Notes under the pieces: generated by a model
What the model was told of the DNA's origin: nothing
Seen by the model: only the letters and a program-made list of their open reading frames with translations
The model's database searches: none
Origin: Paenibacillus physcomitrellae
GTDB lineage: Bacteria > Bacillota > Bacilli > Paenibacillales > Paenibacillaceae
Assembly: GCF_002240225.1 (NCBI RefSeq)
Contig: NZ_CP022584.1
Span: 4,689,850 to 4,753,849 of the forward strand
DNA length: 64,000 nucleotides
Direction of reading: 5' to 3'
Shown: piece after piece, positions 1 through 64,000 of the stretch
Layout of the letters: the number at the start of each line of letters is the position of its first letter
Position numbering within the stretch: the stretch's first letter is position 1
Translations under genes and position numbers: made by a program

Positions 1-689
1 GGCCATTGCATATTTTGGTCAACAGCGCAGGGGTCATGGCTTCGGAGGAGGCTTATGACAGCCGCGGGTATGAGCAGCAATTTGCCGTGAACCACCTGGG
101 GCACTTCCAATTGACGGCCCGGCTGTGGCCCGCGCTTAAAGCTGCCGGCGGCGCCAGAGTGGTGTCCGTATCCTCCAAAGGACACCGGCTTGGAGGCGTA
201 GATTTCGACGATTTGTTCTTTAAAAATAAACCTTACAGCAAGTGGGCGGCTTACGGGCAGGCCAAAACGGCTAACGCGTTGTTTGCGGTAGAGCTGGACC
301 GCAGGGGCCAAAAAGAAGGGGTGCGGGCATTTTCGGTGCATCCAGGCAGCATCCTTACGGATCTGGCCCGTCATCTTTCTGACGATGAGCTGATGGCGAT
401 GGGGGCAGTTAACGGGCAAGGCGAACGTGGATACGCTGCTTATGACAATGAGCGGAAAACGGTTCCCGAAGGCGCGGCGACCATCGTCTGGTGCGCAGTG
501 AGTCCGATGCTGGACGGAAAGGGCGGCGTTTATTGCGAAAACGTGGATATCGCCCGCCAGGTTGAACCCGGGAAAGAAGGCGAGCCGAATATGTCCGGCG
601 TCTGTTCCTGGGCGGTTGACCCGGAAGCCTCTGCCAAGTTATGGAACGTCAGCGAGCAGTTGACGGGCGTAAATTTTGAAACAAACTAA
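1..689 (+). CDS. Short-chain dehydrogenase/reductase, 5'-truncated by the window edge
   Basis: NAD(P)-dependent oxidoreductase of the classical SDR superfamily, closest in style to retinol dehydrogenase/WWOX-like members. The reading frame is open to the left edge (codon before the first Leu is CCA), so the N-terminal Rossmann glycine motif lies outside the window. Visible landmarks are the NSAGVM version of the NNAG motif, the VVSVSSKG strand carrying the catalytic Ser, and the YGQAK active-site motif (YxxxK). The C-terminal part (HPGSILTDL) also fits. The substrate cannot be told from sequence. A terminator follows about 25 nt after the stop, so it ends its transcription unit. Confidence 0.88.
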   Translation, partial: PLHILVNSAGVMASEEAYDSRGYEQQFAVNHLGHFQLTARLWPALKAAGGARVVSVSSKGHRLGGVDFDDLFFKNKPYSKWAAYGQAKTANALFAVELDRRGQKEGVRAFSVHPGSILTDLARHLSDDELMAMGAVNGQGERGYAAYDNERKTVPEGAATIVWCAVSPMLDGKGGVYCENVDIARQVEPGKEGEPNMSGVCSWAVDPEASAKLWNVSEQLTGVNFETN

Positions 690-711
690 CCCGGTGCAAG
701 CAGGATTACAG

Positions 712-746
712 AAAAGGCGTCTCCGTTAATCGGGGATGCTTTTTCT
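712..746 (+). terminator. Intrinsic terminator after the SDR gene
   Basis: A 9-bp stem with two G:U pairs (GCGTCTCCG against CGGGGATGC, 5-nt loop), preceded by A-run and followed by TTTTTCTT. Confidence 0.7.
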
Positions 747-864
747 TATTGATTTCCTCATAATATTAAAGGAATAGCGATAACATTTTACATAAGTCAT
801 GATTTCTCTAAATTTTGAGGCGATAAAATAGTTTGTACTCATTCGTAAACATGGAGGTAATCTG

Positions 865-1602
865 GTGAACAACTTTTTAAATATTGCCCACAGGGGAGCA
901 TCCGGCTATTGTCCGGAAAATACGATGGCAGCGTTCAAGCGTGCTATTGAGCTTGGCGCAAACGGCATCGAAACTGATGTGCAAATGACGGCTGACGGTC
1001 ATCTGGTGCTTATTCATGACGAAGGGCTGCAAAGAACCGCCGGTTCGCCGAAGCTGGTCAAAGACGTGACCTTGGAAGAGCTCCGCACTTTGGACGCAGG
1101 CTCCTGGTATGACCCATCTTTTGCCGGAGAACGGGTGCCAACGCTGCGCGAGCTGCTGGAATTGGTGCTGCCGACCTCTGTCCAGGTCAATATTGAACTG
1201 AAGAACGGGATCGTGCAATATCCGGGGCTGGAAGAAGCCGTTATCCAGGAAGTCCGCGAACTCGGATTAAGCGACCGGATCATTATTTCCAGCTTTAATC
1301 ATTATTCGCTGGTGAAATGCAAACAGCTGGCACCGGAAATCCGGACAGGCGTGTTATACATGGAAGGTTTATATGAGCCTTGGAAATATGCGGCCGGTTT
1401 GGGGGCGGATGCGCTGCATCCTCACTACTTTGCCGTGCTGCCTGAATGGGTGGCGGCTTCGGCGGAACAGAACATCGCTTACCATCCTTTTACCGTTAAT
1501 AAGGAAGAGGACATGAAGCGGCTGCTAGAAGCCGGCGTTGCGGCCATCATCACCGATTATCCCGACAAGCTCGGCAGCCTGCTGCAGGTGAAGAACAAGT
1601 AA
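865..1602 (+). CDS. Glycerophosphodiester phosphodiesterase (GDPD)
   Basis: Cytoplasmic GDPD of 245 aa (no signal peptide), expected to hydrolyse deacylated phospholipid headgroups to sn-glycerol 3-phosphate and an alcohol. The N-terminus carries the signature HRGASGYCPENT, then the metal-binding IETDVQMT (Glu, Asp) and the catalytic LIHDE His; a second Glu lies in NIELKN. The TIM-barrel length is normal for the family. The GTG start at 865 is supported by GGAGGTAA 5 nt upstream. It is a single-gene unit ended by a strong hairpin. A second GDPD (35473-36252) has the same domain layout but different neighbours. Confidence 0.95.
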   Translation: MNNFLNIAHRGASGYCPENTMAAFKRAIELGANGIETDVQMTADGHLVLIHDEGLQRTAGSPKLVKDVTLEELRTLDAGSWYDPSFAGERVPTLRELLELVLPTSVQVNIELKNGIVQYPGLEEAVIQEVRELGLSDRIIISSFNHYSLVKCKQLAPEIRTGVLYMEGLYEPWKYAAGLGADALHPHYFAVLPEWVAASAEQNIAYHPFTVNKEEDMKRLLEAGVAAIITDYPDKLGSLLQVKNK

Positions 1603-1641
1603 AGTCACGTTAGGAAAATGGTCAGGCGCACGCTTTTAAAT

Positions 1642-1688
1642 GAAAAAAATCCCTCCTTGCTGCAAGTTCAGCAAGGAGGGATTTTTTT
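1642..1688. terminator. Bidirectional terminator between convergent genes
   Basis: Long perfect stem (AAAAAATCCCTCCTTGCTG... with its complement) flanked by A-run and T-run; serves the GDPD gene on + and the glycosyltransferase gene on -. Confidence 0.92.
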
Positions 1689-1697
1689 GCTCCAGAA

Positions 1698-2852
1698 TCA
1701 GCCTGTTTTAATTTCCCGGTTTGCCCGTCTCGTTTCGATGGCTTCCTCGTAATCCCGAATCAGGCCGTCGAAGATGCTTTCCCAGGATTGGCGGAGCGCA
1801 TGGTTGCGCGCTTCACGCCCCATATCAGCAAGCAGGGAAGGCAGCGCCGCGAGCCTGCTGATCTCTTCGGCCAGCACATCGGCGCGGCGCGGCTCCACGA
1901 GGCTGCCGGTAACGCCCGGCATAACGAGATCCTTGACCCCGCCTGCATTCACGCCAATAACGGGCAGTCCGGAAGCCATTGCTTCCAGGACGACGTTCCC
2001 GAACGTTTCCGTGCTGGACGGAAACACAAACAGGTCGGCGGAGGCGTACAGCTCCGCCAGCTCTTCGCCGTGTTTGTACCCGGTGAAGGTGACGTTGTCC
2101 GGGACCTGGCTTCTCAGTTCGGGCAGCATCGGTCCGTCGCCGACCACCAGCAGGTGCACCTGCGAGCGGACGTTGTCCGGCAGCTGCTGCATGGCCTGGG
2201 CCAACGTGGTGATATCCTTCTCCGGCGCAATCCGGCCGACGAACAGGAGCAGCAGCGGGGCGGTGATCCCGTAGCGTTCCTTGACGTTGTCAATGCTGCG
2301 TGCATCCGGAGTGTAGAACGTACAGTCTACGCCGCGGGACCAAAGACGAAGCCGCTGAAATCCCTGCATGCGAAGCGTATTTATCGTTTCCTGGGAGGGG
2401 GCAAAGGTGGTGTCGCAGGTCTGGTGAAACCATCTCATATATCTCCAGTACAGGGGAACGATTTTCTGCAGGCGGTAATATTCGAGATACCGGTCAAAGT
2501 GAGTATGGTAGGAGATGACATGAGGCAGGTTATGGCTGTGGGCATAACGAAGCCCGCATAACCCGAGATTAAACGGAGTCGCCATATGAAGCAGATCCGG
2601 CTGGAAATCGCCAAGCTGCTTGCGGATGGCTGGCAGATTCGGCAGTGCCAGACGGCATTCCGGATAGAGCAGGAAGGGAATGCTTGCAATCGGGCGGATC
2701 GAGCCGGCATACTGTTCCTCCGGAGCCGATTTCGGGGTGAACAAGAGATGTTCGATGCCTCTGCGTTCCAAATGTTTGGTCAGCCGGTTGAGCGTCAAAG
2801 CAACACCGTTCGTCTGCGGGAAAAAGGTGTCCGTAAACAAGGCTAATCGCAT
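1698..2852 (-). CDS. Glycosyltransferase family 4 (GT-B fold)
   Basis: Retaining GT4 glycosyltransferase of 384 aa, similar in layout to bacterial glycolipid mannosyl/glucosyltransferases (PimB/MgtA-like). The N-terminal acceptor domain begins MRLALFTDTFFPQTNGVA with the glycine loop typical of the group; the C-terminal donor domain has LLFVGRIAPEKD and the E-x7-E motif STETFGNVVLEAMASGLPVI. The start at 2852 is chosen because AGGAGG lies about 5-9 nt upstream and the family begins at MRLALF; the longer frame to 2915 adds 21 unlikely residues. Donor and acceptor sugars are unknown. Transcribed alone, divergent from the fructose operon. The acceptor is inferred to be a membrane lipid. Confidence 0.9.
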   Translation of the reverse strand: MRLALFTDTFFPQTNGVALTLNRLTKHLERRGIEHLLFTPKSAPEEQYAGSIRPIASIPFLLYPECRLALPNLPAIRKQLGDFQPDLLHMATPFNLGLCGLRYAHSHNLPHVISYHTHFDRYLEYYRLQKIVPLYWRYMRWFHQTCDTTFAPSQETINTLRMQGFQRLRLWSRGVDCTFYTPDARSIDNVKERYGITAPLLLLFVGRIAPEKDITTLAQAMQQLPDNVRSQVHLLVVGDGPMLPELRSQVPDNVTFTGYKHGEELAELYASADLFVFPSSTETFGNVVLEAMASGLPVIGVNAGGVKDLVMPGVTGSLVEPRRADVLAEEISRLAALPSLLADMGREARNHALRQSWESIFDGLIRDYEEAIETRRANREIKTG

Positions 2853-3020
2853 GGATGACCTCCTCACTACTCGTATTCCCCTTATCTTAATCCTCAAATA
2901 TTCAGCACAGATCAAATGGATGTTAAGGCAATAAAAATCCTTTTAAATTCATGGAAAAGGAATACTTCGTCTACTTTCAGCATATGCGCCGGATCTCCTG
3001 GTTAGAGCAGCTGAAAGTTT
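2853..3020. other. Divergent intergenic region of the glycosyltransferase and fru genes
   Basis: About 170 bp, AT-rich, without ORF support. It holds the RBS of the glycosyltransferase gene on the minus strand; no other structure is seen outside the 10-bp repeat array. Confidence 0.6.
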
Positions 3021-3060
3021 TTGAATTATTTTGAATGAATGTGATTGATTTTGAATGATT
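3021..3060 (+). promoter_or_regulatory. Four tandem 10-bp repeats, probable operator of the fru operon
   Basis: Four consecutive 10-mers, TTGAATTATT, TTGAATGAAT, GTGATTGATT and TTGAATGATT, stand head to tail 35 bp before the regulator start. A 10-bp period puts all copies on one face of the helix, as for a multimeric DeoR-type repressor. The operator role is inferred. Confidence 0.5.
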
Positions 3061-3094
3061 TTATGTTATGATAAAAGCAGTTGGAGGTATGAAT

Positions 3095-3841
3095 ATGCTG
3101 ACAGAAGAACGTTATAACTTAATTCTACAACGCTTACATGAGCAGGGGATCGTAAAGCTGCAGGAGCTGGTAGATTTGATAGGTGCTTCGGAATCCACTA
3201 TCCGCCGGGATTTAGTCGATTTGGAAAGCAGGCGGCTGCTCAAGCGGGTTCATGGGGGAGCCAGCTTGCCTGGAGAGAAAGGGAAAGAACCGGGCATTGA
3301 AGAGAAAACGTTCAAAAACGTTCAAGAAAAGGCCTCCATCGCCCGAATGGCAGCCAAGCTGCTGCAGGACGGGGAATGTATCTATCTGGATGCGGGAACG
3401 ACAACTCTGGCGATGATTCCTTTCATTGAAGCCCAAGACATCACGGTTGTGACGAACGGCTTGTCCCATGTGGAAGCCTTGGTGAGCAAACAGATTCGCA
3501 GCTATTTGTTAGGCGGAATGATGAAAACGCATACGAAAGCGGTAATAGGCAGCATTGCGCTCCAGAATATCGAAAATTTCCGGTTTGATAAATGTTTTCT
3601 CGGCACAAACGGGGTGGATCCCGCATTGGGATATACGACTCCAGATCCTGAAGAAGCATTGATCAAACGCAGGGCCCATGAATTGTCCGGCCAAACTTAT
3701 GTGCTGGCGGATGCCAGCAAATTTGGCGAAATCACTTTCGCCAAGCTGTTTGACCTGGAGGAAGCGGAGCTGATTACCGATAGGGTGCCGGAACGCTGGA
3801 GAACCTCCATCGCACAGAAAACCAACATAATTGAGGGATAA
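3095..3841 (+). CDS. fruR: DeoR-family regulator of the fructose operon
   Basis: 248-aa DeoR/GlpR-type repressor. Residues 1-55 form the winged helix-turn-helix (MLTEERYNLILQRL...GASESTIRRDLVDLESR); the rest is the sugar-phosphate sensor domain of the DeoR C-terminal type, with the typical DAGTTTLAM and LGGMMK segments and the F-LG-NG-D stretch. By analogy with FruR it should sense fructose 1-phosphate and control its own operon. Start 3095 is chosen because GGAGG ends 7 nt upstream; the ATG at 3089 is too close to it and the one at 3068 has none. The stop is 2 nt before fruK, so the two are translationally linked. Confidence 0.93.
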   Translation: MLTEERYNLILQRLHEQGIVKLQELVDLIGASESTIRRDLVDLESRRLLKRVHGGASLPGEKGKEPGIEEKTFKNVQEKASIARMAAKLLQDGECIYLDAGTTTLAMIPFIEAQDITVVTNGLSHVEALVSKQIRSYLLGGMMKTHTKAVIGSIALQNIENFRFDKCFLGTNGVDPALGYTTPDPEEALIKRRAHELSGQTYVLADASKFGEITFAKLFDLEEAELITDRVPERWRTSIAQKTNIIEG

Positions 3842-3843
3842 CC

Positions 3844-4758
3844 ATGATATATACGGTAACGCTGAATCCTTCCATCGATTTTATCGTGGAAGTGGAAGAC
3901 TTCAAGCTGAGTGGCTTGAACAGGATGACAAGGGATTTGAAGCTGCCTGGAGGCAAAGGCATCAATGTCTCGCGGGTGCTGAACCGGCTCGGTACGGAGA
4001 ATACCGCGGTTGGTTTTATCGGCGGTTTTACAGGCCGTTACGTAGAAGATTGCCTGAAAGCCGAATCTATACGGACCGGTTTTGTCCAGGTCCAGGAGGA
4101 TACCCGGATCAACATCAAGCTGAAGCATGGGGAAGAGACGGAGATCAACGGGCTCGGACCCGCCATCCGTGAAGAGGAGGCCTTGCAGCTGCTGCGGCAG
4201 CTGGATGCTCTGAACGAAGGCGACGTATTGGTGCTTTCGGGGAGTGTACCTCCCTCACTGGGAGAAGATTTTTACGACCGATTGATCGGGGCATGCCAGC
4301 GGAAGGGCGCGGAATTCGTTATTGATACCACGGGCGAAGCATTAAGGAACGCCTTGAAGCACAAGCCGCTTCTGATCAAACCCAATCACCACGAATTGGC
4401 TGAGCTGTTTGGCGTCACGCTGGAGGACAAATCCGAAGTTGCCGCTTACGGCCGCAAGCTGCTTGAGCTGGGAGCGCGGCACGTTCTCGTTTCCATGGCA
4501 GGAGACGGCGCTTTGCTGCTTACAGACACAGAGACTTACGAAGCCAATGTGCCGGCCGGCCGGGTACGAAATTCCGTTGGTGCAGGGGATTCCATGATCG
4601 CCGGGTTTATAAGTGCATGGACCGAAGGCAAAGGTTTGCTGGAAGCTTTCCGGACAGGGGTGGCTGCCGGCAGCGCAACCGCCTTTTCCGATGATCTGGC
4701 TACCGGGGATTATATCCGCGAATTACGTTCGCAGGTCAAAATTACGAAGTGGAATTAA
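3844..4758 (+). CDS. fruK: 1-phosphofructokinase
   Basis: 304-aa PfkB-family kinase that phosphorylates fructose 1-phosphate to fructose 1,6-bisphosphate in the cytoplasm. Signatures: MIYTVTLNPSIDF at the N-terminus, GGKGINVSRVLNRLG (substrate-binding), and the C-terminal anion-hole/catalytic GAGDSMIAGF with catalytic Asp. LNPSID and KPN are typical of FruK/LacC rather than ribokinase. It sits between the regulator and the IIABC permease, which confirms the fructose pathway. RBS GAGGG is just before the ATG. Confidence 0.96.
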   Translation: MIYTVTLNPSIDFIVEVEDFKLSGLNRMTRDLKLPGGKGINVSRVLNRLGTENTAVGFIGGFTGRYVEDCLKAESIRTGFVQVQEDTRINIKLKHGEETEINGLGPAIREEEALQLLRQLDALNEGDVLVLSGSVPPSLGEDFYDRLIGACQRKGAEFVIDTTGEALRNALKHKPLLIKPNHHELAELFGVTLEDKSEVAAYGRKLLELGARHVLVSMAGDGALLLTDTETYEANVPAGRVRNSVGAGDSMIAGFISAWTEGKGLLEAFRTGVAAGSATAFSDDLATGDYIRELRSQVKITKWN

Positions 4759-4798
4759 CGGGTGCAGGGAAACCAAAATCAGCTAGGGGGAACAAGTC

Positions 4799-6784
4799 AT
4801 GAAAATCACGGACCTGATGATTAAAGAAACGATGATTATGAATCTGAAGGCAGTTACGAAAGAAGCGGCCATCGACGAGCTGATCAGCAGTCTGGCCGCG
4901 CACGGACGGATCAACGATCCGGTTTTGTTCAAGGAAATGATTTTGAAACGGGAAGCGGAGGCCAGCACCGGTATTGGCGGAGGCATTGCAATGCCTCATG
5001 CCAAAACGAAGGCGGTTAACGAAGCGACGGTTGTTTTTGCCAAAAGCGAAAATGGAGTTGATTACGATACGCTGGACGGAGAGCCTGCAACGCTCTTCTT
5101 TATGATTGCCGTGCCGGAAGGCGCAGGAAACGTACATTTGCAGACGTTGGCTTCGCTTTCCAAGCTGCTGATTGACAGCGGTTTCATTGAACAGCTGCAG
5201 GCCGCTTCCACACCGGACGAAGTAGCGGCTTTGTTTAACGGGAAACAGCAGGAAGAAGCCGAATCTCAAAACAATGCTCAAAACGATGCTCCAAAATCCG
5301 GGCAGTCTGGAGCGAATGCCGGCGGCGTGTCATCCAAAGCCAAAACCGGGCAAAGCGCTGCCCTGTCTGACGAATCCGATGATTTTGTGGTTGCCGTGAC
5401 GGCTTGTCCAACGGGCATTGCCCATACCTACATGGCTGAAGATGCTTTGAAGAAAAAAGCGGCCGAGCTCGGCGTTCAGATCCGCGTGGAAACCAACGGC
5501 TCGGAAGGCGCCAAAAACGTGCTGACCGCCGAGGAAATCCGCAGGGCTAAAGGCGTTATTATCGCCGCTGATAAACAGGTCGAAATGAGCCGCTTTGACG
5601 GCAAGCCGCTGCTGCAGAGACCGGTAAGCGATGGAATCCGCAAACCGCAGGAGCTCATTGAACGAGCGGTGCGGGGGGATGCGCCGGTTTATCGCAGCAC
5701 CGGAGCCAAAGCCGGGCAAGACACTAATTCCGGCCAAGGCAAAACGAGTGTCGGCAGCAAAATTTACAAGGATTTGATGAACGGGATTTCCCACATGCTG
5801 CCGTTTGTAGTCGGAGGCGGTATTCTGATCGCGATTTCCTTCCTGTTTGAACAGGTAGGAGGGGCGGACAATCCGATTTACAAACTGCTGATGACGATCG
5901 GTGGAGACGGGGCGTTCCACTTCCTGATTCCGATCCTGGCCGGCTTTATCGCGATGAGCATCGGCGACCGTCCGGCTCTGATGCCCGGCATGGTCGGCGG
6001 CCTGATGGCGGTCAACTCGAATTCCGGTTTCCTTGGCGGCCTGGCGGCAGGTTTCCTCGCCGGTTACATCGTCATCGGACTACGCAAAGTATTTGCCGGA
6101 TTGCCGAAAACGCTGGACGGCCTGAAACCGATCCTCCTGTATCCGGTCGTTGGTCTGCTGATTACCGGCGTAATCATGTATTACATCTTTGACCCTGTCT
6201 TCAGCACCATCAACGATTGGGTGGTATCCGGTCTGAATAACCTGGGCACCGGCAATGCCGTCTTGCTTGGCCTCGTTCTGGGCGGCATGATGTCCATCGA
6301 TATGGGCGGTCCTTTCAATAAAGCTGCTTATACGTTTGCCATCGGCGTGTTTACTTCAAGCGGCAATACCAACGGTACGATGATGGCAGCCGTTATGGCA
6401 GGCGGCATGGTTCCTCCTCTCGCCATTGCGCTTGCAACGACATTGTTCAAACGCAAATTTACGGAAGACGAGCGAAAATCCGGCATTACCAACTACGTGC
6501 TCGGCTTGTCCTTCATTACGGAAGGCGCTATCCCGTTTGCGGCGGCCGATCCGCTGCGTGTGCTTACTTCCTGCATTCTGGGTTCTGCGGTAGCCGGTGG
6601 CCTGACTCAGCTTTGGCACATCAACATCCCGGCTCCGCACGGCGGCATTTTTGTAGCAGCTTTGGCTAACCATGCCTTGTTGTTCCTGTTGGCGGTTGCC
6701 ATTGGTGCGGTAATCTCCGGCCTGATCCTGGGCATTTGGAAGAAAGCATTGGGGCCCGGACAACAGCAGGCCTTACGGAAATAA
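4799..6784 (+). CDS. fruA: PTS fructose transporter subunit IIABC
   Basis: 661-aa fusion that imports fructose and phosphorylates it to fructose 1-phosphate. Domains in order: EIIA of the fructose/mannitol type (about 1-148, phospho-His67 in GGIAMPHAK), a Gln/Asn/Ser-rich linker (about 150-192), EIIB-fru (about 195-290, phospho-Cys203 in VTACPTGIAHTYMA), a second short linker, and the EIIC membrane domain (about 325-655, many hydrophobic segments including MSIDMGGPFNKAAY). A strong AGGGGG RBS precedes the ATG. No obvious terminator of its own follows; the terminal hairpin of the inserted IS200-type element 50 nt downstream could serve. Confidence 0.97.
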   Translation: MKITDLMIKETMIMNLKAVTKEAAIDELISSLAAHGRINDPVLFKEMILKREAEASTGIGGGIAMPHAKTKAVNEATVVFAKSENGVDYDTLDGEPATLFFMIAVPEGAGNVHLQTLASLSKLLIDSGFIEQLQAASTPDEVAALFNGKQQEEAESQNNAQNDAPKSGQSGANAGGVSSKAKTGQSAALSDESDDFVVAVTACPTGIAHTYMAEDALKKKAAELGVQIRVETNGSEGAKNVLTAEEIRRAKGVIIAADKQVEMSRFDGKPLLQRPVSDGIRKPQELIERAVRGDAPVYRSTGAKAGQDTNSGQGKTSVGSKIYKDLMNGISHMLPFVVGGGILIAISFLFEQVGGADNPIYKLLMTIGGDGAFHFLIPILAGFIAMSIGDRPALMPGMVGGLMAVNSNSGFLGGLAAGFLAGYIVIGLRKVFAGLPKTLDGLKPILLYPVVGLLITGVIMYYIFDPVFSTINDWVVSGLNNLGTGNAVLLGLVLGGMMSIDMGGPFNKAAYTFAIGVFTSSGNTNGTMMAAVMAGGMVPPLAIALATTLFKRKFTEDERKSGITNYVLGLSFITEGAIPFAAADPLRVLTSCILGSAVAGGLTQLWHINIPAPHGGIFVAALANHALLFLLAVAIGAVISGLILGIWKKALGPGQQQALRK

Positions 6785-6965
6785 ACGGCGGATGTTGTAG
6801 GGATTAGAGAGCATTTGGGAAAAAATCAGAACCACCCGTCCAACGGGTGGTTTGCACTAGGGGTATAACCCCCTGTTGCCAAACTGCGCCTAAAGACGCT
6901 AGCCTGACCACAAAGCGTTCAGGCTCAGTGTTATTTGTCTCTTTCACTTACCAGTTAAACTGGTT

Positions 6966-7439
6966 TCACTTTTTCTTGCTCTTGTTGCTGCTGAATGGAT
7001 CTTCATACTCTTTTACACTCAGCTTATCTACTGCCTGGTCATGTGCCTCTTGCTCTCGAATGTATTTGGCGACGGTGGCTTCATTTAACCCTACTGTACT
7101 TACGTAGTAGCCTTCCGCCCAGAATTTCCGATTCCCATACTTATACTTCAAATTGGCATGCTTTTCGAAGATCATGAGTGCGCTTTTCCCTTTTAGATAG
7201 CCCATAAAGGAAGATACAGATATTTTCGGTGGGATCGCTACCAGCATGTGGACATGATCCGGCATCATATGGCCTTCTAAGATCTCGACTCCTTTGTATT
7301 TACATAGACGCTTCATAATTTCAATTAGATCTCGTCTCACTTGATTGTAGATCTCTTTACGTCTATACTTCGGGGTGAACACAATGTGATACTTACACAT
7401 CCACTTTGTGTGCGCTAAACTAAAATTTTTATTTGCCAT
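6966..7439 (-). CDS. tnpA: IS200/IS605-family transposase TnpA
   Basis: 157-aa HUH (Y1) single-strand transposase, complete. The nickase motif is DHVHMLV, and the catalytic Tyr sits in the stretch EGYYVSTVGLNE near residue 120; KYHIVFTPKYRR at the N-terminus is diagnostic. The ATG at 7439 (MANKNFSL) has AAAGGA about 10 nt upstream; the longer frame to 7472 runs through the regulatory stem. Translation is probably repressed by the stem at 7441-7496. No frameshift, so the element may still be active. Confidence 0.95.
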   Translation of the reverse strand: MANKNFSLAHTKWMCKYHIVFTPKYRRKEIYNQVRRDLIEIMKRLCKYKGVEILEGHMMPDHVHMLVAIPPKISVSSFMGYLKGKSALMIFEKHANLKYKYGNRKFWAEGYYVSTVGLNEATVAKYIREQEAHDQAVDKLSVKEYEDPFSSNKSKKK

Positions 7440-7440
7440 A

Positions 7441-7496
7441 TAAGACCATCCTTTCGAATTGAGCCTGAACATCTCAATTTTATCCGGATGGTCTTA
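7441..7496 (-). promoter_or_regulatory. RBS-sequestering stem-loop in the tnpA leader
   Basis: The 11-mers TAAGACCATCC (7441-7451) and GGATGGTCTTA (7486-7496) are perfect inverted repeats; in the mRNA one arm contains the tnpA ribosome binding region. An inner stem (AATTGAG/CTCAATT) presents the loop. This is the arrangement known to repress IS200 TnpA translation. Confidence 0.65.
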
Positions 7497-7587
7497 TTGG
7501 TGTAACCCTAGATCCCTCCACCCGCATAGCGGGTGGTTTTATATTTCGCACGTTTCACGCGCTCAACAGGCTAAAGCCTATAACAAT

Positions 7588-7616
7588 AAACCGGCAGCCT
7601 TTGGCTGCCGGTTTTC
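7588..7616. terminator. Terminator downstream of the phospholipase gene
   Basis: AAACCGGCAGCC and GGCTGCCGGTTTT form a long GC-rich stem with T-runs on both strands. Confidence 0.85.
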
Positions 7617-7655
7617 TTATGCTCGTGCCCGGCCAGAACTTCCAAACGGCCGGGT

Positions 7656-8615
7656 TTACCAAATAGGCTCCGCATAGAGGTTGACCAGATTGCTGCCGCA
7701 GTTTTTGCCGGTATCGTAGGAACGGTTGCCCAGCACAAGCGACAGATTGCCGAGATGGCGGGAGGCTTCTGAAGCGGTAGGGGCCGAGATGAAGTCAGCC
7801 AGAGTATGAAACACCAGCCGTCCTTCCTCAAGCGCCTGATCCCAAAGATCCCAGACGCTGTCACTGCGGACTTCGGAATAAAGCGCGGAGTGGTGCCAGG
7901 AAGTATGTTTAAGGTTCAAATAATCATGTTCTTCTTCCTCCGCACTAAGCGGCTGGTAGAACAGCTTATGAATCGGCCCCCGAATGATGGCTTTCTTCCA
8001 GCCAGCCGGGTCGTAAAGGCATTTATGGGCAAGTAACATATCTTTGTAGGCGCCCTGCCAGTTCTCCGCGTCAATGGACATTTCCGGAAACCATGACATA
8101 GCGGTCTGATGCAAAATATCATGAATATGGGCTGGAAGCCGCGGCCCGACATCAATTTCCTTTGAGGTATCCGTCTGCCAGGTGTTGATGCCTTTGAATT
8201 CTTTCATAAACACCGTGTCCAAAGCCACTTCGAATCGTTGATGATGCCGCTGCTTGTAGCCGGCTCTCCAGTTGATATAAGGATGCATATTCCGATCCAG
8301 AAGATGATGGGTCAGGAATCCGAGAAAATAAATTTGCGCCGATCCTCTTAAGTAAACCGGAAGAGAACGCGTACGCTGCCAGAATTCGATCAGAACTGGG
8401 CCGCAGCTCTGACGGTGAATGAGATCGCCAAGCCGGGCTGCGCTGCTTTTTCTATACCAAGGGAGAAATCGGTGATACAGCAGGAAGTCGGGGCCCTGGC
8501 AGCCTAGCTGGTATAAAACTCTGTTCTCTTCCAGCCCGTGGAGAAAGGAAAGCTGACCCCGGAATTCCTCTGCAAGCCTTCTTCCATATTCAATGTGCAT
8601 CCAAATTGTCGGCAT
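7656..8615 (-). CDS. Zinc-dependent phospholipase C-like protein
   Basis: 319-aa protein of the Zn-dependent phospholipase C / S1-P1 nuclease fold. It starts MPTIWMHIEYG, the usual beginning of the cytosolic PLC-like group in Firmicutes, with Trp and His near the N-terminus acting as metal ligands; further candidate ligands are the Asp in GPDFLLY and the His residues in FLTHHLLDRNMHPY. There is no signal peptide, unlike secreted PlcB-type enzymes, so the substrate is probably intracellular or the activity has been lost; this is open. GGAGGAGAG precedes the start at 8615. It is a single-gene unit. Confidence 0.8.
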   Translation of the reverse strand: MPTIWMHIEYGRRLAEEFRGQLSFLHGLEENRVLYQLGCQGPDFLLYHRFLPWYRKSSAARLGDLIHRQSCGPVLIEFWQRTRSLPVYLRGSAQIYFLGFLTHHLLDRNMHPYINWRAGYKQRHHQRFEVALDTVFMKEFKGINTWQTDTSKEIDVGPRLPAHIHDILHQTAMSWFPEMSIDAENWQGAYKDMLLAHKCLYDPAGWKKAIIRGPIHKLFYQPLSAEEEEHDYLNLKHTSWHHSALYSEVRSDSVWDLWDQALEEGRLVFHTLADFISAPTASEASRHLGNLSLVLGNRSYDTGKNCGSNLVNLYAEPIW

Positions 8616-8747
8616 AGAATCTCTCCTCCGGCTCTAGGTTACTCTCAGCTTAACTCCCGCATGTTAAAAGAACGTGAAGCGAGTTCGGCTTTCTTGTTAA
8701 AGAAGACCTACTTGTCCATTTAGGAGTAAATGTATTTTTCTGGGTAT

Positions 8748-8765
8748 TTTGTCTAGGGACAAAAC
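8748..8765. promoter_or_regulatory. Inverted repeat in the phospholipase/mcp intergenic region
   Basis: TTTTGTC-N4-GACAAAA, a perfect 7-bp dyad in an AT-rich 330-bp gap with no gene. It could be an operator for the divergent promoters; function not known. Confidence 0.35.
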
Positions 8766-8837
8766 GTTTTTAGATATTAAACTCGAAGGCTTTGGGACTT
8801 CATACTCAAAATTTTACGTGGAATTTACAAAACTAGA

Positions 8838-8865
8838 TAAAGAAATTATCAAATTTAGTCGATAT
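8838..8865 (+). promoter_or_regulatory. SigD-like (flagellar/chemotaxis) promoter of the chemoreceptor gene
   Basis: TAAA at 8838-8841, 16 nt, then GTCGATAT at 8858-8865. The Bacillus SigD consensus is TAAA-N15-GCCGATAT; seven of eight -10 bases match and the spacer is 1 nt longer. It lies 80 nt before the mcp start. Confidence 0.6.
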
Positions 8866-8945
8866 TTAAGTAGTCTAAAGAAACCATGAGAAAGATAAAA
8901 GGATAGAACCGCAACCAGCGGCAAGCTGTCCGTGGAGGAGAAGTC

Positions 8946-10685
8946 ATGTTGAATAGGTTGAATTGGTTAAAAAGGTTTAACTTGCGTCATTTGAAAATCC
9001 GCCAGAAACTGCTGATTCTGAATCTGACTGCGATTGTTTTTCTACTGCTGATTGGCGGGACAGGCTATTATTATGTGAACCTTACTGTGAACAACTCTAA
9101 AGTGCTGTATGAGCAGAGCTTGATGAAAGTCAAAATGATCAATGAATTGAAGTCTAATTTCAATGTGGCTATTAATGATGTTTTAAGTTTGGTTCTTACG
9201 CAGGATGAGAATCAGAATCATGATTTGAACAAAAACTATGACGATATGATGAAGTCGAACCAAACTCTGCTGGAAGAGTATAAAACGCTGATCAATGACA
9301 AGGCGGAGCAAACTCAATATGAAAGTTTGATGGATCAGTTCCAACGGCTCGTCAAAGATACCGATCAGATGGTAGCACTCGGGTTATCCAATAAAAATGA
9401 TGAAGCCTATCAGACTTACAACAATCAAATCATACCTAATAAAACAGCCGTCGAAAGATCGATAGATGTATTGACCCAAAATACGGATCAGGATTCCAAG
9501 AACCATTATGACGAGAGTGTGTCCGCCGGCAAAACGGCTAAAACTGTCAGTATTGCCTTGGTGGTCTTGGCTGTTCTGCTGCTAGGATTGATTGCCTTTA
9601 TGCTGGTCAGACTTATTACCCGCCCTCTCGCCAATCTGGAGAAGCTGATGGAGAAAGCCGCAGGCGGAGACTTAACGGTTAAAGGGACTTATTTATATAA
9701 GGATGAAGCGGGAAAGCTTACCTTATCTTTTAATCAGATGGTGAATTCGCTGCGGTCACTGGTTATAGAAGTTAACGAAAAGTCGGCGATGCTTGCCGCC
9801 AGCTCCGAACAGCTGACGGCTGTATCCGAGTCGGCGGCAAGCTCGACGGAGCATATCTCCAGACAGATCCAGGAGATCAGCGACGGGACGGATTCACAGG
9901 CGCGCGGCTCTGCAGAAGTCAGCCGGACCATGCAGGAGATGACCAAAGGCATTAGCAGGATTGCAGAGTCTACCGGAGAACTGGTAGAAACCTCTCGTCA
10001 ATCGGAGCATAACGCGGTGACCGGTCATGAGTATGTGACCAAAGCGATACAGCAAATGGAACAAATTCATGAGTCCGTCGTTCATCTGGCTCAAGCGGTA
10101 GAAGAGCTTAACCGGAAGTCCGAGAACATTGGAGATATCACCAATACCATCAATGATATTGCTGCTCAAACCAGCCTGCTGTCGCTGAATGCAGCTATCG
10201 AGGCAGCCCGCGCTGGAGAAGAAGGCAGAGGATTTGCCGTCGTTGCAGCAGAAGTCAAGAAGCTTGCAGAACAAACCGGACAGTCGGCCAATAATGTTTC
10301 GTCGCTGATCGGGGAAATTCAAAACGATACGTCGAAGTTGTTCAGCACAATGGAGAGCAGTAAACAATATGCGCAAACTGGACAAGCAACTATGCGTGAT
10401 GTAGGTCACAACTTTGAGAATATCCTGCAAAATATCCGCGAGCTTTCCGCGCAGCTGCAGGACGTATCCGCTGTTACGGAGCAGATGTCGGCCTCTTCGG
10501 AAGAAGTGCTTGCTTCGGCCGAAACCTCAGCTGATATTGCCGACAATGCCAAAGAGCTTTCGCAAAGCGTAGCGGCTGCGGCTCAGGAGCAGTTGGCTTC
10601 TGTGGAGGAAGTCAGCGGATCTGCCAGCCATTTGAGCGGTCTGGCTCAAGAACTTCAAGCTTCCATTGAACGTTTTAAGGTGTAA
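8946..10685 (+). CDS. Methyl-accepting chemotaxis protein
   Basis: 579-aa transmembrane chemoreceptor. Layout: short basic N-terminus, TM1 (about 22-43), periplasm-side four-helix-bundle ligand domain (about 45-195), TM2 (about 200-222), HAMP (about 223-277, [14 protein letters not shown]), then a long coiled-coil signalling domain whose hairpin tip is [19 protein letters not shown], the CheA/CheW-binding region. Length fits the class with a small sensor domain. GGAGGAGAAG precedes the ATG. Its ligand is unknown and there are no che genes around it. A SigD-like promoter upstream fits motility control. Confidence 0.96.
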
Positions 10686-10698
10686 GGTGTAATTCGAC

Positions 10699-10726
10699 GC
10701 GGCGCGGCCCTTTGGGCCGCGTTTTT
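10699..10726 (+). terminator. Terminator of the chemoreceptor gene
   Basis: CGCGGCCC-TTT-GGGCCGCG stem followed by TTTTT. Confidence 0.92.
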
Positions 10727-10935
10727 GCATTTGATTATTTGAAGATTTGCCCATTTTAAGTTTCGAATGTTTGATCGTTTTTGCGTTTGATCATTTGTTC
10801 GTTCGCAGAATGTGGATTGCTGCCTGATATGGAAGTCTATGAGCGTGATCTGTTATATAATAGAGCCAAGTGGAGAAGAAGATAAGTAGATTTAAAAGGA
10901 TAAGTAGATAGGTAGATAAGGGGATAAGCATTGTA

Positions 10936-10949
10936 GCACGTTAACGTGC
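10936..10949. promoter_or_regulatory. Palindrome upstream of the LysR-type gene
   Basis: GCACGTTAACGTGC, a perfect 14-bp palindrome 31 nt before the start codon. LysR-family proteins normally bind a dyad near their own promoter, so this is a candidate autoregulatory site. No other gene lies divergently. Confidence 0.45.
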
Positions 10950-10980
10950 CGCTCTTGCTGCAAGGGAAGGAGAAGGCAGA

Positions 10981-11883
10981 TTGACTTTACAACAGCTGAA
11001 ATATGTCATTGAAATTGCGACCCGCGGTTCGATGAACGAAGCGGCCAAACGGTTATTTATTACCCAGCCGAGTTTGTCCAACGCGATCAAAGATCTGGAG
11101 GAAGAGCTGCGGATTACGATATTTGAGCGGACGAACAAAGGGATTATCCTCTCTAAAGATGGTGTAGAGTTTCTTAGTTACGCCCGGCAGGTCGTCGAGC
11201 AGGCCGAGCTTCTGGAAGGGCGGTATTTGAACGCCAAACCGTCTCCGCAGCATTTTTCGGTATCGGCCCAGCATTATGCTTTTGCGGTCAACGCCTTTGT
11301 CAAGCTGGTTCAGGATCACGGACATGAGGAATACGAGCTGGCCCTGCGGGAAACGAAAACCTATGAAATTATTGACGATGTCAAAACGCTGCGCAGCGAG
11401 ATTGGCATTTTGTATCTGAATGAATTTAATACCAAGGTCATCAACAAGCTGCTGAAGGATGCCGGGCTGGTGTTTACGAGCCTGTTTGTCGCCCGTCCGC
11501 ATATCTTCATCAGCGTTAAGAACCCGCTTGCGCGCCAGTCGGTCGTGCAGATCGAACAACTGCAGGATTATCCGTATCTATCCTTTGATCAGGGGGAATA
11601 TAATTCCTTTCATTTCTCGGAGGAGATTCTGAGCACCTTATCTCATAAGAAAAGCATCCGGGTCAACGACCGTGCTACGCTCTTTAACCTGCTGATCGGG
11701 CTAAACGGCTACACGATTTCAACCGGCGTGCTCAGCGCCGAATTAAACGGCCGCGATATTATCGCGGTTCCGCTTGCCACGGACGAGACGATTAACGTCG
11801 GCTGGATCAGGCACAAAGACGCCGCCTTGTCCAAGCTGGGTCTTGCCTATGTTGAAGCGCTGAAGGAATTTGTGCCATTATAA
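10981..11883 (+). CDS. LysR-family transcriptional regulator
   Basis: 300-aa LTTR. The winged helix-turn-helix occupies residues 1-60 (MTLQQLKYVIEIATRGSMNE, then ITQPSLSNAIKDLEEEL) and the effector domain the rest. It resembles the CysB/CpsY-like group by its LQQLKYVIEIA opening, but the effector cannot be inferred. The TTG start at 10981 has GGGAAGGAG 7-10 nt upstream and aligns with the family start. Its target is probably elsewhere, since neighbours are a chemoreceptor (same strand, terminated) and a convergent kinase gene. Confidence 0.92.
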   Translation: MTLQQLKYVIEIATRGSMNEAAKRLFITQPSLSNAIKDLEEELRITIFERTNKGIILSKDGVEFLSYARQVVEQAELLEGRYLNAKPSPQHFSVSAQHYAFAVNAFVKLVQDHGHEEYELALRETKTYEIIDDVKTLRSEIGILYLNEFNTKVINKLLKDAGLVFTSLFVARPHIFISVKNPLARQSVVQIEQLQDYPYLSFDQGEYNSFHFSEEILSTLSHKKSIRVNDRATLFNLLIGLNGYTISTGVLSAELNGRDIIAVPLATDETINVGWIRHKDAALSKLGLAYVEALKEFVPL

Positions 11884-11887
11884 AAGG

Positions 11888-11937
11888 AAAAGGGAGCATT
11901 TCGCAGACTCATCAGAGCCGCGGAAGCTCCCTTTTTA
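11888..11937. terminator. Bidirectional terminator, LysR gene / histidine kinase gene
   Basis: AAAGGGAGC and GCTCCCTTTTT form the outer stem, with an interior helix around GCGG; A- and T-runs flank both sides. Confidence 0.75.
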
Positions 11938-11970
11938 ATCGCTGTGCTCATGTCTTACACATTCTCCGCT

Positions 11971-13440
11971 TTACCCGGCCGGCAGGGATACTGTAAACGT
12001 ACTGCCTTGGCCGGGCACGCTTTCCACATCCAGCCGTCCGCCATGGGCCTCGGTGATCCACTTGGCAATAGATAAGCCTAGTCCATGCCCCCCTAGGTCA
12101 CGCGTACGGGATTTATCGACCCTGTAGAAGCGGTCGAACACTTTTTGCTGTTCCTCGACCGGAATTCCAATGCCGGTATCCTTGACAGATAGGTGCAGTG
12201 TACGCCGCTTTTCTTCCCTAACCACTATGGAGAGCTTTACCTTTCCCCCGTCCGGCGTATATTTCAGCGCGTTGTCAAGTAAAATGATCATTAGCTGTTT
12301 AAGGCGTTCCCCGTCCGCTTGAACAACGCAGCTTTCCGGGATCTCCAGATCCAGCATGATAGACTTTATATTGACCAGTGGCAGGAATGCTTCTATCGTC
12401 AGCCTTGCCACCTCGCTTAAATCCACTGATTGGAGATTTAGTTGTGTAGCCTCCGAATCGGAGCGTGCCAAGGTAAGCATCCCGCCGAGCAATTTTGTCA
12501 TCCGTTTGGCCTCTTCTTTCATGTGGCCGAGAACCTTACGGTTAAAGGTATCCTGTTCCAGCTCTTCATCCATTTCCAATGTGTCAATGGAGGCCTGAAT
12601 GATGCTCAGCGGCGTGCGCAGCTCATGAGAAGCATCGGCTACAAATTCTTTTTGCCGCATATAAGCCGTGCGGATGGGAACCATCGCCCGGACCGACATT
12701 TTTCGGCTTAGAAATACAGCTAGTCCGCAGAACAGAAACGCAATGACGACCAGAACCATAAACAGCAGCCTGAACAGAGCATATTGGGAGGTTACGTCCT
12801 TGCCTACATATAAAGTACCGAGCAGGGTGCTGTTGTCGTAAATGTTTTTGACGGCCAGCAGCATCCGGACATCATGCGTCCGGCCTGGGTCTGAAGCCGA
12901 GTCCGAGCCGGAAGGATCGGAGCCGGAGTAACCCGGGCGGGCAGTGGAATCGAAATCAAAATCGCGTTCCCCGTGTTTGCGCTCGGCAAGCCTCCGTTCG
13001 GACTCCTCCAGAAATAAAGTTTTGTAACGGATGTTTTCGCCTTCGGGCTTCCAGCCGGAAACTGAAGCGGCAATGGACTGGCATAATTCCGGACTTGCAT
13101 TGCTGCCGAAGATCTGCTGACCGTTTGTCGTCACTAGGTAACTAATCGTCTGTGCCGAGACAGACGCATAACCGCTTTCCAGATTCTCGGCAAAGCTGTA
13201 GTTCCCCGTATGCTCCATGGATTCGTGAAAAAGATGTGTTTTATCGTCTATCCAGCTGCTCAGCTCGTTTTTCTGCTCGGTGATGAGCAGGAAATAGAGC
13301 AGCGCGTAAACGGCGGACACAAACAGAATCAAAAATGCGATTAAGACGGTGCTATACTGGAGGGTCAACTTATTTTGCGTACGTTTGAATACATCCCCAT
13401 GAAGAAGATGCTGTTTAAGGATTGCCCACTTATCCTTCAA
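11971..13440 (-). CDS. Sensor histidine kinase
   Basis: 489-aa membrane histidine kinase. TM1 is at about residues 31-53; an extracellular sensor of about 185 aa rich in Asp, Ser and Gly follows (with a run of SGSD-type repeats); TM2 is at about 240-262; then HisKA with phospho-acceptor His in FVADASHELRTPLS and HATPase_c with N-box LLDNALKYTPDGG and G-boxes GIGIP and GGHGLGLSIAKWI. It has a short linker in place of a clear HAMP. The TTG at 13440 overlaps the response regulator stop by 11 nt and gives a natural N-terminus; an ATG at 13482 is possible but lacks an RBS. It pairs with the response regulator just upstream. Confidence 0.93.
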   Translation of the reverse strand: MKDKWAILKQHLLHGDVFKRTQNKLTLQYSTVLIAFLILFVSAVYALLYFLLITEQKNELSSWIDDKTHLFHESMEHTGNYSFAENLESGYASVSAQTISYLVTTNGQQIFGSNASPELCQSIAASVSGWKPEGENIRYKTLFLEESERRLAERKHGERDFDFDSTARPGYSGSDPSGSDSASDPGRTHDVRMLLAVKNIYDNSTLLGTLYVGKDVTSQYALFRLLFMVLVVIAFLFCGLAVFLSRKMSVRAMVPIRTAYMRQKEFVADASHELRTPLSIIQASIDTLEMDEELEQDTFNRKVLGHMKEEAKRMTKLLGGMLTLARSDSEATQLNLQSVDLSEVARLTIEAFLPLVNIKSIMLDLEIPESCVVQADGERLKQLMIILLDNALKYTPDGGKVKLSIVVREEKRRTLHLSVKDTGIGIPVEEQQKVFDRFYRVDKSRTRDLGGHGLGLSIAKWITEAHGGRLDVESVPGQGSTFTVSLPAG

Positions 13441-14116
13441 TTTTATAGCCGACCCCCCGTATGCTCTGAATAAGCTCCTCATTGCCGAAGCTGCTCAGCT
13501 TTTTGCGGAGAAGCTTAACGGTAGCGTCAATCGTTTTGGGGCCGACATCGGCATCAAATCCCCAGATGCGGTCAAGAATAACCTCCCGAGTCAGCGTAAT
13601 CCCTGAGTTTTGAAGCAGCAGGTTCAGCAGCTGGAATTCCCGAGGCGTCAGCTGGACAGTGAGGGTGTCATCCTTGCCGCCAGCGGACACCGTCTTATTA
13701 GTTCGGTTCAGGACCATGCCTGCAATCTCATGCTCTTCCTCCTGGATCGGAGCAAAGTTCCGCCGGGTCAACGCCCGTACTCTGGCGAGCAGCTCGCCGA
13801 TTTCAAAAGGTTTAACCAGGTAGTCGTCTGCGCCGGCATCCAGTCCTTCAATCCGGTCCACGAGCGCATCCCGGGCAGTCAGTATAAGGATCGCTCCCAT
13901 GTAACTTTTTTTCCTCAGTTCTATACAAATATCCGTACCATCTTTCCCCGGCATCATCCAGTCCAGAATGAGCAGATCGTAGGTGGTGGCGAGGGCAAAA
14001 TCCAAAGCGGACAAGCCATCCGTTACCCACTCTACAGTATGGCATCCTTTTTTCTCAAGCATATGGGCGATCAATTCTCCGAGGCGGAGATCATCTTCTG
14101 CAAGCAATATTCTCAT
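13430..14116 (-). CDS. OmpR/PhoB-family response regulator
   Basis: 228-aa response regulator. Receiver domain (1-115) with acidic pair EDD near the start, phospho-Asp in LLILDWMMPGKDG (about residue 51), Thr in ILTARDA and Lys in YLVKPFE; trans_reg_C winged helix (about 130-225) ending in IRGVGYKIEG. It forms an operon with the overlapping kinase gene and is transcribed away from the three-gene ApbE/heme-protein operon, which is the likely target. GAAAGGGA precedes the ATG. Confidence 0.95.
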   Translation of the reverse strand: MRILLAEDDLRLGELIAHMLEKKGCHTVEWVTDGLSALDFALATTYDLLILDWMMPGKDGTDICIELRKKSYMGAILILTARDALVDRIEGLDAGADDYLVKPFEIGELLARVRALTRRNFAPIQEEEHEIAGMVLNRTNKTVSAGGKDDTLTVQLTPREFQLLNLLLQNSGITLTREVILDRIWGFDADVGPKTIDATVKLLRKKLSSFGNEELIQSIRGVGYKIEG

Positions 14117-14285
14117 GACAAGGTCCCTTTCTTTATTTCCATAATTCCTTTAGAAAGAATACCACTTAATAATGAAAAAGGAATGAAATCTCGCTTCAGC
14201 AAACTTTAATTTTCCTTTCACCATGATTTCACCAAGGATCGGTAAACTGACGTCAGATCTACATAAACAGGAGGCTTAAGAAGTT

Positions 14286-14672
14286 ATGGCAAACACAAAA
14301 TGGATCAAATGGGCAACCGGGCTGGCAGGCGTACTGATGTTCACCGGTTTTGTCGGTTATCTTTCGAAAGGGGAACAGCAGGAAGGTGCCATTGGAAACC
14401 CAAGCCTGGCAGCCGGAGGAACTCAAAGCAATCAAGCGGGCAGCGGAAACCCCAAAAGTGATATCACCGATCAATGGCAAAACGATATGGAGGGCAACTC
14501 TTCAGATTCAGGCACGAACAGTTCTGCAAGCAGGGGAGAGCGTTATGAAGAACGTGGGAATTTTGGCAGCGGACACGAACGGGGAGGATTTGCACAGGGG
14601 GGGGATCAAAGCCTGGATTCTGGCGATAGCAGCAATGGCGACAATGATATGTTCCGCACCCGCGCTTCCTAG
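14286..14672 (+). CDS. Small membrane-anchored Ser/Gly/Asp-rich protein, unknown function
   Basis: 128 aa, not recognised. Residues 5-26 (IKWATGLAGVLMFTGFVGYL) form one membrane anchor or uncleaved signal; the remainder is a hydrophilic low-complexity tail rich in Gly, Ser, Asn and Asp, probably disordered and outside the cell. AGGAGG lies 12 nt upstream of the ATG. The next start is 14 nt away, so it is in an operon with the ApbE-type gene. Extracellular flavinylated proteins are the usual ApbE substrates, but the tail shows no clear [S/T]GA[S/T] acceptor motif; SGTNSSAS is the nearest. Function in electron transfer would be guesswork. Confidence 0.7.
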   Translation: MANTKWIKWATGLAGVLMFTGFVGYLSKGEQQEGAIGNPSLAAGGTQSNQAGSGNPKSDITDQWQNDMEGNSSDSGTNSSASRGERYEERGNFGSGHERGGFAQGGDQSLDSGDSSNGDNDMFRTRAS

Positions 14673-14686
14673 AAAGGAGAAGTCTT

Positions 14687-15649
14687 ATGCTGCATTCTTT
14701 TTCGGCTATGAACACCTCGTTTTTCACCTTTGGTTTGACGGAGCAGGGGCAGCGTGAAGCTGAATCCTGGTTTGCTTTTGTGGAAAAAAATTTAAGTCGG
14801 TTCTTGACGAACAGTGAACTGTCGCGTCTCAACCGGGCTGACGGCAAGCCTTTTCCAGCATCGCCCCTGCTGTTTCACACCGTCTCGCAGGCCGTCTATT
14901 ATTATAACTACACTGAGGGTTTATTCCATCCCTTTCTGGGACAGGCGCTGAAGAGTCGGGGGTATGATAAAAGCTTTGAATGTCTTTCCCCCAGTGGATC
15001 ATCTAATCCCGACGAGGTTCTGTCTTCTGAGAATTCCGCAATGATGACTATTCCATCCGGCTCGGCTTCCGCTCAGCCCCAACTTCATCCACAGCTCCGC
15101 ATCATTCAGCTTCCCTCCGGTTGGACGGCCGATTTGGGCGGCATCGCCAAGGGCTGGAGCGCGGAGGAGTTTGCACGTATGCAAAGACAGAGAGGGCAGA
15201 CCAAAGGTGTCATTGATGCCGGTGGGGACATCATGGTTTGGGGAAGCTGGAATCAGTCCTGTCCAATTATGGTAGCCCACCCATTTGAACCGGACAGAAA
15301 TCTGCTGAAGCTGTACATTCGCGAAACGACGGGGATTGCTACAAGCAGCCGGCTGAAACGCCGGTGGAAGGACGGGAACGGGAACGAACAGCATCACCTC
15401 ACCGACCCGCGGACTTTTGCTTCAGGCACCTCCGATCTTGTGCAGGTTACGGTCTTGCATGCTTCGCTTACGGCAGCTGAAGTTGCAGCAAAATGCCTGC
15501 TGCTTCTCGGATCGGAGCATGGGCCGAGTTGGCTGAAACGGCATTTTCCATTGGCGCATGCGCTGATGGTCAAGGAAGATGGAGTGGTTGTTCTCGAAGG
15601 CGATCGCGAGAATTGGGAGAACTACAACGTTGAATATCCCCATGTATGA
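14687..15649 (+). CDS. FAD:protein FMN transferase (ApbE family), divergent
   Basis: 320-aa ApbE-type enzyme, which transfers FMN from FAD to Thr/Ser of target proteins. Motifs: ADLGGIAKGWSAEE, GVIDAGGDIMVWG, IATSSRLKRRW and HHLTDPRT. The late ADxLATA-type metal motif is replaced by TAAEVAAKCLLLLG, so an Asp ligand appears to be Glu. There is no lipoprotein or signal sequence, and the N-terminus starts directly at the fold, which is unusual for exported ApbE. GGAGA precedes the ATG. It stands between the small anchored protein and a heme-type membrane protein and probably serves the same electron-transfer chain; the divergent residues leave catalysis uncertain. Confidence 0.85.
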   Translation: MLHSFSAMNTSFFTFGLTEQGQREAESWFAFVEKNLSRFLTNSELSRLNRADGKPFPASPLLFHTVSQAVYYYNYTEGLFHPFLGQALKSRGYDKSFECLSPSGSSNPDEVLSSENSAMMTIPSGSASAQPQLHPQLRIIQLPSGWTADLGGIAKGWSAEEFARMQRQRGQTKGVIDAGGDIMVWGSWNQSCPIMVAHPFEPDRNLLKLYIRETTGIATSSRLKRRWKDGNGNEQHHLTDPRTFASGTSDLVQVTVLHASLTAAEVAAKCLLLLGSEHGPSWLKRHFPLAHALMVKEDGVVVLEGDRENWENYNVEYPHV

Positions 15650-15672
15650 ACTAGGAAAGAAGGTAATATCTT

Positions 15673-16281
15673 ATGAATTTGATAGATTCCATCCACTTTA
15701 TTCTGAACACCCTGGGCGGCTGGCTTTCCGTATGGGCTGCTACTCGAGCGGCCGGCTTTACCGCTTACCTCCTCTTATTTATCGCGATGACGGCAGGATT
15801 GCTGCAGGGCGGGACCTGGGCGAAAGGCGCCAAGAAAGCCAAATTGAACCTGCTCCATCAGTGGAGCGGCTGGTTCGGCATTTTGTTCGGCATGACGCAT
15901 GGGCTTATTTTGACTTATGAAAGTTATATCCACTTTGACCTGTTTGACATTCTGGTTCCGTTTGGTTCGGACTACGAACAGGTCTGGAGCGGTTTCGGCA
16001 CATTGTCCTTATACGGAATGATCCTGCTGGTGGCAAGTTCTGACCTGATGAAGAAGCTGGGCAAAAAGCTGTGGCGGACGATTCATTTTCTGGCTGCCCC
16101 TACTTATATGATGGCTTTGATTCACGGCATTATGGAGGGTTCAGATAGTACGCGGCCATCTTTTACGGGGATGTACGCTGTAACCGGTTTGATTGTCATC
16201 GGATTGATCTTATATCGTATTCGATATGCTTCCCGCGCAGCTAAAAACAAATTAAACCGCCGTTCCGCACGTTCGGCCTGA
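15673..16281 (+). CDS. Ferric reductase-like transmembrane protein
   Basis: 202-aa integral membrane protein of the ferric reductase-like/YedZ-MsrQ (PF01794) type, about five to six TM segments. Paired candidate heme ligands are seen in LLHQWSGWFGILFGMTHG (two His 14 apart) and TIHFLAAPTYMMALIHG (two His about 13 apart), the arrangement that binds b-type heme across the membrane. No FAD/NAD-binding domain is fused. It follows the ApbE-type gene by 23 nt. A heme electron carrier that works with a flavinylated partner is the likely role; the partner is not seen here. Confidence 0.82.
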   Translation: MNLIDSIHFILNTLGGWLSVWAATRAAGFTAYLLLFIAMTAGLLQGGTWAKGAKKAKLNLLHQWSGWFGILFGMTHGLILTYESYIHFDLFDILVPFGSDYEQVWSGFGTLSLYGMILLVASSDLMKKLGKKLWRTIHFLAAPTYMMALIHGIMEGSDSTRPSFTGMYAVTGLIVIGLILYRIRYASRAAKNKLNRRSARSA

Positions 16282-16351
16282 TTTGACAGCTTCCGTTTCC
16301 AGGTGTTAGCATCTTTGACAGATAAGGAATTGGAGAAACGGAGGGATCATC

Positions 16352-17308
16352 ATGGGAACAATCGTAGCGGTCCGCCCGCTGGAGGAAGCTTTTCGCAAGG
16401 CCATTCAGGAAGCCGCTCCCGGCTGGGAGCTGATTGACGGCAGCGATCCGGATAAGCTGACTGAACATTTGCCGTCTGCGGAGGTACTGCTCGGCTGGCG
16501 AAGCGATTCGGCTGATGTGCTTCTGCGTGAGGGGACTCCCTTAAAATGGGTTCAGAACTGGGGAGCCGGCGTGGAACATCTGCCCCTGGAGCGCTTCAAG
16601 GAGCTTGGCATTACGTTAACAAATGCGAGCGGTGTGCATCCCTACCCTATATCGGAGCATATCTTTGCCATGCTGCTGTCTTTGACTCGCCGCGTCCATA
16701 CGGCTATTCGCAATCAGGCAAGCCGGATCTGGGCATTATCCGAAGAGGGGATGGGCGAAGCTCATGGACGGACGATAGGCATTCTCGGAGTAGGATCGAT
16801 CGGCTCGGAGACGGCCAGGCTGGCCAAAGCGTTTCATATGACCGTTTTGGGTCTGCGGAATTCGGACAAACCGGATGAATGGGTGGATCGGATGTATACG
16901 CCTGGCAGGCTGAACGAGCTGCTGGCAGAATGCGATTTCGTGGTGAACTGTCTTCCCTATACGAAGGATACGGAGAAAATCATGGGCAAAACCCAATTTG
17001 AAGCTATGAAACCCGGTTCTTTCTATATCAATATCGGCAGAGGCGCTACGACGGATACTTCGGCTTTGGTGGAGGCATTGAAGAATGGTACGATTGCCGG
17101 AGCGGGCCTGGACGTGTTTGAGGAAGAACCTCTTTCGCAGGATCATCCTCTGTGGGACTTGGAGCAGGTTATTTTGACGCCGCACAATGCGGGCAGCTCC
17201 ACTCGGTACAACGAAAGGCTGATTGGGATTTTTACCGACAATTTGCGCTTGTATGCGCAAGGTCAAGCGCCAGGCGTAAACGTAGTGGATCTGATACGCC
17301 AATATTAA
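16352..17308 (+). CDS. D-2-hydroxyacid dehydrogenase
   Basis: 318-aa NAD(P)-dependent dehydrogenase of the D-isomer specific 2-hydroxyacid type. The nucleotide fold is marked by GILGVGSIGSETARLAKAF; the catalytic trio is Arg in NIGRGATTD, Glu in EEEPLS and His in LTPHNAGSS. The N-terminal substrate domain has the NWGAGVEHLP segment. Similar Firmicute enzymes reduce 2-keto acids or glyoxylate-like compounds; the exact substrate is unknown. GGAGGGATC precedes the ATG at 16352. It is alone, with a weak hairpin and T8 run after it (17342-17382). Confidence 0.9.
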   Translation: MGTIVAVRPLEEAFRKAIQEAAPGWELIDGSDPDKLTEHLPSAEVLLGWRSDSADVLLREGTPLKWVQNWGAGVEHLPLERFKELGITLTNASGVHPYPISEHIFAMLLSLTRRVHTAIRNQASRIWALSEEGMGEAHGRTIGILGVGSIGSETARLAKAFHMTVLGLRNSDKPDEWVDRMYTPGRLNELLAECDFVVNCLPYTKDTEKIMGKTQFEAMKPGSFYINIGRGATTDTSALVEALKNGTIAGAGLDVFEEEPLSQDHPLWDLEQVILTPHNAGSSTRYNERLIGIFTDNLRLYAQGQAPGVNVVDLIRQY

Positions 17309-17341
17309 AAAACGCGGGATTTCTGCAGGTTTATCCTTTAT

Positions 17342-17382
17342 GCCCGATGCCAAAAACGTCCGGACTACCGGGCGCTTTTTTT
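17342..17382 (+). terminator. Possible terminator of the dehydrogenase gene
   Basis: GCCCG and CGGGC arms around an imperfect interior, followed by a run of eight T. Confidence 0.5.
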
Positions 17383-17538
17383 TCAAGGAGCCGATCCGGA
17401 ATAACGTTTCCCGCTAACACTGCCGAGGTGGAAGATAGCTTCCGGCAAAGAGCTCCTTTATAATAGTAGAGAACCTAAAACATCCATATTTCTCCCCACG
17501 GCCCCAATGGAGCCGAATTTAAAGGAGGGGCACGAGAA

Positions 17539-18120
17539 ATGACGCAGGTGGGTCTGATCCGACACGGCAGCACGTTATGGAATAAAACAGGCAGGGTACA
17601 GGGCTTAACCGACAACCCTCTGGACGAAGACGGAAGAAGGGAAGCTCAGTTGCTTGGCAAGTGGCTCAGCGGCCAACAATGGGACCGGATTTATGCCAGC
17701 GATTTGGTTCGTGCCCGGGAAACCGCTGAGATCATTGCAGCAGAGCTGGGAATCAGCAAAATTGAAATCGATCCTCGTCTGCGGGAAATGAACGCCGGGC
17801 AAATTGAAGGAACAACCGAAGAGGAGCGTCTCAGCAAGTGGGGACACGGCTGGAAGGAGCTGGAGCTTGGGCTGGAAGCGCCGGATCTGGGCATGGAACG
17901 CGGGGCAGCCTGCATTACCGAAATCGCGGATCGGCATAAAGGAGAAAGTATTCTGATCGTCAGTCACGGTGTGCTGCTGTACCATAGTCTCCGAAAGCTA
18001 GTTCCGGGCTTGTCGAACAGAATGGACCTCGGCAACACAGCTTTTACCGTTTTAGCCCGTGAAGGCGGCGTTTGGAGTTGCAGCTTGTATAACGGGAATA
18101 AACATTTGAATGAGTTCTGA
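17539..18120 (+). CDS. Histidine phosphatase family protein
   Basis: 193-aa phosphoglycerate-mutase-like phosphatase. The phospho-His motif is LIRHGSTLWNKTGRVQG at the N-terminus; the second catalytic His lies in LIVSHGVLLYHS. A REMNAGQIEG Glu segment fits the CobC/PhoE group of broad-specificity phosphatases rather than true mutase (which is longer). AAAGGAGGGG precedes the ATG. Substrate unknown. A hairpin at 18148 ends the unit. Confidence 0.9.
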   Translation: MTQVGLIRHGSTLWNKTGRVQGLTDNPLDEDGRREAQLLGKWLSGQQWDRIYASDLVRARETAEIIAAELGISKIEIDPRLREMNAGQIEGTTEEERLSKWGHGWKELELGLEAPDLGMERGAACITEIADRHKGESILIVSHGVLLYHSLRKLVPGLSNRMDLGNTAFTVLAREGGVWSCSLYNGNKHLNEF

Positions 18121-18147
18121 AGCGGGACAAGACAACACGGGGTCATG

Positions 18148-18175
18148 CGGCCGTGCTTGGTCCGGCTGTTTTTTC
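18148..18175 (+). terminator. Terminator of the histidine phosphatase gene
   Basis: CGGCCG and CGGCTG arms (one G:U), 9-nt loop, then TTTTTT. Confidence 0.75.
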
Positions 18176-18206
18176 TTTGCTAATTTTTCTAGGTAAAATG
18201 TAAAAT

Positions 18207-18255
18207 GCAAAAAAACTTCCCTGTAAGCCGCCGGAAGACGGCGAACAGGGAAGTT
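18207..18255 (-). terminator. Terminator of the 60-aa protein gene
   Basis: On the minus strand AACTTCCCTGT pairs with ACAGGGAAGTT, with an inner GCCGTC/GGCGG helix, followed by a run of seven T. Confidence 0.9.
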
Positions 18256-18270
18256 AGATATGGATTTAAA

Positions 18271-18453
18271 TTAACCAATCTTGCGGTTCTCAAGCAGATA
18301 AAGCTTGTCCCGCATGGCCAGGTGAAAATAAATGCTGTTCATCAGCTCCGGATTGTGCAGGTTTTCAGCTTCACGGATCCGGCGGAGTTTCACTTGGTCC
18401 GAACTGCACAGAAATTCAGTCATCCACAAACTTAAATTGGTTTCGGGTTTCAT
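18271..18453 (-). CDS. Small hypothetical protein, 60 aa
   Basis: Not recognised. A charged, helical 60-aa protein with no membrane segment (MKPETNLSLWMTEFLCSSDQ at the start). It is accepted as real because a textbook AAGGAGG sits 8 nt before the ATG and a strong terminator lies just after the stop. It is divergent from rpmE2; the two promoters share about 100 bp that contains the Zur box. Confidence 0.72.
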   Translation of the reverse strand: MKPETNLSLWMTEFLCSSDQVKLRRIREAENLHNPELMNSIYFHLAMRDKLYLLENRKIG

Positions 18454-18598
18454 ACCAAGTCCTCCTTAAGCGCTTTGAAGTAACTTCATGTTTCTATTAT
18501 ATCCAAGAGATATTAATATATTATTAATTTTCCATAAATAATTGATATTTTTAATTCATGCTGGTGTTTTTCTTGAGAATTAGTTATAATAAAAAGTA

Positions 18599-18613
18599 TC
18601 GTAAAAGTTACGA
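18599..18613 (+). promoter_or_regulatory. Zur box in front of rpmE2
   Basis: TCGTAA-AAG-TTACGA matches 12 of the 14 defined bases of the Bacillus Zur operator (TCGTAAT-N-ATTACGA). It lies downstream of a TATAAT (18585-18590) and 28 nt before the GTG start, where a bound repressor would block transcription. Derepression in zinc starvation is inferred from known Zur control of rpmE2. Confidence 0.8.
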
Positions 18614-18641
18614 AATAATCTCAACAGTAAAGGTGATCAGA

Positions 18642-18893
18642 GTGAAAGAGCAAATTCACCCTAAATTTCAACAGGTGATTTTTTTTGACGCAAGTGCAAA
18701 CTACAAATTCCTGAGCGCGTCCACGAAATCTTCCAATGAAACTATGGAATGGGAAGATGGCAATACTTATCCGGTAATCCGCGTGGATACTAGCTCCGCA
18801 TCCCACCCTTTCTTCACAGGCAGACAACGTAACAATGATGTTGGCGGCCGTGTAGATCGCTTCAACAAGAAATACAACCTGAACAGCAAATAA
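18642..18893 (+). CDS. rpmE2: 50S ribosomal protein L31 type B (zinc-independent paralogue)
   Basis: 83-aa L31 of the C-minus type: it contains no cysteine at all, so it cannot hold the structural zinc of L31 type A. Core motifs are [16 protein letters not shown] and [10 protein letters not shown]. In Bacillus the type B protein replaces the zinc-binding form under zinc limitation, releasing zinc. GTG start at 18642 with AAAGGTGA 6-9 nt upstream; the longer frame from 18558 crosses the promoter and operator. A strong terminator follows. Confidence 0.96.
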
Positions 18894-18907
18894 GTTGTTC
18901 AAATCAG

Positions 18908-18950
18908 AAGGCGTTTGCCAAACCGAAAGGTATGGCAAATGCCTTTTTTA
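18908..18950 (+). terminator. Terminator of rpmE2
   Basis: AAGGCGTTTGCCA and TGGCAAATGCCTT arms with a 12-nt loop and T6. Confidence 0.9.
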
Positions 18951-19079
18951 TTATACTTTTTAATAGTTATTAAGCGGGATTATTTCATTTGTCCTTGATC
19001 GGTTAGTAACTATTGAAGGGGCTTGCCCGTTAGGTTTATGAGAAGAAGACAGAGATCAGATCGGCAACAAGGAGGTTTT

Positions 19080-19805
19080 ATGAGGAGAACAAAATCCGAA
19101 CTCCATTATCCCGCTAAGTGGTATGTAGTTCTTATATTAGCTTTAGTCACAATAGTCTGCCTCAAAACTTTGTATGATTTCCAGCTGACCTCCGGACGCA
19201 GGCCTTATTTGTTTATATTCTGGAACATGTTTCTGGCCTGGCTCCCGGTCGTATTTATGCTGCTTATAGACTGGGCCCTTCAATTGGCGCCCGGGGGCTT
19301 TAGACGTTTACTGCTTGCGGGATTCGGCCTGCTGTGGTTAGGTTTCTACCCCAACGCCGCTTATCTGGTCACGGATCTGCTGCACGTATTTGCGAATTAC
19401 CCGGTGGAGACATCCACCCGCTTCTGGCTGGAGATCCATTTCTGGGATCACCTGCTGGCGATGCTGCTGACGGCTGTGCTTGGCTTGCTGCTGGGTTCGT
19501 TTTCACTGCTGTCCATCCATGAGGAAGTCCGCCGGCGGTTTGGCGTTTTCCTTGGATGGCTGTTTGCGGGCCTTATGTTGGGACTTGGCAGCTTCGGCAT
19601 TTATATGGGGCGTTTCGTGCGGTGGAACACCTGGGATTTATGGGAGAACCCGAGAATGATCCGTCAGGATTTGCTGGATTTAGTGAATGACGCTGGGCAG
19701 CGTTCCTTTGCGGTTGATTTTTGCATGAAGATGTTCATGCTGACGGCGGGCTTCTACCTGATTCTCTACTTTATCAGCTTTATGCAGGCAGGCCGGCGAG
19801 AATAG
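19080..19805 (+). CDS. DUF1361 membrane protein
   Basis: 241-aa integral membrane protein with about seven hydrophobic segments. The stretch LGFYPNAAYLVTDLLH and the IYMGRFVRWNTWDL segment are the conserved core of the DUF1361 family, whose function is unknown. AAGGAGG lies 4 nt before the ATG at 19080; an in-frame start at 19023 would add 19 basic residues without an RBS. It is a monocistronic unit as far as can be seen. Confidence 0.87.
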   Translation: MRRTKSELHYPAKWYVVLILALVTIVCLKTLYDFQLTSGRRPYLFIFWNMFLAWLPVVFMLLIDWALQLAPGGFRRLLLAGFGLLWLGFYPNAAYLVTDLLHVFANYPVETSTRFWLEIHFWDHLLAMLLTAVLGLLLGSFSLLSIHEEVRRRFGVFLGWLFAGLMLGLGSFGIYMGRFVRWNTWDLWENPRMIRQDLLDLVNDAGQRSFAVDFCMKMFMLTAGFYLILYFISFMQAGRRE

Positions 19806-19914
19806 AATAGGTTGTACGCAAGCCTGCCAGGTGGCAATTTTTGAAACAGATATGTTATATTTTGATCAGGTCGTATCAGCAGCAACCAATAAAGAGCAGA
19901 GGATGGAGTTTACA

Positions 19915-20202
19915 TTGATCAAACATATCGTTTTGTTTAAATTGAAAGATAATTCCCCGGAAAGCGTGGAGAAGACGTATGCTGTCCTGAACGGAATGAA
20001 GGGCAAGGTCGAGCAGCTGGTTGATCTTCACATCGGTAAAAACATCGTGGACACTCCGCGTTCCTATGATCTCTCATTAGAAGCAACGTTCCGCTCGCTT
20101 GAGGACCTTCAAGGCTACCAGGTTCATCCGGAGCACAAGAAGGTTATCGAGCACATCAGCGAAGTCCGTGAGTCGCAGTCGGTGGTCGACTACGAATTTT
20201 AA
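19915..20202 (+). CDS. Dabb family (stress-responsive A/B barrel) protein
   Basis: 95-aa dimeric alpha-beta barrel protein. It begins (M)IKHIVLFKLKDNS, the standard N-terminus of the family, when the TTG at 19915 is used; GGAG is 7 nt upstream. The ATG at 19903 or the frame start at 19831 would add residues not found in the family. The fold includes small-molecule oxidases and stress proteins; no catalytic role can be assigned here. Confidence 0.88.
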   Translation: MIKHIVLFKLKDNSPESVEKTYAVLNGMKGKVEQLVDLHIGKNIVDTPRSYDLSLEATFRSLEDLQGYQVHPEHKKVIEHISEVRESQSVVDYEF

Positions 20203-20246
20203 TCGAGTCCGTCAGCAGCTGCTTTACTGAATGAGGGGGAACGTTC

Positions 20247-20669
20247 ATGTACTATGTCAACCGCGAACAAATCGATTTGAGGCTGAAGGTACTGCCGGAG
20301 ATCATCGAGGTACTCGGCAGTTCGGAACCAACGTCCGGCGAGGATTTGCTTCATCGTTATGCGAAAGAACGGGCTTTGCATCTGGCGCTTGAGGTTGTTA
20401 CGGATGTGGGCAGCTATTTAATTGATGGTTTTATTATGCGCGATGCCAGCAGTTATGAAGATATTATCGACATCATTCATGATGAGAAGGTGATCGGGGA
20501 TGAGCTTGTTGCGGTATTAAAGGAACTTGTCCGTCTCCGCAAGCCTTTGGTCCAGGAATATTACGGCCCGCTGACTGAACGCGGGATCCATACGTCTCAG
20601 CTCACCTCCGTACTGGAGCAGTTTGCGGTAAAGGTTCAGGACTATCTGGACCATGAACTTGCCCTTTAA
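20247..20669 (+). CDS. DUF86/HepT-like protein (YutE type)
   Basis: 140-aa helical protein of the HepT/DUF86 superfamily, close in layout to Bacillus YutE (MYYVNREQID start, then DGFIMRDASSYEDIIDII). Toxic HepT RNases use R-x4-6-H-x-Y; here the site reads RKPLVQEY, with Gln in place of His, as in the YutE group. No MntA nucleotidyltransferase partner is adjacent. A housekeeping, non-toxin role is therefore more likely. AGGGGGAACG precedes the ATG. Confidence 0.85.
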   Translation: MYYVNREQIDLRLKVLPEIIEVLGSSEPTSGEDLLHRYAKERALHLALEVVTDVGSYLIDGFIMRDASSYEDIIDIIHDEKVIGDELVAVLKELVRLRKPLVQEYYGPLTERGIHTSQLTSVLEQFAVKVQDYLDHELAL

Positions 20670-20781
20670 AAATATATTTTCTCACTTTGTGACCGGTCAA
20701 GCCCATGCTGCTTATAATGAATTAAACATTAGGCATTCGCCCGGAAACGGATAGGGCGCGGCCGCAAAGGAGAGATGAATC

Positions 20782-21171
20782 ATGGGCAAAGCAGGCAAAG
20801 GTTTTCTTTGGGGAACAGTGATTGGAGCGGTAGCCGGATCGGTAACGGCGCTTCTGTTTGCGCCAAAGCCAGGCAAGGAGCTGCGCCAGGACATCGCGGA
20901 AACTGCGCGTACTGCGGCTGAGAAGACCCACGCGGCAGCCGAGAAAGTCGGGGAGCACAGCGCTGAGCTTTATTCCCGTATCAAAACGGCTGCCGGGCAT
21001 CTCGTACAGGACGTCCAATCCCGTTTAGGCCAAGAGAAAGAGCTTGAAGAAGAGGTTATTGTTTCTTCTTTTGAAGAAGATGCGGACTTCTCTGCTGACG
21101 ATGATTTCCTGGATGAAACGGATGAAACCTTATGGGATGAAGAGCAAGCCGCTGAAGCTGTGGAGAAATAA
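20782..21171 (+). CDS. YtxH domain-containing protein
   Basis: 129 aa. The N-terminal membrane segment GFLWGTVIGAVAGSVTALLF is followed at once by APKPGKELRQDI, the YtxH signature, then an Ala/Glu/Lys-rich amphipathic coil and a very acidic tail (many Asp/Glu, residues 90-129). Family members are general-stress membrane-associated proteins of unknown activity. AAAGGAGAG precedes the ATG; a perfect terminator follows. Confidence 0.9.
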   Translation: MGKAGKGFLWGTVIGAVAGSVTALLFAPKPGKELRQDIAETARTAAEKTHAAAEKVGEHSAELYSRIKTAAGHLVQDVQSRLGQEKELEEEVIVSSFEEDADFSADDDFLDETDETLWDEEQAAEAVEK

Positions 21172-21197
21172 GGGATGGATGGTTACGTTCATCCGAC

Positions 21198-21221
21198 AGG
21201 CCTCCTTCCGGAGGCCTTTTT
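21198..21221 (+). terminator. Terminator of the YtxH gene
   Basis: AGGCCTCC-TTCC-GGAGGCCT stem followed by TTTTT. Confidence 0.92.
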
Positions 21222-21352
21222 GGTACGCCCGGAGGGATAAAGGTGATGCTTTAAAAAGGGCTGTTCAAGAATGGCTAACCGTTAGGTACGCTTTAATTTA
21301 TCTGTGCATAAAGTAACGGTGAGTCTTTCAAACCAATAATAAAGGAAGCGGT

Positions 21353-22180
21353 ATGTTCGTGCATCAAGCCATCGCAATATTGGATTCAGGAGTGGGTGGT
21401 CTAACGGTTGTCAAAGAGGTGATGCGCCAGCTGCCCCGGGAAAAAATTATTTATTTTGGAGATACGGCCAGAGCTCCTTATGGACCACGTACTCCCGAAC
21501 AGGTCCGCTTGTTTACGGAACAAATTGTAGATTTTCTGATTCAGTTCAATCCTAAAATGGTTGTAATCGCCTGCAATACGGCTACGGCAGCGGCGCTTGA
21601 CTTCATCTCGGAGAAGCTGACGATTCCGGTCATCGGCGTCATTCATCCGGGGGCAAGGGCGGCTATTAGCGCTACTAAAACGGGACGCGTCGGCGTAATT
21701 GGAACGGTCGGAACGATACAGAGCGGAGCTTATACCGTTGCCCTGAAGGAACTGTCCCCTTATATTGAGGTGGTCAGCGAAGCCTGCCCGGAACTGGTTC
21801 CACTTGTCGAGCAGGGAGAATTTGAGACGCTGCACACCAGAGAGGTCGTTCGCAGATCCTTGTCAGGGATCAAGCAGTATGACATGGACTGCCTGATATT
21901 GGGCTGTACGCATTACCCTTTCCTCCGCAAGGCTATCAGTGAAGTAATGGGTCCGGGAGTGAAGCTGATCAGCTCGGCGGACGAAACTGCGAGGGAGATC
22001 AGCACAGTGCTGTACCAGAAGGGACAACTGGCCCGCGGAGTGGAAGCTCCAGTACACCAGTTCTTCTGCAGCGGCGATGCAATGATGTTCGAGCAGATCG
22101 CCAAGGAATGGCTGGTCGAAGAAATCCAGCTGACGCCGATTGTCTGGCATGTCGGACGAATGGCGGAAGATGTAGGGTAG
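21353..22180 (+). CDS. murI: Glutamate racemase
   Basis: 275-aa cofactor-independent racemase that supplies D-glutamate for peptidoglycan. Substrate and catalytic motifs: LDSGVGGLTVVKEV, YFGDTARAPYG, the first catalytic Cys in ACNTATAAAL and the second in GCTHYPFL. Length is usual. AAAGGAAG precedes the ATG at 21353; a GTG two codons later is an alternative start. The D-Glu product links it functionally to the M14 peptidase 300 bp downstream, if that enzyme acts on cell-wall peptides. Confidence 0.96.
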   Translation: MFVHQAIAILDSGVGGLTVVKEVMRQLPREKIIYFGDTARAPYGPRTPEQVRLFTEQIVDFLIQFNPKMVVIACNTATAAALDFISEKLTIPVIGVIHPGARAAISATKTGRVGVIGTVGTIQSGAYTVALKELSPYIEVVSEACPELVPLVEQGEFETLHTREVVRRSLSGIKQYDMDCLILGCTHYPFLRKAISEVMGPGVKLISSADETAREISTVLYQKGQLARGVEAPVHQFFCSGDAMMFEQIAKEWLVEEIQLTPIVWHVGRMAEDVG

Positions 22181-22190
22181 GCAAAACGTT

Positions 22191-22220
22191 GTAAGGTATA
22201 CGAATGTAAGGTATTCGAAC
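22191..22220. repeat. Tandem 15-bp repeat after murI
   Basis: GTAAGGTATACGAAT followed directly by GTAAGGTATTCGAAC; 13 of 15 bases are the same. It lies 10 bp after the stop codon. No function seen. Confidence 0.6.
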
Positions 22221-22254
22221 GAATTCTCACTATTTTGCTTATGATGATGGCTCG

Positions 22255-22286
22255 CTTTCTGGCGCCGTTACCCGGCGTCAGAAAGT
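22255..22286 (+). terminator. Probable terminator of murI
   Basis: CTTTCTGGCGCCG and CGGCGTCAGAAAG form a long stem (one mismatch); the T-run after it is poor. Confidence 0.55.
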
Positions 22287-22349
22287 TCCATTATTATTTC
22301 TATTGTTATGCCCATTGTTATACCTATTGAGATTAAACAAATGGGGGAG

Positions 22350-22365
22350 TCCCTTTTAAAAGGGA
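22350..22365. promoter_or_regulatory. 16-bp perfect palindrome upstream of the M14 peptidase gene
   Basis: TCCCTTTTAAAAGGGA, 110 nt before the start codon in a 290-bp gap. Candidate operator, or part of a short hairpin in the leader; not assigned. Confidence 0.35.
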
Positions 22366-22474
22366 AGATCATTTAGCAATTGGTGTGATCATTAATGGAA
22401 GCGTTTACTTTTTGCGGTATATCGGACAACATTGTGATCATAAAGTGTACCAAACAAGTGGAGGTGTTCTTGAT

Positions 22475-23413
22475 ATGATATCGTGTTACGGGGACAACCC
22501 GGAGCGTATTGTCCATATTGCAGATCAGAAATTCAGATATGCCGACTTCTGCCAGCAGTGCGGAAAGCTGCAGAACCGGTATTCGGTGCTTAAATTTGCT
22601 TCCATCGGCCAAAGTGTGCTTGGCAAGCCAATCTGGTGCGTCCGGATCGGCAAAGGTTCGCGGCATGTTCATGTAAACGCGGCGGTTCATGCAAATGAAT
22701 GGATAACCTCTGCCCTGCTGCTGAGATTTCTGGAGGATTACGCCGCCGCGTTGGAGGATGAGGATCCGAAATCCTCTCTGGCTTCCAGCCGCAGGGAGGC
22801 AGAAGCCTGGTACAGCAACTACACCTTATGGGCGGTGCCGATGGTTAATCCGGACGGAGTTGATCTGGCACAAAATGGGGCTGTCCACTGCGGCTCTTAC
22901 CGGTCCAGGCTGTTGGAATGGAATGGCAAGTCCGGCGACTTTACTCGCTGGAAAGCCAACATTCGGGGAGTCGACCTGAACGACCAGTTTCCAGCTTTCT
23001 GGGAAGTGGAGCGCGAAAGAAGAGGGCTGAACGGTCCGTCATCTCAGGACTACAGCGGACCCGCTCCGCTTAGCGAACCGGAGGCCGCAGCTTTGGCCGT
23101 GCTGACAAGAGGGGTTCCCTTTGAACATGTGTTGTCGCTGCACAGCCAAGGCAAAGAAATTTACTGGAATTACAGGGATTTCGAGCCGGCTGAAGCCGAA
23201 AATATGGCGGAGCGTCTTGCGGCGGCAGGTCATTACCGGGCTGTAAAGCTTGACGGAAGCGACGCGGGGTACAAGGACTGGTTCATTCAGGAGTTTCGGC
23301 GTCCGGGCTTTACGGTTGAGGTAGGGGAGGGTGTGAACCCGCTGCCGCCTGAGGACTTTGAGGAGATTTACCGGGCTGTCCATGCGATTCTGGCGGAAGC
23401 TCTGTCGCTTTAA
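22475..23413 (+). CDS. M14-family zinc carboxypeptidase
   Basis: 312-aa M14 metallopeptidase, probably of the gamma-D-glutamyl-(L)-diamino acid peptidase type that trims murein peptides. Zinc ligands are His and Glu in AAVHANEW and a third His in LSLHSQGKEIYW; the catalytic Glu is in FTVEVGEG. NPDGVDL is the family's substrate loop. There is no signal peptide, so it may process imported or recycled peptides. The ATG at 22475 with GTGGAGGTG 9 nt upstream is preferred; the frame extends to 22385 without an RBS. Confidence 0.9.
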   Translation: MISCYGDNPERIVHIADQKFRYADFCQQCGKLQNRYSVLKFASIGQSVLGKPIWCVRIGKGSRHVHVNAAVHANEWITSALLLRFLEDYAAALEDEDPKSSLASSRREAEAWYSNYTLWAVPMVNPDGVDLAQNGAVHCGSYRSRLLEWNGKSGDFTRWKANIRGVDLNDQFPAFWEVERERRGLNGPSSQDYSGPAPLSEPEAAALAVLTRGVPFEHVLSLHSQGKEIYWNYRDFEPAEAENMAERLAAAGHYRAVKLDGSDAGYKDWFIQEFRRPGFTVEVGEGVNPLPPEDFEEIYRAVHAILAEALSL

Positions 23414-23464
23414 CTTTTCGAATATGCGGAAATGGGGTATCCTTACTGCAAAGGAGGGATAACC

Positions 23465-23707
23465 ATGAAGTGGAGAAAAATCTGGTCGATCCGGCGGTGG
23501 GTCCATGTGTTCAAACGGCTGCCGGGTCTGCTTTTTTCATCCAGGGTGCCTTGGTCGGACAAGCTTCTGCTGCTCGTTCCCGCGGTTCTCTATTGGGTGC
23601 TGCCCGATGTGCTTCCTTTTATACCGATAGATGATATGGCTGTAACTTTGCTGCTGATGAACTGGTTTGTGGACCGGGTTGAGCGGCGAAATCCGAGCCT
23701 TCGTTAA
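23465..23707 (+). CDS. DUF1232 small membrane protein
   Basis: 80-aa protein of the DUF1232 (YkvA-like) family. The conserved helix VPWSDKLLLLVPAVLYWVLPD is followed by LPFIPIDDMAV, the P-D-hydrophobic-P signature. One to two membrane segments. AAAGGAGGG lies just before the ATG. Function of the family is unknown. It starts 52 nt after the M14 gene and may be cotranscribed with it. Confidence 0.85.
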   Translation: MKWRKIWSIRRWVHVFKRLPGLLFSSRVPWSDKLLLLVPAVLYWVLPDVLPFIPIDDMAVTLLLMNWFVDRVERRNPSLR

Positions 23708-23871
23708 ATTCGGGGGAATTCGGCTTCCGTGCGCATTTATCCCGGGTTATACCGCTTTGGATACCCTGGTGGGAGAAAGGTTGTCCTTGCGCAGTACGGC
23801 CGGATTCTTTACAATAGGAATGTTAGTTCAGTTTTAGATAGCGGATTTCAAACAAGACAGGAGCGAATGCA

Positions 23872-24180
23872 ATGAGTGTCAAAATTACCCGCAATGCGGC
23901 CAAAGTGATAAAGAGAGAACTCGATAAAGAAGAGAACAAAGACAAAGGACTTGCGCTTAAAGTATTCGTCACCCATGCTCATGGCGACCATGCGCATTAC
24001 GGCCTGGATCTGGTTAAACCGTCCGAATCGGACCAAGTAATATCCACGGACAAAGAAATTGACGTCCTGATCGATCTTAGCGATCCTTTCCTGAACGGCG
24101 TGAAGATTGACTACCTTTATTTCCCTGAAGAAGGTTTTGTCATCACCAACCCGTCTCAAGGCAACCACGGCGATCACTGA
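23872..24180 (+). CDS. HesB/IscA-like protein lacking the cluster cysteines
   Basis: 102 aa with the A-type iron-sulfur carrier fold: LALKVFVTHAHGDHAHYGLDLV aligns with the strand that carries the first Cys, and FVITNP with the C-terminal NPNA..CGC region. All three conserved cysteines are absent; the first region is His-rich (THAHGDHAH) and the C-terminus ends GNHGDH instead of CGCG. Metal binding through His is possible; classical Fe-S transfer is not. AGGAGCG precedes the ATG. The next gene, a DUF1450 protein with several Cys, starts 24 nt downstream. Confidence 0.82.
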   Translation: MSVKITRNAAKVIKRELDKEENKDKGLALKVFVTHAHGDHAHYGLDLVKPSESDQVISTDKEIDVLIDLSDPFLNGVKIDYLYFPEEGFVITNPSQGNHGDH

Positions 24181-24204
24181 TCGGCGGGGAGCGGAGAAAG
24201 AATC

Positions 24205-24444
24205 ATGGCTAACGACATTCGCGTATGCGATAAATGCAAGTTTACCCGGATCAAATCGATTGTGCCCAAGCTGCAGAAGATGGCCCCTGACGCTGAAATC
24301 AAGGTCGGATGCAAATCTTATTGCGGCCCATGCGGCAAGCGCGCCTTTGTTTTTATCAACGGACGTTATGTCAGTGCTCCAACCGAAGAAGAAGTGCTGG
24401 CCAAGGTTGAACCGTTTATCAAAAAAACCGTGCAATCGTCCTGA
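24205..24444 (+). CDS. DUF1450 (YuzB-like) protein
   Basis: 79-aa cysteine-rich protein. It has VCDKCKFTR and CKSYCGPCGKRAFVFINGRY; five cysteines in all. This is the DUF1450/YuzB family, with a thioredoxin-like ferredoxin look (CGPC) but no known activity. It probably shares a transcript with the HesB-like gene. GGAGCGGAGA precedes the ATG. A terminator follows. Confidence 0.88.
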   Translation: MANDIRVCDKCKFTRIKSIVPKLQKMAPDAEIKVGCKSYCGPCGKRAFVFINGRYVSAPTEEEVLAKVEPFIKKTVQSS

Positions 24445-24498
24445 CGTACTTTGAAGTATAAACACTTTGGAGCATAAACACTTTTGAGCATAAATAGC

Positions 24499-24537
24499 AA
24501 AGCACCCCTTAGATTCTCTCTAAGGAGTGCTTTTTTC
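24499..24537 (+). terminator. Terminator after the DUF1450 gene, overlapping the ltaS stop
   Basis: AGCACCCCTTA and TAAGGAGTGCT arms followed by T6 on the plus strand. The right arm encodes the last codons and the stop of the convergent LTA synthase gene. Confidence 0.85.
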
Positions 24538-26592
24538 TTGTTCAAATTGGCGGATCAGGTCGTAAGTAATCACCTCATCGGAGATTTGCAGCCGCTTCTG
24601 AGCCTCTTGGCTGCCGGCTCTGCACGATTCGATATTGACTTTCTCACCACTTTCTTCGCTGTAACAGGAGCCGTTCTCGAACAGGCCGTCCGGAGATGGA
24701 ATGTAGTGGACACGTCCATCGGTGAAAGCTCCTGTCCGCAGGACAACCAGGTGGTTTGGATTCCCGTCAAACATGTTGTTGCCCATCATATATTTGTCAG
24801 CTGTAGAGACGCCAAGCAGATGCAGCAGGGAAGGAGCCAGATCAAGCTGCCCTTCAGCTTCCGTATAAGTGCCGGCTAGCTTGTCGTCAGGCAGATGGAT
24901 AAACAGCGGCACCTGGTTCATGATTTTGTGCATGTCCAGCTCGCTCAGGCTGCGGCCAAGAAATTTCTCGTAATCGGCCTGGTCAGGAACAGAATTATCA
25001 TGATCCCCGTAAATGCAGAGAATGGTATTGTCCCACAGTCCTTCGGCTTTCATCTGGTCAATCAGTTCACCGATCGCTTCATCAACATAATGAACGGCCT
25101 CCAGATAGTCACCGAAGATCGTTCCCTTAAAGGTGCCAACATCCAGCGTCTGCACCTTCTCCGGCAGGGTATAAGGGTGATGGCTTGTTAACGTAATCAT
25201 AAAGCCGTAGAAAGGCTGTTGTTCTTCAGCCAGCATCCCAAGCGACTGCTTGAAAAATGATTTGTCTCCCAGCGACCAGCCGAGCGGCTCGTCCATCTGG
25301 TAGTCTTTTTTGCTGAAGAAACGATCATACCCCATCGAATTGTACATCGTCAGCCGGTTCCAGAAGCTGCTGTCATAAGCATGGAACGCAAAGGCGTGAT
25401 AGCCATCTTCTTCCTTCAAAATTTGCGGCATGACGTCAAACTTGTGATCGGCAAACCGGGTGGCCACTGAACCGCTTGGCAGCGGATGAAGGGAACCGTT
25501 GGACGCAAAATCCGCATCCGAGGTCCGCCCTTGGCCTGTCTGATGATAATAATTCGAGAAATAGAGGCTCGTCTGCTGGAGTTTGTTCAGGTTTGGCGTC
25601 ACTTCCTGGCCGCCGATCTGCTGCCCGATCATAAAGTTCATCAGCGCTTCGGTCTGAATCACGATCACGTTGTTGCCCTTGTATGCCCCAAAAGTGGCAT
25701 TTCTGACGTCGCGGCTCTGCCCGGCTGCTGCAAACCACTGCTTCATCTCCTCTTTCTCCTGGGCAGTCAGCGGATCTCCGCCGATATGATCCTTCGCAAA
25801 CCGGTAGATGTCGTAGAAGTGGAAACCGAGCAGGCCCGTCACATTATACAGGGACATGCTCCAGTAGTTTCCCGTAAAAAGTCCGGCGGCCCAGGTGCTC
25901 GTATAGGACTTGATCGGCCCTAGCGTAAGCGCGAGGCCCAGCACAAAGGCGGCCAGCCCGCTAGAAAGCCGGAGCAGCGTTTCTTTAGACCCTTTTCCTT
26001 TAAGTCCTTTTCTGTCCCCGCGATTGCTGCTGGCGCTGCCATTAGCGCTGTAAGAGCGGACAGAAGAAAGAGAAGGGGATGGGGAAGCCGTTTTCCAAGG
26101 AGCCGCTTGAACCCGATAAGGAGCTAGGCGGCGGCGCCGAAGGATTTTGTAAATGGGGAACACGACAATCAGGACGATCCAGTCTGCTGCAAACCGGAGG
26201 TCCGAGCCATGCAGCAGCGATTTGATGCTGTCGCCGAGTTCTCCAACCTGCCCTGCCTGCAGCAATACGGGAACGGTAATAAAATCCTGGAAATAACGGT
26301 AATAAACCAGATCCGAATAAAGAAGAGCGGTAAGCAGCAGATCCAGAATAAGCAGGGCGATGATTTCGGCGCGGACAGAAAGCCAGAGCGTCCAGAACGA
26401 GACCAGCATCAGAGAGCCGATCGCGATGACGAAGTCTGTCTTGTTCATATCAATATAACGAGCATGCAAATGGGCATGCAGGTACCAAAGCTTCAGTACC
26501 ATGACGATCAGGAACAGAAGATAAACTCCGTATTTCCGGATCAGGGGCGGCAGCTTATCCGCGGGTGAGTCTTTTATAAACAAAGCATTCAT
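24520..26592 (-). CDS. LTA synthase family protein (polyglycerolphosphate lipoteichoic acid synthase)
   Basis: 690-aa membrane enzyme of the LtaS type. Five N-terminal membrane segments (within about residues 15-205, interrupted by a basic Ser/Arg-rich cytosolic loop about 180-205) lead to the extracellular sulfatase-like domain. Active-site features: metal Glu in VIQTEALMNF, nucleophile Thr in QGRTSDADF, and Asp/His in CIYGDHDNS. It polymerises glycerol phosphate from phosphatidylglycerol. The ATG at 26592 has AAGGAA upstream; the frame extends 9 codons further with a TTG. The long basic loop is not common in LtaS. Two 14-bp direct repeats lie just upstream. Confidence 0.93.
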   Translation of the reverse strand: MNALFIKDSPADKLPPLIRKYGVYLLFLIVMVLKLWYLHAHLHARYIDMNKTDFVIAIGSLMLVSFWTLWLSVRAEIIALLILDLLLTALLYSDLVYYRYFQDFITVPVLLQAGQVGELGDSIKSLLHGSDLRFAADWIVLIVVFPIYKILRRRRLAPYRVQAAPWKTASPSPSLSSVRSYSANGSASSNRGDRKGLKGKGSKETLLRLSSGLAAFVLGLALTLGPIKSYTSTWAAGLFTGNYWSMSLYNVTGLLGFHFYDIYRFAKDHIGGDPLTAQEKEEMKQWFAAAGQSRDVRNATFGAYKGNNVIVIQTEALMNFMIGQQIGGQEVTPNLNKLQQTSLYFSNYYHQTGQGRTSDADFASNGSLHPLPSGSVATRFADHKFDVMPQILKEEDGYHAFAFHAYDSSFWNRLTMYNSMGYDRFFSKKDYQMDEPLGWSLGDKSFFKQSLGMLAEEQQPFYGFMITLTSHHPYTLPEKVQTLDVGTFKGTIFGDYLEAVHYVDEAIGELIDQMKAEGLWDNTILCIYGDHDNSVPDQADYEKFLGRSLSELDMHKIMNQVPLFIHLPDDKLAGTYTEAEGQLDLAPSLLHLLGVSTADKYMMGNNMFDGNPNHLVVLRTGAFTDGRVHYIPSPDGLFENGSCYSEESGEKVNIESCRAGSQEAQKRLQISDEVITYDLIRQFEQEKSTP

Positions 26593-26610
26593 AAACAGAC
26601 AGTTCCTTTC

Positions 26611-26646
26611 CAAGAACAAATAACTCTACATTCAAGAACAAATAAC
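26611..26646. repeat. Two direct 14-bp repeats upstream of the LTA synthase gene
   Basis: CAAGAACAAATAAC occurs at 26611-26624 and 26633-26646, 22 bp apart, that is two helical turns. The hairpin CCCCAC-GGT-GTGGGG follows at 26649-26663 and probably terminates the upstream rRNA methyltransferase transcript on the minus strand. Confidence 0.6.
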
Positions 26647-26745
26647 CCCACGGTGTGGGGCGGACGTTGTTAGGACAGCTTCGCAGCTCCGGCAGGAACA
26701 GACCTCGTCCGGGTTCCGTTCCTGCGGTGGCTGCACTTAGGCTGT

Positions 26746-27891
26746 TTAATCCCGGTTCCGTGGCGGAAGCGGGCCAAGGTATTGATAATACTGACATTCG
26801 ATTCGTCCGTTGAAGAGCTTGCGGCGTTTGTCCGCCGGACGGCCGAAATCCTTTTCAAAGGTTGGAGTTGGGCTGATCGCAAAAAAGGACCAGGTCGGCA
26901 TTTCAGCGGATAACCTTCCCAGCTGGGAAATCAGCCTGCGGATTTCCTTCTCATCGCCAATCCGCTCCCCGTAAGGAGGGTTGGTGATCAGACAGCCGTA
27001 TTCGCCAGTTTTGGTCATGCGTGCGGCAGGCTGCACATGGAATTTGATTTCTTTGGCGAAGCCTGCGGCTTTGGCTGCCGCCTGGGCGATTTCGATCGCT
27101 TCCGCATCCATATCGCTGCCAGTGATTTCAAGCGGAATTGAATCGTCTACCGCATCAAAAGCCTCTTCCCGCGCCTGCTCCCACAGCTCCTCCGGAATGA
27201 CCGGCCAATTCTCCGAATTGAAGGAGCGGCGCAGACCCGGCGCCACGTTCCAGCCGATCATGGCCGCTTCAATCGGCAGCGTGCCGGAACCGCAGCAAGG
27301 ATCATAGAACGGGCGGGAAGGATTCCAGCGGCTGAGCTGGATCAAAGCGGCAGCAAGCGTCTCCTTAAGCGGAGCTTCGGTAGCGTGCTTGCGGTAACCC
27401 CGCTTGTGCAGGCCGGCGCCTGTCGTGTCCAGCGTCAGGATCGCCACGTCATTTAGCAGAATGACTTCAATGACATAACGCGGGCCGTTCTCCGGGAACC
27501 ATTCCGTATGGTAGGTGCCCTTCAGCTTCTCGACAATCGCTTTCTTGACGATGCCCTGAGAAGCGGGAACGCTGCTGAGCTGCGATTTGTGCGAACGTCC
27601 CTCCACTGGAAATTCGCCATTCGCCGGAATAAAGTCCTGCCATTCAATCGCTTTGGTGCCTTCAAACAGCTCATCGAAGGTGCGGGCCTCGAATTCGCCC
27701 ATCTTGATCAGCACGCGGTCCGAGGTGCGCAGCCATAAATTGCAGCGGCAAATATCAATCAACTCGCCGGGGAACGTGACCCGGCCGTTTTCAACTTTTA
27801 CATCGGTGTAGCCCAGTTCTTTCAATTCGCGGGCAACGACTGCCTCCAGACCCATCGGGGCGGTGGCGATTAACTCCAGTTTGGATGCCAT
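26746..27891 (-). CDS. THUMP-domain rRNA m2G methyltransferase (RlmL/YpsC type)
   Basis: 381-aa SAM-dependent methyltransferase. Layout: N-terminal ferredoxin-like region and THUMP RNA-binding domain (about 1-155), then a Rossmann methyltransferase with the SAM motif FYDPCCGSGTLPIEAA and catalytic ITNPPYGERIGD (NPPY, as in N2-guanine methylation). By family it methylates 23S rRNA, equivalent to the N-terminal half of E. coli RlmL. ATG at 27891 (MASKLEL) with GGAG upstream is favoured over the TTG at 27903. Confidence 0.93.
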   Translation of the reverse strand: MASKLELIATAPMGLEAVVARELKELGYTDVKVENGRVTFPGELIDICRCNLWLRTSDRVLIKMGEFEARTFDELFEGTKAIEWQDFIPANGEFPVEGRSHKSQLSSVPASQGIVKKAIVEKLKGTYHTEWFPENGPRYVIEVILLNDVAILTLDTTGAGLHKRGYRKHATEAPLKETLAAALIQLSRWNPSRPFYDPCCGSGTLPIEAAMIGWNVAPGLRRSFNSENWPVIPEELWEQAREEAFDAVDDSIPLEITGSDMDAEAIEIAQAAAKAAGFAKEIKFHVQPAARMTKTGEYGCLITNPPYGERIGDEKEIRRLISQLGRLSAEMPTWSFFAISPTPTFEKDFGRPADKRRKLFNGRIECQYYQYLGPLPPRNRD

Positions 27892-28020
27892 GAATGTTCT
27901 CAACTCCGTTTATACTTGTAGGGATCGTCCAAAAACCATACAATCTAGTATATGGGAATGTGACTGAAGATACAAACCAAAAATGCATTTGGAATTTTGC
28001 TTTTATATAAGGAGGATACG

Positions 28021-28653
28021 GTGATTACACCTGAACAATACAGTGAAGAGCTTTATAAGGAAGACGAGGCGCTGATAAACGTCAAACGTTCGCTTGCCGA
28101 AGCAGGCATACAGGACGTATCGGTAGCCGCAGGCTACGGCCGCCTGCTGACGATGCTGGTGCGCATGTCCGGGGCCAAAGCGGTGCTGGAGATCGGCGCC
28201 CTTGGCGGATACAGCGGTATCTGCCTGGCCCGCGGATTTGCCGGTGAGGAAGGACGGCTGGTGTCCCTGGAGATCAGCGACGTTAACGCCGGGCTGGCGA
28301 GCAGGAATATGGAGGCCGCCGGTTTCGGAGGCGTAGCCGAATACATGATCGGCGAAGCGCTGGACAGCATAGAAGAATTGGAGAAGCGCGGCGACCGGTT
28401 CGATTTGTTTTTTATTGATGCGGACAAGGGCAATTATCTAAATTATCTGGAAAAAGCTATCGCGCTCGCCAATCCCGGCGCCATTATCGTCGGCGACAAC
28501 ACACTGCTTCGCGGACGTACCCTGAATCCGGACAAGAACGGTCCGTCCGTAAAGATTATGCGGCAGTTCAATGAGCAGATCGCATCCAATCCGCGGCTGA
28601 TGAGCACCTTTCTGCCGGCGTATGACGGCCTGGCTCTGGCCATCGTCAAGTAG
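28021..28653 (+). CDS. SAM-dependent O-methyltransferase
   Basis: 210-aa class I methyltransferase of the cation-dependent OMT (methyltransf_3) family. SAM loop EIGALGGYSGICLARG; metal-binding Asp in FFIDADKGNY and the DN of VGDNTLLRG. Firmicute relatives include TrmR, which methylates 5-hydroxyuridine in tRNA; this one could have that role, but small-molecule substrates cannot be excluded. GTG start at 28021 directly after AAGGAGGATAC; no better start exists. It is divergent from the rRNA methyltransferase gene. Confidence 0.9.
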   Translation: MITPEQYSEELYKEDEALINVKRSLAEAGIQDVSVAAGYGRLLTMLVRMSGAKAVLEIGALGGYSGICLARGFAGEEGRLVSLEISDVNAGLASRNMEAAGFGGVAEYMIGEALDSIEELEKRGDRFDLFFIDADKGNYLNYLEKAIALANPGAIIVGDNTLLRGRTLNPDKNGPSVKIMRQFNEQIASNPRLMSTFLPAYDGLALAIVK

Positions 28654-28669
28654 GCTCGCCATCAACATG

Positions 28670-28719
28670 AAAAGATCCGCCTTTGGAAGAGGTTTCTCAG
28701 CCAAGGCGGATCTTTTTTT
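28670..28719. terminator. Bidirectional terminator, O-methyltransferase / MFS genes
   Basis: AAAGATCCGCCTT and AAGGCGGATCTTTTTTT form a perfect outer stem. Confidence 0.9.
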
Positions 28720-28760
28720 GGGTCTTTGAATGATCTTTTCGAATGATTTTTCAAATGATC

Positions 28761-29981
28761 TTATCGGAACGAGGTTTGCTTGTGCTTGTCCTTGTGGGCG
28801 TATAATTTCATCCAGACCCAAACAGTATTCAGGAGCAGCAAAACGCCGGAAATGACGAACAGCCCTTCGATCCCGATGTAGCCGGACAGAAATCCGCCGA
28901 TCAGCGCGCCTAGCATATTGCCGAGGGCCAGTGTACTGCTGTTGAAGCCGAAGGCCCGGCTTTCCATGCCGTCAGGGGTGTACATGCGGATCAGGGCATT
29001 CACGCTCGGCAGCAATCCGCCCATACAGACGCCCATCAGGAAGCGCACGGCGGCCAGCTGCCACACCGAACCGACGAAAGCCTGCGGGATCAGCGTGATC
29101 GAGGCGCCGATCAAAGCGAACGTCAATATTTTATGAGCGCCGACCTTGTCGGAGAATTTGCCGAGGATCGGTGAAGAGATCATGTTGGATAAACCGGTTA
29201 CCGCACTGACGAATCCCGCCCAGAAGGGCAGGTTAAGCGAAGATCCATGCAGCTTCTCCACATACAAAGGCAGAATCGACATCGGGCTGATCATCGCGAA
29301 CTGCAGCAGGAACGTGACGGCGAACAGGGCAGGAAGCTGCGGTGTTTTGCCAAGCTCCCGGAAGCCGGCCAGCACGGACACTTCATCTCTCTTCGCTGCT
29401 TCCTCCCTGTCGAACTTCTCGCGGACGAGGAAGAGGGCGAGCAGCGAAGCGGCGAACAGCAGAGCCCCGGTTATGTAAAAGATCGGGCGGAAGCCGACAT
29501 AATTGGCCATAAGTCCGCCAAGCAGCGGCCCCAGAATCGTGCCGGCCACGGTGCCGGACTGGATGATGCCCATGGCGAAGCCGATGTTTTTCTTCGGCGT
29601 TGTGCTGGAAATCAGGGATACAGCGGCCGGATTGAAGCCGGAAATCGTACCGTTCAGCATCCTCAGCACCAGCAGCTGCCAGGGAGCGGTTGCAAAGCCC
29701 ATCAGCGTAATGACAACCGCCATGCCGAACCCGGAGCGGAGCAGCATAATTTTTCGGCCGTATTTATCGGCAAGTTTGCCCCACAGCGGCTGGAACATAA
29801 ACGAAGTGGCAAAGTTGGCGGCAAAGATGAGTCCGGCCCACAAGCCCAGCGCTTTTTCGCCTTCGACATGAAGGTTTTGCGCTAAATAAAGAGACAGGAA
29901 TGGCGTGATCATGGTCATACCGGCATTAACTAGAAAAGCTCCAACCCAAAGCACCATGAGATTGATTTTCCAGGTTTTCAA
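28761..29981 (-). CDS. MFS transporter, drug:H+ antiporter type
   Basis: 406-aa permease with 12 predicted TM segments. Motif A is GKLADKYGRK between TM2 and TM3, and a second copy-like GKFSDKVGAHK lies in the middle; the GTVAGTILGPLLGG segment resembles the antiporter motif C of DHA1 drug pumps (MdtG-like). TTG start with AGGAAGTGAAG upstream. Substrate unknown. It lies alone, divergent from the heme operon. Confidence 0.9.
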   Translation of the reverse strand: MKTWKINLMVLWVGAFLVNAGMTMITPFLSLYLAQNLHVEGEKALGLWAGLIFAANFATSFMFQPLWGKLADKYGRKIMLLRSGFGMAVVITLMGFATAPWQLLVLRMLNGTISGFNPAAVSLISSTTPKKNIGFAMGIIQSGTVAGTILGPLLGGLMANYVGFRPIFYITGALLFAASLLALFLVREKFDREEAAKRDEVSVLAGFRELGKTPQLPALFAVTFLLQFAMISPMSILPLYVEKLHGSSLNLPFWAGFVSAVTGLSNMISSPILGKFSDKVGAHKILTFALIGASITLIPQAFVGSVWQLAAVRFLMGVCMGGLLPSVNALIRMYTPDGMESRAFGFNSSTLALGNMLGALIGGFLSGYIGIEGLFVISGVLLLLNTVWVWMKLYAHKDKHKQTSFR

Positions 29982-30125
29982 AGGGCTTCACTTCCTTTCT
30001 GTATGTCGATTCAGGCAGCAGTTCAAAACAGCCGGTCCATGCAATTTTTTTAGTATACCATATTTTACATACCCCGGAGCTCCGGAAGGTTCGGAGTTTT
30101 GTCAAGGCTTGCCGGTTTGTGATGG

Positions 30126-30154
30126 TTGTTACTTACTTTTGAAAAGGGCATAAT
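30126..30154 (+). promoter_or_regulatory. Promoter of the hemEHY operon
   Basis: TTGTTA, 17 nt, CATAAT; 38 nt before the hemE start. A 12-bp palindrome CCGGAGCTCCGG lies upstream at 30074-30085 in the same divergent region. Confidence 0.6.
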
Positions 30155-30192
30155 GTACTTTAGGGATTCTTTTGAGATGGAGGCTTTCTTTC

Positions 30193-31260
30193 ATGACATA
30201 TAACGACCGTTTTATTCGCGCCTGCTTCAAGCAGGAAGTAGATCAGCTGCCAGTCTGGTACATGCGTCAGGCAGGCAGATACGACCCGGAATACCGTAAA
30301 ATCAAAGAAAAATACAGTCTGCTCGAAATTTGCAAGCAGCCTGAGCTGGCCGCAGAGGTCACGATGATGCCTGTCCGCAAACTCGGCGTGGACGCGGCTA
30401 TTTTATATTCGGATATCATGAACCCGGTCGCTTCGATCGGCATTGATTTTGATATCGTCAAAAATATCGGTCCCGTCATCGATAATCCGATCCGCACAGC
30501 GGCGGACATTGACCGGCTGAAGCCGATTGATGTCGAAGGCGATCTGGGGCATATTTTGACCACGATTGAATTGTTGAACCGGGAGCTGGAGGTTCCGCTG
30601 ATTACATTCGCGGGGGCTCCTTTCACCATTGCCAGCTATCTGATCGAAGGCCAGCCTTCCAAGAGTTACATCCGCACCAAAAGCATGATGTACGGCGAGC
30701 CGGAGCTTTGGCACCGATTAATGGATAAGCTGGGCGATATGGTGATCACTTATTTGCGTGCCCACGTGGCGCACGGCGGACAAGCGTTCCAGCTGTTCGA
30801 CAGCTGGGTTGGAGCGCTTGCGCCTAAAGACTTCGAGCAGTTTGTGCTGCCGACAGTCACCCGTATTTTTGCCGAACTTCAGGATTTGAATGTGCCGAAA
30901 ATATATTTTCCAGGCGTCAGCTCAGGCGAGCTGCTCCCGACGCTTTCCGGACTGCAGGCCGATGTCATCGGACTGGACTGGCGTGTCTCCCTTACGGAAG
31001 GCCGTAGAAGATTAGGCGGCAAACATGCTGTACAGGGCAACCTGGACCCTTATGTGCTAACGGCGCCAATGGAGGTTATCAAACGCCATGCGGCCGCCAT
31101 CATTGATGAGGGCGTTCAGGAGCCGGGTTATGTGTTTAACCTCGGGCATGGCCTGTTCCCTGAGGCTTCCCTGGAGAAACTCCATGAATTAACCCAATTT
31201 GTTCATGAATACTCTGCTGAAGCGATCAGCCGCCGCGGGTTGTCTATGCAGAGCAAATAA
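30193..31260 (+). CDS. hemE: Uroporphyrinogen decarboxylase
   Basis: 355-aa cytoplasmic enzyme, four decarboxylations of uroporphyrinogen III to coproporphyrinogen III. Signatures: PVWYMRQAGRYDPEYR near the N-terminus (substrate arginines), the invariant Asp in YSDIMNP, and GAPFTIASYLIEG. ATG at 30193 with GGAGG 8 nt upstream; an earlier ATG at 30172 has none. First gene of hemE-hemH-hemY. Confidence 0.97.
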   Translation: MTYNDRFIRACFKQEVDQLPVWYMRQAGRYDPEYRKIKEKYSLLEICKQPELAAEVTMMPVRKLGVDAAILYSDIMNPVASIGIDFDIVKNIGPVIDNPIRTAADIDRLKPIDVEGDLGHILTTIELLNRELEVPLITFAGAPFTIASYLIEGQPSKSYIRTKSMMYGEPELWHRLMDKLGDMVITYLRAHVAHGGQAFQLFDSWVGALAPKDFEQFVLPTVTRIFAELQDLNVPKIYFPGVSSGELLPTLSGLQADVIGLDWRVSLTEGRRRLGGKHAVQGNLDPYVLTAPMEVIKRHAAAIIDEGVQEPGYVFNLGHGLFPEASLEKLHELTQFVHEYSAEAISRRGLSMQSK

Positions 31261-31317
31261 ATTCAGATCAATATTGCAATCAGCAGTTTATTATAAAAGC
31301 CAAAGGTGGTTTTCTCG

Positions 31318-32265
31318 ATGAGCAACAAAATCGGTGTACTGGTTATGTCCTACGGGACTCCCGCAAGCATGGACCAGATCGAAGCTTATTACACTCACAT
31401 CAGAAGGGGCAATCGCCCGACAGAGGAGCAGCTTAAAGAGCTGACCGACCGGTACGAAGCGATTGTCGGCGGCGTTTTCCCGCTCAGAGCTAATACGGAT
31501 CATCAGACCGAATCCTTGCAGCAAGCCTTAAATAAGCTGACGGAGGAAGGCCGCGTAGACGCTGAATTCGTCTGTTATCAGGGATTGAAGCATGCGGTGC
31601 CTTTCATTGAAGACGGGGTGGAGCAGATGGCGAAAGACGGCATTAAGGAAGCTGTCGGCATCGTGCTGGCTCCTCATTATTCTGTAATGAGCGTGGGCGG
31701 TTATATCAAACGGGCTGAAGCTAAAGCGCAGGAACATGGCATCGCCATGAAGTTCGTCAAGGAATACCATTTGAACCCTTCGCTTATCGAAGCGATTAGC
31801 CGTAAGGTTTCAGCCAAGCTGGACCAATTTGAAGAAGCGGGTGCCAAACGCGATCAGGTCCGCGTCTTGTTCAGCGCGCACAGCTTGCCTGCACGCATTC
31901 TGGACATGGGCGATCCTTACAAGGATCAGCTGCTGGAAACGTCCAAAGCGGTGGCGGATAAGCTGGGCATCGAGCATTGGCAGTTCACCTGGCAAAGTGC
32001 AGGACGCACGGCTGAGCCTTGGCTTGGTCCAGACATTCTGGATACGCTTAAATCGTTAAGCACAGAGCAGGTAGAGGACGTGCTGGTAGCGCCGGTCGGC
32101 TTCGTTTCCGACCATTTGGAAGTGCTCTACGACCTGGATATTGAGGCTAAAGCGATTGCCAAGGAAATCGACATGCGTCTGGAACGGATTGAAATGCTGA
32201 ACAGTGATCCGCTTTATATTCAGGCATTATGCGAGTCCATCACTGATGCTTTGGAAAAGGAATGA
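31318..32265 (+). CDS. hemH: Coproporphyrin III ferrochelatase
   Basis: 315-aa ferrochelatase of the monoderm type (also called CpfC), which inserts Fe(II) into coproporphyrin III. Features: VLVMSYGTPAS start, FSAHSLPARILD with the metal-binding His, and the acidic C-terminal helix with a Glu ligand (VAPVGFVSDHLEVLYDLD). There is no C-terminal Fe-S extension. ATG at 31318 with AAAGGTGG; the frame extends 4 codons upstream. Overlaps the next gene by 4 nt. Confidence 0.97.
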   Translation: MSNKIGVLVMSYGTPASMDQIEAYYTHIRRGNRPTEEQLKELTDRYEAIVGGVFPLRANTDHQTESLQQALNKLTEEGRVDAEFVCYQGLKHAVPFIEDGVEQMAKDGIKEAVGIVLAPHYSVMSVGGYIKRAEAKAQEHGIAMKFVKEYHLNPSLIEAISRKVSAKLDQFEEAGAKRDQVRVLFSAHSLPARILDMGDPYKDQLLETSKAVADKLGIEHWQFTWQSAGRTAEPWLGPDILDTLKSLSTEQVEDVLVAPVGFVSDHLEVLYDLDIEAKAIAKEIDMRLERIEMLNSDPLYIQALCESITDALEKE

Positions 32266-33683
32266 TCAGGGTGAGCGAAGCTTCTTCAAATCATATTATT
32301 ATTGTCGGCGGTGGCCTTACGGGGCTGAGCGCTGCGTTCTATATCCGCAAGTTTTACAGGGAGAAAGGGCTGCGTCCCGCTATAACCGTTCTGGAAAAAA
32401 GCAAGGTAATGGGCGGTAAGATCGAATCGCTGCACCGTGACGGATTTGTGATCGAGAAGGGGCCGGATTCCTTCCTGGCCCGGAAGACGGCGATGATTGA
32501 CCTCGCCAAGGACCTCGAAATCGATCATGAGCTTGTTCAGCAGAATCCGCATTCCAAAAAGACGTACATCGTCAGCCGCGACCGTCTGCATCCGATGCCC
32601 GGCGGGCTGGTGCTTGGCATTCCTACGGAGCTGAAGCCCTTCCTGAAGACCGGATTAATCTCCGGTCCGGCCAAGCTGCGGGCGCTGATGGATTTTCTGA
32701 TTCCGGCCCGCAAGGGCTCCGGGGATGAATCCCTGGGGAATTTTATTGAACGCAGACTCGGAACCGAGGTGCTGGAGAACGTGACCGAACCGCTGCTGGC
32801 CGGCATTTATGCCGGGGATACACGAAACCTCAGCCTTCAGGCGACTTTCCCTCAGTTCGGGGAAGTGGAGAAGAATTACGGAAGCCTGATCCGGGGGATG
32901 ATGACGGGCCGCAAGCCGGTCGAAACCCATACGGGAACGAAACGCAGCGCTTTCCTGACGTTCCGGCAGGGGCTGCAAAGCCTGATCCATGGCTTGATCC
33001 ATGATTTGGACGATGTGGAGCTGCGGACGGAAAGTGAAGCCGTCTCCTTCACCCGGACAGGGACAGGAGGATATCAGGTTACGCTTGCAGGCGGCGAGCA
33101 GCTTTATGCCGATGAAATCGTCGTCACCTCGCCAGCCTTTGCTGCTGCCCAATTCCTGCGCGGCCATGTGGATACGTCTGCGCTTGAAGCCATTAACTAT
33201 GTTTCGGTGGCCAATGTGGTGCTTGCTTTCGATAAAGCGGATTTCGGCGAAGAATTCGACGGCTCCGGATTCCTGGTTCCGCGCAAGGAGAAACGCAATA
33301 TTACCGCCTGTACCTGGACCTCGACCAAATGGCTGCATACCAGCCCGGACGACAAGGTGCTCTTGCGGTGTTACGTAGGCCGTTCAGGCGAAGAGGAGAA
33401 CGTGTTCCTGCCGGATGAAGCGCTGACGGAGCTTGTCTTGAAAGATCTGAAAGAGCTGATGGGACTTCAAGCTAAACCGTTGTTTGCCGAAATTACGCGC
33501 CTGCCTAAATCTATGCCGCAGTATCCGGTGGGACACTTGGACAATATTGACCGGTTTCAGAAGGAGCTGCGTGATAAAATTCCGGGCGTTTATGCGACCG
33601 GAGCTGCTTTTAGAGGTGTCGGCCTGCCCGACTGCATCAAACAGGCCAAGGAGCTGGCGGAAGAGATGGCGGAGCGCCAATAG
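32262..33683 (+). CDS. hemY: Coproporphyrinogen III oxidase (HemY/CgoX type)
   Basis: 473-aa FAD enzyme that oxidises coproporphyrinogen III to coproporphyrin III in the monoderm heme pathway. The dinucleotide motif is IIIVGGGLTGLSAAFYI; the C-terminal FAD motif is YATGAAFRGVGLPDCIKQ. It overlaps hemH as ATGA. The GTG at 32271 is an equally good start because AAGGA would then be 9 nt upstream. No TM segment is needed. Confidence 0.96.
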   Translation: MIRVSEASSNHIIIVGGGLTGLSAAFYIRKFYREKGLRPAITVLEKSKVMGGKIESLHRDGFVIEKGPDSFLARKTAMIDLAKDLEIDHELVQQNPHSKKTYIVSRDRLHPMPGGLVLGIPTELKPFLKTGLISGPAKLRALMDFLIPARKGSGDESLGNFIERRLGTEVLENVTEPLLAGIYAGDTRNLSLQATFPQFGEVEKNYGSLIRGMMTGRKPVETHTGTKRSAFLTFRQGLQSLIHGLIHDLDDVELRTESEAVSFTRTGTGGYQVTLAGGEQLYADEIVVTSPAFAAAQFLRGHVDTSALEAINYVSVANVVLAFDKADFGEEFDGSGFLVPRKEKRNITACTWTSTKWLHTSPDDKVLLRCYVGRSGEEENVFLPDEALTELVLKDLKELMGLQAKPLFAEITRLPKSMPQYPVGHLDNIDRFQKELRDKIPGVYATGAAFRGVGLPDCIKQAKELAEEMAERQ

Positions 33684-33717
33684 ACAGCCTGCGACAAAAC
33701 ACGACTTAAGAACTGAG

Positions 33718-33756
33718 TAAATAGAACCCTTTGCTGAGGCGGGGGTTCTATTTGTT
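33718..33756 (+). terminator. Terminator of the hem operon
   Basis: AAATAGAACCC and GGGTTCTATTT arms, followed by a T-rich stretch. Confidence 0.85.
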
Positions 33757-33907
33757 CTTTGCCGGCTGGTATAATAAAATCAATTTGGTGTATGAAACCA
33801 TTTGATGCTGTTTTTCGTCTTGTTAAGGACAGCATGAAATGGATTTCTAAATGGATTCCTAAAAGGATTTCTAAGGGAGACCTTATACCGGGATTGAGGA
33901 GTGAACC

Positions 33908-35320
33908 ATGTACCCACCTAGATCAGCAAAATACAAACAGAAAAAAAAGCAGAAACAGCAGCGGCAAACGAAGGTTTGGTCGATCATTAACCTTACGCTT
34001 ATTGTCGCCGTTTGTTTGGTAGGCCTTTATATTTATTACAGTTCAAACGATGCAACCACGGCAGATTCGGGCCCGGCGGCATCTGATTCCGGAAACGGGA
34101 CAGAATCATCGCAATCCGGGACTTCGGGAGACCATGGAACGAATTCGGGAACGGGATCAGTCGATGGCCAAGGTTCATCAAATCAGTCGTCCTCACCGGA
34201 CGAAACAGGCTCCAATCCGGCTGGAGCTTCCGATCGTACCTCAAACAGCGGATCCCAGGACGGCAGTGCCAATCCTGATCCTTCCGGCAGGGGTTCCTCC
34301 GTAGCGGCGGGAACAAACCCGGTATCCCAGAATTCGGAGCAAGGTCAGCCTGCTGGCAATACGTCTGCAGGTTCTCCCGACGATTTGGTCCTTCACTTTG
34401 GCGGGGATACGCTGTTTTCTGGCAAAGCGGAGACAAAGCTGGAGAACGCCGGATATGATTATCCGTTTCAATACGTGAACAGCTTGTTTACACAGGACGA
34501 TCTGACCGTGCTCAATCTGGAAACGCCTGTTACTTACGGCGGCAAAGGAGCATCGGATAAGCAGTATGTCTTCAAGTCCTCACCGAAAGCGCTGGAGGCG
34601 ATGGCGGAAGCAGGAGTGGATGCCGTGAACCTGGCGAACAACCACACGCTGGATCAAGGGGAGGAAGGACTTCTCGATACGCTTGATCATTTGAAAAATG
34701 CAGGCATCGCCTCGGTTGGAGCTGGCGTTAATGCCGATCAGGCTTATGCTCCCCAATATTTTGAACGCAAGGGGATCAAAATCGCCCTGTTCGGCTTCAG
34801 CCGCGTGCTGCCGAAAGCCGACTGGGCGGCCGGCGCAAGCAAACCAGGCATCGCCGGGGTTTATGACCCGACCCGGGCTTATGCGGCCATTAAAGCTGCG
34901 CGCCAAAAAGCCGATCTTATCCTTGTCATTACGCATTGGGGTAAGGAGCGTGTGCAGCAGTTTGACGACACGCAAACGGCTCTGGCCCACGGGTTGATCG
35001 ATGCGGGCGCCGATCTGGTCATCGGCGGGCATCCTCATGTCCTCCAAGGGCTGGAGCAATATAAAGGAAAATGGATTGCCTACAGCACAGGCAACTTCAT
35101 CTTTACCCGGTCAACTAATGAGAAAACCTGGGAAACCGCCGTGTTCGAAGCCCGCTGCAGCAAGTCGGGCAGCTGCGGTATGAAGCTTATTCCTTATACA
35201 GCCGAGCTGGCCCAGCCGGTGCCGATGCAGGCTGAAGACGCGGCCAAGCTGCTGCAGGAGATTCAATCCCTATCCCCCGGGGTAACCGTTGACAAGGCAG
35301 GGAATGTTTCAGCAGGGTGA
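33908..35320 (+). CDS. CapA family protein (membrane-anchored metallophosphatase-like)
   Basis: 470 aa. A basic N-terminus (KQKKKQKQQRQTK) leads to one TM helix (about 25-45), then a 110-aa Ser/Gly/Asn-rich linker (about 48-155), then a PGA_cap/CapA domain (about 158-440) with HFGGDTLFSG, NLANNHTLDQG, GHPHVLQG and STGNFIF. Family members take part in poly-gamma-glutamate capsule or wall polymer export; no pgs/cap genes are adjacent, so the role is open. The long linker fits a protein that reaches across the wall. GAGGAGTG precedes the ATG. Confidence 0.9.
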   Translation: MYPPRSAKYKQKKKQKQQRQTKVWSIINLTLIVAVCLVGLYIYYSSNDATTADSGPAASDSGNGTESSQSGTSGDHGTNSGTGSVDGQGSSNQSSSPDETGSNPAGASDRTSNSGSQDGSANPDPSGRGSSVAAGTNPVSQNSEQGQPAGNTSAGSPDDLVLHFGGDTLFSGKAETKLENAGYDYPFQYVNSLFTQDDLTVLNLETPVTYGGKGASDKQYVFKSSPKALEAMAEAGVDAVNLANNHTLDQGEEGLLDTLDHLKNAGIASVGAGVNADQAYAPQYFERKGIKIALFGFSRVLPKADWAAGASKPGIAGVYDPTRAYAAIKAARQKADLILVITHWGKERVQQFDDTQTALAHGLIDAGADLVIGGHPHVLQGLEQYKGKWIAYSTGNFIFTRSTNEKTWETAVFEARCSKSGSCGMKLIPYTAELAQPVPMQAEDAAKLLQEIQSLSPGVTVDKAGNVSAG

Positions 35321-35364
35321 GGACCGGTTAGGACATAACCGTAGCGCAATAAGCGAACAAGCCA

Positions 35365-35416
<52 letters not shown>

Positions 35417-35472
35417 TTATCTTGGAGAGAGAAAAATAAAGTCGCTGTCCCTGCGGAAGGGAGCGAACGGAG

Positions 35473-36252
35473 ATGAACCGATATTGTGCCGCCCACCGGG
35501 GCTACTCCGGTGTAGCACCTGAGAATACGATGGCTGCAGTACGCATGGCCATGGAAGAACCTTGCGTAACCTGGATGGAAGTGGACGTGCAGATGTCCAA
35601 GGATGGCATTCCGGTCATTATCCATGATTTTTCGGTGAACCGGACGACGAGCGGACGCGGGCTTGTCCGCGAGAAGACGCTCGCGCAGCTGAAGAAGCTG
35701 GATGCCGGAAGCTGGAAGTCTTCTTTCTATGCCGGTGAGAAAATTATGACTCTGGATGAGCTTTTGGACACCGTTAAAGGAAGATTGAAGCTCAATCTCG
35801 AAATAAAAACTCAGGAAGGGATGTATCCCGGCCTGGAGAAAAAAATGATTCAAGCCGTAAGAAGCCGGGAAATGCAGCAGGATGTCGTCATGACTTCCTT
35901 TGATGTCAATGCGCTCGGCAAAGTGAAATTTGAGGATCCCGAGATTCAAACCGGGCTGATTTCGGACCGGCGCACGCCGGAGCTTTTTCGGAGACTGAAG
36001 GACCTGGGATGTAATTTCTTATCGATGGCGCACCGGAAGATTGACGACAGGCTGGTTGCAGAAGCCATAAGGAAAGAGGTCCGGATTATGGCCTGGACGG
36101 TGGACCGGCCCCAGTCGATGCTCAGGCTGGCTGCGCTGGATCGGAACATTCTGATCTGCACCAACAAGCCGGGTGTATTCCGGGAAACTTTTATTGAACC
36201 TGCGGCAATCAAACCAAGAAGAAAATGGTGGAGACTGGGAGGCAGATTGTAA
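35473..36252 (+). CDS. Glycerophosphodiester phosphodiesterase, second paralogue
   Basis: 259-aa cytoplasmic GDPD. Signature CAAHRGYSGVAPENTMAA, metal ligands in WMEVDVQMSKDG and catalytic His in PVIIHDFSVN; second Glu in LNLEIKT. It is about as far from the 865-1602 paralogue as from other family members by eye. GGGAGCGAACGGAG precedes the ATG. TAATG overlap with the next gene shows it is in an operon with a FAH-family hydrolase and DUF92 protein. The 7-mer array lies 58 bp before its start. Confidence 0.94.
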   Translation: MNRYCAAHRGYSGVAPENTMAAVRMAMEEPCVTWMEVDVQMSKDGIPVIIHDFSVNRTTSGRGLVREKTLAQLKKLDAGSWKSSFYAGEKIMTLDELLDTVKGRLKLNLEIKTQEGMYPGLEKKMIQAVRSREMQQDVVMTSFDVNALGKVKFEDPEIQTGLISDRRTPELFRRLKDLGCNFLSMAHRKIDDRLVAEAIRKEVRIMAWTVDRPQSMLRLAALDRNILICTNKPGVFRETFIEPAAIKPRRKWWRLGGRL

Positions 36253-36878
36253 TGGTGCAAAATGTTTATTGTGTCGGGAGAAATTATAAGCTTCACGCAG
36301 AGGAACTGGGCAACGAAGTGCCTACCGAACCGATGATTTTTCTGAAACCGAGCCATGCGGTGGTCAAAGCGGACGGCAGAGAGCTGCCGTTTCCCGCGGA
36401 TCAGGGAGAAATCCATTATGAAACGGAGCTTGTCATCCGTATCGGACGCCCTTATGAGAAAGGCATGGCTGTCCAGGACCTGGTCGACGTAGCGGCTCTG
36501 GGCATTGATTTTACGCTGCGGGACGTGCAGTCCATTTTGAAAAAGAAAGGCCAGCCGTGGACGGCAGCCAAAGGGTTTCTGCATTCGGCACCGATAACGT
36601 CCTATTTTGCCTTCCCGGACAAGGAGGAGCTGGAAAGCAAGGATTTCACTTTGCTGCTTAACGGCAAAGAAGCCCAGCGCGGCAACGTCAAAAATATGAT
36701 CTTCTCCCTGCAGGTCATCGTGGATTATATCGCCGAGCATTACGGCCTTGGCGAAGGCGACTTGATCTTCACGGGTACGCCGGAAGGCGTTGGTCCTGTG
36801 GCTAAAGGAGACAAGCTTGAGCTGGCCTGGGACGGCCAAGTTCTGGGCTCCTGCATCATCGGCAGCAAGGAGAGCTAG
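36252..36878 (+). CDS. Fumarylacetoacetate hydrolase family protein
   Basis: 208-aa FAH-fold enzyme of the short acylpyruvase/oxaloacetate-decarboxylase type. It has CVGRNYKLHAEELGN, metal ligands in EIHYETELVIRIG (Glu) and IDFTLRDVQ (Asp), and FTGTPEGVGPV. Substrate unknown. ATG at 36252 overlaps the GDPD stop by one base, with GGGAGG upstream; translation is coupled. Confidence 0.9.
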   Translation: MVQNVYCVGRNYKLHAEELGNEVPTEPMIFLKPSHAVVKADGRELPFPADQGEIHYETELVIRIGRPYEKGMAVQDLVDVAALGIDFTLRDVQSILKKKGQPWTAAKGFLHSAPITSYFAFPDKEELESKDFTLLLNGKEAQRGNVKNMIFSLQVIVDYIAEHYGLGEGDLIFTGTPEGVGPVAKGDKLELAWDGQVLGSCIIGSKES

Positions 36879-36881
36879 AGC

Positions 36882-37721
36882 GTGCTTCACTGGCTGATCG
36901 GCTTTGCGGGAGCGGCGGTGATAGCGGGTCTTGCTTACTTGAAACGTTCCCTGTCGCTGTCCGGTCTGATTGCGGCCGTGATCATGGGGACGATCTATTA
37001 CGGAGCAGGCAGCGCCTTCTGGTTTGGGATTTTGCTCGTCTTTTTCATTACGTCAACCGTGCTGTCCAAATGGAAGAAGGACCGGAAAAGCGAGCTGGAG
37101 AAATCGTATGCTAAAACCGGAACACGCGATGCCGGTCAGGTGTTCGCCAACGGCGGACTTGGTATGCTGATCTGTCTCGGCTATGTGATTGCTCCTAGTT
37201 TGTTGTGGGTTTATGTTTTTGTCGGCGTCATGGCGACGGTAACGTCCGATACCTGGGCGACGGAGCTTGGCGGCCTCAGCCGCAAACCTCCACGTTCGGT
37301 GCTGACGGGCCGGGTGGTGCCTAAAGGCACTTCCGGCGGCGTCTCGCTTATGGGCAATGCCGCCTCATTGGCCGGCGGCTTGTGCATCGGGCTTTCCGCC
37401 TGGCTGCTCCTGCAGCTCGGCGGAGGTTTTTCAACTGTGGGAGCGGTGGGAGCGTGGGCGCTTTCGCTGCCGGGGCTGCTGCTGTCAGGCGGTATCGGCG
37501 GTTTTGCCGGAGCCATGGCCGATTCCGTGCTGGGAGCAACGGTCCAGAAGATGTACCGCTGTCCCATTTGCAGACAGGTCGTGGAAGTGGAGCGTCATTG
37601 CGGGCACGATACGGAATTGTACCGCGGCTGGTCCTGGATGACCAATGATGCGGTCAATTTGATCAGCTCCGCTGTAGGAGGACTGGTCGCTTTAGGGCTG
37701 GGCTTCGGGTTAGGTACTTGA
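36882..37721 (+). CDS. DUF92 membrane protein
   Basis: 279-aa integral membrane protein, about six to seven TM segments, of the DUF92/TMEM19 family, whose plant member VTE6 is a phytyl-phosphate kinase. Conserved parts are TVTSDTWATELGGLSRKPPRS and GGVSLMGNAASLAGG. A CPICRQVVEVERHCGH stretch near residue 225 could bind zinc. GTG start 3 nt after the FAH stop with GGAGAG upstream. The bacterial substrate is unknown; a polyprenyl phosphate is a fair guess. Confidence 0.87.
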   Translation: MLHWLIGFAGAAVIAGLAYLKRSLSLSGLIAAVIMGTIYYGAGSAFWFGILLVFFITSTVLSKWKKDRKSELEKSYAKTGTRDAGQVFANGGLGMLICLGYVIAPSLLWVYVFVGVMATVTSDTWATELGGLSRKPPRSVLTGRVVPKGTSGGVSLMGNAASLAGGLCIGLSAWLLLQLGGGFSTVGAVGAWALSLPGLLLSGGIGGFAGAMADSVLGATVQKMYRCPICRQVVEVERHCGHDTELYRGWSWMTNDAVNLISSAVGGLVALGLGFGLGT

Positions 37722-37739
37722 CCCGGCCCGGCTTTTTTA
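37705..37739 (+). terminator. Terminator overlapping the DUF92 stop codon
   Basis: CGGGT and ACCCG arms with an 10-nt loop, then CCCGGC and TTTTTT. Confidence 0.6.
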
Positions 37740-37841
37740 AGTATAAAGAAGGGTAAGTATAACAGTCTTGACTGCCAGAGTTTTTGGGGAACCTTGTTTG
37801 CTCCTGGACTCTTCTGGCGTTGAACGTAAATTTTGCACACC

Positions 37842-37864
37842 GTTTATTCCCGAGCGGAATAAAC
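37842..37864 (+). promoter_or_regulatory. Stem-loop in the leader of the ABC-F gene
   Basis: GTTTATTCC-CGAGC-GGAATAAAC, a perfect 9-bp stem with 5-nt loop ending 28 nt before the start codon. Leader structures often control ABC-F genes; no T-run follows, so it is not a terminator. Confidence 0.45.
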
Positions 37865-37891
37865 AGCAAAGCGGGAAGGCAAGGAGAACAG

Positions 37892-39868
37892 ATGAACATA
37901 TTAACGGCCGAAGGGCTATCCAAAAGTTACGGAGAAAAGGTTTTATTTGAAGGCGCCTCATTTGGCATGGAGGATCAGGATAAAATCGGGCTTGTCGGCG
38001 TTAACGGCACGGGCAAGTCGACTTTTTTGAAAGTGATCGCCGGGCTGGACAGTCCGGATGCAGGAAAGGTTGCCGTCAATAACGACGTAAGAATCCGCTA
38101 CCTGGCTCAGAATCCTGACTTCGATCCGGAAATGACGGTGCTCCAGCAGGTCTTCCGCGGGGAAGGTGAAGAGCTGCGCTGCGTTTACGAATATATGGAG
38201 ACATTGAGAGAGCTGGAACAGGGCGGGGACAACGAGGTTTTGCAGGAGAAGCTCGTCCGTCTCGGCCAAACGATGGACCGCCTTCAGGCTTGGCAGCTGG
38301 AGAGCGAAGCGAAAAGCGTTTTATCCAAGCTGGGCATTCACGATTTTCACCGAAAAATGGGCGAGCTGTCCGGCGGACAGCGCAAGCGGGTGGCGATGGC
38401 AACGGCTCTTATTCAGCCGTCCGAGCTGCTCATTCTGGACGAGCCTACCAACCATATCGACAACGCGTCCGTAGCATGGCTGGAGCAATACCTGCAGAAA
38501 CGCCGCGGCGCTTTGCTGATGATTACGCACGACCGTTATTTCCTTGACCGGGTCTGCGACGTCATGCTGGAGCTGGATCAGGGCAAGCTGTACCGCTATG
38601 AGGCCAATTACAGCCGGTTTCTAGAGCTGAAGGCGGACCGGGAGGAACGCGAGGCGTCGGCCGAGCAAAAGAGGCAGAACCTGCTGCGCAATGAGCTGGC
38701 CTGGATCCGCAGGGGGGCCAAAGCCCGATCCACCAAACAAAAAGCGCGGATCGACCGCTTTGAGAAGCTGGTCGAGCAGGCGCCCGGCCAGAAGGCGGCT
38801 TCGCTCGACATGTCGGTAGCTTCCTCCCGCCTGGGCCGCAAGATTCTGGAGATTTCGGAGCTGCATTATGAGGTGGAAGGCCGCACGCTGATCGGCGATT
38901 TGACCTACACCGCGGTGCCGCAGGACCGGGTCGGCATCGTCGGGCCCAACGGCAGCGGCAAATCGACGCTGCTGAATCTGATCGCCGGCAGGCTGCAGCC
39001 GGGTCAAGGTTACATTGAGCTGGGGCAGACGGTCAAGCTCGGATACTACACGCAGGAGCATCAGGAGATGAAAGCTGAGCAGCGCGTGATCGAATACATC
39101 AAAGAAGAAGCGGAAGTGGTAACGACGGCCGACGGATCGCGCATCACGGCTTCACAGATGCTGGAACGATTCCTGTTCCCGTCCGCGCTGCAGTGGACGC
39201 CGATCGGCAAACTTTCAGGAGGAGAGAAACGTCGCCTGTACCTGCTGCGCGTACTGATGGGCGCGCCGAACGTCTTGCTCCTGGACGAACCGACAAATGA
39301 TCTGGACATTCAAACGTTAAGCGTGCTGGAGGCTTATCTGGATGAATTTCCGGGAGCCGTGTTTACGGTATCGCATGACCGCTTTTTCCTGGACCGCACG
39401 GTCGATAAAATCATGGCCTTCGAAGGCGGCGGCCGGATTGCCGTTCATGTCGGCAATTACAGCGAATACGCCGAACGCACGGGCGGCGAAGGCGGATCCG
39501 CAGCAGCCGGGAATGCCGGTGTGGGCGCTGCTCAAGCGGCCTCCGCTTCAAAGGGCGGCGCTTCCTCCGGAAGCAGCGGTGTTGGCAGCGGTGGCGGCGG
39601 GCGGGATGGCTCGTCCCAGCGCAGCGAAAAGCTGAAGTTCAGCTATAATGAGCAGCGCGAATTCGATGCCATAGACGGGCTTGTCGAAGCGGCCGAGCAG
39701 GAGCTTGAGCGCATAACCTCCGAGATGGAACAAGCGGTCAGCGATGCAGCCCTGCTGCAGGAGCTGATGAAGCAGCAGCAGACGGCCGAAGCCGAGCTTG
39801 AGCGCCTCATGGAGCGCTGGACGTATTTGAACGAGCTTGCGGAGCGGATTGAAGCGCAGCGGGGGTAG
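37892..39868 (+). CDS. ABC-F family ATPase, Uup/YfmR-like
   Basis: 658 aa, two ABC domains without membrane segments: Walker A GVNGTGKSTFL and signature LSGGQRKRVAMA in the first, Walker A GPNGSGKSTLL and LSGGEKRRLYLL in the second. The linker with ELAWIRRGAKARSTKQKARI is typical of Uup. After the second domain comes a Gly/Ser/Ala-rich low-complexity spacer (about 540-578) and a C-terminal coiled coil (about 590-655), as in Uup. These proteins act on stalled ribosomes. ATG at 37892 with AAGGAGA; the frame extends 36 codons upstream across the leader stem and is rejected. Confidence 0.93.
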   Translation: MNILTAEGLSKSYGEKVLFEGASFGMEDQDKIGLVGVNGTGKSTFLKVIAGLDSPDAGKVAVNNDVRIRYLAQNPDFDPEMTVLQQVFRGEGEELRCVYEYMETLRELEQGGDNEVLQEKLVRLGQTMDRLQAWQLESEAKSVLSKLGIHDFHRKMGELSGGQRKRVAMATALIQPSELLILDEPTNHIDNASVAWLEQYLQKRRGALLMITHDRYFLDRVCDVMLELDQGKLYRYEANYSRFLELKADREEREASAEQKRQNLLRNELAWIRRGAKARSTKQKARIDRFEKLVEQAPGQKAASLDMSVASSRLGRKILEISELHYEVEGRTLIGDLTYTAVPQDRVGIVGPNGSGKSTLLNLIAGRLQPGQGYIELGQTVKLGYYTQEHQEMKAEQRVIEYIKEEAEVVTTADGSRITASQMLERFLFPSALQWTPIGKLSGGEKRRLYLLRVLMGAPNVLLLDEPTNDLDIQTLSVLEAYLDEFPGAVFTVSHDRFFLDRTVDKIMAFEGGGRIAVHVGNYSEYAERTGGEGGSAAAGNAGVGAAQAASASKGGASSGSSGVGSGGGGRDGSSQRSEKLKFSYNEQREFDAIDGLVEAAEQELERITSEMEQAVSDAALLQELMKQQQTAEAELERLMERWTYLNELAERIEAQRG

Positions 39869-39909
39869 AACTAGAATAATCAACTCATAATTTTAATAAG
39901 TTTCGACTT

Positions 39910-39950
39910 AAAACGGCGGCAGCCTGGAAATGGGCTGCCGCCGTTTGGTT
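39910..39950. terminator. Bidirectional terminator, ABC-F / serS
   Basis: AAACGGCGGCAGCC and GGCTGCCGCCGTTT perfect arms. Confidence 0.88.
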
Positions 39951-39998
39951 TATGATCCATTTTGGGGATTGGCCGATCAAGAAGCCTTATCTCTCCGT

Positions 39999-41291
39999 CT
40001 AGGGTTGCCGGCTCGGATTCAAAACCTCCCGCCCGCCCATATAAGGCCGCAGCGCCAGCGGAATATAAACGGATCCGTCCTCGCGCTGATGATTCTCCAG
40101 CAGGGGAATGAGAATGCGGGGCGTTGCTACGGCCGTGTTGTTCAGCGTATGGCAGAATTGAAGACAGCCGTCCTCCTCGCGGTAGCGGATGTTGGAACGC
40201 CGGGCTTGAAAGTCTTGCAGGTTGGACGACGAATGGGTTTCGCCGTAGCTGCCCCGGCTCGGCATCCACGTTTCAATATCGAATTGCTTGTAGGTCTTTT
40301 GCGACATGTCGCCGGTGCATACGGCCATGACCTGGTAAGGAAGCTCAAGCAGCTGAAGGATTTCTTCGGCGTTGGCCGTGATCTCCTGCAGCAGGGCTTC
40401 CGACAGCGCCGGGTCATTGCGGCATATGACCACCTGTTCCACCTTCGAAAACTGATGCACCCGGTACAATCCGCTGGTATCGCGGCCCGCCGAGCCGACT
40501 TCGCTGCGGAAGCAGACCGAAGCCGAGGCGGCTTTGACCGGTCCTTGGCTCAAGTCCACTAGGTCCCCGCTAAAATACCCGATCAGAGGAACCTCCGAAG
40601 TGCCGACGAGCCAGCGCTCCTCCCCGGCAATCGGGTAGGTCTGGTCTTCGCCCAGCGGGAAAAAGCCCGTATTTACCATGGCTTCCCGCCCCACCATCAA
40701 CGGTACCTCGAGGAAATCAAACCCTTTGCGCTCCAGCACGTCCAGGGCAAGCTGCTGCACAGCCCGCTGGAGACGAAAGCCGTCGCCCTTCAGATAATAA
40801 TTTCGGCTCCCGGCAACCTTCACCCCGCGCTGAGTGTCCAGAATACCGAGCATACGGCCCAGTTCTACATGATCGCGGAGCTCGAACCCGAACTCCGGCG
40901 GCAGGCCCCAGCTTCTCACCTTCACATTGTCCGCATCCGATACCCCAACCGGCGTATCCTGCGATACGATGTTAGGCACGAGCAGCAGCAGGCGTTTAAA
41001 TTCGGAGTCGGCCTGGCTGTACGCTATCTCCGTTTCCTGAATCCGTCGCTTGTTATCAGCAATTTCCGCCCTTAACAGATCGGATTTTGCCTGTCCATCA
41101 CGCTGCATCGCCGCCCGAATCTCTTCCGTAAGCCTGTTCCTGTTTTGCCTGAGCCGTTCCAGCTCCGCCAGTTCGGCTCTTCTGTTCTTATCCCGTTCCA
41201 GCAGCTCCTTGACCGACAGCGAAATCCCTTTGCGGTCTGCGGTTTGCTGCACCTCGTCCGCATGCTCCCGAATCCATTTCATGTCTAACAT
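39999..41291 (-). CDS. serS: Seryl-tRNA synthetase
   Basis: 430-aa class II synthetase. The N-terminal long coiled-coil arm that holds the tRNA-Ser variable arm spans about 30-105; catalytic motif 2 is FRSEVGSAGRDTSGLYRVHQF-type and motif 3 is PRILIPLLENHQ; TSEVPL binds serine. AAAGGAGA precedes the ATG. A T-box leader lies directly upstream, so expression follows uncharged tRNA-Ser. Confidence 0.97.
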   Translation of the reverse strand: MLDMKWIREHADEVQQTADRKGISLSVKELLERDKNRRAELAELERLRQNRNRLTEEIRAAMQRDGQAKSDLLRAEIADNKRRIQETEIAYSQADSEFKRLLLLVPNIVSQDTPVGVSDADNVKVRSWGLPPEFGFELRDHVELGRMLGILDTQRGVKVAGSRNYYLKGDGFRLQRAVQQLALDVLERKGFDFLEVPLMVGREAMVNTGFFPLGEDQTYPIAGEERWLVGTSEVPLIGYFSGDLVDLSQGPVKAASASVCFRSEVGSAGRDTSGLYRVHQFSKVEQVVICRNDPALSEALLQEITANAEEILQLLELPYQVMAVCTGDMSQKTYKQFDIETWMPSRGSYGETHSSSNLQDFQARRSNIRYREEDGCLQFCHTLNNTAVATPRILIPLLENHQREDGSVYIPLALRPYMGGREVLNPSRQP

Positions 41292-41321
41292 TTCACACCG
41301 TCTCCTTTGTCCTGTAAAAAT

Positions 41322-41560
41322 ACAAAAAGCGCCCTCGTCTTTTGGGACGAGGAGCGCTTTGGACTCGCGGTGCCACCCAACTTGACCCTGCCGAGAAAGC
41401 GGCAGGATCCTCTTGGTTCCGCGGTAACGGGCGGTGCCGGTTAACTTAGGAGAGCAGATGCGTCAGCATACAGACTCTCTTGACGAGAACGCCTCCGAGT
41501 TGGAATCTCTTCACAGGCGTGATCCGAATATGATTTGTATCAGTATAGCTAAACAGAAGA
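41322..41560 (-). promoter_or_regulatory. T-box leader of serS
   Basis: On the minus strand the T-box core GGGTGGCACCGCG (rc of 41365-41377) is followed by the terminator AAAGCGCTCCTCGTC / GACGAGGGCGCTTTTT (41324-41361). Stem I lies further upstream; a candidate Ser specifier UCC (or UCU) is in CTCTCCTAAG at 41446-41454. The 5' limit is estimated. Confidence 0.9.
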
Positions 41561-41659
41561 GAGAAGGCAAGGGGCAGTTTAACAGGACTAACGGCTTTTG
41601 AGAAAATAGACGTCAGCGGATGTTCCCCTGAAACAGCCGATCTCGTTCCTGTTAGAAGA

Positions 41660-42691
41660 TTAGGCGTTGATGTAAGCACCAAGCAGACGAGCGGTATTGA
41701 TAACGGCTTGCTTGGTGGTCCGCTCCATCGCATGGGAAGCATGCACGCCAGGACCGATCAGCGCTGCACGGATATTATGGCCGGCGCGCAGCGCAGCCGA
41801 GGCGTCAGAGCCGTATTGCGGGTAAATATCGACCGCGTAAGGGATGTTTTCCTGTTTCGCCAGGTCGATCAATTTGCTGGTCATCTGGTAATCATAAGGC
41901 CCGCTGGAATCTTTGGCACAGATGGATACGTCCGTCTCCTTGCAGGACAGATCGTCGCCCATACAGCCCATATCCACGGCGATCATTTCTTCGATGCCTT
42001 CCGGAATATAGGCGGCTCCATGACCTACCTCCTCGTAGTTGGAGATCAGCATTACTACTTCACGTTTGGGCGTCCAGCCGCCTGTTGCGGCTGATTCGAG
42101 CAGACCAAATAGGGCTGCAACGCTCGCTTTATCATCGATGTGACGGGATTTCACGAAGCCGCTATCGGTCACGACAGCACGGGAGTCAAAAGAAATAAAA
42201 TCGCCGTTGTTGATACCAAGCTTGAGCACATCGTCTTTGCTGTTCACCAGCTCGTCGATGCGAACCTCCATGTTCTTCTCCACACGCGGAAACTCGCGGG
42301 CGTCACCGTATACGTGAACCGAAGGATGCGTGCTCATGATGGTGCCGGTATAGACTTTTCCGTCCCGGGTATGGATCTGGCAGTATTCATTTTCGATGCT
42401 TTGCATCATAAATCCGCCGACTGAAGAAATTTTAAGCGTACCCTGCGGCGAGATGGACCGGACGATGGCGCCTAACGTATCGACGTGGGCACTGAGACAA
42501 AGCGGGTTTGAGCTGCTTTCGCCTTTCAGGCGGAGAATGGCGCCGCCTTTGGCATTGAGTTCAAACGGAATACCCAGCTTGTCCGCTTCTTCTTGAATCA
42601 AATTAATAATGTGGTGCGTGAAGCCGCTTGGACTTGGGGTATCCAGCAGTTTCTTGAGCAGGGAAATGACGTAAGGTTCATTAATCTTCAT
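41660..42691 (-). CDS. M42-family metallopeptidase (glutamyl/deblocking aminopeptidase type)
   Basis: 343-aa cytoplasmic M42 aminopeptidase (YsdC/FrvX group). Metal and catalytic residues: His/Asp in LSAHVDTLGAIV, Glu-Glu in NYEEVGHGAAYIP, Asp in AVDMGCMGDD, final His in GPGVHASHAMER. Usually forms dodecameric TET particles that trim peptides. AGGAGG is 11 nt upstream of the ATG. The LapA-like gene is 29 nt upstream on the same strand. Confidence 0.93.
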   Translation of the reverse strand: MKINEPYVISLLKKLLDTPSPSGFTHHIINLIQEEADKLGIPFELNAKGGAILRLKGESSSNPLCLSAHVDTLGAIVRSISPQGTLKISSVGGFMMQSIENEYCQIHTRDGKVYTGTIMSTHPSVHVYGDAREFPRVEKNMEVRIDELVNSKDDVLKLGINNGDFISFDSRAVVTDSGFVKSRHIDDKASVAALFGLLESAATGGWTPKREVVMLISNYEEVGHGAAYIPEGIEEMIAVDMGCMGDDLSCKETDVSICAKDSSGPYDYQMTSKLIDLAKQENIPYAVDIYPQYGSDASAALRAGHNIRAALIGPGVHASHAMERTTKQAVINTARLLGAYINA

Positions 42692-42720
42692 GAATGAGAA
42701 AGCCTCCTATGTATAAATTA

Positions 42721-43122
42721 TCAGCGTCCAGTTTCCTTGTCATCGGCACTGGTCTGGCCGGGCGAGATCTGGCTGTCTTCAGCAGAAAGCGGAACAGAAC
42801 CAGCAGCAGAACCAGAGGAATCAGCAGGGCTGGAAGAATCGGCCGGCACCTTGTCCGGATCGTAGCCCGTTACTTCCTGAATATGAGCGAGTTTGGCATT
42901 CAGCTGTTTGATCTGGCGCTGCTGACGGTAACCGCGGTAAATCCCGAAGGCGCCAACGATAATACCGCCAAGCAGAACAGAGCCTAGAATCAGCAGAATC
43001 AAAGGCAGCTTCACAGAGCTGAACAATAAATTCACCTCAACCTGCTCGACGTTAATAACGGCAAAGACGGCGGTGATCAGGGCAAAGATTAAAGCCAGAA
43101 TCAAAGACCATTGAATTTTCAA
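42721..43122 (-). CDS. LapA-like (DUF1049) membrane protein
   Basis: 133 aa, two TM helices (about 5-28 and 40-62) in the DUF1049/LapA pattern (VFAVINVEQVEVNLLF, then LLILGSVLLGGIIVG), a basic amphipathic helix (RQQRQIKQLNAKLAH) and a Ser/Asp-rich cytosolic tail. In Bacillus the YrvD relative is of unknown role. TTG start with AAGGAGG 8 nt upstream. It could be cotranscribed with the M42 gene downstream. Confidence 0.85.
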   Translation of the reverse strand: MKIQWSLILALIFALITAVFAVINVEQVEVNLLFSSVKLPLILLILGSVLLGGIIVGAFGIYRGYRQQRQIKQLNAKLAHIQEVTGYDPDKVPADSSSPADSSGSAAGSVPLSAEDSQISPGQTSADDKETGR

Positions 43123-43211
43123 TAGAGAAACCTCCTTCTCTTAGCGCGGGCTGCGTCATCTTTAAGAGGGCTAACAACGTCTTTAAGATGGTAACAGCAT
43201 CTGTAAAAAGT

Positions 43212-43244
43212 ATAAAATCCCTCACCCCGGGGGCAAGGGATTTA
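43212..43244 (-). terminator. Terminator of pepF
   Basis: AAATCCCT and AGGGATTT arms, inner CCCC/GGGG, followed on the minus strand by TTTTAT. Confidence 0.75.
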
Positions 43245-43266
43245 TTTAACACCGTTCTACCTGCGA

Positions 43267-45195
43267 TTACTTCGTCAGCTGCTCCATTTGGGCAATGACG
43301 TTCTCGAACACGCTCATCGCTTCACGGATCGGCTGAGGCGAAGACATGTCAACGCCGGCTTTCTTCAGAATGTTGATGGAATAGTCGCTGCCGCCGCTCT
43401 TAAGGAAGCCGAGGTAACGGTCAACGGCAGGCTGGCCTTCTTCAAGAATCTGCTTGGAGAAGCTTGTAGCTGCAGAGAACCCGGTTGCGTATTTGTATAC
43501 GTAGAAGCTTCTGTAGAAATGCGGGATACGTGCCCATTCCATTTCAATATCCTTATCCACGGCCATATCGTCGCCGTGATATTTCTTGTTCAGCTCATAG
43601 TAGATCGAAGACAGCTCCTGAGGCGTCATCGACACGCCGGCTTCCGCGCGCTCGTGTACGATCTTCTCGAATTCGGCGAACATCGTTTGACGGAAGACGG
43701 TTGTACGGAACTGATCCGCGTAATAAGTGAGCAGGTACAGCTTTTGTTTCGGGTTGTCGGCATGCTTCAGCAAATAGTCCATCAGAAGGGCTTCGTTGGT
43801 TGTGGAAGCGACTTCGGCCAGGAAAATCGTATACTGCGCATCCCGGTAAGGCAGCGCTTCATCCGAGAAATAGGAATGCAGCGCATGGCCCATTTCATGC
43901 GCCAGCGTAAACATGCTGTTCAAGTTGTCGTTGTGGTTCAGCAGCACATAAGGATGTGTGCCGTAAGAGCCCCAGCTGTAGGCGCCGGTCCGCTTGCCTT
44001 CATTCTCATAAACGTCGATCCAGCGGTTGTTGAAGCCTTCCTGCAGCTTCGAGGAGTAATTCTCACCCAGCGGCTTCAAGCCCTCGATGCAAAGCTTCTT
44101 CGCTTCTTCATACGTAATATCCCATTTGTACTCTTCAACGAGCGGCGCAAACAAATCGTACATATGCAGTTCATCCACACCGAGAAGCTTCTTGCGTAGC
44201 TTCATATAACGATGCAGAAGCGGAAGACTTTCATGGATCGTGCCGATCAGATTGTCGTATACATCCTTGGAGATGTTGTCTCCGTACAGCGACATTTCCA
44301 GAACGGAAGGGTACTTCCGGGCTTTGGCGTAGAAAATATTTTTGGTGACATTGGCGCTGAGCGTAGCGGCCAGTGTGTTTTTTTGCTTGGCGTATGTTTC
44401 ATATACAGCTTTAAAGGCACGCTTGCGAACTTCCCGGTCAGGGCTTTCCAGGAACTGAATATAACTGCCGTGTGTAAGCTCAACCTCTTGACCGTCGGCG
44501 TTTTTAATTTTAGGAAACTTCATGTCCGCGTTGTTCAGCATGCCAAAAATGTTCTGCGGAGCCTGCGAGATATTGCCGACCTGGGCCAGCAGCGCTTCCT
44601 CGGCTTTCGAGAGCACATGGGCTTTCTCGCGTTTGATTTCGGTCAAGGTAAATCGGTAGGCCGCAAGTTCGGGACTCTCAATCAATTTGTCCAGTTCCGC
44701 TTCCGGCAGCGATAAAATTTCCGGCGTTACAAAAGAAAGGGCTTCGCTGACTTCAACGCTCAGCTTCTTCGCTTTCTCCAGCAGCGCTTGATATGTAGGG
44801 TCGGCTGTATCCTCGTCATGGTGCAGATTGGCGTATACATACAGCCGCTCTGTAGCCTGACCGAGACGGTCCTCAAGTTCGAAAATGGCTTTAATCTGAG
44901 GGGCGCTGTCCAGCTTGCCCTCAAAATCGGCCACCTTCTTCAATTCTTTCTTCAGATCCTCATAAGCTTGGTCCCATGCCTTTTGATCGGGAAATATATC
45001 CGACAAATTCCAGGTGTTTTCTTTAGTGACTTCTGAGCGTTTAGGCAATGTACTCACGTTTGGTACCCTCCTTGAAAGAATATATGAAGACCTGTCGTCC
45101 CGAACCTCTTTGTCAGCGGAACCTGCCTCCACGGGCATAGATGCCGTCAAAAGACAGCAGGCAAGCAGAAGGGAAACAGCTTTCGCTTTCTTCAT
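43267..45195 (-). CDS. pepF: Oligoendopeptidase F with possible signal-peptide isoform
   Basis: M3 family zinc endopeptidase that cuts short peptides. The HExxH site is LAHEMGHALHSYF; the full PepF domain runs from about residue 60 to the end. Two starts are in frame. The ATG at 45195 gives 642 aa with a good signal peptide (MKKAKAVSLLLACCLLTASM, cleavage likely after PVEA). The GTG at 45057 has a textbook AAGGAGG 9 nt upstream and gives 596 aa, the standard cytosolic PepF length. The upstream ATG only has a poor RBS. Both forms may be made; see findings. No neighbour explains its role. Confidence 0.93.
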   Translation of the reverse strand: MKKAKAVSLLLACCLLTASMPVEAGSADKEVRDDRSSYILSRRVPNVSTLPKRSEVTKENTWNLSDIFPDQKAWDQAYEDLKKELKKVADFEGKLDSAPQIKAIFELEDRLGQATERLYVYANLHHDEDTADPTYQALLEKAKKLSVEVSEALSFVTPEILSLPEAELDKLIESPELAAYRFTLTEIKREKAHVLSKAEEALLAQVGNISQAPQNIFGMLNNADMKFPKIKNADGQEVELTHGSYIQFLESPDREVRKRAFKAVYETYAKQKNTLAATLSANVTKNIFYAKARKYPSVLEMSLYGDNISKDVYDNLIGTIHESLPLLHRYMKLRKKLLGVDELHMYDLFAPLVEEYKWDITYEEAKKLCIEGLKPLGENYSSKLQEGFNNRWIDVYENEGKRTGAYSWGSYGTHPYVLLNHNDNLNSMFTLAHEMGHALHSYFSDEALPYRDAQYTIFLAEVASTTNEALLMDYLLKHADNPKQKLYLLTYYADQFRTTVFRQTMFAEFEKIVHERAEAGVSMTPQELSSIYYELNKKYHGDDMAVDKDIEMEWARIPHFYRSFYVYKYATGFSAATSFSKQILEEGQPAVDRYLGFLKSGGSDYSINILKKAGVDMSSPQPIREAMSVFENVIAQMEQLTK

Positions 45196-45279
45196 CTCCA
45201 GAGCCTACTTTCATTTTTGACAACTAGTATGCTCCGGGTGGCTGTCAATTATTTGGAGGTTCGCTCAAAGCGCGGGATT

Positions 45280-45450
45280 TCAGGGAAAAAAACTCATAAT
45301 GATGAGGATAAAAGCAACTACCACCATAATCAATGAAAAAAGAGCCAGCCCACGCTTGAATTTCGGCGGGATGTTGTTGCGGCTCATCAGGACTATTAGC
45401 GCAAGCGCAAAAGCGACAATAACAAAAATCGTAACATCAGAGGAATTCAT
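45280..45450 (-). CDS. Small membrane protein, 56 aa
   Basis: Two TM helices: residues 6-22 (VTIFVIVAFALALIVLM) and 36-55 (LALFSLIMVVVAFILIIMSF), joined by a basic turn SRNNIPPKFKRG. Topology predicts both ends outside or N-out. AAGGA lies 8 nt before the ATG at 45450. Not recognised. Separated from the 77-aa gene by 53 nt, so possibly in one transcript with it. Confidence 0.65.
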   Translation of the reverse strand: MNSSDVTIFVIVAFALALIVLMSRNNIPPKFKRGLALFSLIMVVVAFILIIMSFFP

Positions 45451-45503
45451 AACGTCTGTTCCTTGACTCCTTCAATATAAGATCGTGATCCCCGTAATTC
45501 GCC

Positions 45504-45737
45504 TTACACTTCCTGAAAAGCCTTCATCAATTCCTCCCATTCCTGCTCACGGCCGGCAAAATCCTCTTTGGGAAAACGCTGCTGGGCCCAATTCATCAAA
45601 GCGGGACGGCTGAGGAAGGTGTGGCATTCTTCGCCCCATTGGTCCGAGATCTCGCGAAGCACCAAAGTTTTGCCCTGGACTTCAACGGTCATCATATTCC
45701 ATTTGTCATTTTTGTAAATCTCATGCTTTTTAATCAT
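45504..45737 (-). CDS. Small hypothetical protein, 77 aa
   Basis: Not recognised. Soluble, acidic, Trp-rich (five Trp), starts MIKKHEIYKNDKWNMMTVEV and ends with a helix rich in Glu. GGAG lies 10 nt before the ATG. No domain seen. The same strand carries the 56-aa membrane protein gene downstream. Confidence 0.7.
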   Translation of the reverse strand: MIKKHEIYKNDKWNMMTVEVQGKTLVLREISDQWGEECHTFLSRPALMNWAQQRFPKEDFAGREQEWEELMKAFQEV

Positions 45738-45910
45738 CTTGCGAATTCTCCATTCTTAACTCCTTGTATAGGGAGTCTTCTTTAGGAAATCTTTTTTGTA
45801 AAATCATAACCCAGCGCCTGCGGGAAAGCAAATAAATCAAGGAAGGACGCGGCTTTTATTATGTTGGAATCCAGCTGCAAGCAAGCCAAGCAAGCGCTTT
45901 AAATCGCTCA

Positions 45911-45939
45911 TTGCATTATGATTAGGGATGAAGTATAAT
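45911..45939 (+). promoter_or_regulatory. Promoter of the cold shock gene
   Basis: TTGCAT, 17 nt, TATAAT; transcription should start near 45946, giving a 40-nt leader. Confidence 0.7.
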
Positions 45940-45984
45940 ACAGTTATTCGTCCCCGATGACGATATTTTTAGGAGGTTGTTCAC

Positions 45985-46182
45985 TTGAAAGGTACAGTTA
46001 AATGGTTCAACGCAGAAAAAGGCTACGGCTTCATTCAAGTTGAAGGTGGCGAAGACGTATTCGTACACTTCTCGGCTATCCAAGGCGACGGATTCAAAAC
46101 TTTGGACGAAGGTCAAGAAGTTGAATTCGAAATTACTGATGGCAACCGTGGCCCTCAAGCCGCTAACGTAATCAAATTATAA
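45985..46182 (+). CDS. Cold shock protein (CspA family)
   Basis: 65-aa nucleic-acid-binding OB fold with RNP1 KGYGFIQV and RNP2 VFVHFSAI; acts as RNA chaperone. TTG start with AGGAGGTTG 10 nt upstream. Alone, followed by a terminator. Confidence 0.96.
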
Positions 46183-46238
46183 GAAGGCCTCCGCGCTTAA
46201 GCGGATAACTTATAAAGTTTAGGTTTCGGCACATGATA

Positions 46239-46273
46239 AAGGCACAGCTCCTTGCGGGCTGTGTCTTTTTTTG
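46239..46273 (+). terminator. Terminator of the cold shock gene
   Basis: AAGGCACAGC and GCTGTGTCTT arms, then T7. Confidence 0.88.
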
Positions 46274-46350
46274 CCGTTTAATAAGGCAAATCCCTCTCGT
46301 CTCTTGTATAATGATAGATAACATTTACCTATGGGGGCGGGAAGCGGATC

Positions 46351-46671
46351 ATGGGAACCTTTGAATTTGTTTTTGATCAGAGACTGGGTATTAAGCTTCC
46401 GGATTTCACACAGCCGTATGAAGCTTATTCCTATCAGGAGCAGCTTGAAATTGTTGAGAATTGGGAAGAGATAAGAGGAAGGATTCCTTCAAGGGTTATG
46501 GAGCTGGAACGGATGATTGAACATAAGCTGCATCAATTAGGCAATGAAGATAACTTTGAATTCTCTTGTGACTTAAACCGGGAAATCGCAGATTTGGCGA
46601 GTATTATCAACGATCTTCATATCTGGTACAGGGTATCCGCTGACGTTTCCTCAATTAAACCGCATTTGTGA
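46351..46671 (+). CDS. Hypothetical protein, 106 aa
   Basis: Not recognised. Soluble, acidic; N-terminal strands FEFVFDQRLGIKLPDF followed by helices with Glu-rich heptads (LEIVENWEEIRGRIP, RVMELERMIEHKLHQL). GCGGGAAGCGG precedes the ATG. The next gene (ytpB) starts 88 nt later. It may be a Paenibacillus-specific protein. Confidence 0.7.
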   Translation: MGTFEFVFDQRLGIKLPDFTQPYEAYSYQEQLEIVENWEEIRGRIPSRVMELERMIEHKLHQLGNEDNFEFSCDLNREIADLASIINDLHIWYRVSADVSSIKPHL

Positions 46672-46759
46672 TATAGTTAATTTGTAGAAAGTTATAGGGC
46701 ATATTATAATTAGGATTGTTTTGTTACGGGTAACCCGACAACGTTGTGGAGGCAAAGCA

Positions 46760-47839
46760 TTGATAGAACTTAACAAGAGCCGCCATCAAGTGCCGAGCGA
46801 TCCGCTCCGTCTGATGAGCCGGGTATATAAATTCATATTGCCAACCGTCAAGACGGAGTTGAGCCGGATAAGACAGCATGCTTCTATAATTCCCGATCCA
46901 GAACTGCGCAAGCAGGCTTTGGCCAGCATCCAGACCAAAGAATTCCATTGCCAGGGCGGCAGTGTATATGCGGCGGCCAATCTTCCGCAGCGGCATGTGC
47001 TGATTCCGTTAATCGTAGCTTTTCAGACGATCAGCGATTACCTGGATAACCTTTGTGACCGCAGTACATCCATGGATGCAGACGATTTCCGCCTCATCCA
47101 TCAGTCCATGCTTGACGCTGTTATTCCTGACCGTGAGCCTGCGGATTATTACGCGCTTCGCACGGAGAAGGAGGATGGGGGATATCTCATCGGACTGGTG
47201 AATCAGTGTAGGATGTGCATTCGGGAACTGCCGGGTTATTCTGCGGCACAGCCCTATCTTGTAGATCTGGTAGGTTTATATATTGATTTACAGGTGTACA
47301 AACACATCAAACCGGAAATGCGCGAGCCTGCGCTGCTTGCCTGGAGACAGAAACATCAGGAAAGGGCTCCGCACCTTCATTGGAACGAGTTTGCGGCAGC
47401 AACCGGCTCGACGCTCGGCATGTTTATGCTGTTTCTGTCGGCCTGTGATCCTGACCTGGATGAGCAAGCGGCCTCAACGGTTCATAAGGCGTATTTTCCA
47501 CATGTTTGCGGTCTTCATATTATGCTTGATTATTTAATCGATCAGGCTGAGGACCGGCTGGGCGGGGATTTGAATTTTTGCAGTTATTATGAAAGCGACA
47601 GCGAAACGCTGACCCGGATTGAAATGATTGCGGCATCGGCCAGACAGGATATTAAATTGCTTCCGGTTTCTTCCTTTCACCGGATGATTATAGAAGGGCT
47701 GCTGGCGTTGTATCTTTCGGATCCAAAGGTGGGCCAGCACATGGAAATCAAGGAAGTATCCCGCAGGCTGATGAGGAGAAGCCCGCTTACAAGGCTATTC
47801 TTCTGGGCCAACAGCAGGTGGATACGAAAGTTTCTGTAG
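46760..47839 (+). CDS. ytpB: Tetraprenyl-beta-curcumene synthase family (YtpB, DUF2600)
   Basis: 359-aa class I terpene synthase of the large-prenyl group. Bacillus YtpB converts heptaprenyl diphosphate to tetraprenyl-beta-curcumene. Candidate metal-binding motifs: DYLDNLCDR (about residue 100) and DYLIDQAEDRLGGD (about 250). No squalene-hopene-type cyclase or prenyl diphosphate synthase lies nearby. TTG at 46760 with GGAGG 7 nt upstream is chosen; the frame to 46721 crosses a GGGTAACCC palindrome. Confidence 0.9.
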   Translation: MIELNKSRHQVPSDPLRLMSRVYKFILPTVKTELSRIRQHASIIPDPELRKQALASIQTKEFHCQGGSVYAAANLPQRHVLIPLIVAFQTISDYLDNLCDRSTSMDADDFRLIHQSMLDAVIPDREPADYYALRTEKEDGGYLIGLVNQCRMCIRELPGYSAAQPYLVDLVGLYIDLQVYKHIKPEMREPALLAWRQKHQERAPHLHWNEFAAATGSTLGMFMLFLSACDPDLDEQAASTVHKAYFPHVCGLHIMLDYLIDQAEDRLGGDLNFCSYYESDSETLTRIEMIAASARQDIKLLPVSSFHRMIIEGLLALYLSDPKVGQHMEIKEVSRRLMRRSPLTRLFFWANSRWIRKFL

Positions 47840-47940
47840 CAAATCAGCTTAAGCTGCGAAACATCTCTTCGGACGTTGCGAGCTCTCCCCCGGGCTTATG
47901 ACGAAAGGATTGGGTTTATTTCATTTGAGGAGGAAAACAT

Positions 47941-48912
47941 ATGTCAGCAGTAAAAAAAATTGCAATTTTAACGAGCGGTGGCGATTCCCAGGGAATGAAC
48001 GCAGCAGTGCGCGCCGTCGTCCGCAGCGCTATTTTTCATGGGATTGAAGTTTATGGAGTTCAAAGGGGTTATCAAGGACTGCTGAACAACGATATTTTCT
48101 CCATGGATATTCGGAGCGTCGGTGATATTATTCAGCGCGGGGGAACCATTCTCCAATCGGCACGTTGTCTCGAATTCAAGACCCTTGAAGGCCAGCAGAA
48201 GGGTGCGGCCATTTTACGCGAACGCGGCATTGACGGACTGATCGTGATCGGCGGGGACGGCTCTTATCAGGGGGCTGCCAAACTGAGCGCGCTTGGTATC
48301 AAAACGATGGGTCTGCCGGGTACGATTGACAACGATATTTCCTTTACGGATTATACAATCGGATTCGATACCGCCGTTAATGTTGTGGTGGACGCTATTA
48401 ACAAATTACGTGATACGATGTCTTCGCATGAACGTTCTTCGGTGGTTGAAGTTATGGGCCGCCACTGCGGGGATATTGCCCTGCATGCGGGACTCGCTTC
48501 CGGTGCGGAGACCATTCTTATTCCGGAGGTTCCTTACGATCTGAATGAGGTTGCCGACCGGATGAGACAAAACTTCGAGCATGGTAAGAGACACAGTATT
48601 GTTATCGTGTCTGAAGGGGTTGGCCGTGGTGAAGACGTGGCCGATGCGCTCAAGGAACGTTATCCAAGCATTGACCCTCGTGTAACGGTTCTGGGGCATA
48701 TCCAGCGCGGAGGATCCCCAACGCCGTTTGATCGCAACCTTGCAAGCCGTCTCGGCGATTTTGCCGTTCGGAAGCTGATCGAGGGCGACTCCAACAAAGC
48801 CTGCGGCGTCATTAATGGACAGCTTGTGGCAACGGATATTGAGAAAGTCGTCAAAACGAAAAAAGACTTTAACATGGAGATGTACGAATTGGCTCAGCGT
48901 TTGTCCCAATAA
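47941..48912 (+). CDS. pfkA: ATP-dependent 6-phosphofructokinase
   Basis: 323 aa, tetrameric PFK of the bacterial type. ATP-binding ILTSGGDSQGMNAA, substrate-binding PGTIDNDISFTDYTIGFDTA, MGRHCGDIAL and the allosteric GHIQRGGSP. Two sites differ from Bacillus: SQGMNAA instead of (A/S)PGMNAA and DISFTD instead of DIPGTD; both are read here as lineage variants. GAGGAGGAAAA precedes the ATG. No pyk follows; terminator at 48946. Confidence 0.95.
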   Translation: MSAVKKIAILTSGGDSQGMNAAVRAVVRSAIFHGIEVYGVQRGYQGLLNNDIFSMDIRSVGDIIQRGGTILQSARCLEFKTLEGQQKGAAILRERGIDGLIVIGGDGSYQGAAKLSALGIKTMGLPGTIDNDISFTDYTIGFDTAVNVVVDAINKLRDTMSSHERSSVVEVMGRHCGDIALHAGLASGAETILIPEVPYDLNEVADRMRQNFEHGKRHSIVIVSEGVGRGEDVADALKERYPSIDPRVTVLGHIQRGGSPTPFDRNLASRLGDFAVRKLIEGDSNKACGVINGQLVATDIEKVVKTKKDFNMEMYELAQRLSQ

Positions 48913-48945
48913 GGGACTTTGCTTGGCTGCGATCTCCAATGTAGA

Positions 48946-48986
48946 AAGGCCTTTAGGAAGTTATGTCTTCCCGAAGGCCTTTTTTG
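48946..48986 (+). terminator. Terminator of pfkA
   Basis: AAGGCCTT and AAGGCCTTTTTT arms with an interior AAG/CTT pair. Confidence 0.85.
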
Positions 48987-49109
48987 TGCTCCTGGCTTTG
49001 GCGTGGATGATTACTTGGCTGTAGGGAAAACTTAAACTCAAATGTCCTTACAGAGTACACAACCGGGAGAACAAACCTGTCATAGCGTTTTTAATCCTTG
49101 AAAAATTGG

Positions 49110-49137
49110 ATAATAACACCTTATAAGGTGTTATTAT
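49110..49137. promoter_or_regulatory. 28-bp perfect palindrome over a promoter -10 box
   Basis: Half-site ATAATAACACCTTA (49110-49123) followed at once by its perfect reverse complement. A TTGAAA (49098-49103)-N17-TTATAA (49121-49126) promoter puts the -10 at the dyad centre. A dimeric repressor site is inferred. Confidence 0.65.
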
Positions 49138-49155
49138 GATGTGGGAGCGGATTTT

Positions 49156-49473
49156 GTGACCAAGATATTCCTGGGCCGCACTTCGATTATTTGTGCTGTA
49201 ATTATTCTGTGTACAGGTTTTATCCTTTCTGCTTTAGAATCGGTACATGATACCGCTACGATGTATGCTGGAGGCGGTTCTTTTACGTACAGCATCTTTA
49301 ATATCAACTGGTTCTGGTTCATTGTGCCTGTAATTCTGATTGTGATTGGTTTTTCTCTCCTATACTCGCGCGCGAGGAATAGAAGGGCAAAAAGGGTTCC
49401 CAGCTTGGGAACCCTTTTTTATAGCGCGTTAGGAGGGCAGCCGAAGGGCCTGCCGCCGCTCTACCTGTCTTAA
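49156..49473 (+). CDS. Small membrane protein with a probably shifted C-terminus
   Basis: 105 aa from the GTG at 49156 (GGAG 8 nt upstream). Two TM helices (about residues 8-27 and 50-70). After YSRARNRRAKR the frame runs on through a perfect intrinsic terminator and 45 nt into the convergent MATE gene, which is implausible. Loss of one CG from the CGCGCGCG run (49367-49374) would give ...YSREE and stop at the TAG 49380-49382, just before the terminator. So either a 2-bp slip has occurred or the tail is not used. Not otherwise recognised. Confidence 0.6.
   Translation: MTKIFLGRTSIICAVIILCTGFILSALESVHDTATMYAGGGSFTYSIFNINWFWFIVPVILIVIGFSLLYSRARNRRAKRVPSLGTLFYSALGGQPKGLPPLYLS
49389..49420. terminator. 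Bidirectional terminator
   Basis: AAAAGGGTTCCC-AGCT-TGGGAACCCTTTTTT; serves the small membrane protein gene and the MATE gene. Confidence 0.92.
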
Positions 49474-50787
49474 TCGGAACAACAGCAGAACGGCTGCAAT
49501 CGCAAGGCCGGTGATCAGGCCGACCCAATAGCCGTAAGGGCCGAGGTCTGTATATTTAGACAGAATAAACCCTAAAGGCAAGGCGGCGCCCCAATACGAA
49601 AGCAAAGTAATCCAGAACGCTGAGTTGACGTCTTTGTACCCCCGAAGAACACCTTGAACCGGGGTCGCAATCGCATCGGAGATCTGAAAGAATATCGCGT
49701 AGATCAGAAAATGTTTCGTCATGGCGATCACAGCGTTATCGGTGGAATAAAGCTCCGCCACATCTTGGCGGACGATCATAAGAACGGCGGCGGTGATCAG
49801 CGACAGCAGAGCTGCGGAAATGACGCCGATTCGGCCGTAAAGCTTGGCGTCTCTCAGGCGGGATGCCCCGGTTTCATAGCCGACGAGGATCGTCAGGGCT
49901 GAACAGATGCTGAGTGGAATCATGTACAGGGTCGAAGCGAAATTGATGGCCGATTGATGGGCAGCGATGGTAATCGTGTCAAATCCGCTCATCAGCAAGG
50001 TTACGGCCGCAAATACGGCTGTTTCAAAGAAGATCGCGAACCCGATCGGCACTCCGATCTTAAGCAGCTCTTTCCATTTGGCCAGGGAGATCCGGTACCA
50101 GTTCCGCAGAAGATTATATTCCCTGAAAGTAGAGGTCTGCCGAACGATAAACAGCGCCAGAATGAAGATGCACCAATAGGTGAAAGCGGAAGCTACCCCG
50201 GAACCGATGCCGCCGAGTTTAGGAAATCCGAATTTCCCGAAGATTAGCACATAGTTAGCTGCTACGTTGATAGGCAGCGAGACCAGAGTGACAACCATGG
50301 AAATCCGGGTTTGACCCAAGGCGTCGATGGAGGATCTGAGCACGACATATCCGAACAGCGGAAGAACTCCCGTCCCCATAGCCGTCAAGAAATAAAAGGC
50401 GACATGGTGAACCTTTGGCGTTAAATGCATGGCATTCAGAATCGGGGAAATCAGCAGCGCTCCCGCTGCGATGACGATTAACCCGACAATAACCGCGAGC
50501 ATCAGGCCCTGCATGACCTGATAGGCTACTTTGTTCTTGTGTCCTTCGCCGATCAGATGCGAAATCACAGGGGTTACTGCCATTAAAATTCCGCTTAATC
50601 CGGTTTGAACAGGCACCCAAAGGCTTGATCCAACGGCAGCTCCGGCCAAATCCTCAGGACTGGCATGACCAGACATGACGGTATCAAAGAAGGTCATAAG
50701 CGACATCGTAACCTGGGTAATTAAAATAGGGATCAAGATCTGCAGGAAAAGGATATATTTCTGTTTAAACGTCGCTGTTGGTTTCAT
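49429..50787 (-). CDS. MATE family efflux transporter
   Basis: 452-aa permease with 12 TM helices in two MatE repeats, NorM-like: DTVMSGHASPEDLAGAAVGSSLW in the first half and a matching AAHQSAINFASTLYMIPLS in the second. Expels cationic drugs or metabolites by Na+ or H+ antiport. ATG at 50787 is favoured (MKPTATFKQKY, the typical start) though GGAG is 14 nt away; the frame reaches 50829 with no RBS. Confidence 0.92.
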   Translation of the reverse strand: MKPTATFKQKYILFLQILIPILITQVTMSLMTFFDTVMSGHASPEDLAGAAVGSSLWVPVQTGLSGILMAVTPVISHLIGEGHKNKVAYQVMQGLMLAVIVGLIVIAAGALLISPILNAMHLTPKVHHVAFYFLTAMGTGVLPLFGYVVLRSSIDALGQTRISMVVTLVSLPINVAANYVLIFGKFGFPKLGGIGSGVASAFTYWCIFILALFIVRQTSTFREYNLLRNWYRISLAKWKELLKIGVPIGFAIFFETAVFAAVTLLMSGFDTITIAAHQSAINFASTLYMIPLSICSALTILVGYETGASRLRDAKLYGRIGVISAALLSLITAAVLMIVRQDVAELYSTDNAVIAMTKHFLIYAIFFQISDAIATPVQGVLRGYKDVNSAFWITLLSYWGAALPLGFILSKYTDLGPYGYWVGLITGLAIAAVLLLFRLRQVERRQALRLPS

Positions 50788-50903
50788 AAGATAATTAAAA
50801 GCTCCGATCCATAAAAGGTTACAAGTCATGTAAAATTTTATTCAAGTGAAATTCTATTTTAGTAGATCCGGCTCATTTTGAACAGGGGACAATTAGCCAA
50901 TTT

Positions 50904-50933
50904 AAAAAAGCCGCCTCCATAGGAGACGGCTTT
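50904..50933 (-). terminator. Terminator of the 64-aa protein gene
   Basis: On the minus strand AAAGCCGTCTCC-TAT-GGAGGCGGCTTTTTT. Confidence 0.85.
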
Positions 50934-50985
50934 CATTCCAAAAAACCTAAGGCTCTTCAATTTCAAAAAGAGTAATGCCCTTTTT

Positions 50986-51180
50986 TTAATGAAGCAAACT
51001 TGTGTTTTGATGTTCGCAAATGCTGTACTGCATAATTTCCATCGCATCTTCTTGTTCCAACATTTTAAAGCCGTCTCTCAGCATGATGATGGAATCCAGT
51101 TCTTGTTGTTTGAAGAACGGCAGCATGTCGGGAAACCACTTTATGACGATTTGTTCCAGTTTGACCGTTTCCATTTCCAC
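50986..51180 (-). CDS. Small hypothetical protein, about 64 aa
   Basis: Not recognised. From the GTG at 51180 (AAAGGAGAAGGAG 8 nt upstream) it reads (M)EMETVKLEQIVIKWFP and continues as a soluble acidic helical protein with one Cys near the C-terminus. The ATG at 51174 is an alternative. It is supported by the RBS and by a strong terminator 50 nt after the stop. The longer frame to 51291 is not supported. Confidence 0.6.
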   Translation of the reverse strand: MEMETVKLEQIVIKWFPDMLPFFKQQELDSIIMLRDGFKMLEQEDAMEIMQYSICEHQNTSLLH

Positions 51181-51355
51181 AACAACCACTCCTTCTCCTT
51201 TGGAATCATTCGTTCTGCAATAAACAGAATCATTCAAGATCATCGGAAAAGCAAAGTCTGTGAAATTAGGGACCGAACAAGTACAACTCATAAAAAGGTG
51301 AAGAACCGGCGCACGTTTATTGTATCACAACTCAGGGATAAAAGCAGGTAACATC

Positions 51356-51421
51356 TACCCGTTTTACGATAGGCTTATACCTGTTTCGCGATAGGCTTGT
51401 TCCTGTTTTACAGGAGGCTCG
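51356..51421. repeat. Three tandem 22-bp imperfect repeats
   Basis: Units at 51356-51377, 51378-51399 and 51400-51421 share T-CC-GTTT-...-GGCT; units 1 and 2 differ at 4 positions, unit 3 is less alike. They lie 31 bp after the yitT stop on the opposite side of the 64-aa gene. Function unknown. Confidence 0.6.
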
Positions 51422-51452
51422 CCTGCAGCCTTGCCTTAAGTTTGCCTGTGTG

Positions 51453-52274
51453 CTAACGTCTGCGAAACGCTCCCATAACGCCGACCGTCTCCACAATGTT
51501 CACGAATGCAGTAGGGTCTGTTGCTTTTATTATTTCACGAAGTTCTGCCAGTTCATACATGGTAGTGACTGTCATGAGCATATCTTTTTCCTTATGTGAA
51601 AATGCTCCTTCCGTTTTGATCAGCGTTACGCCACGTGGATGAGTCAGTAATCGTTCGAGCAGGGCCTGCGATTCATTAGTGATGATGTAAACCGTGATCT
51701 TGATATGCCCGACATGGATGAAATCCAGCACTTTGCCCGTGATATAAAGCGAAAGGATGGAGGCCAGTACTAGATTCCAGTCTTGATTGATATACCCCAT
51801 GGCCAGGATGACCAGCGCGTTCATCCCGACAAGCACGTTGCCGATCGGGAAATCCCGGTACCTGGTAACAATGGACCCCAAAATATCAAAACCGCCCGAC
51901 GATCCGCCTACCCTGAAGGATATGCCGCTGCCAAGACCAACCAAAACGCCACCAAACACAGCTGACAGTATGTTATCGGTAGCTACTGCTGTACTTGGAA
52001 TGACTGCTACAAACCAAGTGACGGAGACAACGGACAAAATGCTGAGCAGAATAAAACGTCTTCCAAGAAGGAAAAGCCCCGCTATCAGCAGCGGGATGTT
52101 GAAGGTAAAATATAAAATACTCAAATTAATAGGCGTTATATAATTGACCAACATGGACAATCCGGATACTCCTCCGCTTAGCAGCTGATGCGGAACGAGA
52201 AACAGATTGAAACCTGCTGCAATCAGTGCAGCTCCGATAATAACAACTAAACCATTCCTTATTTCCTTAAGCAA
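51453..52274 (-). CDS. YitT family membrane protein
   Basis: 273 aa: five to six TM helices (residues about 10-175) of the YitT/DUF161 type (GVSGLSMLVNYIT; RVGGSSGGFDILGSI), then a cytosolic DUF2179 domain (about 190-273) with the VGHIKITVYIIT start. Function unproven. TTG start with GAGGTGAAAG upstream. Divergent from cshA. Confidence 0.93.
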   Translation of the reverse strand: MLKEIRNGLVVIIGAALIAAGFNLFLVPHQLLSGGVSGLSMLVNYITPINLSILYFTFNIPLLIAGLFLLGRRFILLSILSVVSVTWFVAVIPSTAVATDNILSAVFGGVLVGLGSGISFRVGGSSGGFDILGSIVTRYRDFPIGNVLVGMNALVILAMGYINQDWNLVLASILSLYITGKVLDFIHVGHIKITVYIITNESQALLERLLTHPRGVTLIKTEGAFSHKEKDMLMTVTTMYELAELREIIKATDPTAFVNIVETVGVMGAFRRR

Positions 52275-52339
52275 AGACTTTCACCTCATCGTTGAATTTA
52301 CCTTTTTAGAGCAACTGGTGTTTTGTGAATGTTTTGTGA

Positions 52340-52576
52340 TATACTAATAAAGATATTCTTGAGTAGGTAGTGATTTCCATCTACGCAGAAGAGACCGGAA
52401 GCATTGTTTCATTTGAAACCGTGCCGTTTAGATATGTTTAAGATCGTCCTAGGTTGAATTTAGTTTGTCCGTGAAAAATTTTAGGTTCGTTGGGACAGTC
52501 TATAAACGTTTACCGCTACTTAAGAATAACGTCAAGATTGTGGAGTTGTCCACCATATAGAAGGAGTTTGAACATA
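52340..52576 (+). promoter_or_regulatory. Extended -10 promoter and long leader of cshA
   Basis: TGATATACT (52337-52345) is an extended -10; no good -35 is seen. About 225 nt of leader follows, with GTTTCA-TT-TGAAAC and GTGGA-GTTG-TCCAC hairpins; the latter ends 13 nt before the RBS. Cold or autoregulation through the leader is inferred. Confidence 0.45.
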
Positions 52577-54151
52577 TTGAGCACATTCTCAGAATTCGGC
52601 CTTGAGCCAAAGGTATTGCAAGCTATTACGGAACTTGGTTTTGAAGAAGCGACACCCATTCAGGCTAAATCCATTCCGTTTGCAATGGAAGGCAGAGACC
52701 TGATTGGCCAGGCACAAACGGGTACAGGTAAGACAGCTGCATTTGGTCTTCCATTGATTAACAAGATTCCACGGGAAGAAGAACGCATCGTTGCACTGAT
52801 CATGGCCCCTACTCGTGAGCTTGCGATTCAGGTTGCTGAAGAGATCGGCAAATTGTCCCGTTTCAAAGGAATCCGTTCCCTGCCTATTTACGGCGGTCAG
52901 GATATCTCCCGTCAGATCCGCGCTTTGAAGAAGAAGCCGCAAATTATCATCGGTACACCAGGCCGTTTGCTGGACCATATTAATCGTAAAACCATCAGAC
53001 TGGACGACGTGCAAACGGTTATTCTTGATGAAGCGGATGAAATGCTGGACATGGGCTTCATGGAAGACATTCAGGCGATCTTGAAAATGGTTCCGGATGA
53101 GCGCCAAACAATGTTATTCTCTGCTACAATGCCGCCGAATATCCAAAAGCTGGCACAGCAATTTTTGAAAAATCCGGAGCATGTATCCGTGATCCCTAAA
53201 CAAGTCAGCGCTCCTTTGATCGACCAGGCTTATATCGAAGTGAACGAACGTCAGAAATTCGATGCCTTGTCCCGCTTGCTTGATATGGAATCCCCTGAGC
53301 TTGCTATCGTCTTCGGCCGGACCAAACGCCGGGTTGACGAACTTGCCGAAGCTTTGCAGAAGCGTGGTTACTCTGCGGACGGCCTGCATGGCGACTTGTC
53401 CCAGAATCAGCGCGATACCGTAATGCGCAAATTCCGTGACGGCAGCATCGATGTCCTGGTAGCAACAGACGTTGCAGCCCGCGGTCTCGACGTTTCCGGT
53501 GTAACGCATGTCGTTAACTTTGACCTTCCGCAGGATCCGGAAAGTTATGTTCACCGTATCGGTCGTACAGGCCGTGCCGGTAAAGAAGGCGCAGCTTATT
53601 CCTTCGTTACCCCGCGCGAAATCGATCATCTGCATTTCATTGAACGGGTAACACGCCACCGCATTCCACGCAAACCTTTGCCAAGTATTGCTGAGGCAAT
53701 TGAAGGCAAACAACGGATTACGGCTGAACGTTTGATCGATATCGTGGAAAGCGGAGAGCTGAACGAATATAAAGGGATTGCGATTCAATTGCTGGAGCAA
53801 TATGATTCCGTCAACCTGCTTGCAGCAGCCATCAAACTGGTGACAGGCGGCGACAAGAACGAGAACTCTCATATCGAGCTGACTCCGGAAGAGCCAATTC
53901 GCGTGAAACGCCGCAAACCGGATATCCGTTCCAGCGGACGCAAGCCTTCCGGCTACGGCAACCGCAGCAACGGCGGCGGTTCTTACAAACGGGACAACCG
54001 TGAAGGCCGCGGCTTCGGCAGCGGCAAAGGCGGTTACAGCAAAGAAGGCGGCGGTCGTGACTACAATCGTTCGTCCTCCTATGACCGTAAACCTCGTCCA
54101 AGCGGCGGCGGCGAACGCCGGCCATACAACCGCAGTGAAGAGAACAAATAA
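52577..54151 (+). CDS. cshA: DEAD-box ATP-dependent RNA helicase
   Basis: 524 aa. Q motif [11 protein letters not shown]...PIQ, motif [13 protein letters not shown], motif II DEADEM, motif III SATMP, motif [12 protein letters not shown]; an RNA-binding region follows and the C-terminus is Gly/Arg/Ser-rich (about 450-524, RGG-like). CshA takes part in RNA decay and ribosome assembly at low temperature. TTG start at 52577 with GAAGGAG 10 nt upstream; the frame to 52490 is rejected as no RBS supports it. Confidence 0.95.
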
Positions 54152-54179
54152 GCAGAGTCTCTAAAGCTGAAGAGTGAAT

Positions 54180-54222
54180 GAACAGGGCAGTGCCACCCGG
54201 CGTTGCCCTGTTTTCTTTTTTT
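54180..54222 (+). terminator. Terminator of cshA
   Basis: AACAGGGCA and TGCCCTGTT arms and a long T-run. Confidence 0.9.
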
Positions 54223-54389
54223 TGAGGCAAGATAGAGGAATTCTCTCAAGTTGTGGAGCTTTTTTTGTGAATTAAACCAAAGTTTTAAGCGGTTTTCAGA
54301 ATTTACCGCGTGCCAAACTGGATTGCTAATGTCGAATAAGGTATAGTTAAAGTAGAGACAGTTTATGAATGGCGAGGGGGAGGACTTAC

Positions 54390-55199
54390 TTGGAGTTTAG
54401 AGGAGTTATGGGCGGCTTGTACCGCATCACGGAATGGATTATGAGAATCGCAGGCAGCAACCTGCTTTGGCTGGTGTGTTCATCTCCGTTTTTATTTTTT
54501 CTGCTGACTAAATATTTGATGATTGTGAATGGACTGGAGAATGACGCATCATCGCTTTACGCCATGGCAATCTTGGCACCGTTTACATTGTTCCCGGCTA
54601 CGGCGGCTTTGTTTACGGTAGTCCGCAAATGGGTCATGGGTGAGTCGGATGTGAGCGTTACCCGAACCTTTTTTAGAGGTTACAAAGAGAACTACAAACA
54701 AAGTATGATCGGCGGGATTTTCTATACCCTGCTCTTTGTCATTATGGTGATCGATTATCGGGTTTACATGGTCAAGACGCAGAATCTGCAACTGATCGGC
54801 ATCATTATGCTGCTGCTGCTTATTTTGCTGCTGGTTTCCTTGTTTAACTTCTTCTCGATGGTGGCGCACTATCATTTGAAAACAACGACAATGCTGAAAA
54901 ATGCGGTGCTTCTGACCATCATACGTCCTTTCCGCTCGTTCTCTACACTGGCGGGAGCTGCGGTGCTTTTGTTCCTGACAGCTAAATTTACCTGGCTGAT
55001 TATTTTTGGCACGGCTTCGCTTATTGCCTGGCTCGCATTCCTGAATTTCTTTGCGACTTATACCAAGATGCAGGCTCAGATTGCCAAGATGAATGAAAAG
55101 GCCGAAGCGAAGGCGGCGGCGGAAGCCAACGGTTCGTTAGAAGCAGAAGAGCCTAACTCCGATGCAGGCCAGGATAAAGATCCGGATAAAAGATCATAA
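54390..55199 (+). CDS. DUF624 (YesL-like) membrane protein
   Basis: 269 aa with about five TM helices; starts MEFRGVMGGLYRITEWIMR, the conserved opening of the YesL group, when the TTG at 54390 is used (GGGGGAGG 6 nt upstream). The C-terminus is a charged Ala/Glu tail. In Bacillus, YesL relatives sit with carbohydrate uptake operons, but here no transporter is adjacent. The ATG at 54369 would add 7 residues ahead of the RBS. Confidence 0.87.
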   Translation: MEFRGVMGGLYRITEWIMRIAGSNLLWLVCSSPFLFFLLTKYLMIVNGLENDASSLYAMAILAPFTLFPATAALFTVVRKWVMGESDVSVTRTFFRGYKENYKQSMIGGIFYTLLFVIMVIDYRVYMVKTQNLQLIGIIMLLLLILLLVSLFNFFSMVAHYHLKTTTMLKNAVLLTIIRPFRSFSTLAGAAVLLFLTAKFTWLIIFGTASLIAWLAFLNFFATYTKMQAQIAKMNEKAEAKAAAEANGSLEAEEPNSDAGQDKDPDKRS

Positions 55200-55260
55200 T
55201 CATGAGGTCCTAAGGGTTCTGGATCGAAATAAGCTTTGGAGATTTTTTCAAGCGCGGAAT

Positions 55261-55290
55261 CCCCGGTAGGTTGGTTTACTTTTACCGGGG
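55261..55290. promoter_or_regulatory. Inverted repeat flanking the -35 of the 6S-like RNA promoter
   Basis: CCCCGGTA (55261-55268) and TACCGGGG (55283-55290), a perfect 8-bp dyad with a 14-nt spacer that contains the -35. Not followed by a T-run, so it is not a terminator. Confidence 0.5.
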
Positions 55291-55303
55291 CAAGCTCTAT
55301 AAT
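55275..55303 (+). promoter_or_regulatory. Strong housekeeping promoter of the 6S-like RNA
   Basis: TTTACT (55275-55280), 17 nt, TATAAT (55298-55303); expected start at about 55310. Confidence 0.75.
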
Positions 55304-55309
55304 GAATAT

Positions 55310-55500
55310 ACATCCTGCGATGTGCGTTGCGGTTATTTGTTGTTTTGAACCAATGACAATGTCTAGGGAGACTTATATGTTCCAAACTGCTGGAAAGCCC
55401 TATCTACATGATAAGGGGAATTCAAAGGTTTGGCTGCGGTCACCCACCTGCTGAGCAGGTTCACGGACACTGTAACCGGACGGCATATGCGGGACCCTAA
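55310..55500 (+). ncRNA. ssrS: Probable 6S RNA
   Basis: The interval of 380 bp has no supported ORF but a promoter, a foldable 190-nt segment and a terminator. The two ends form a closing stem: TCCTGC (from 55313) pairs with GCGGGA (55489-55494), TGTGC with GCATA, CGGTTA with TAACCG. GATGTGCGTTGCGG and CGGCATATGCGGG resemble the conserved ends of 6S (E. coli GATGTTCGCAAGCGGG ... GCGGCATCTCGG). A central bubble and apical helix can be drawn. 6S RNA binds sigma-70-type RNA polymerase holoenzyme in stationary phase. Ends are estimated; an Rfam RF00013 search would settle it. Confidence 0.7.
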
Positions 55501-55513
55501 ACTTATTCATTAT

Positions 55514-55556
55514 AGCGCCGATCCGCCTTTGGGCTGGATGGGTGCTTTTTATTTTT
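55514..55556 (+). terminator. Terminator after the 6S-like RNA
   Basis: AGCGCC-ATCC-CC / GG-GGAT-GGTGCT imperfect stem followed by TTTTTATTTTTG. Confidence 0.65.
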
Positions 55557-55617
55557 GTGAATGTTACAATGACAGCAAATCATGATATTGTCGGATTTGA
55601 CGGAGGAGGAAACGGTT

Positions 55618-56010
55618 TTGTCGCTAAAAAGAACGTTAACCGGGTTGTTCCGCAGTGTGGAAGGAACGAGTGACCGGGCAAAGGTGCCTGAGCTGAAGAC
55701 ACGTTATTATCAGCTTTCCAAAGATAAATTGTGGGATGAGGTCAGCTCCACACTCAAGAAGGTGCCGGGCTACAAGGTCGTTCATGAAGTGCCTTCCGTA
55801 GGCGAGATCTTGCTCGAGAAAAGAACGGCTTTCGGCCGGGTCATGGATATTACGGTTTCTCTCGTCGGGACCGGCCCTACACGGAGCGCGATTGACATTT
55901 ATTCCGCTACCCGCGGCTCTTTGGGTGACCTGGGGGCAAATTACCGGAATATTCAGGGATTGTTCAGCATATTAGATAAGAAGCTGAGCCGTTACAAAAC
56001 ATCGGCCTGA
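55618..56010 (+). CDS. DUF1499-like protein
   Basis: 130 aa, soluble. The C-terminal stretch AIDIYSATRGSLGDLGANYRNIQGLF matches the SxSRxGxxDLGxNxRR pattern of DUF1499, whose function is unknown; the N-terminal half has the alpha/beta pattern of that domain. TTG at 55618 with AGGAGGAAACGG upstream; the frame to 55582 has no RBS. Alone; terminator at 56062. Confidence 0.75.
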   Translation: MSLKRTLTGLFRSVEGTSDRAKVPELKTRYYQLSKDKLWDEVSSTLKKVPGYKVVHEVPSVGEILLEKRTAFGRVMDITVSLVGTGPTRSAIDIYSATRGSLGDLGANYRNIQGLFSILDKKLSRYKTSA

Positions 56011-56027
56011 TTATGAGCAATTAGGTC

Positions 56028-56055
56028 CTATAATGACTGAACTATAATGACTGAA
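56028..56055. repeat. Exact tandem duplication of 14 bp
   Basis: CTATAATGACTGAA twice in direct succession, 17 bp after the DUF1499 gene stop and just before the terminator. Confidence 0.8.
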
Positions 56056-56061
56056 TAAAAT

Positions 56062-56100
56062 AATAAAAGCGAGTCCGATATGCCGGTGCTCGCTTTTATT
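56062..56100. terminator. Bidirectional terminator, DUF1499 gene / tpx
   Basis: AATAAAAGCGAG and CTCGCTTTTATT arms. Confidence 0.9.
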
Positions 56101-56158
56101 GTTATTACGGGATCTTGACTTACGGGTCTTGAACCCGTGGATATACGTTGTTTTTCTA

Positions 56159-56677
56159 CTACAGAAGTGCTTCGACAGCGGCGATGGCTTTGTCGTAATC
56201 CGGATGTTCGGACATTTCGCCCAAGTATTCAACATAGCGGATCGTATTGTCCGCATCGAGGACAAAGATGGCACGATGGTCAAGCTGGAATTCCTTGATC
56301 AGAACACCATACGCTTCGCCAAAGGATCTGTGTTTGTAATCGGATAAAGTGATGACACGATCGATACCGGCAGCTCCGCACCAACGGGCTTGAGCAAATG
56401 GAAGGTCTACACTGACCGTAAGTACAGCTACCTGGTCGCCGAGATCATGGCCTTCTTGGTTGAAACGGCGTGTCTGAGCATCGCAGACACCGGTGTCCAA
56501 AGAAGGAACGACGCTGATTAGCTTGATTTTGCCTTCGAAATCCTTCAGGGAAACTTCTTCAACCAGGCTTTTGCTGAGCGTGAAGTCAGGCGCTTTATCA
56601 CCGACTTTAAGTTCAGGACCTACCAGTGTGAGCGGATTACCTTTGAAAGTAGCAGCATTTGCACGTTCTTGTGCCAT
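56159..56677 (-). CDS. tpx: Thiol peroxidase
   Basis: 172-aa atypical 2-Cys peroxiredoxin. Peroxidatic Cys in [13 protein letters not shown] (about 60), resolving Cys in ARWCGAAG (about 94); reduces peroxides with thioredoxin. ATG at 56677 ([10 protein letters not shown]) with AGAGGAGG upstream; the frame extends 8 codons into the RBS. Divergent from the rhomboid gene. Confidence 0.95.
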
Positions 56678-56834
56678 TTTTATATTCCTCCTCTGGTTCA
56701 TCTGTTAGAGAAACACCAAGGAAAGCTCGAAATGCAGGGTCTTTCGTTGGTATTTCGTGCCAAAATCCATTATAATCGTTTTGAAAAGCGCTTGTCCAAT
56801 AAAATGAAAAATGCATCACCAAAGGAAGGTAAGT

Positions 56835-57455
56835 ATGATATTTATTCGTTATGAGAACTGGAGAAGTTATCTGAAATATTATCCGGTTACTTCACTAATC
56901 CTGGTCATTAATCTGGTTATGTATTGTGTTCTGCTGTTTAACGGCGGAGCGGGCAATATGGAAACCCTATTCCGCTTTGGGGCCGTTGGATCTGAGCTTC
57001 CGTACAGCCAGGACTGGTGGCGGTATGTGACCGCTATTTTTCTACATCTGAACTTCTCGCATCTCTTGTTTAATTGTTTTGCTATTCTAGTATTTGCGCC
57101 TCCGCTGGAACGTTTACTGGGCTGGTGGCGGTATTTACTCGTATATTTGGTAAGCGGGGTGCTCGGCAATGCACTGAGTATGGCCTTCTACCGGCACGCT
57201 ATGGAGTATACGCTTTCCGTAGGCGCTTCAGGCGCAATCTACGGGGTATATGGGGCCTTTTTATATATTGCCCTTTTACAGCGCAACCTGATCGATGAAG
57301 GCTCCAGAAAAACGCTTTACGCGATTCTGCTGGTAGGAATCATCTTTTCCTTCGCCATGACCGGTACGAACTGGATGGCCCATTTGGGAGGTCTAATCGG
57401 CGGATTTTTTGTATACGGGCTTTTGATTCGTCTCACCAGACGTTTTAAAACTTAA
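56835..57455 (+). CDS. Rhomboid family intramembrane serine protease
   Basis: 206 aa, six TM helices. Catalytic Ser in SVGASGAIYG and His in WMAHLGGLIGG; the HLNFSHLLFNCFAI segment carries the conserved His-x3-Asn. Cleaves TM segments of unknown clients. ATG at 56835 with AAGGAAGG; an earlier in-frame ATG lies at 56811. Confidence 0.93.
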   Translation: MIFIRYENWRSYLKYYPVTSLILVINLVMYCVLLFNGGAGNMETLFRFGAVGSELPYSQDWWRYVTAIFLHLNFSHLLFNCFAILVFAPPLERLLGWWRYLLVYLVSGVLGNALSMAFYRHAMEYTLSVGASGAIYGVYGAFLYIALLQRNLIDEGSRKTLYAILLVGIIFSFAMTGTNWMAHLGGLIGGFFVYGLLIRLTRRFKT

Positions 57456-57509
57456 CCATTATTTACTTTAGGCAAAGCGATGCAATTCGGAAATGGAGCG
57501 AACAACCGA

Positions 57510-58421
57510 GTGGAACTAAGACAACTGCAGTATTTTGTTAAAGTAGCAGGCAAGGAACACGTTACACAAGCGGCGGAGGAGCTGCACGTTGCTCAATCCG
57601 CAGTCAGCAGGCAGATTCATCAGCTTGAGAAAGAGCTGGGAGTAGAGCTGTTCAAACAGAAAGGCAGAAATTTGCAGCTGACAGCGGTCGGACAGCTGTT
57701 CTGCACCAGGGTCGAATCCATCCTTAAGGATCTGGACCGGGCCGTTGCTGAGGTTCATGAGTTTCTGGATCCGGAACAGGGGGAGATCAGGCTCGGGTTC
57801 CCGCACAGCCTTGGCGTTCATTTGCTGCCCGTGATCATTGCGGAATTCAAGAAACGGTATCCGAATGTCAAGTTCCGTTTCAAGCAAGGGATGTTTACCA
57901 CGCTGATCCGGGATGTGACGGAAGCCGAAGTGGACTTGGCTTTTATTTCTCCTTTCCCGGATCATCATGAACAGGTATCGGGGGATGTGGTGCTGACCGA
58001 GGAGCTGTTTGCGATCCTTCCTCCCGGTCATCCGCTGGCCGGTGAAAGCGAAATTACACTGCATCAATTGAAGGATGACAAGTTTATTTTATTCAGCAAA
58101 GGTTATTCGCTCCGGCCGATTGTGCTTCATGCCTGTCTGGAGGCGGGGTTTACGCCCAAAATTGCCTTTGAAGGCGAAGAGACGGATACGATCCGAGGTT
58201 TGGTGGCGGCAGGAATGGGCGTAAGTCTGCTTCCGGAGATGGCTTCTTACCATAACGGAAACCTGGCTCCAACCCGGGTGAAAATATCAGCTCCCAAAGT
58301 AACACGTACGATTGGCCTTATCTATCGATCCGATGACAAGCTTCCGCTTGTCGCTCAGTCATTCCGAACCTTCCTTCTGGAGCATTTCAACGTCAAGCCC
58401 TGTCCGGAAGCTGACAAATAA
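57510..58421 (+). CDS. LysR-family transcriptional regulator, GltC-like
   Basis: 303-aa LTTR. The winged HTH begins (M)ELRQLQYFVKVAGKEHVTQA, then LHVAQSAVSRQIHQLEKEL, which is very like Bacillus GltC, activator of glutamate synthase. The effector domain spans about 90-290. GTG at 57510; a GGAG lies 12 nt upstream and the family start agrees. No gltAB is nearby, so the target is not known. Follows the rhomboid gene by 54 nt on the same strand. Confidence 0.92.
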   Translation: MELRQLQYFVKVAGKEHVTQAAEELHVAQSAVSRQIHQLEKELGVELFKQKGRNLQLTAVGQLFCTRVESILKDLDRAVAEVHEFLDPEQGEIRLGFPHSLGVHLLPVIIAEFKKRYPNVKFRFKQGMFTTLIRDVTEAEVDLAFISPFPDHHEQVSGDVVLTEELFAILPPGHPLAGESEITLHQLKDDKFILFSKGYSLRPIVLHACLEAGFTPKIAFEGEETDTIRGLVAAGMGVSLLPEMASYHNGNLAPTRVKISAPKVTRTIGLIYRSDDKLPLVAQSFRTFLLEHFNVKPCPEADK

Positions 58422-58429
58422 CGTAAAAC

Positions 58430-58475
58430 AAGAACACCCGCAAGGCCATGGGCCCTGCGGGTGTTCTTGTTTTTC
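58430..58475. terminator. Bidirectional terminator, LysR gene / yugP
   Basis: AAGAACACCCGCA and TGCGGGTGTTCTT arms. Confidence 0.92.
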
Positions 58476-58493
58476 CTGATGTTTCCGTATAAA

Positions 58494-59177
58494 TTATTCT
58501 CGGTTATTGTTGGTAAAGATAAGGATATAGCGCAGAAGCTCCAGTACGGAGATAAGCGCGGCAGCGACATAGGTCAAAGCAGCAGCGTTCAGCACTTTGC
58601 CGACGCTTTTGGATTCGCTAGGGGTGACATAACCTTGCTCCAGCATAATTTTGCGCGCGCGGTTACTGGCGTTAAATTCGACTGGCAGTGTAATGAGCTG
58701 GAAAGCCACGGCCACGGAGAAGAAGATAATGCCGAGTCCAAGCAGATTAAAGGCGCTGAACAAAATGCCGGCAATCAGCAGAAAAGGAGCAACGCCCGAT
58801 GCAAAGTTCACAATCGGGAAGATGCGATGTCTGAGCACCAGCATCGGATAATGAACCTTGTGCTGGATGGCATGACCGACTTCATGGCAGGCTACGGAAA
58901 CGGCGGAAATAGAACGTTCGTAATAAACCGGTTCCGACAGACGTACAACTCGGTGAATCGGATCGTAGTGGTCTGTCAGGCTTCCGCGTACCGGTTCAAT
59001 CGGCACATCATAAAGTCCGTTGGCATCCAGCATGCGCCGTGCGGCTTCCTGTCCGGTCATGCCGCTGTAGTTGGGGACCTCGGTATATTTGTTGAAAGTT
59101 CCCTTTACCCTGAATTGGGCCCAGAGGGAGAAGATGAACGCAATGATGATTAAAATGTACATACCGTCAAAATACAT
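58494..59177 (-). CDS. yugP: Zinc metallopeptidase of the YugP (DUF2324) family
   Basis: 227-aa membrane protease-like protein. N-terminal TM helix (about 5-20), then cytosolic domain with HExxH in VACHEVGHAIQH, then two to three TM helices (about 125-165 and 195-222). Known only as family; B. subtilis YugP is uncharacterised. GGAGG precedes the ATG. The MerR-type gene lies 29 nt upstream on the same strand, probably the same operon. Confidence 0.92.
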   Translation of the reverse strand: MYFDGMYILIIIAFIFSLWAQFRVKGTFNKYTEVPNYSGMTGQEAARRMLDANGLYDVPIEPVRGSLTDHYDPIHRVVRLSEPVYYERSISAVSVACHEVGHAIQHKVHYPMLVLRHRIFPIVNFASGVAPFLLIAGILFSAFNLLGLGIIFFSVAVAFQLITLPVEFNASNRARKIMLEQGYVTPSESKSVGKVLNAAALTYVAAALISVLELLRYILIFTNNNRE

Positions 59178-59206
59178 GTGTCATACCTCCGTAATTTAAA
59201 GTGTTG

Positions 59207-59629
59207 TCATGTGAAGGGTCCATGATTCATTAATAAACGGAGTGCTTCAATGCAAGCCAAGCTGGAAGGCATGATATGCGTGTAAACCTTATTGGCCTGA
59301 CCAGGCTTAAGCTGGGAAATCAAAGGCTCTAGCTCCTTGACTTCACGCTCCAGCTGCTGCAGATGAAGCTCGAGCGAGGTCAGCTTCTCCGAAACCTGCT
59401 CTTCGTTGATATCCGTTAATTCCTCAAGTCTGGCGCGGATCTCCTCCAGTGTGTACTTTTCTTGTTTCCACTGGTTAATACGTTCCAGGCGGTTTAAGGT
59501 TTCAAGACTGTACAGCCGATAATTTTTGTGCGTTCTTGTCTCCGGAGAAATCAATCCCAGCTTTGTATAGTAATCAATAGTTCGTTCGCTGACGCCTGCG
59601 GCTTTGGCCAGTTCCCCGATTCGGTACAA
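59207..59629 (-). CDS. MerR-family transcriptional regulator
   Basis: 140 aa. Winged HTH at 1-70 (MYRIGELAKAAGVSERTIDYYTKLGLI), dimerisation coiled coil at about 80-115, short C-terminal part with one Cys (SSLACIEALR). No metal-binding Cys pair of MerR metal sensors is visible. The start is TTG at 59629 with a GGGA 10 nt upstream. Co-oriented and close to yugP, it is a good candidate for controlling that gene. Confidence 0.88.
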   Translation of the reverse strand: MYRIGELAKAAGVSERTIDYYTKLGLISPETRTHKNYRLYSLETLNRLERINQWKQEKYTLEEIRARLEELTDINEEQVSEKLTSLELHLQQLEREVKELEPLISQLKPGQANKVYTHIMPSSLACIEALRLLMNHGPFT

Positions 59630-59854
59630 TTTTATAGTCCCAAATGTATCACTCCCTGTCCTAACCGTTCTTTAATAAGTATATGTTTTTTTATATATAG
59701 TATAATACAGGATTTGAAAGTATACAGTCAAACGTCATGCTTTGAAACATGATTTCAATATATGATTGAGAAAATTTATTTATTCGTAATTAACATTATG
59801 TGTTAGGTATTTGAGAAACTACGAATTATTTTTCAAGAAATTAAAAAAATGTTG

Positions 59855-59884
59855 TTGTCAAGTTACTAGGTAATTGATTATAAT
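59855..59884 (+). promoter_or_regulatory. Promoter of the amt operon
   Basis: TTGTCA (59855-59860), 18 nt, TATAAT (59879-59884); start near 59891. Confidence 0.7.
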
Positions 59885-59904
59885 CGCTTTAACATAAAAA
59901 AACA

Positions 59905-59921
59905 TGTAAAGAAACATGACA
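59905..59921 (+). promoter_or_regulatory. GlnR/TnrA box
   Basis: TGTAA-N7-TGACA exactly matches TGTNAN7TNACA. It lies about 14-30 nt after the expected start site, a position that fits repression. Confidence 0.75.
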
Positions 59922-59937
59922 TTAAGGAGAGGGTTAT

Positions 59938-61329
59938 ATGAGGAAGAAGTGGTTGTTAAGCTTGTTGACTTTCGGTTCACTATTTGCAGTTCCGGTCTCC
60001 GCGTTTGCTGCAGATGACGTAACTGCACCGGCAGTTGAAATCGGTGTGAACTCCTTGTTTGTATTTCTGGCTTTTGTGCTTGTCTTCTTTATGCAGGCTG
60101 GTTTCGCTCTACTTGAAGCTGGATCCGTACGTATGAAAAATGCCGGCCACGTAGCCGGTAAAACCGTTCTTACATTAGGGATAGCCGTTATCGCTTTCTG
60201 GGCCCTCGGTTTTGGATTCGGCTTCGGCAATGGCAACGGATTTTTTGGCTACGAGGGTTTCTTCTTTGGAGGAAACGCAGACACTCCTTCATTTGATGCA
60301 TTAACTGCAGCCGGAGTGCCGATGGTGATCATGTTTCTGTTTCAATTCTCTTTCGCGGCTGTTTCACTGGCGATCGCCTGCGGCGGTATGGCCGAACGCG
60401 CGAAGCTGAGTGTTTACATTATCTTCGGACTTTTGTTTATGATTATCATTTACCCAATCATCGCTCACTGGGTATGGGGCGGCGGATGGCTGGCCGAAAT
60501 GGGCATGCAGGACTATGCGGGCTCGGCAGTCGTTCACTTGACAGGTGCGACAGCGGCTCTGGTAGCAACCTTCCTGCTCAAACCGCGCCTTGGTAAATAC
60601 AATAAAGACGGTAAGCCTAACAGCATTCCTGGACACAACCAAGTGCTCTCCGTATTGGGTGTAATCATTTTGTGGTTCGGCTGGTTCGGTTTCAACCCGG
60701 GCAGTGGACTTTCCGCTATGAACGACGGATTTTTTGGCTATGTAGCCCTGACTACTAACCTGGCTGCTGCCGCAGGCGGCGTTGCCGCGCTGCTGATTTC
60801 CTGGGCGGTGTTTGGCAAAGCGGACATCCCTAGCATGCTGAACGGTGTATTGGCGGCGTTGGTTGCTATTACGGGTTCATGTGCATTCGTAGAACCGTGG
60901 GCGGCCATCGTAATCGGGGTTGTAGCAGGCGTGTTGACATTCTTTACAGCTCAATGGTTTGAAAAAGCAGGGCTGGATGATCCCGTTTACGCATTCTCCG
61001 TACACGGCATCGCCGGTATGTGGGGCGCTTTGTCCACCGGTTTCTTCGCAACAGGCGATCTTGCTGACACGGTTGGCGTAGGTCAAGCCGGTTTGTTCTA
61101 CGGCGGCGGCTTCCACCAGCTGGGTGTTCAAGCTTTGGGCATGGTCGGAACGTTCGTATTCGTCCTGGTGCTTTCCTTCATTATTCTGGGGATCATCAAG
61201 GCTGTTACAGGACTACGTGTCACTGAGGAAGAAGAGACTATGGGACTTGATATCAGTGAGCATGGCACTTATGGTTATCCGGAACAAATGGGTTTGCTTA
61301 ATAACTCCGGCAGAGATATTAGTAAATAA
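59938..61329 (+). CDS. amt: Ammonium transporter
   Basis: 463-aa Amt/Mep/Rh channel: an N-terminal signal peptide (1-24, cleaved after SAFA), 11 TM helices, pore His pair in AVVHLTGATA and SVHGIAGMWG. It imports ammonium. AAGGAGAGGG precedes the ATG. No glnK (PII) follows, unlike the common amt-glnK pair; instead, DUF294 and exonuclease genes follow at a 72-nt gap without a terminator. Confidence 0.96.
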   Translation: MRKKWLLSLLTFGSLFAVPVSAFAADDVTAPAVEIGVNSLFVFLAFVLVFFMQAGFALLEAGSVRMKNAGHVAGKTVLTLGIAVIAFWALGFGFGFGNGNGFFGYEGFFFGGNADTPSFDALTAAGVPMVIMFLFQFSFAAVSLAIACGGMAERAKLSVYIIFGLLFMIIIYPIIAHWVWGGGWLAEMGMQDYAGSAVVHLTGATAALVATFLLKPRLGKYNKDGKPNSIPGHNQVLSVLGVIILWFGWFGFNPGSGLSAMNDGFFGYVALTTNLAAAAGGVAALLISWAVFGKADIPSMLNGVLAALVAITGSCAFVEPWAAIVIGVVAGVLTFFTAQWFEKAGLDDPVYAFSVHGIAGMWGALSTGFFATGDLADTVGVGQAGLFYGGGFHQLGVQALGMVGTFVFVLVLSFIILGIIKAVTGLRVTEEEETMGLDISEHGTYGYPEQMGLLNNSGRDISK

Positions 61330-61401
61330 GGATGATCTGGTGCTCTAGCAATGTTGATCTGATTCCTTAAATATGATGGTTAGAGAAAGGAAGTGCCCCG
61401 T

Positions 61402-62478
61402 ATGAAAGAAGCTGCTTCGCCAACTATTGATTTATCAAGTATTCATTCTGCGGAGACTTCCAGCGAACTGCGTTTAGCCAGATGGAAAGAAGAGAACAAG
61501 CTGCTTCAGCTGTTCTCTTCGGTCCCCATCGAGGATTGGAACGAAAGCGTAAACCGGCTTCAGGATGAAGTGATGGTGCAAGCCATCTCGATCTGTGAGC
61601 GGGAATTAGCGGAGGCAGGTGCGGGAGTTCCTCCCGTCCCCTTCGCTTTTGTTCTGTTTGGCAGCGGTGGCCGCGAGGAACAAACGCCATGGAGTGACCA
61701 GGATAATGGTTTAATTTACGCCGATGGCGGAGGGGCCGCCGCCGATCAATATTTTGAACAATTTGGTCTGGTGTTGGCCAGAATTCTGGAGGAAACCGGC
61801 TACCCTCCCTGCAAAGGGAAGGTGATGGTATCCAATCCGATGTGGCGGTTGAGCTTATTCGGGTGGCATCAACAATTAGCGGACTGGAGAGAAGAACTCC
61901 GCTGGGAAGACGTGCGGTATCTAACGATTGCTTCCGATTTGCGTTGCATTGCCGGCGATCGTCAGCTGGCTGCTGAATGGCGCAGTGACTTTATGCAGCT
62001 GATGAGCAGTAATGAAGAGCTGGAGGCAGCTTTATTAGGAAATACGGTCAGGCATAAGGCTGCCTTAAATGTGTTGGGACAGGTCATCACGGAGCGTTTC
62101 GGCGAACACGCCGGCGAGTTTGACGTGAAATACGGGTTGTATATCCCGCTTGTTAACGGAATACGTTGTATAGCTTTATATTATGGGATCAACGAAACAT
62201 CAACGCAGGACCGGATCCTGAAGTTACATGAGCTGGAGGCCTTCCCGAGGCCATGGATCGATGCGCTGCGGAGAGCTTTCACGAAATCGCTGAAATTCAG
62301 GTCGCTTACTAATCGCTATACGGAAGACGGCGTCCTGCAAGGGGATTCTTACTTAACCCAAGAAACACTCAAGCAGAAGGATGTATCCAGAGAGCTGAGG
62401 GAAAGTTTGCATACGGTCCGCCAGCTGTACCGGATGCTTCAAAGGCAGCATCGTTTTGCGGAAAGGAGGCTTCCATGA
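61402..62478 (+). CDS. DUF294 nucleotidyltransferase-like protein (GlnD-like)
   Basis: 358 aa. The nucleotidyltransferase centre is FGSGGREEQTPWSDQDNG (GSxxRxE...DxD, as in the GlnD uridylyltransferase family), followed by the DUF294 C-terminal helical substrate-binding domain (about 200-350). There is no CBS or ACT domain. It could modify a protein or make a nucleotide signal. ATG at 61402 with AAAGGAAG 8 nt upstream; GTG 61393 has no space for an RBS. It overlaps the next gene by 4 nt (ATGA). Confidence 0.88.
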   Translation: MKEAASPTIDLSSIHSAETSSELRLARWKEENKLLQLFSSVPIEDWNESVNRLQDEVMVQAISICERELAEAGAGVPPVPFAFVLFGSGGREEQTPWSDQDNGLIYADGGGAAADQYFEQFGLVLARILEETGYPPCKGKVMVSNPMWRLSLFGWHQQLADWREELRWEDVRYLTIASDLRCIAGDRQLAAEWRSDFMQLMSSNEELEAALLGNTVRHKAALNVLGQVITERFGEHAGEFDVKYGLYIPLVNGIRCIALYYGINETSTQDRILKLHELEAFPRPWIDALRRAFTKSLKFRSLTNRYTEDGVLQGDSYLTQETLKQKDVSRELRESLHTVRQLYRMLQRQHRFAERRLP

Positions 62479-63209
62479 AAGAGCCGGAACAAACTCACGG
62501 TTTATGGAACGCCATTAAAAATAGAACTTTACCTTCTGCAATCGCGTCTAAATTCGGCACTGAAAGCGCCCAGCAGATTGCTTTTCTGCGGTCGCTGAAT
62601 AAAGGTCTTCGAAGACCTGAGACGCTTCATATTCAGCTTAAAGAATTAAAGACAGCTGTATTCGATTTGGAAACGACAGGGTTTCATCCCAAGCAAGGGG
62701 ATGAAATTCTGTCGTTTGGTGCCGTTAAAGTAGAAGGCGTTCAGGTTCAGCAGGATGAGACTCACCATGTGATCGCCAAAACCTCCAAACGGATTCCAGA
62801 AGAGATTGTGAACCTTACGGGTATTACCCAGGAAATGGCCGACCAGGCTCCGCCGCTGGTTGAAGCGCTGCACGGGTTTATGAGTTTTGTGGATGATCGG
62901 GTGTTAATCGCGCACTGCAGCGGCCATGACAAAGCTTTCTTAGACCTGGCCTTATGGAAAACATCAAAAAGCCATTTGGGGCACCGGGTACTGGATACGA
63001 TGATGATTGCTCAACGCTTGCATTCGGACAGCCATATGGTCAGTCTTGATGAGTGGCTGAATTGGTACGGCATTCCGATTACCCGCCGGCATCATGCTCT
63101 GGAAGATGCCAAAATGACGGCGTATCTCTGGACGGCGCTGGTGGATCAATTGGGGGAGAGAGCTGTATATACGCTTGGCGATCTCTACGTTTTTCTAAGC
63201 CATTCTTAA
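62475..63209 (+). CDS. DnaQ-like DEDDh 3'-5' exonuclease
   Basis: 244 aa. ExoI AVFDLETTGFHP (D, E), ExoII HCSGHDKAFLDL-type (Asp), ExoIII HHALEDAKMTAYL (H, D). An N-terminal 55-aa part precedes the nuclease domain. It is like the exonuclease epsilon subunit but is not fused to a polymerase. ATGA overlap with the DUF294 gene. Partner pairs of DUF294 and DnaQ-like proteins occur in other bacteria; their joint function is unproven. Confidence 0.9.
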   Translation: MKEPEQTHGLWNAIKNRTLPSAIASKFGTESAQQIAFLRSLNKGLRRPETLHIQLKELKTAVFDLETTGFHPKQGDEILSFGAVKVEGVQVQQDETHHVIAKTSKRIPEEIVNLTGITQEMADQAPPLVEALHGFMSFVDDRVLIAHCSGHDKAFLDLALWKTSKSHLGHRVLDTMMIAQRLHSDSHMVSLDEWLNWYGIPITRRHHALEDAKMTAYLWTALVDQLGERAVYTLGDLYVFLSHS

Positions 63210-63243
63210 AGTAATAAAGCGGGTTTCATTTCGAATGAATAAG

Positions 63244-63705
63244 CTAATTTGCGTGAAGCTTTATTAAAATATATCCTGCGTCTTCCCCTGATTGAACCCC
63301 GTACAGCGAGTGATTAGGGGGATTTTTGTGTTCAGTTGAAACAATCATATACACTTTGATCAGTTCTCCGAAGCTTTGCAGCTGTTTCAAGTCCTCCTGA
63401 GACGGCACGGGTGCGGAAACCGGATGACTGTGAACAATGCCTAACAGACGCGGGGACAAGCTGCTCGGGACCCAAACAGCTGGATCCAGTGAGAAGGCTC
63501 GTTCGGGTTGTGAGGAACGGTTGGCTGCGGGCCTAAATTCGGTGATCTGCCAGCTTTGGACGCTTCCAGCTGAGGGCTCGCCAAACAAAATTCCGCATCC
63601 TTCTAAAGGATGGCAGGCAGCCATATGCTGATGAATAGCCATTAGAATCTGTTCATTGAGCTCTATATTTATTTTCAATTGATGACCACTGCTTTCTGTT
63701 TTCAT
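63244..63705 (-). CDS. M67-family (JAMM/MPN+) metallopeptidase
   Basis: 153 aa. JAMM motif: Glu in HPLEGCGILFGE, then GIVHSHPVSAPVPSQED (HxH-x7-S-x2-D). Bacterial relatives (Mec+ type) cut the C-terminus of ThiS/MoaD-like sulfur carriers; no such partner is visible here. ATG at 63705 with GGAA 8 nt upstream; the frame extends to 63774 without an RBS. Confidence 0.85.
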   Translation of the reverse strand: MKTESSGHQLKINIELNEQILMAIHQHMAACHPLEGCGILFGEPSAGSVQSWQITEFRPAANRSSQPERAFSLDPAVWVPSSLSPRLLGIVHSHPVSAPVPSQEDLKQLQSFGELIKVYMIVSTEHKNPPNHSLYGVQSGEDAGYILIKLHAN

Positions 63706-63819
63706 CGATCTTTCCGATTCCTTTCCGGCTATTATGGGGGGGCGTGTGTAATGTTTCTTCTTACGGTTGGGCACAATAAGACATAAATCTTGGTAATCTT
63801 ACCGTAAAGGAACGATCGC

Positions 63820-64000
63820 ATGAAGTCAAAAGCTTATGTTTACAAATCGATCTTGTTAGGACTGGCCGTAATGCTATTATGCAATGCGGTTTATTTAGGA
63901 TATCCGGCTTTGACTGCTGACGCCAAGGCCGCCGGCAGTGAAGGTCGTGTTCAAATCGGAAAGCAGGCGCCGTTTTTTGAATTGAAAGGACTGGATGGAC
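63820..64000 (+). CDS. Thiol-disulfide oxidoreductase ResA-like, 3'-truncated by the window edge
   Basis: First 60 codons visible. A hydrophobic segment (about 10-30) acts as membrane anchor or signal, followed by the start of an AhpC/TSA-Redoxin domain (VQIGKQAPFFELKGLDG). AAAGGAACG precedes the ATG. The CxxC site would be beyond the window. Confidence 0.75.
   Translation, partial: MKSKAYVYKSILLGLAVMLLCNAVYLGYPALTADAKAAGSEGRVQIGKQAPFFELKGLDG

Follow-up and report, generated by a model that had tools for sequence, protein, structure and literature searches.

How is an ammonium channel governed in a bacterium whose amt operon carries no PII gene? Amt channels need rapid closure when ammonium becomes available again, a task that textbooks assign to PII (GlnK). 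In Paenibacillus physcomitrellae, amt is followed by genes for a DUF294 nucleotidyltransferase and a DEDDh exonuclease-domain protein. We analyzed this locus within a stretch of 64,000 nucleotides (contig NZ_CP022584.1, positions 4,689,850 to 4,753,849; hereafter the window) together with homologous loci. The reading that we prefer, at a probability of roughly 0.4, is a GlnR-repressed amt operon in which a two-enzyme nucleotidylation module stands in for PII at the locus.

Organization and promoter of the amt operon

The three genes are co-directional between positions 59938 and 63209, with spacings of 72 nt and -4 nt, and the open reading frame coordinates agree with the order, direction and spacings given in a preliminary description of the window. 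The features are as follows.

59855..59884, + strand: sigma-A-type promoter of the operon, TTGTCA-N18-TATAAT, consensus match 11/12
59905..59921, + strand: GlnR/TnrA box TGTAAAGAAACATGACA, an exact TGTNAN7TNACA, 3' of the -10 element and shortly 5' of the amt start
59938..61329, + strand: amt, ammonium transporter, 463 aa (Pfam PF00909 Ammonium_transp, 3e-114; NCBIfam TIGR00836 above cut-off)
61210..61290, + strand: cytoplasmic C-terminal signature of Amt, GLRVTEEEETMGLDISEHGTYGYPEQM, with an invariant Tyr-Pro-Glu (YPE) at 61276-61284
61402..62478, + strand: DUF294-DUF294_C nucleotidyltransferase, 358 aa from ATG (Pfam PF03445 DUF294, 5e-36; PF10335 DUF294_C, 3e-22)
61660..61704, + strand: catalytic motif GSGGREEQTPWSDQD (G-S-x10-D-x-D); G, S, D and D invariant in alignment A1
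61936..61938, + strand: Asp182 (numbering from GTG) of a DxR motif, an invariant column
62475..63209, + strand: dnaQ, DEDDh (DnaQ/PolC-type) exonuclease-domain protein, 244 aa, in ATGA overlap with the DUF294 gene (Pfam RNase_T PF00929, 4e-29; NCBIfam PRK07740 above cut-off)
62475..62650, + strand: conserved N-terminal extension of the exonuclease (~50 residues); W11, A36 and R39 invariant, low pLDDT

The preliminary description had placed no terminator between amt and the DUF294 gene, and we detected none: the 72-nt gap holds neither a terminator-like site on the + strand nor a good promoter, predicted sites of both kinds occurring in numbers near shuffled expectation. An Rfam search found no element. 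From its layout, the amt-DUF294-dnaQ cluster is likely one transcription unit.

A GlnR/TnrA box had also been claimed ahead of amt. The match is exact, and the box sits 20 bases 3' of the -10 element, not upstream of the promoter; to judge from sequence, this placement between promoter and start codon is a repressing arrangement. The TTGTCA/TATAAT layout is present in the sequences of relatives as well. Exact TGTNAN7TNACA sites number two in the window, against 0.5 expected, and we judge the amt box to be real because it is conserved across homologous loci (exact in 100/107, against 1.1 expected from shuffled sequences, and about 34 nt, nearly always 33-38 nt, 5' of amt). The other exact site, at 16304 and 5' of a hydroxyacid dehydrogenase-like ORF, is probably a chance match. 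In P. polymyxa WLY78, GlnR represses amtB from a box similar to this one: it attaches to the amtB promoter when nitrogen is plentiful, and amtB expression drops. That promoter has two GlnR sites (PMC9948412), one of which, ATGTAAAGAAACTTAACAT, is identical in the amt-DUF294 promoters of P. ottowii and P. maysiensis.

The linkage itself is conserved in related genomes and extends far outside the genus. Among 151 Paenibacillales genomes, 141 of the 145 DUF294 genes lie directly 3' of amt, a count made up of 90 loci by coordinates, 50 of 54 further loci that were fetched and read, and the window itself. The exonuclease gene was present in all 112 fetched DUF294 loci, with the full order amt-DUF294-dnaQ in 108. 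Among named species, Paenibacillus pinistramenti (81%) and P. caui (78%) have the DUF294 closest to that of the window. In exceptions whose surroundings were read (L191, L196, L198 and L210) the neighbourhood is unchanged and the DUF294-dnaQ pair stays, with amt missing from its place; in four surveyed genomes of this kind amt lies elsewhere behind a GlnR box, and both of the tails that could be read contain YPE.

DUF294 and PII at the amt locus

The P. physcomitrellae genome is a single contig, 99.99% complete, with one amt and one DUF294 gene. A profile search of the whole genome for PII (PF00543) elsewhere found none, controls being positive in 13/14 genomes. Across the 151 Paenibacillales, DUF294 occurs in 145, amt in 149 and PII in 22 (21 over the cut-off), leaving 129 in which no PII was found, and 20 of the 21 PII-bearing genomes also have DUF294. 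In a class sample of 200 Bacilli genomes, the amt matches listed outside Paenibacillales comprised 57 near DUF294, 35 near PII, one near both and 45 near neither, and the two families were modestly anticorrelated at genome level (odds ratio 0.38, p 0.008, with no correction for shared descent). PII and DUF294 are thus nearly exclusive at the amt locus and not strictly so in the genome. The earlier claim that PII has been replaced holds at the amt locus and in this genome; as a genome-wide rule it stands only in part, given the modest anticorrelation and the DUF294 genes retained by nearly all PII-bearing Paenibacillales.

This distribution bears on the P. polymyxa literature, where the gene co-transcribed with amtB in the WLY78 amtBglnK operon is named glnK2 (PMC9948412). 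Because no PII was found in relatives of the P. polymyxa group, glnK2 is probably the DUF294 gene, which suggests that the gene called glnK there may not be PII.

Outside Paenibacillales, DUF294 proteins shorter than 550 aa were near amt in at least 58 of 68 Bacilli cases, and the long form (~640 aa) was beside amt in 0/30, both among the amt matches listed. No sampled genome that lacks amt carries a short DUF294. The long form is common elsewhere in the phylum, and since a dnaQ sequence commonly adjoins it there (18 of 23 loci examined; in L341 in opposite orientation), DUF294-dnaQ is a general pair of which the amt-linked form is one without the extra N-terminal part.

Two families (G292/G177/G320 and G235) make up a second lineage. 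Here the DUF294-dnaQ genes are more divergent, the Amt encoded nearby belongs to another branch, and a glutamine synthetase gene, read from the opposite strand, either separates amt from the pair or flanks them; G235 has two DUF294-dnaQ pairs. In an Amt tree built with the tail masked, the four Amts of this second lineage fell apart from the other 54 DUF294-linked Amts, and PII-linked Amts occurred in both large branches. Grouping all DUF294-linked Amts together against the PII-linked ones was rejected (AU p 9e-6), so that two Amt lineages each combine the module with the tail. The presence of DUF294 linkage in two or more separate lineages of Amt, one of them also with glutamine synthetase, is new here.

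The two enzymes and the Amt tail

The ATG of the DUF294 gene at 61402 lies ~10 nt 3' of AGGAAG; an in-frame GTG upstream at 61393 is the mechanical start, giving 361 aa. Pfam assigns this 361-residue protein DUF294 and DUF294_C only, with no CBS or cNMP domains, and NCBIfam gave no hit. The GS-x10-DxD motif is intact in 72/72 homologues (32/32, and 40/40 at class level), and Asp182 is a candidate third metal-binding carboxylate by analogy with polymerase-beta-type enzymes. DUF294_C has been classed with HEPN-superfamily helical domains and lacks the conserved RNase residues (PMC3710099).

When solved structures were sought by sequence, none matched DUF294 convincingly. The AlphaFold2 model (pLDDT 91) matched in fold the N-domain of the glutamine synthetase adenylyltransferase GlnE (1v4a, TM 0.70), its C-domain (3k7d) and DrrA (6yx5); aminoglycoside transferases were weak matches ranked below these, and neither a CD-NTase nor a CCA-adding enzyme appeared in the top 50. 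The resemblance of the modelled fold to GlnE and DrrA, both protein-AMP transferases, is a new observation. The enzyme had been described as GlnD-like. The closest predicted folds are GlnE and DrrA, and we do not take the likeness to GlnD literally. Both GlnE domains and DrrA act on AMP bound to protein, and GlnE and DrrA/SidM join AMP by a phosphodiester to hydroxyl groups of proteins (PMC12409994). No DUF294 protein with biochemical evidence came up in our literature search.

All five DEDDh residues of the exonuclease (D64, E66, D152, H206 and D211) are invariant across Paenibacillales; Glu takes the place of the third Asp in several Bacilli outside the order. The exonuclease-domain fold is like those of the PolC, DnaQ and DinG exonucleases, and the conserved N-terminal extension is a possible docking segment.

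The Amt tail differs with the neighbouring gene. YPE, within a pattern GLD...H...YPE, was found in 148/148 DUF294-linked Amts (108/108 at order level, 40/40 at class level) and in 0/19 PII-linked Amts (0/14 at class level, 0/5 at order level); Amts with neither neighbour had it in 12/26. Among the Amts read, the YPE tail thus appears as a sequence class specific to DUF294-linked as against PII-linked Amts, which is likewise new here. The preliminary idea that the DUF294 protein could modify the transporter becomes more specific through this conserved tail. The Fisher test of tail against neighbour (p 3e-13) ignores descent, and the association with DUF294 includes only two phylogenetically independent contrasts, too few for significance. 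Some of the YPE Amts with neither neighbour come from genomes without DUF294, so the tail does not depend on DUF294; at L082 and L098, amt is kept without the pair and its YPE tail is present. A tyrosine occupies the same position in most PII-linked Amts too (AY). The 12 YPE Amts without a DUF294 neighbour and the two independent contrasts weaken the tail as proof of a target, and we treat it as a lead for docking or modification.

Proposed function and relation to known systems

In the operon that we envisage, GlnR bound at the downstream box would block the promoter when nitrogen is in excess, and Amt, transferase and exonuclease would be made together when it is limiting. The GlnE/DrrA-like DUF294 protein, lacking the CBS sensor portion found in longer DUF294 proteins, would link an NMP to a hydroxyl group of a protein in answer to the state of Amt, to which it would be coupled through the GLD...H...YPE tail, Amt acting as sensor or target. 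The likeliest target would be Amt itself, at the tail tyrosine, or a partner docked on the tail. The DEDDh protein would hydrolyse the phosphodiester and free the NMP, in the way that DEDDh enzymes act on a nucleic-acid 3' end; this eraser chemistry fits because DEDDh enzymes release NMP from phosphodiesters. Against this role, no DEDDh enzyme has to our knowledge been described as an eraser of protein nucleotidylation, and several Bacilli have Glu for the third Asp. The analysis shows the layout of the operon, its conservation, intact catalytic motifs, predicted folds, a tail signature and a lack of PII; that the DUF294 protein acts as a transferase and the exonuclease as an eraser, and likewise which protein is marked and what is sensed, we infer. 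The narrowest version, reversible nucleotidylation of the Amt YPE tyrosine by DUF294 with a DEDDh-fold eraser, is in itself unlikely; if true, it would mean that an ammonium channel is gated covalently and directly, with no PII involved, and that the eraser has a fold not known to us in that role for protein nucleotidylation.

The same enzymes could act beyond the channel. Amt might be a sensor platform, with DUF294, either docked on the tail or set free from it, nucleotidylating glutamine synthetase or GlnR and the DEDDh protein reversing it. The closest folds are, after all, both domains of the glutamine synthetase adenylyltransferase, the second Amt lineage has an opposite-strand glutamine synthetase gene in or beside the cluster, PII itself operates in this way, and retention of the pair where amt has moved makes action in trans possible. 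We regard this as doubtful: glnA lies outside the cluster in the window and in nearly all relatives, and Bacillus-type glutamine synthetase is controlled by feedback and by GlnR/TnrA binding, with no adenylylation of it known to us. Rather unlikely, in our estimate, is that the substrates of the pair are nucleic acids or nucleotides: DUF294 would make a nucleotide signal or tail RNA at its 3' end, and the DEDDh protein would degrade or trim the product. Related DEDDh enzymes act as 3'-5' exonucleases, the polymerase-beta fold includes RNA-tailing enzymes and signal synthases, and outside amt operons the pair, with DUF294 in its long form, occurs widely; yet GlnE and DrrA head the fold search, with no CD-NTase or CCA-adding enzyme in its top 50, and the Amt tail is left unexplained.

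Co-regulation by GlnR would by itself account for the operon if the pair were an ordinary accessory of nitrogen starvation, for example in nucleotide or RNA salvage, that shares the promoter and does not touch Amt. The persistence of the pair after amt has moved, and of amt without the pair at L082 and L098, would fit. Such an accessory is distinctly improbable, since it leads one to expect neither that PII should be nearly excluded from this locus, nor that two separate DUF294-linked Amt lineages should share a tail, nor that amt-less genomes should lack short DUF294.

A nucleotidylation module at the amt locus would matter because most of the Paenibacillales sampled, as well as genomes related to the nitrogen-fixing P. 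polymyxa, have no PII with which to gate Amt and pass on the signal. The DUF294-dnaQ pair is a concrete, testable candidate for such gating or signalling, for which we can point to active sites and a candidate target tail. Its link to an easily assayed transporter makes the widespread DUF294-DnaQ pair approachable.

The linkage is not new, and its function is a prediction. An amtB-DUF294-dnaQ operon was recorded in 2012 in footnote d of Table 1 of PMC3412718, which covers Geobacillus, Anoxybacillus, Brevibacillus and Paenibacillus and lists P. polymyxa E681 with the operon and without glnK; it is the same operon as here, noted there without analysis of function, fold, tail or exclusivity. The published papers that we searched propose no function for it. 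The pairing of DUF294-DnaQ with acetate permease genes, which the preliminary description had mentioned, is borne out in P. aeruginosa, where a homologous pair adjoins actP (actP/yjcH) (PMC9927547). In P. putida, the exonuclease pp_0353 was reported to share a low-acetate (5 mM) fitness pattern with the permease gene actP-I (PMC9927547). These two observations support permease-linked DUF294-DnaQ pairs in general; deletions of the homologous P. putida pair, which caused no growth defect on 20 mM acetate (PMC9927547), speak against our reading. In the window, the DUF294 + DUF294_C gene adjoins the DEDDh gene beside the permease gene amt. The CBS-domain DUF294 and RNase_T pair of P. putida (pp_0354/pp_0353) is likewise a DUF294 + DEDDh pair that is permease-linked in some genomes, whereas the DUF294 protein here has ~360 aa and no sensor domains, the long form in Bacilli having ~640 aa.

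The predicted exonuclease shares the D-E-D-H-D catalytic residues of DEDDh 3'-5' exonucleases. With GlnE/GlnD-type transferases the DUF294 protein shares a predicted polymerase-beta fold and the G-S-x(9-10)-D-x-D motif; it has neither the two-transferase layout of GlnE nor the transferase-HD-ACT layout of GlnD, nor a profile match. With GlnE and DrrA/SidM it has in common the predicted whole-protein fold and G-S-x10-D-x-D, and differs in its single transferase domain, identity of ~11-15%, the lack of a GlnE profile hit and the linkage of its gene to amt and a DEDDh gene. Like the amtB-glnK (nrgAB) operon of B. subtilis, the operon here stands under a GlnR/TnrA box and joins amt to a putative signalling protein; it differs in that PII is absent from operon and genome, with two enzymes in its place, and in an Amt tail that reads YPE where amtB-glnK systems have AY followed by other residues.

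Surroundings of the operon in the window

A regulator gene lies 1.5 kb upstream of amt in the amt-DUF294-dnaQ operon, and a convergent gene faces dnaQ; a further GlnR/TnrA-type box, for which chance may account, lies elsewhere.

Features of the window
16304-16320, +, additional perfect match to TGTNAN7TNACA; an ORF resembling D-2-hydroxyacid dehydrogenases starts 31 nt downstream
57480-58421, +, GltC-type regulator of the LysR family, scoring over the threshold of NCBIfam TransRegGltCGpos
63244-63774, -, protein with a Prok-JAB domain, its gene converging on dnaQ

The neighbourhood with the GltC-type regulator is retained in four loci from relatives whose amt has relocated (L191, L196, L198 and L210).

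Variant clusters and losses

In L246 (870-7499), two DUF294-dnaQ pairs, with an opposite-strand glutamine synthetase gene between them, are followed by amt, forming a compact nitrogen cluster. In one Bacilli family, an ACT-domain MgtC-family protein separates amt from DUF294 (L248, 5197-5886; also L250). Beyond Paenibacillales, the third DEDDh aspartate is replaced by Glu (HxxHE) in many amt-linked exonucleases (L243-L282), which might signal a non-DNA substrate. The amt genes of L082 and L098 encode the YPE tail, as YGYPEH, and neither DUF294 nor PII was found genome-wide in either genome; these two natural losses serve as useful controls.

Identity of glnK2 in P. polymyxa WLY78

In P. polymyxa WLY78, glnK2 and amtB are co-transcribed (PMC9948412). 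With reference to the L186, L188 and L189 promoters and to Table 1 of that paper, WLY78 glnK2 is probably a DUF294 gene rather than PII.
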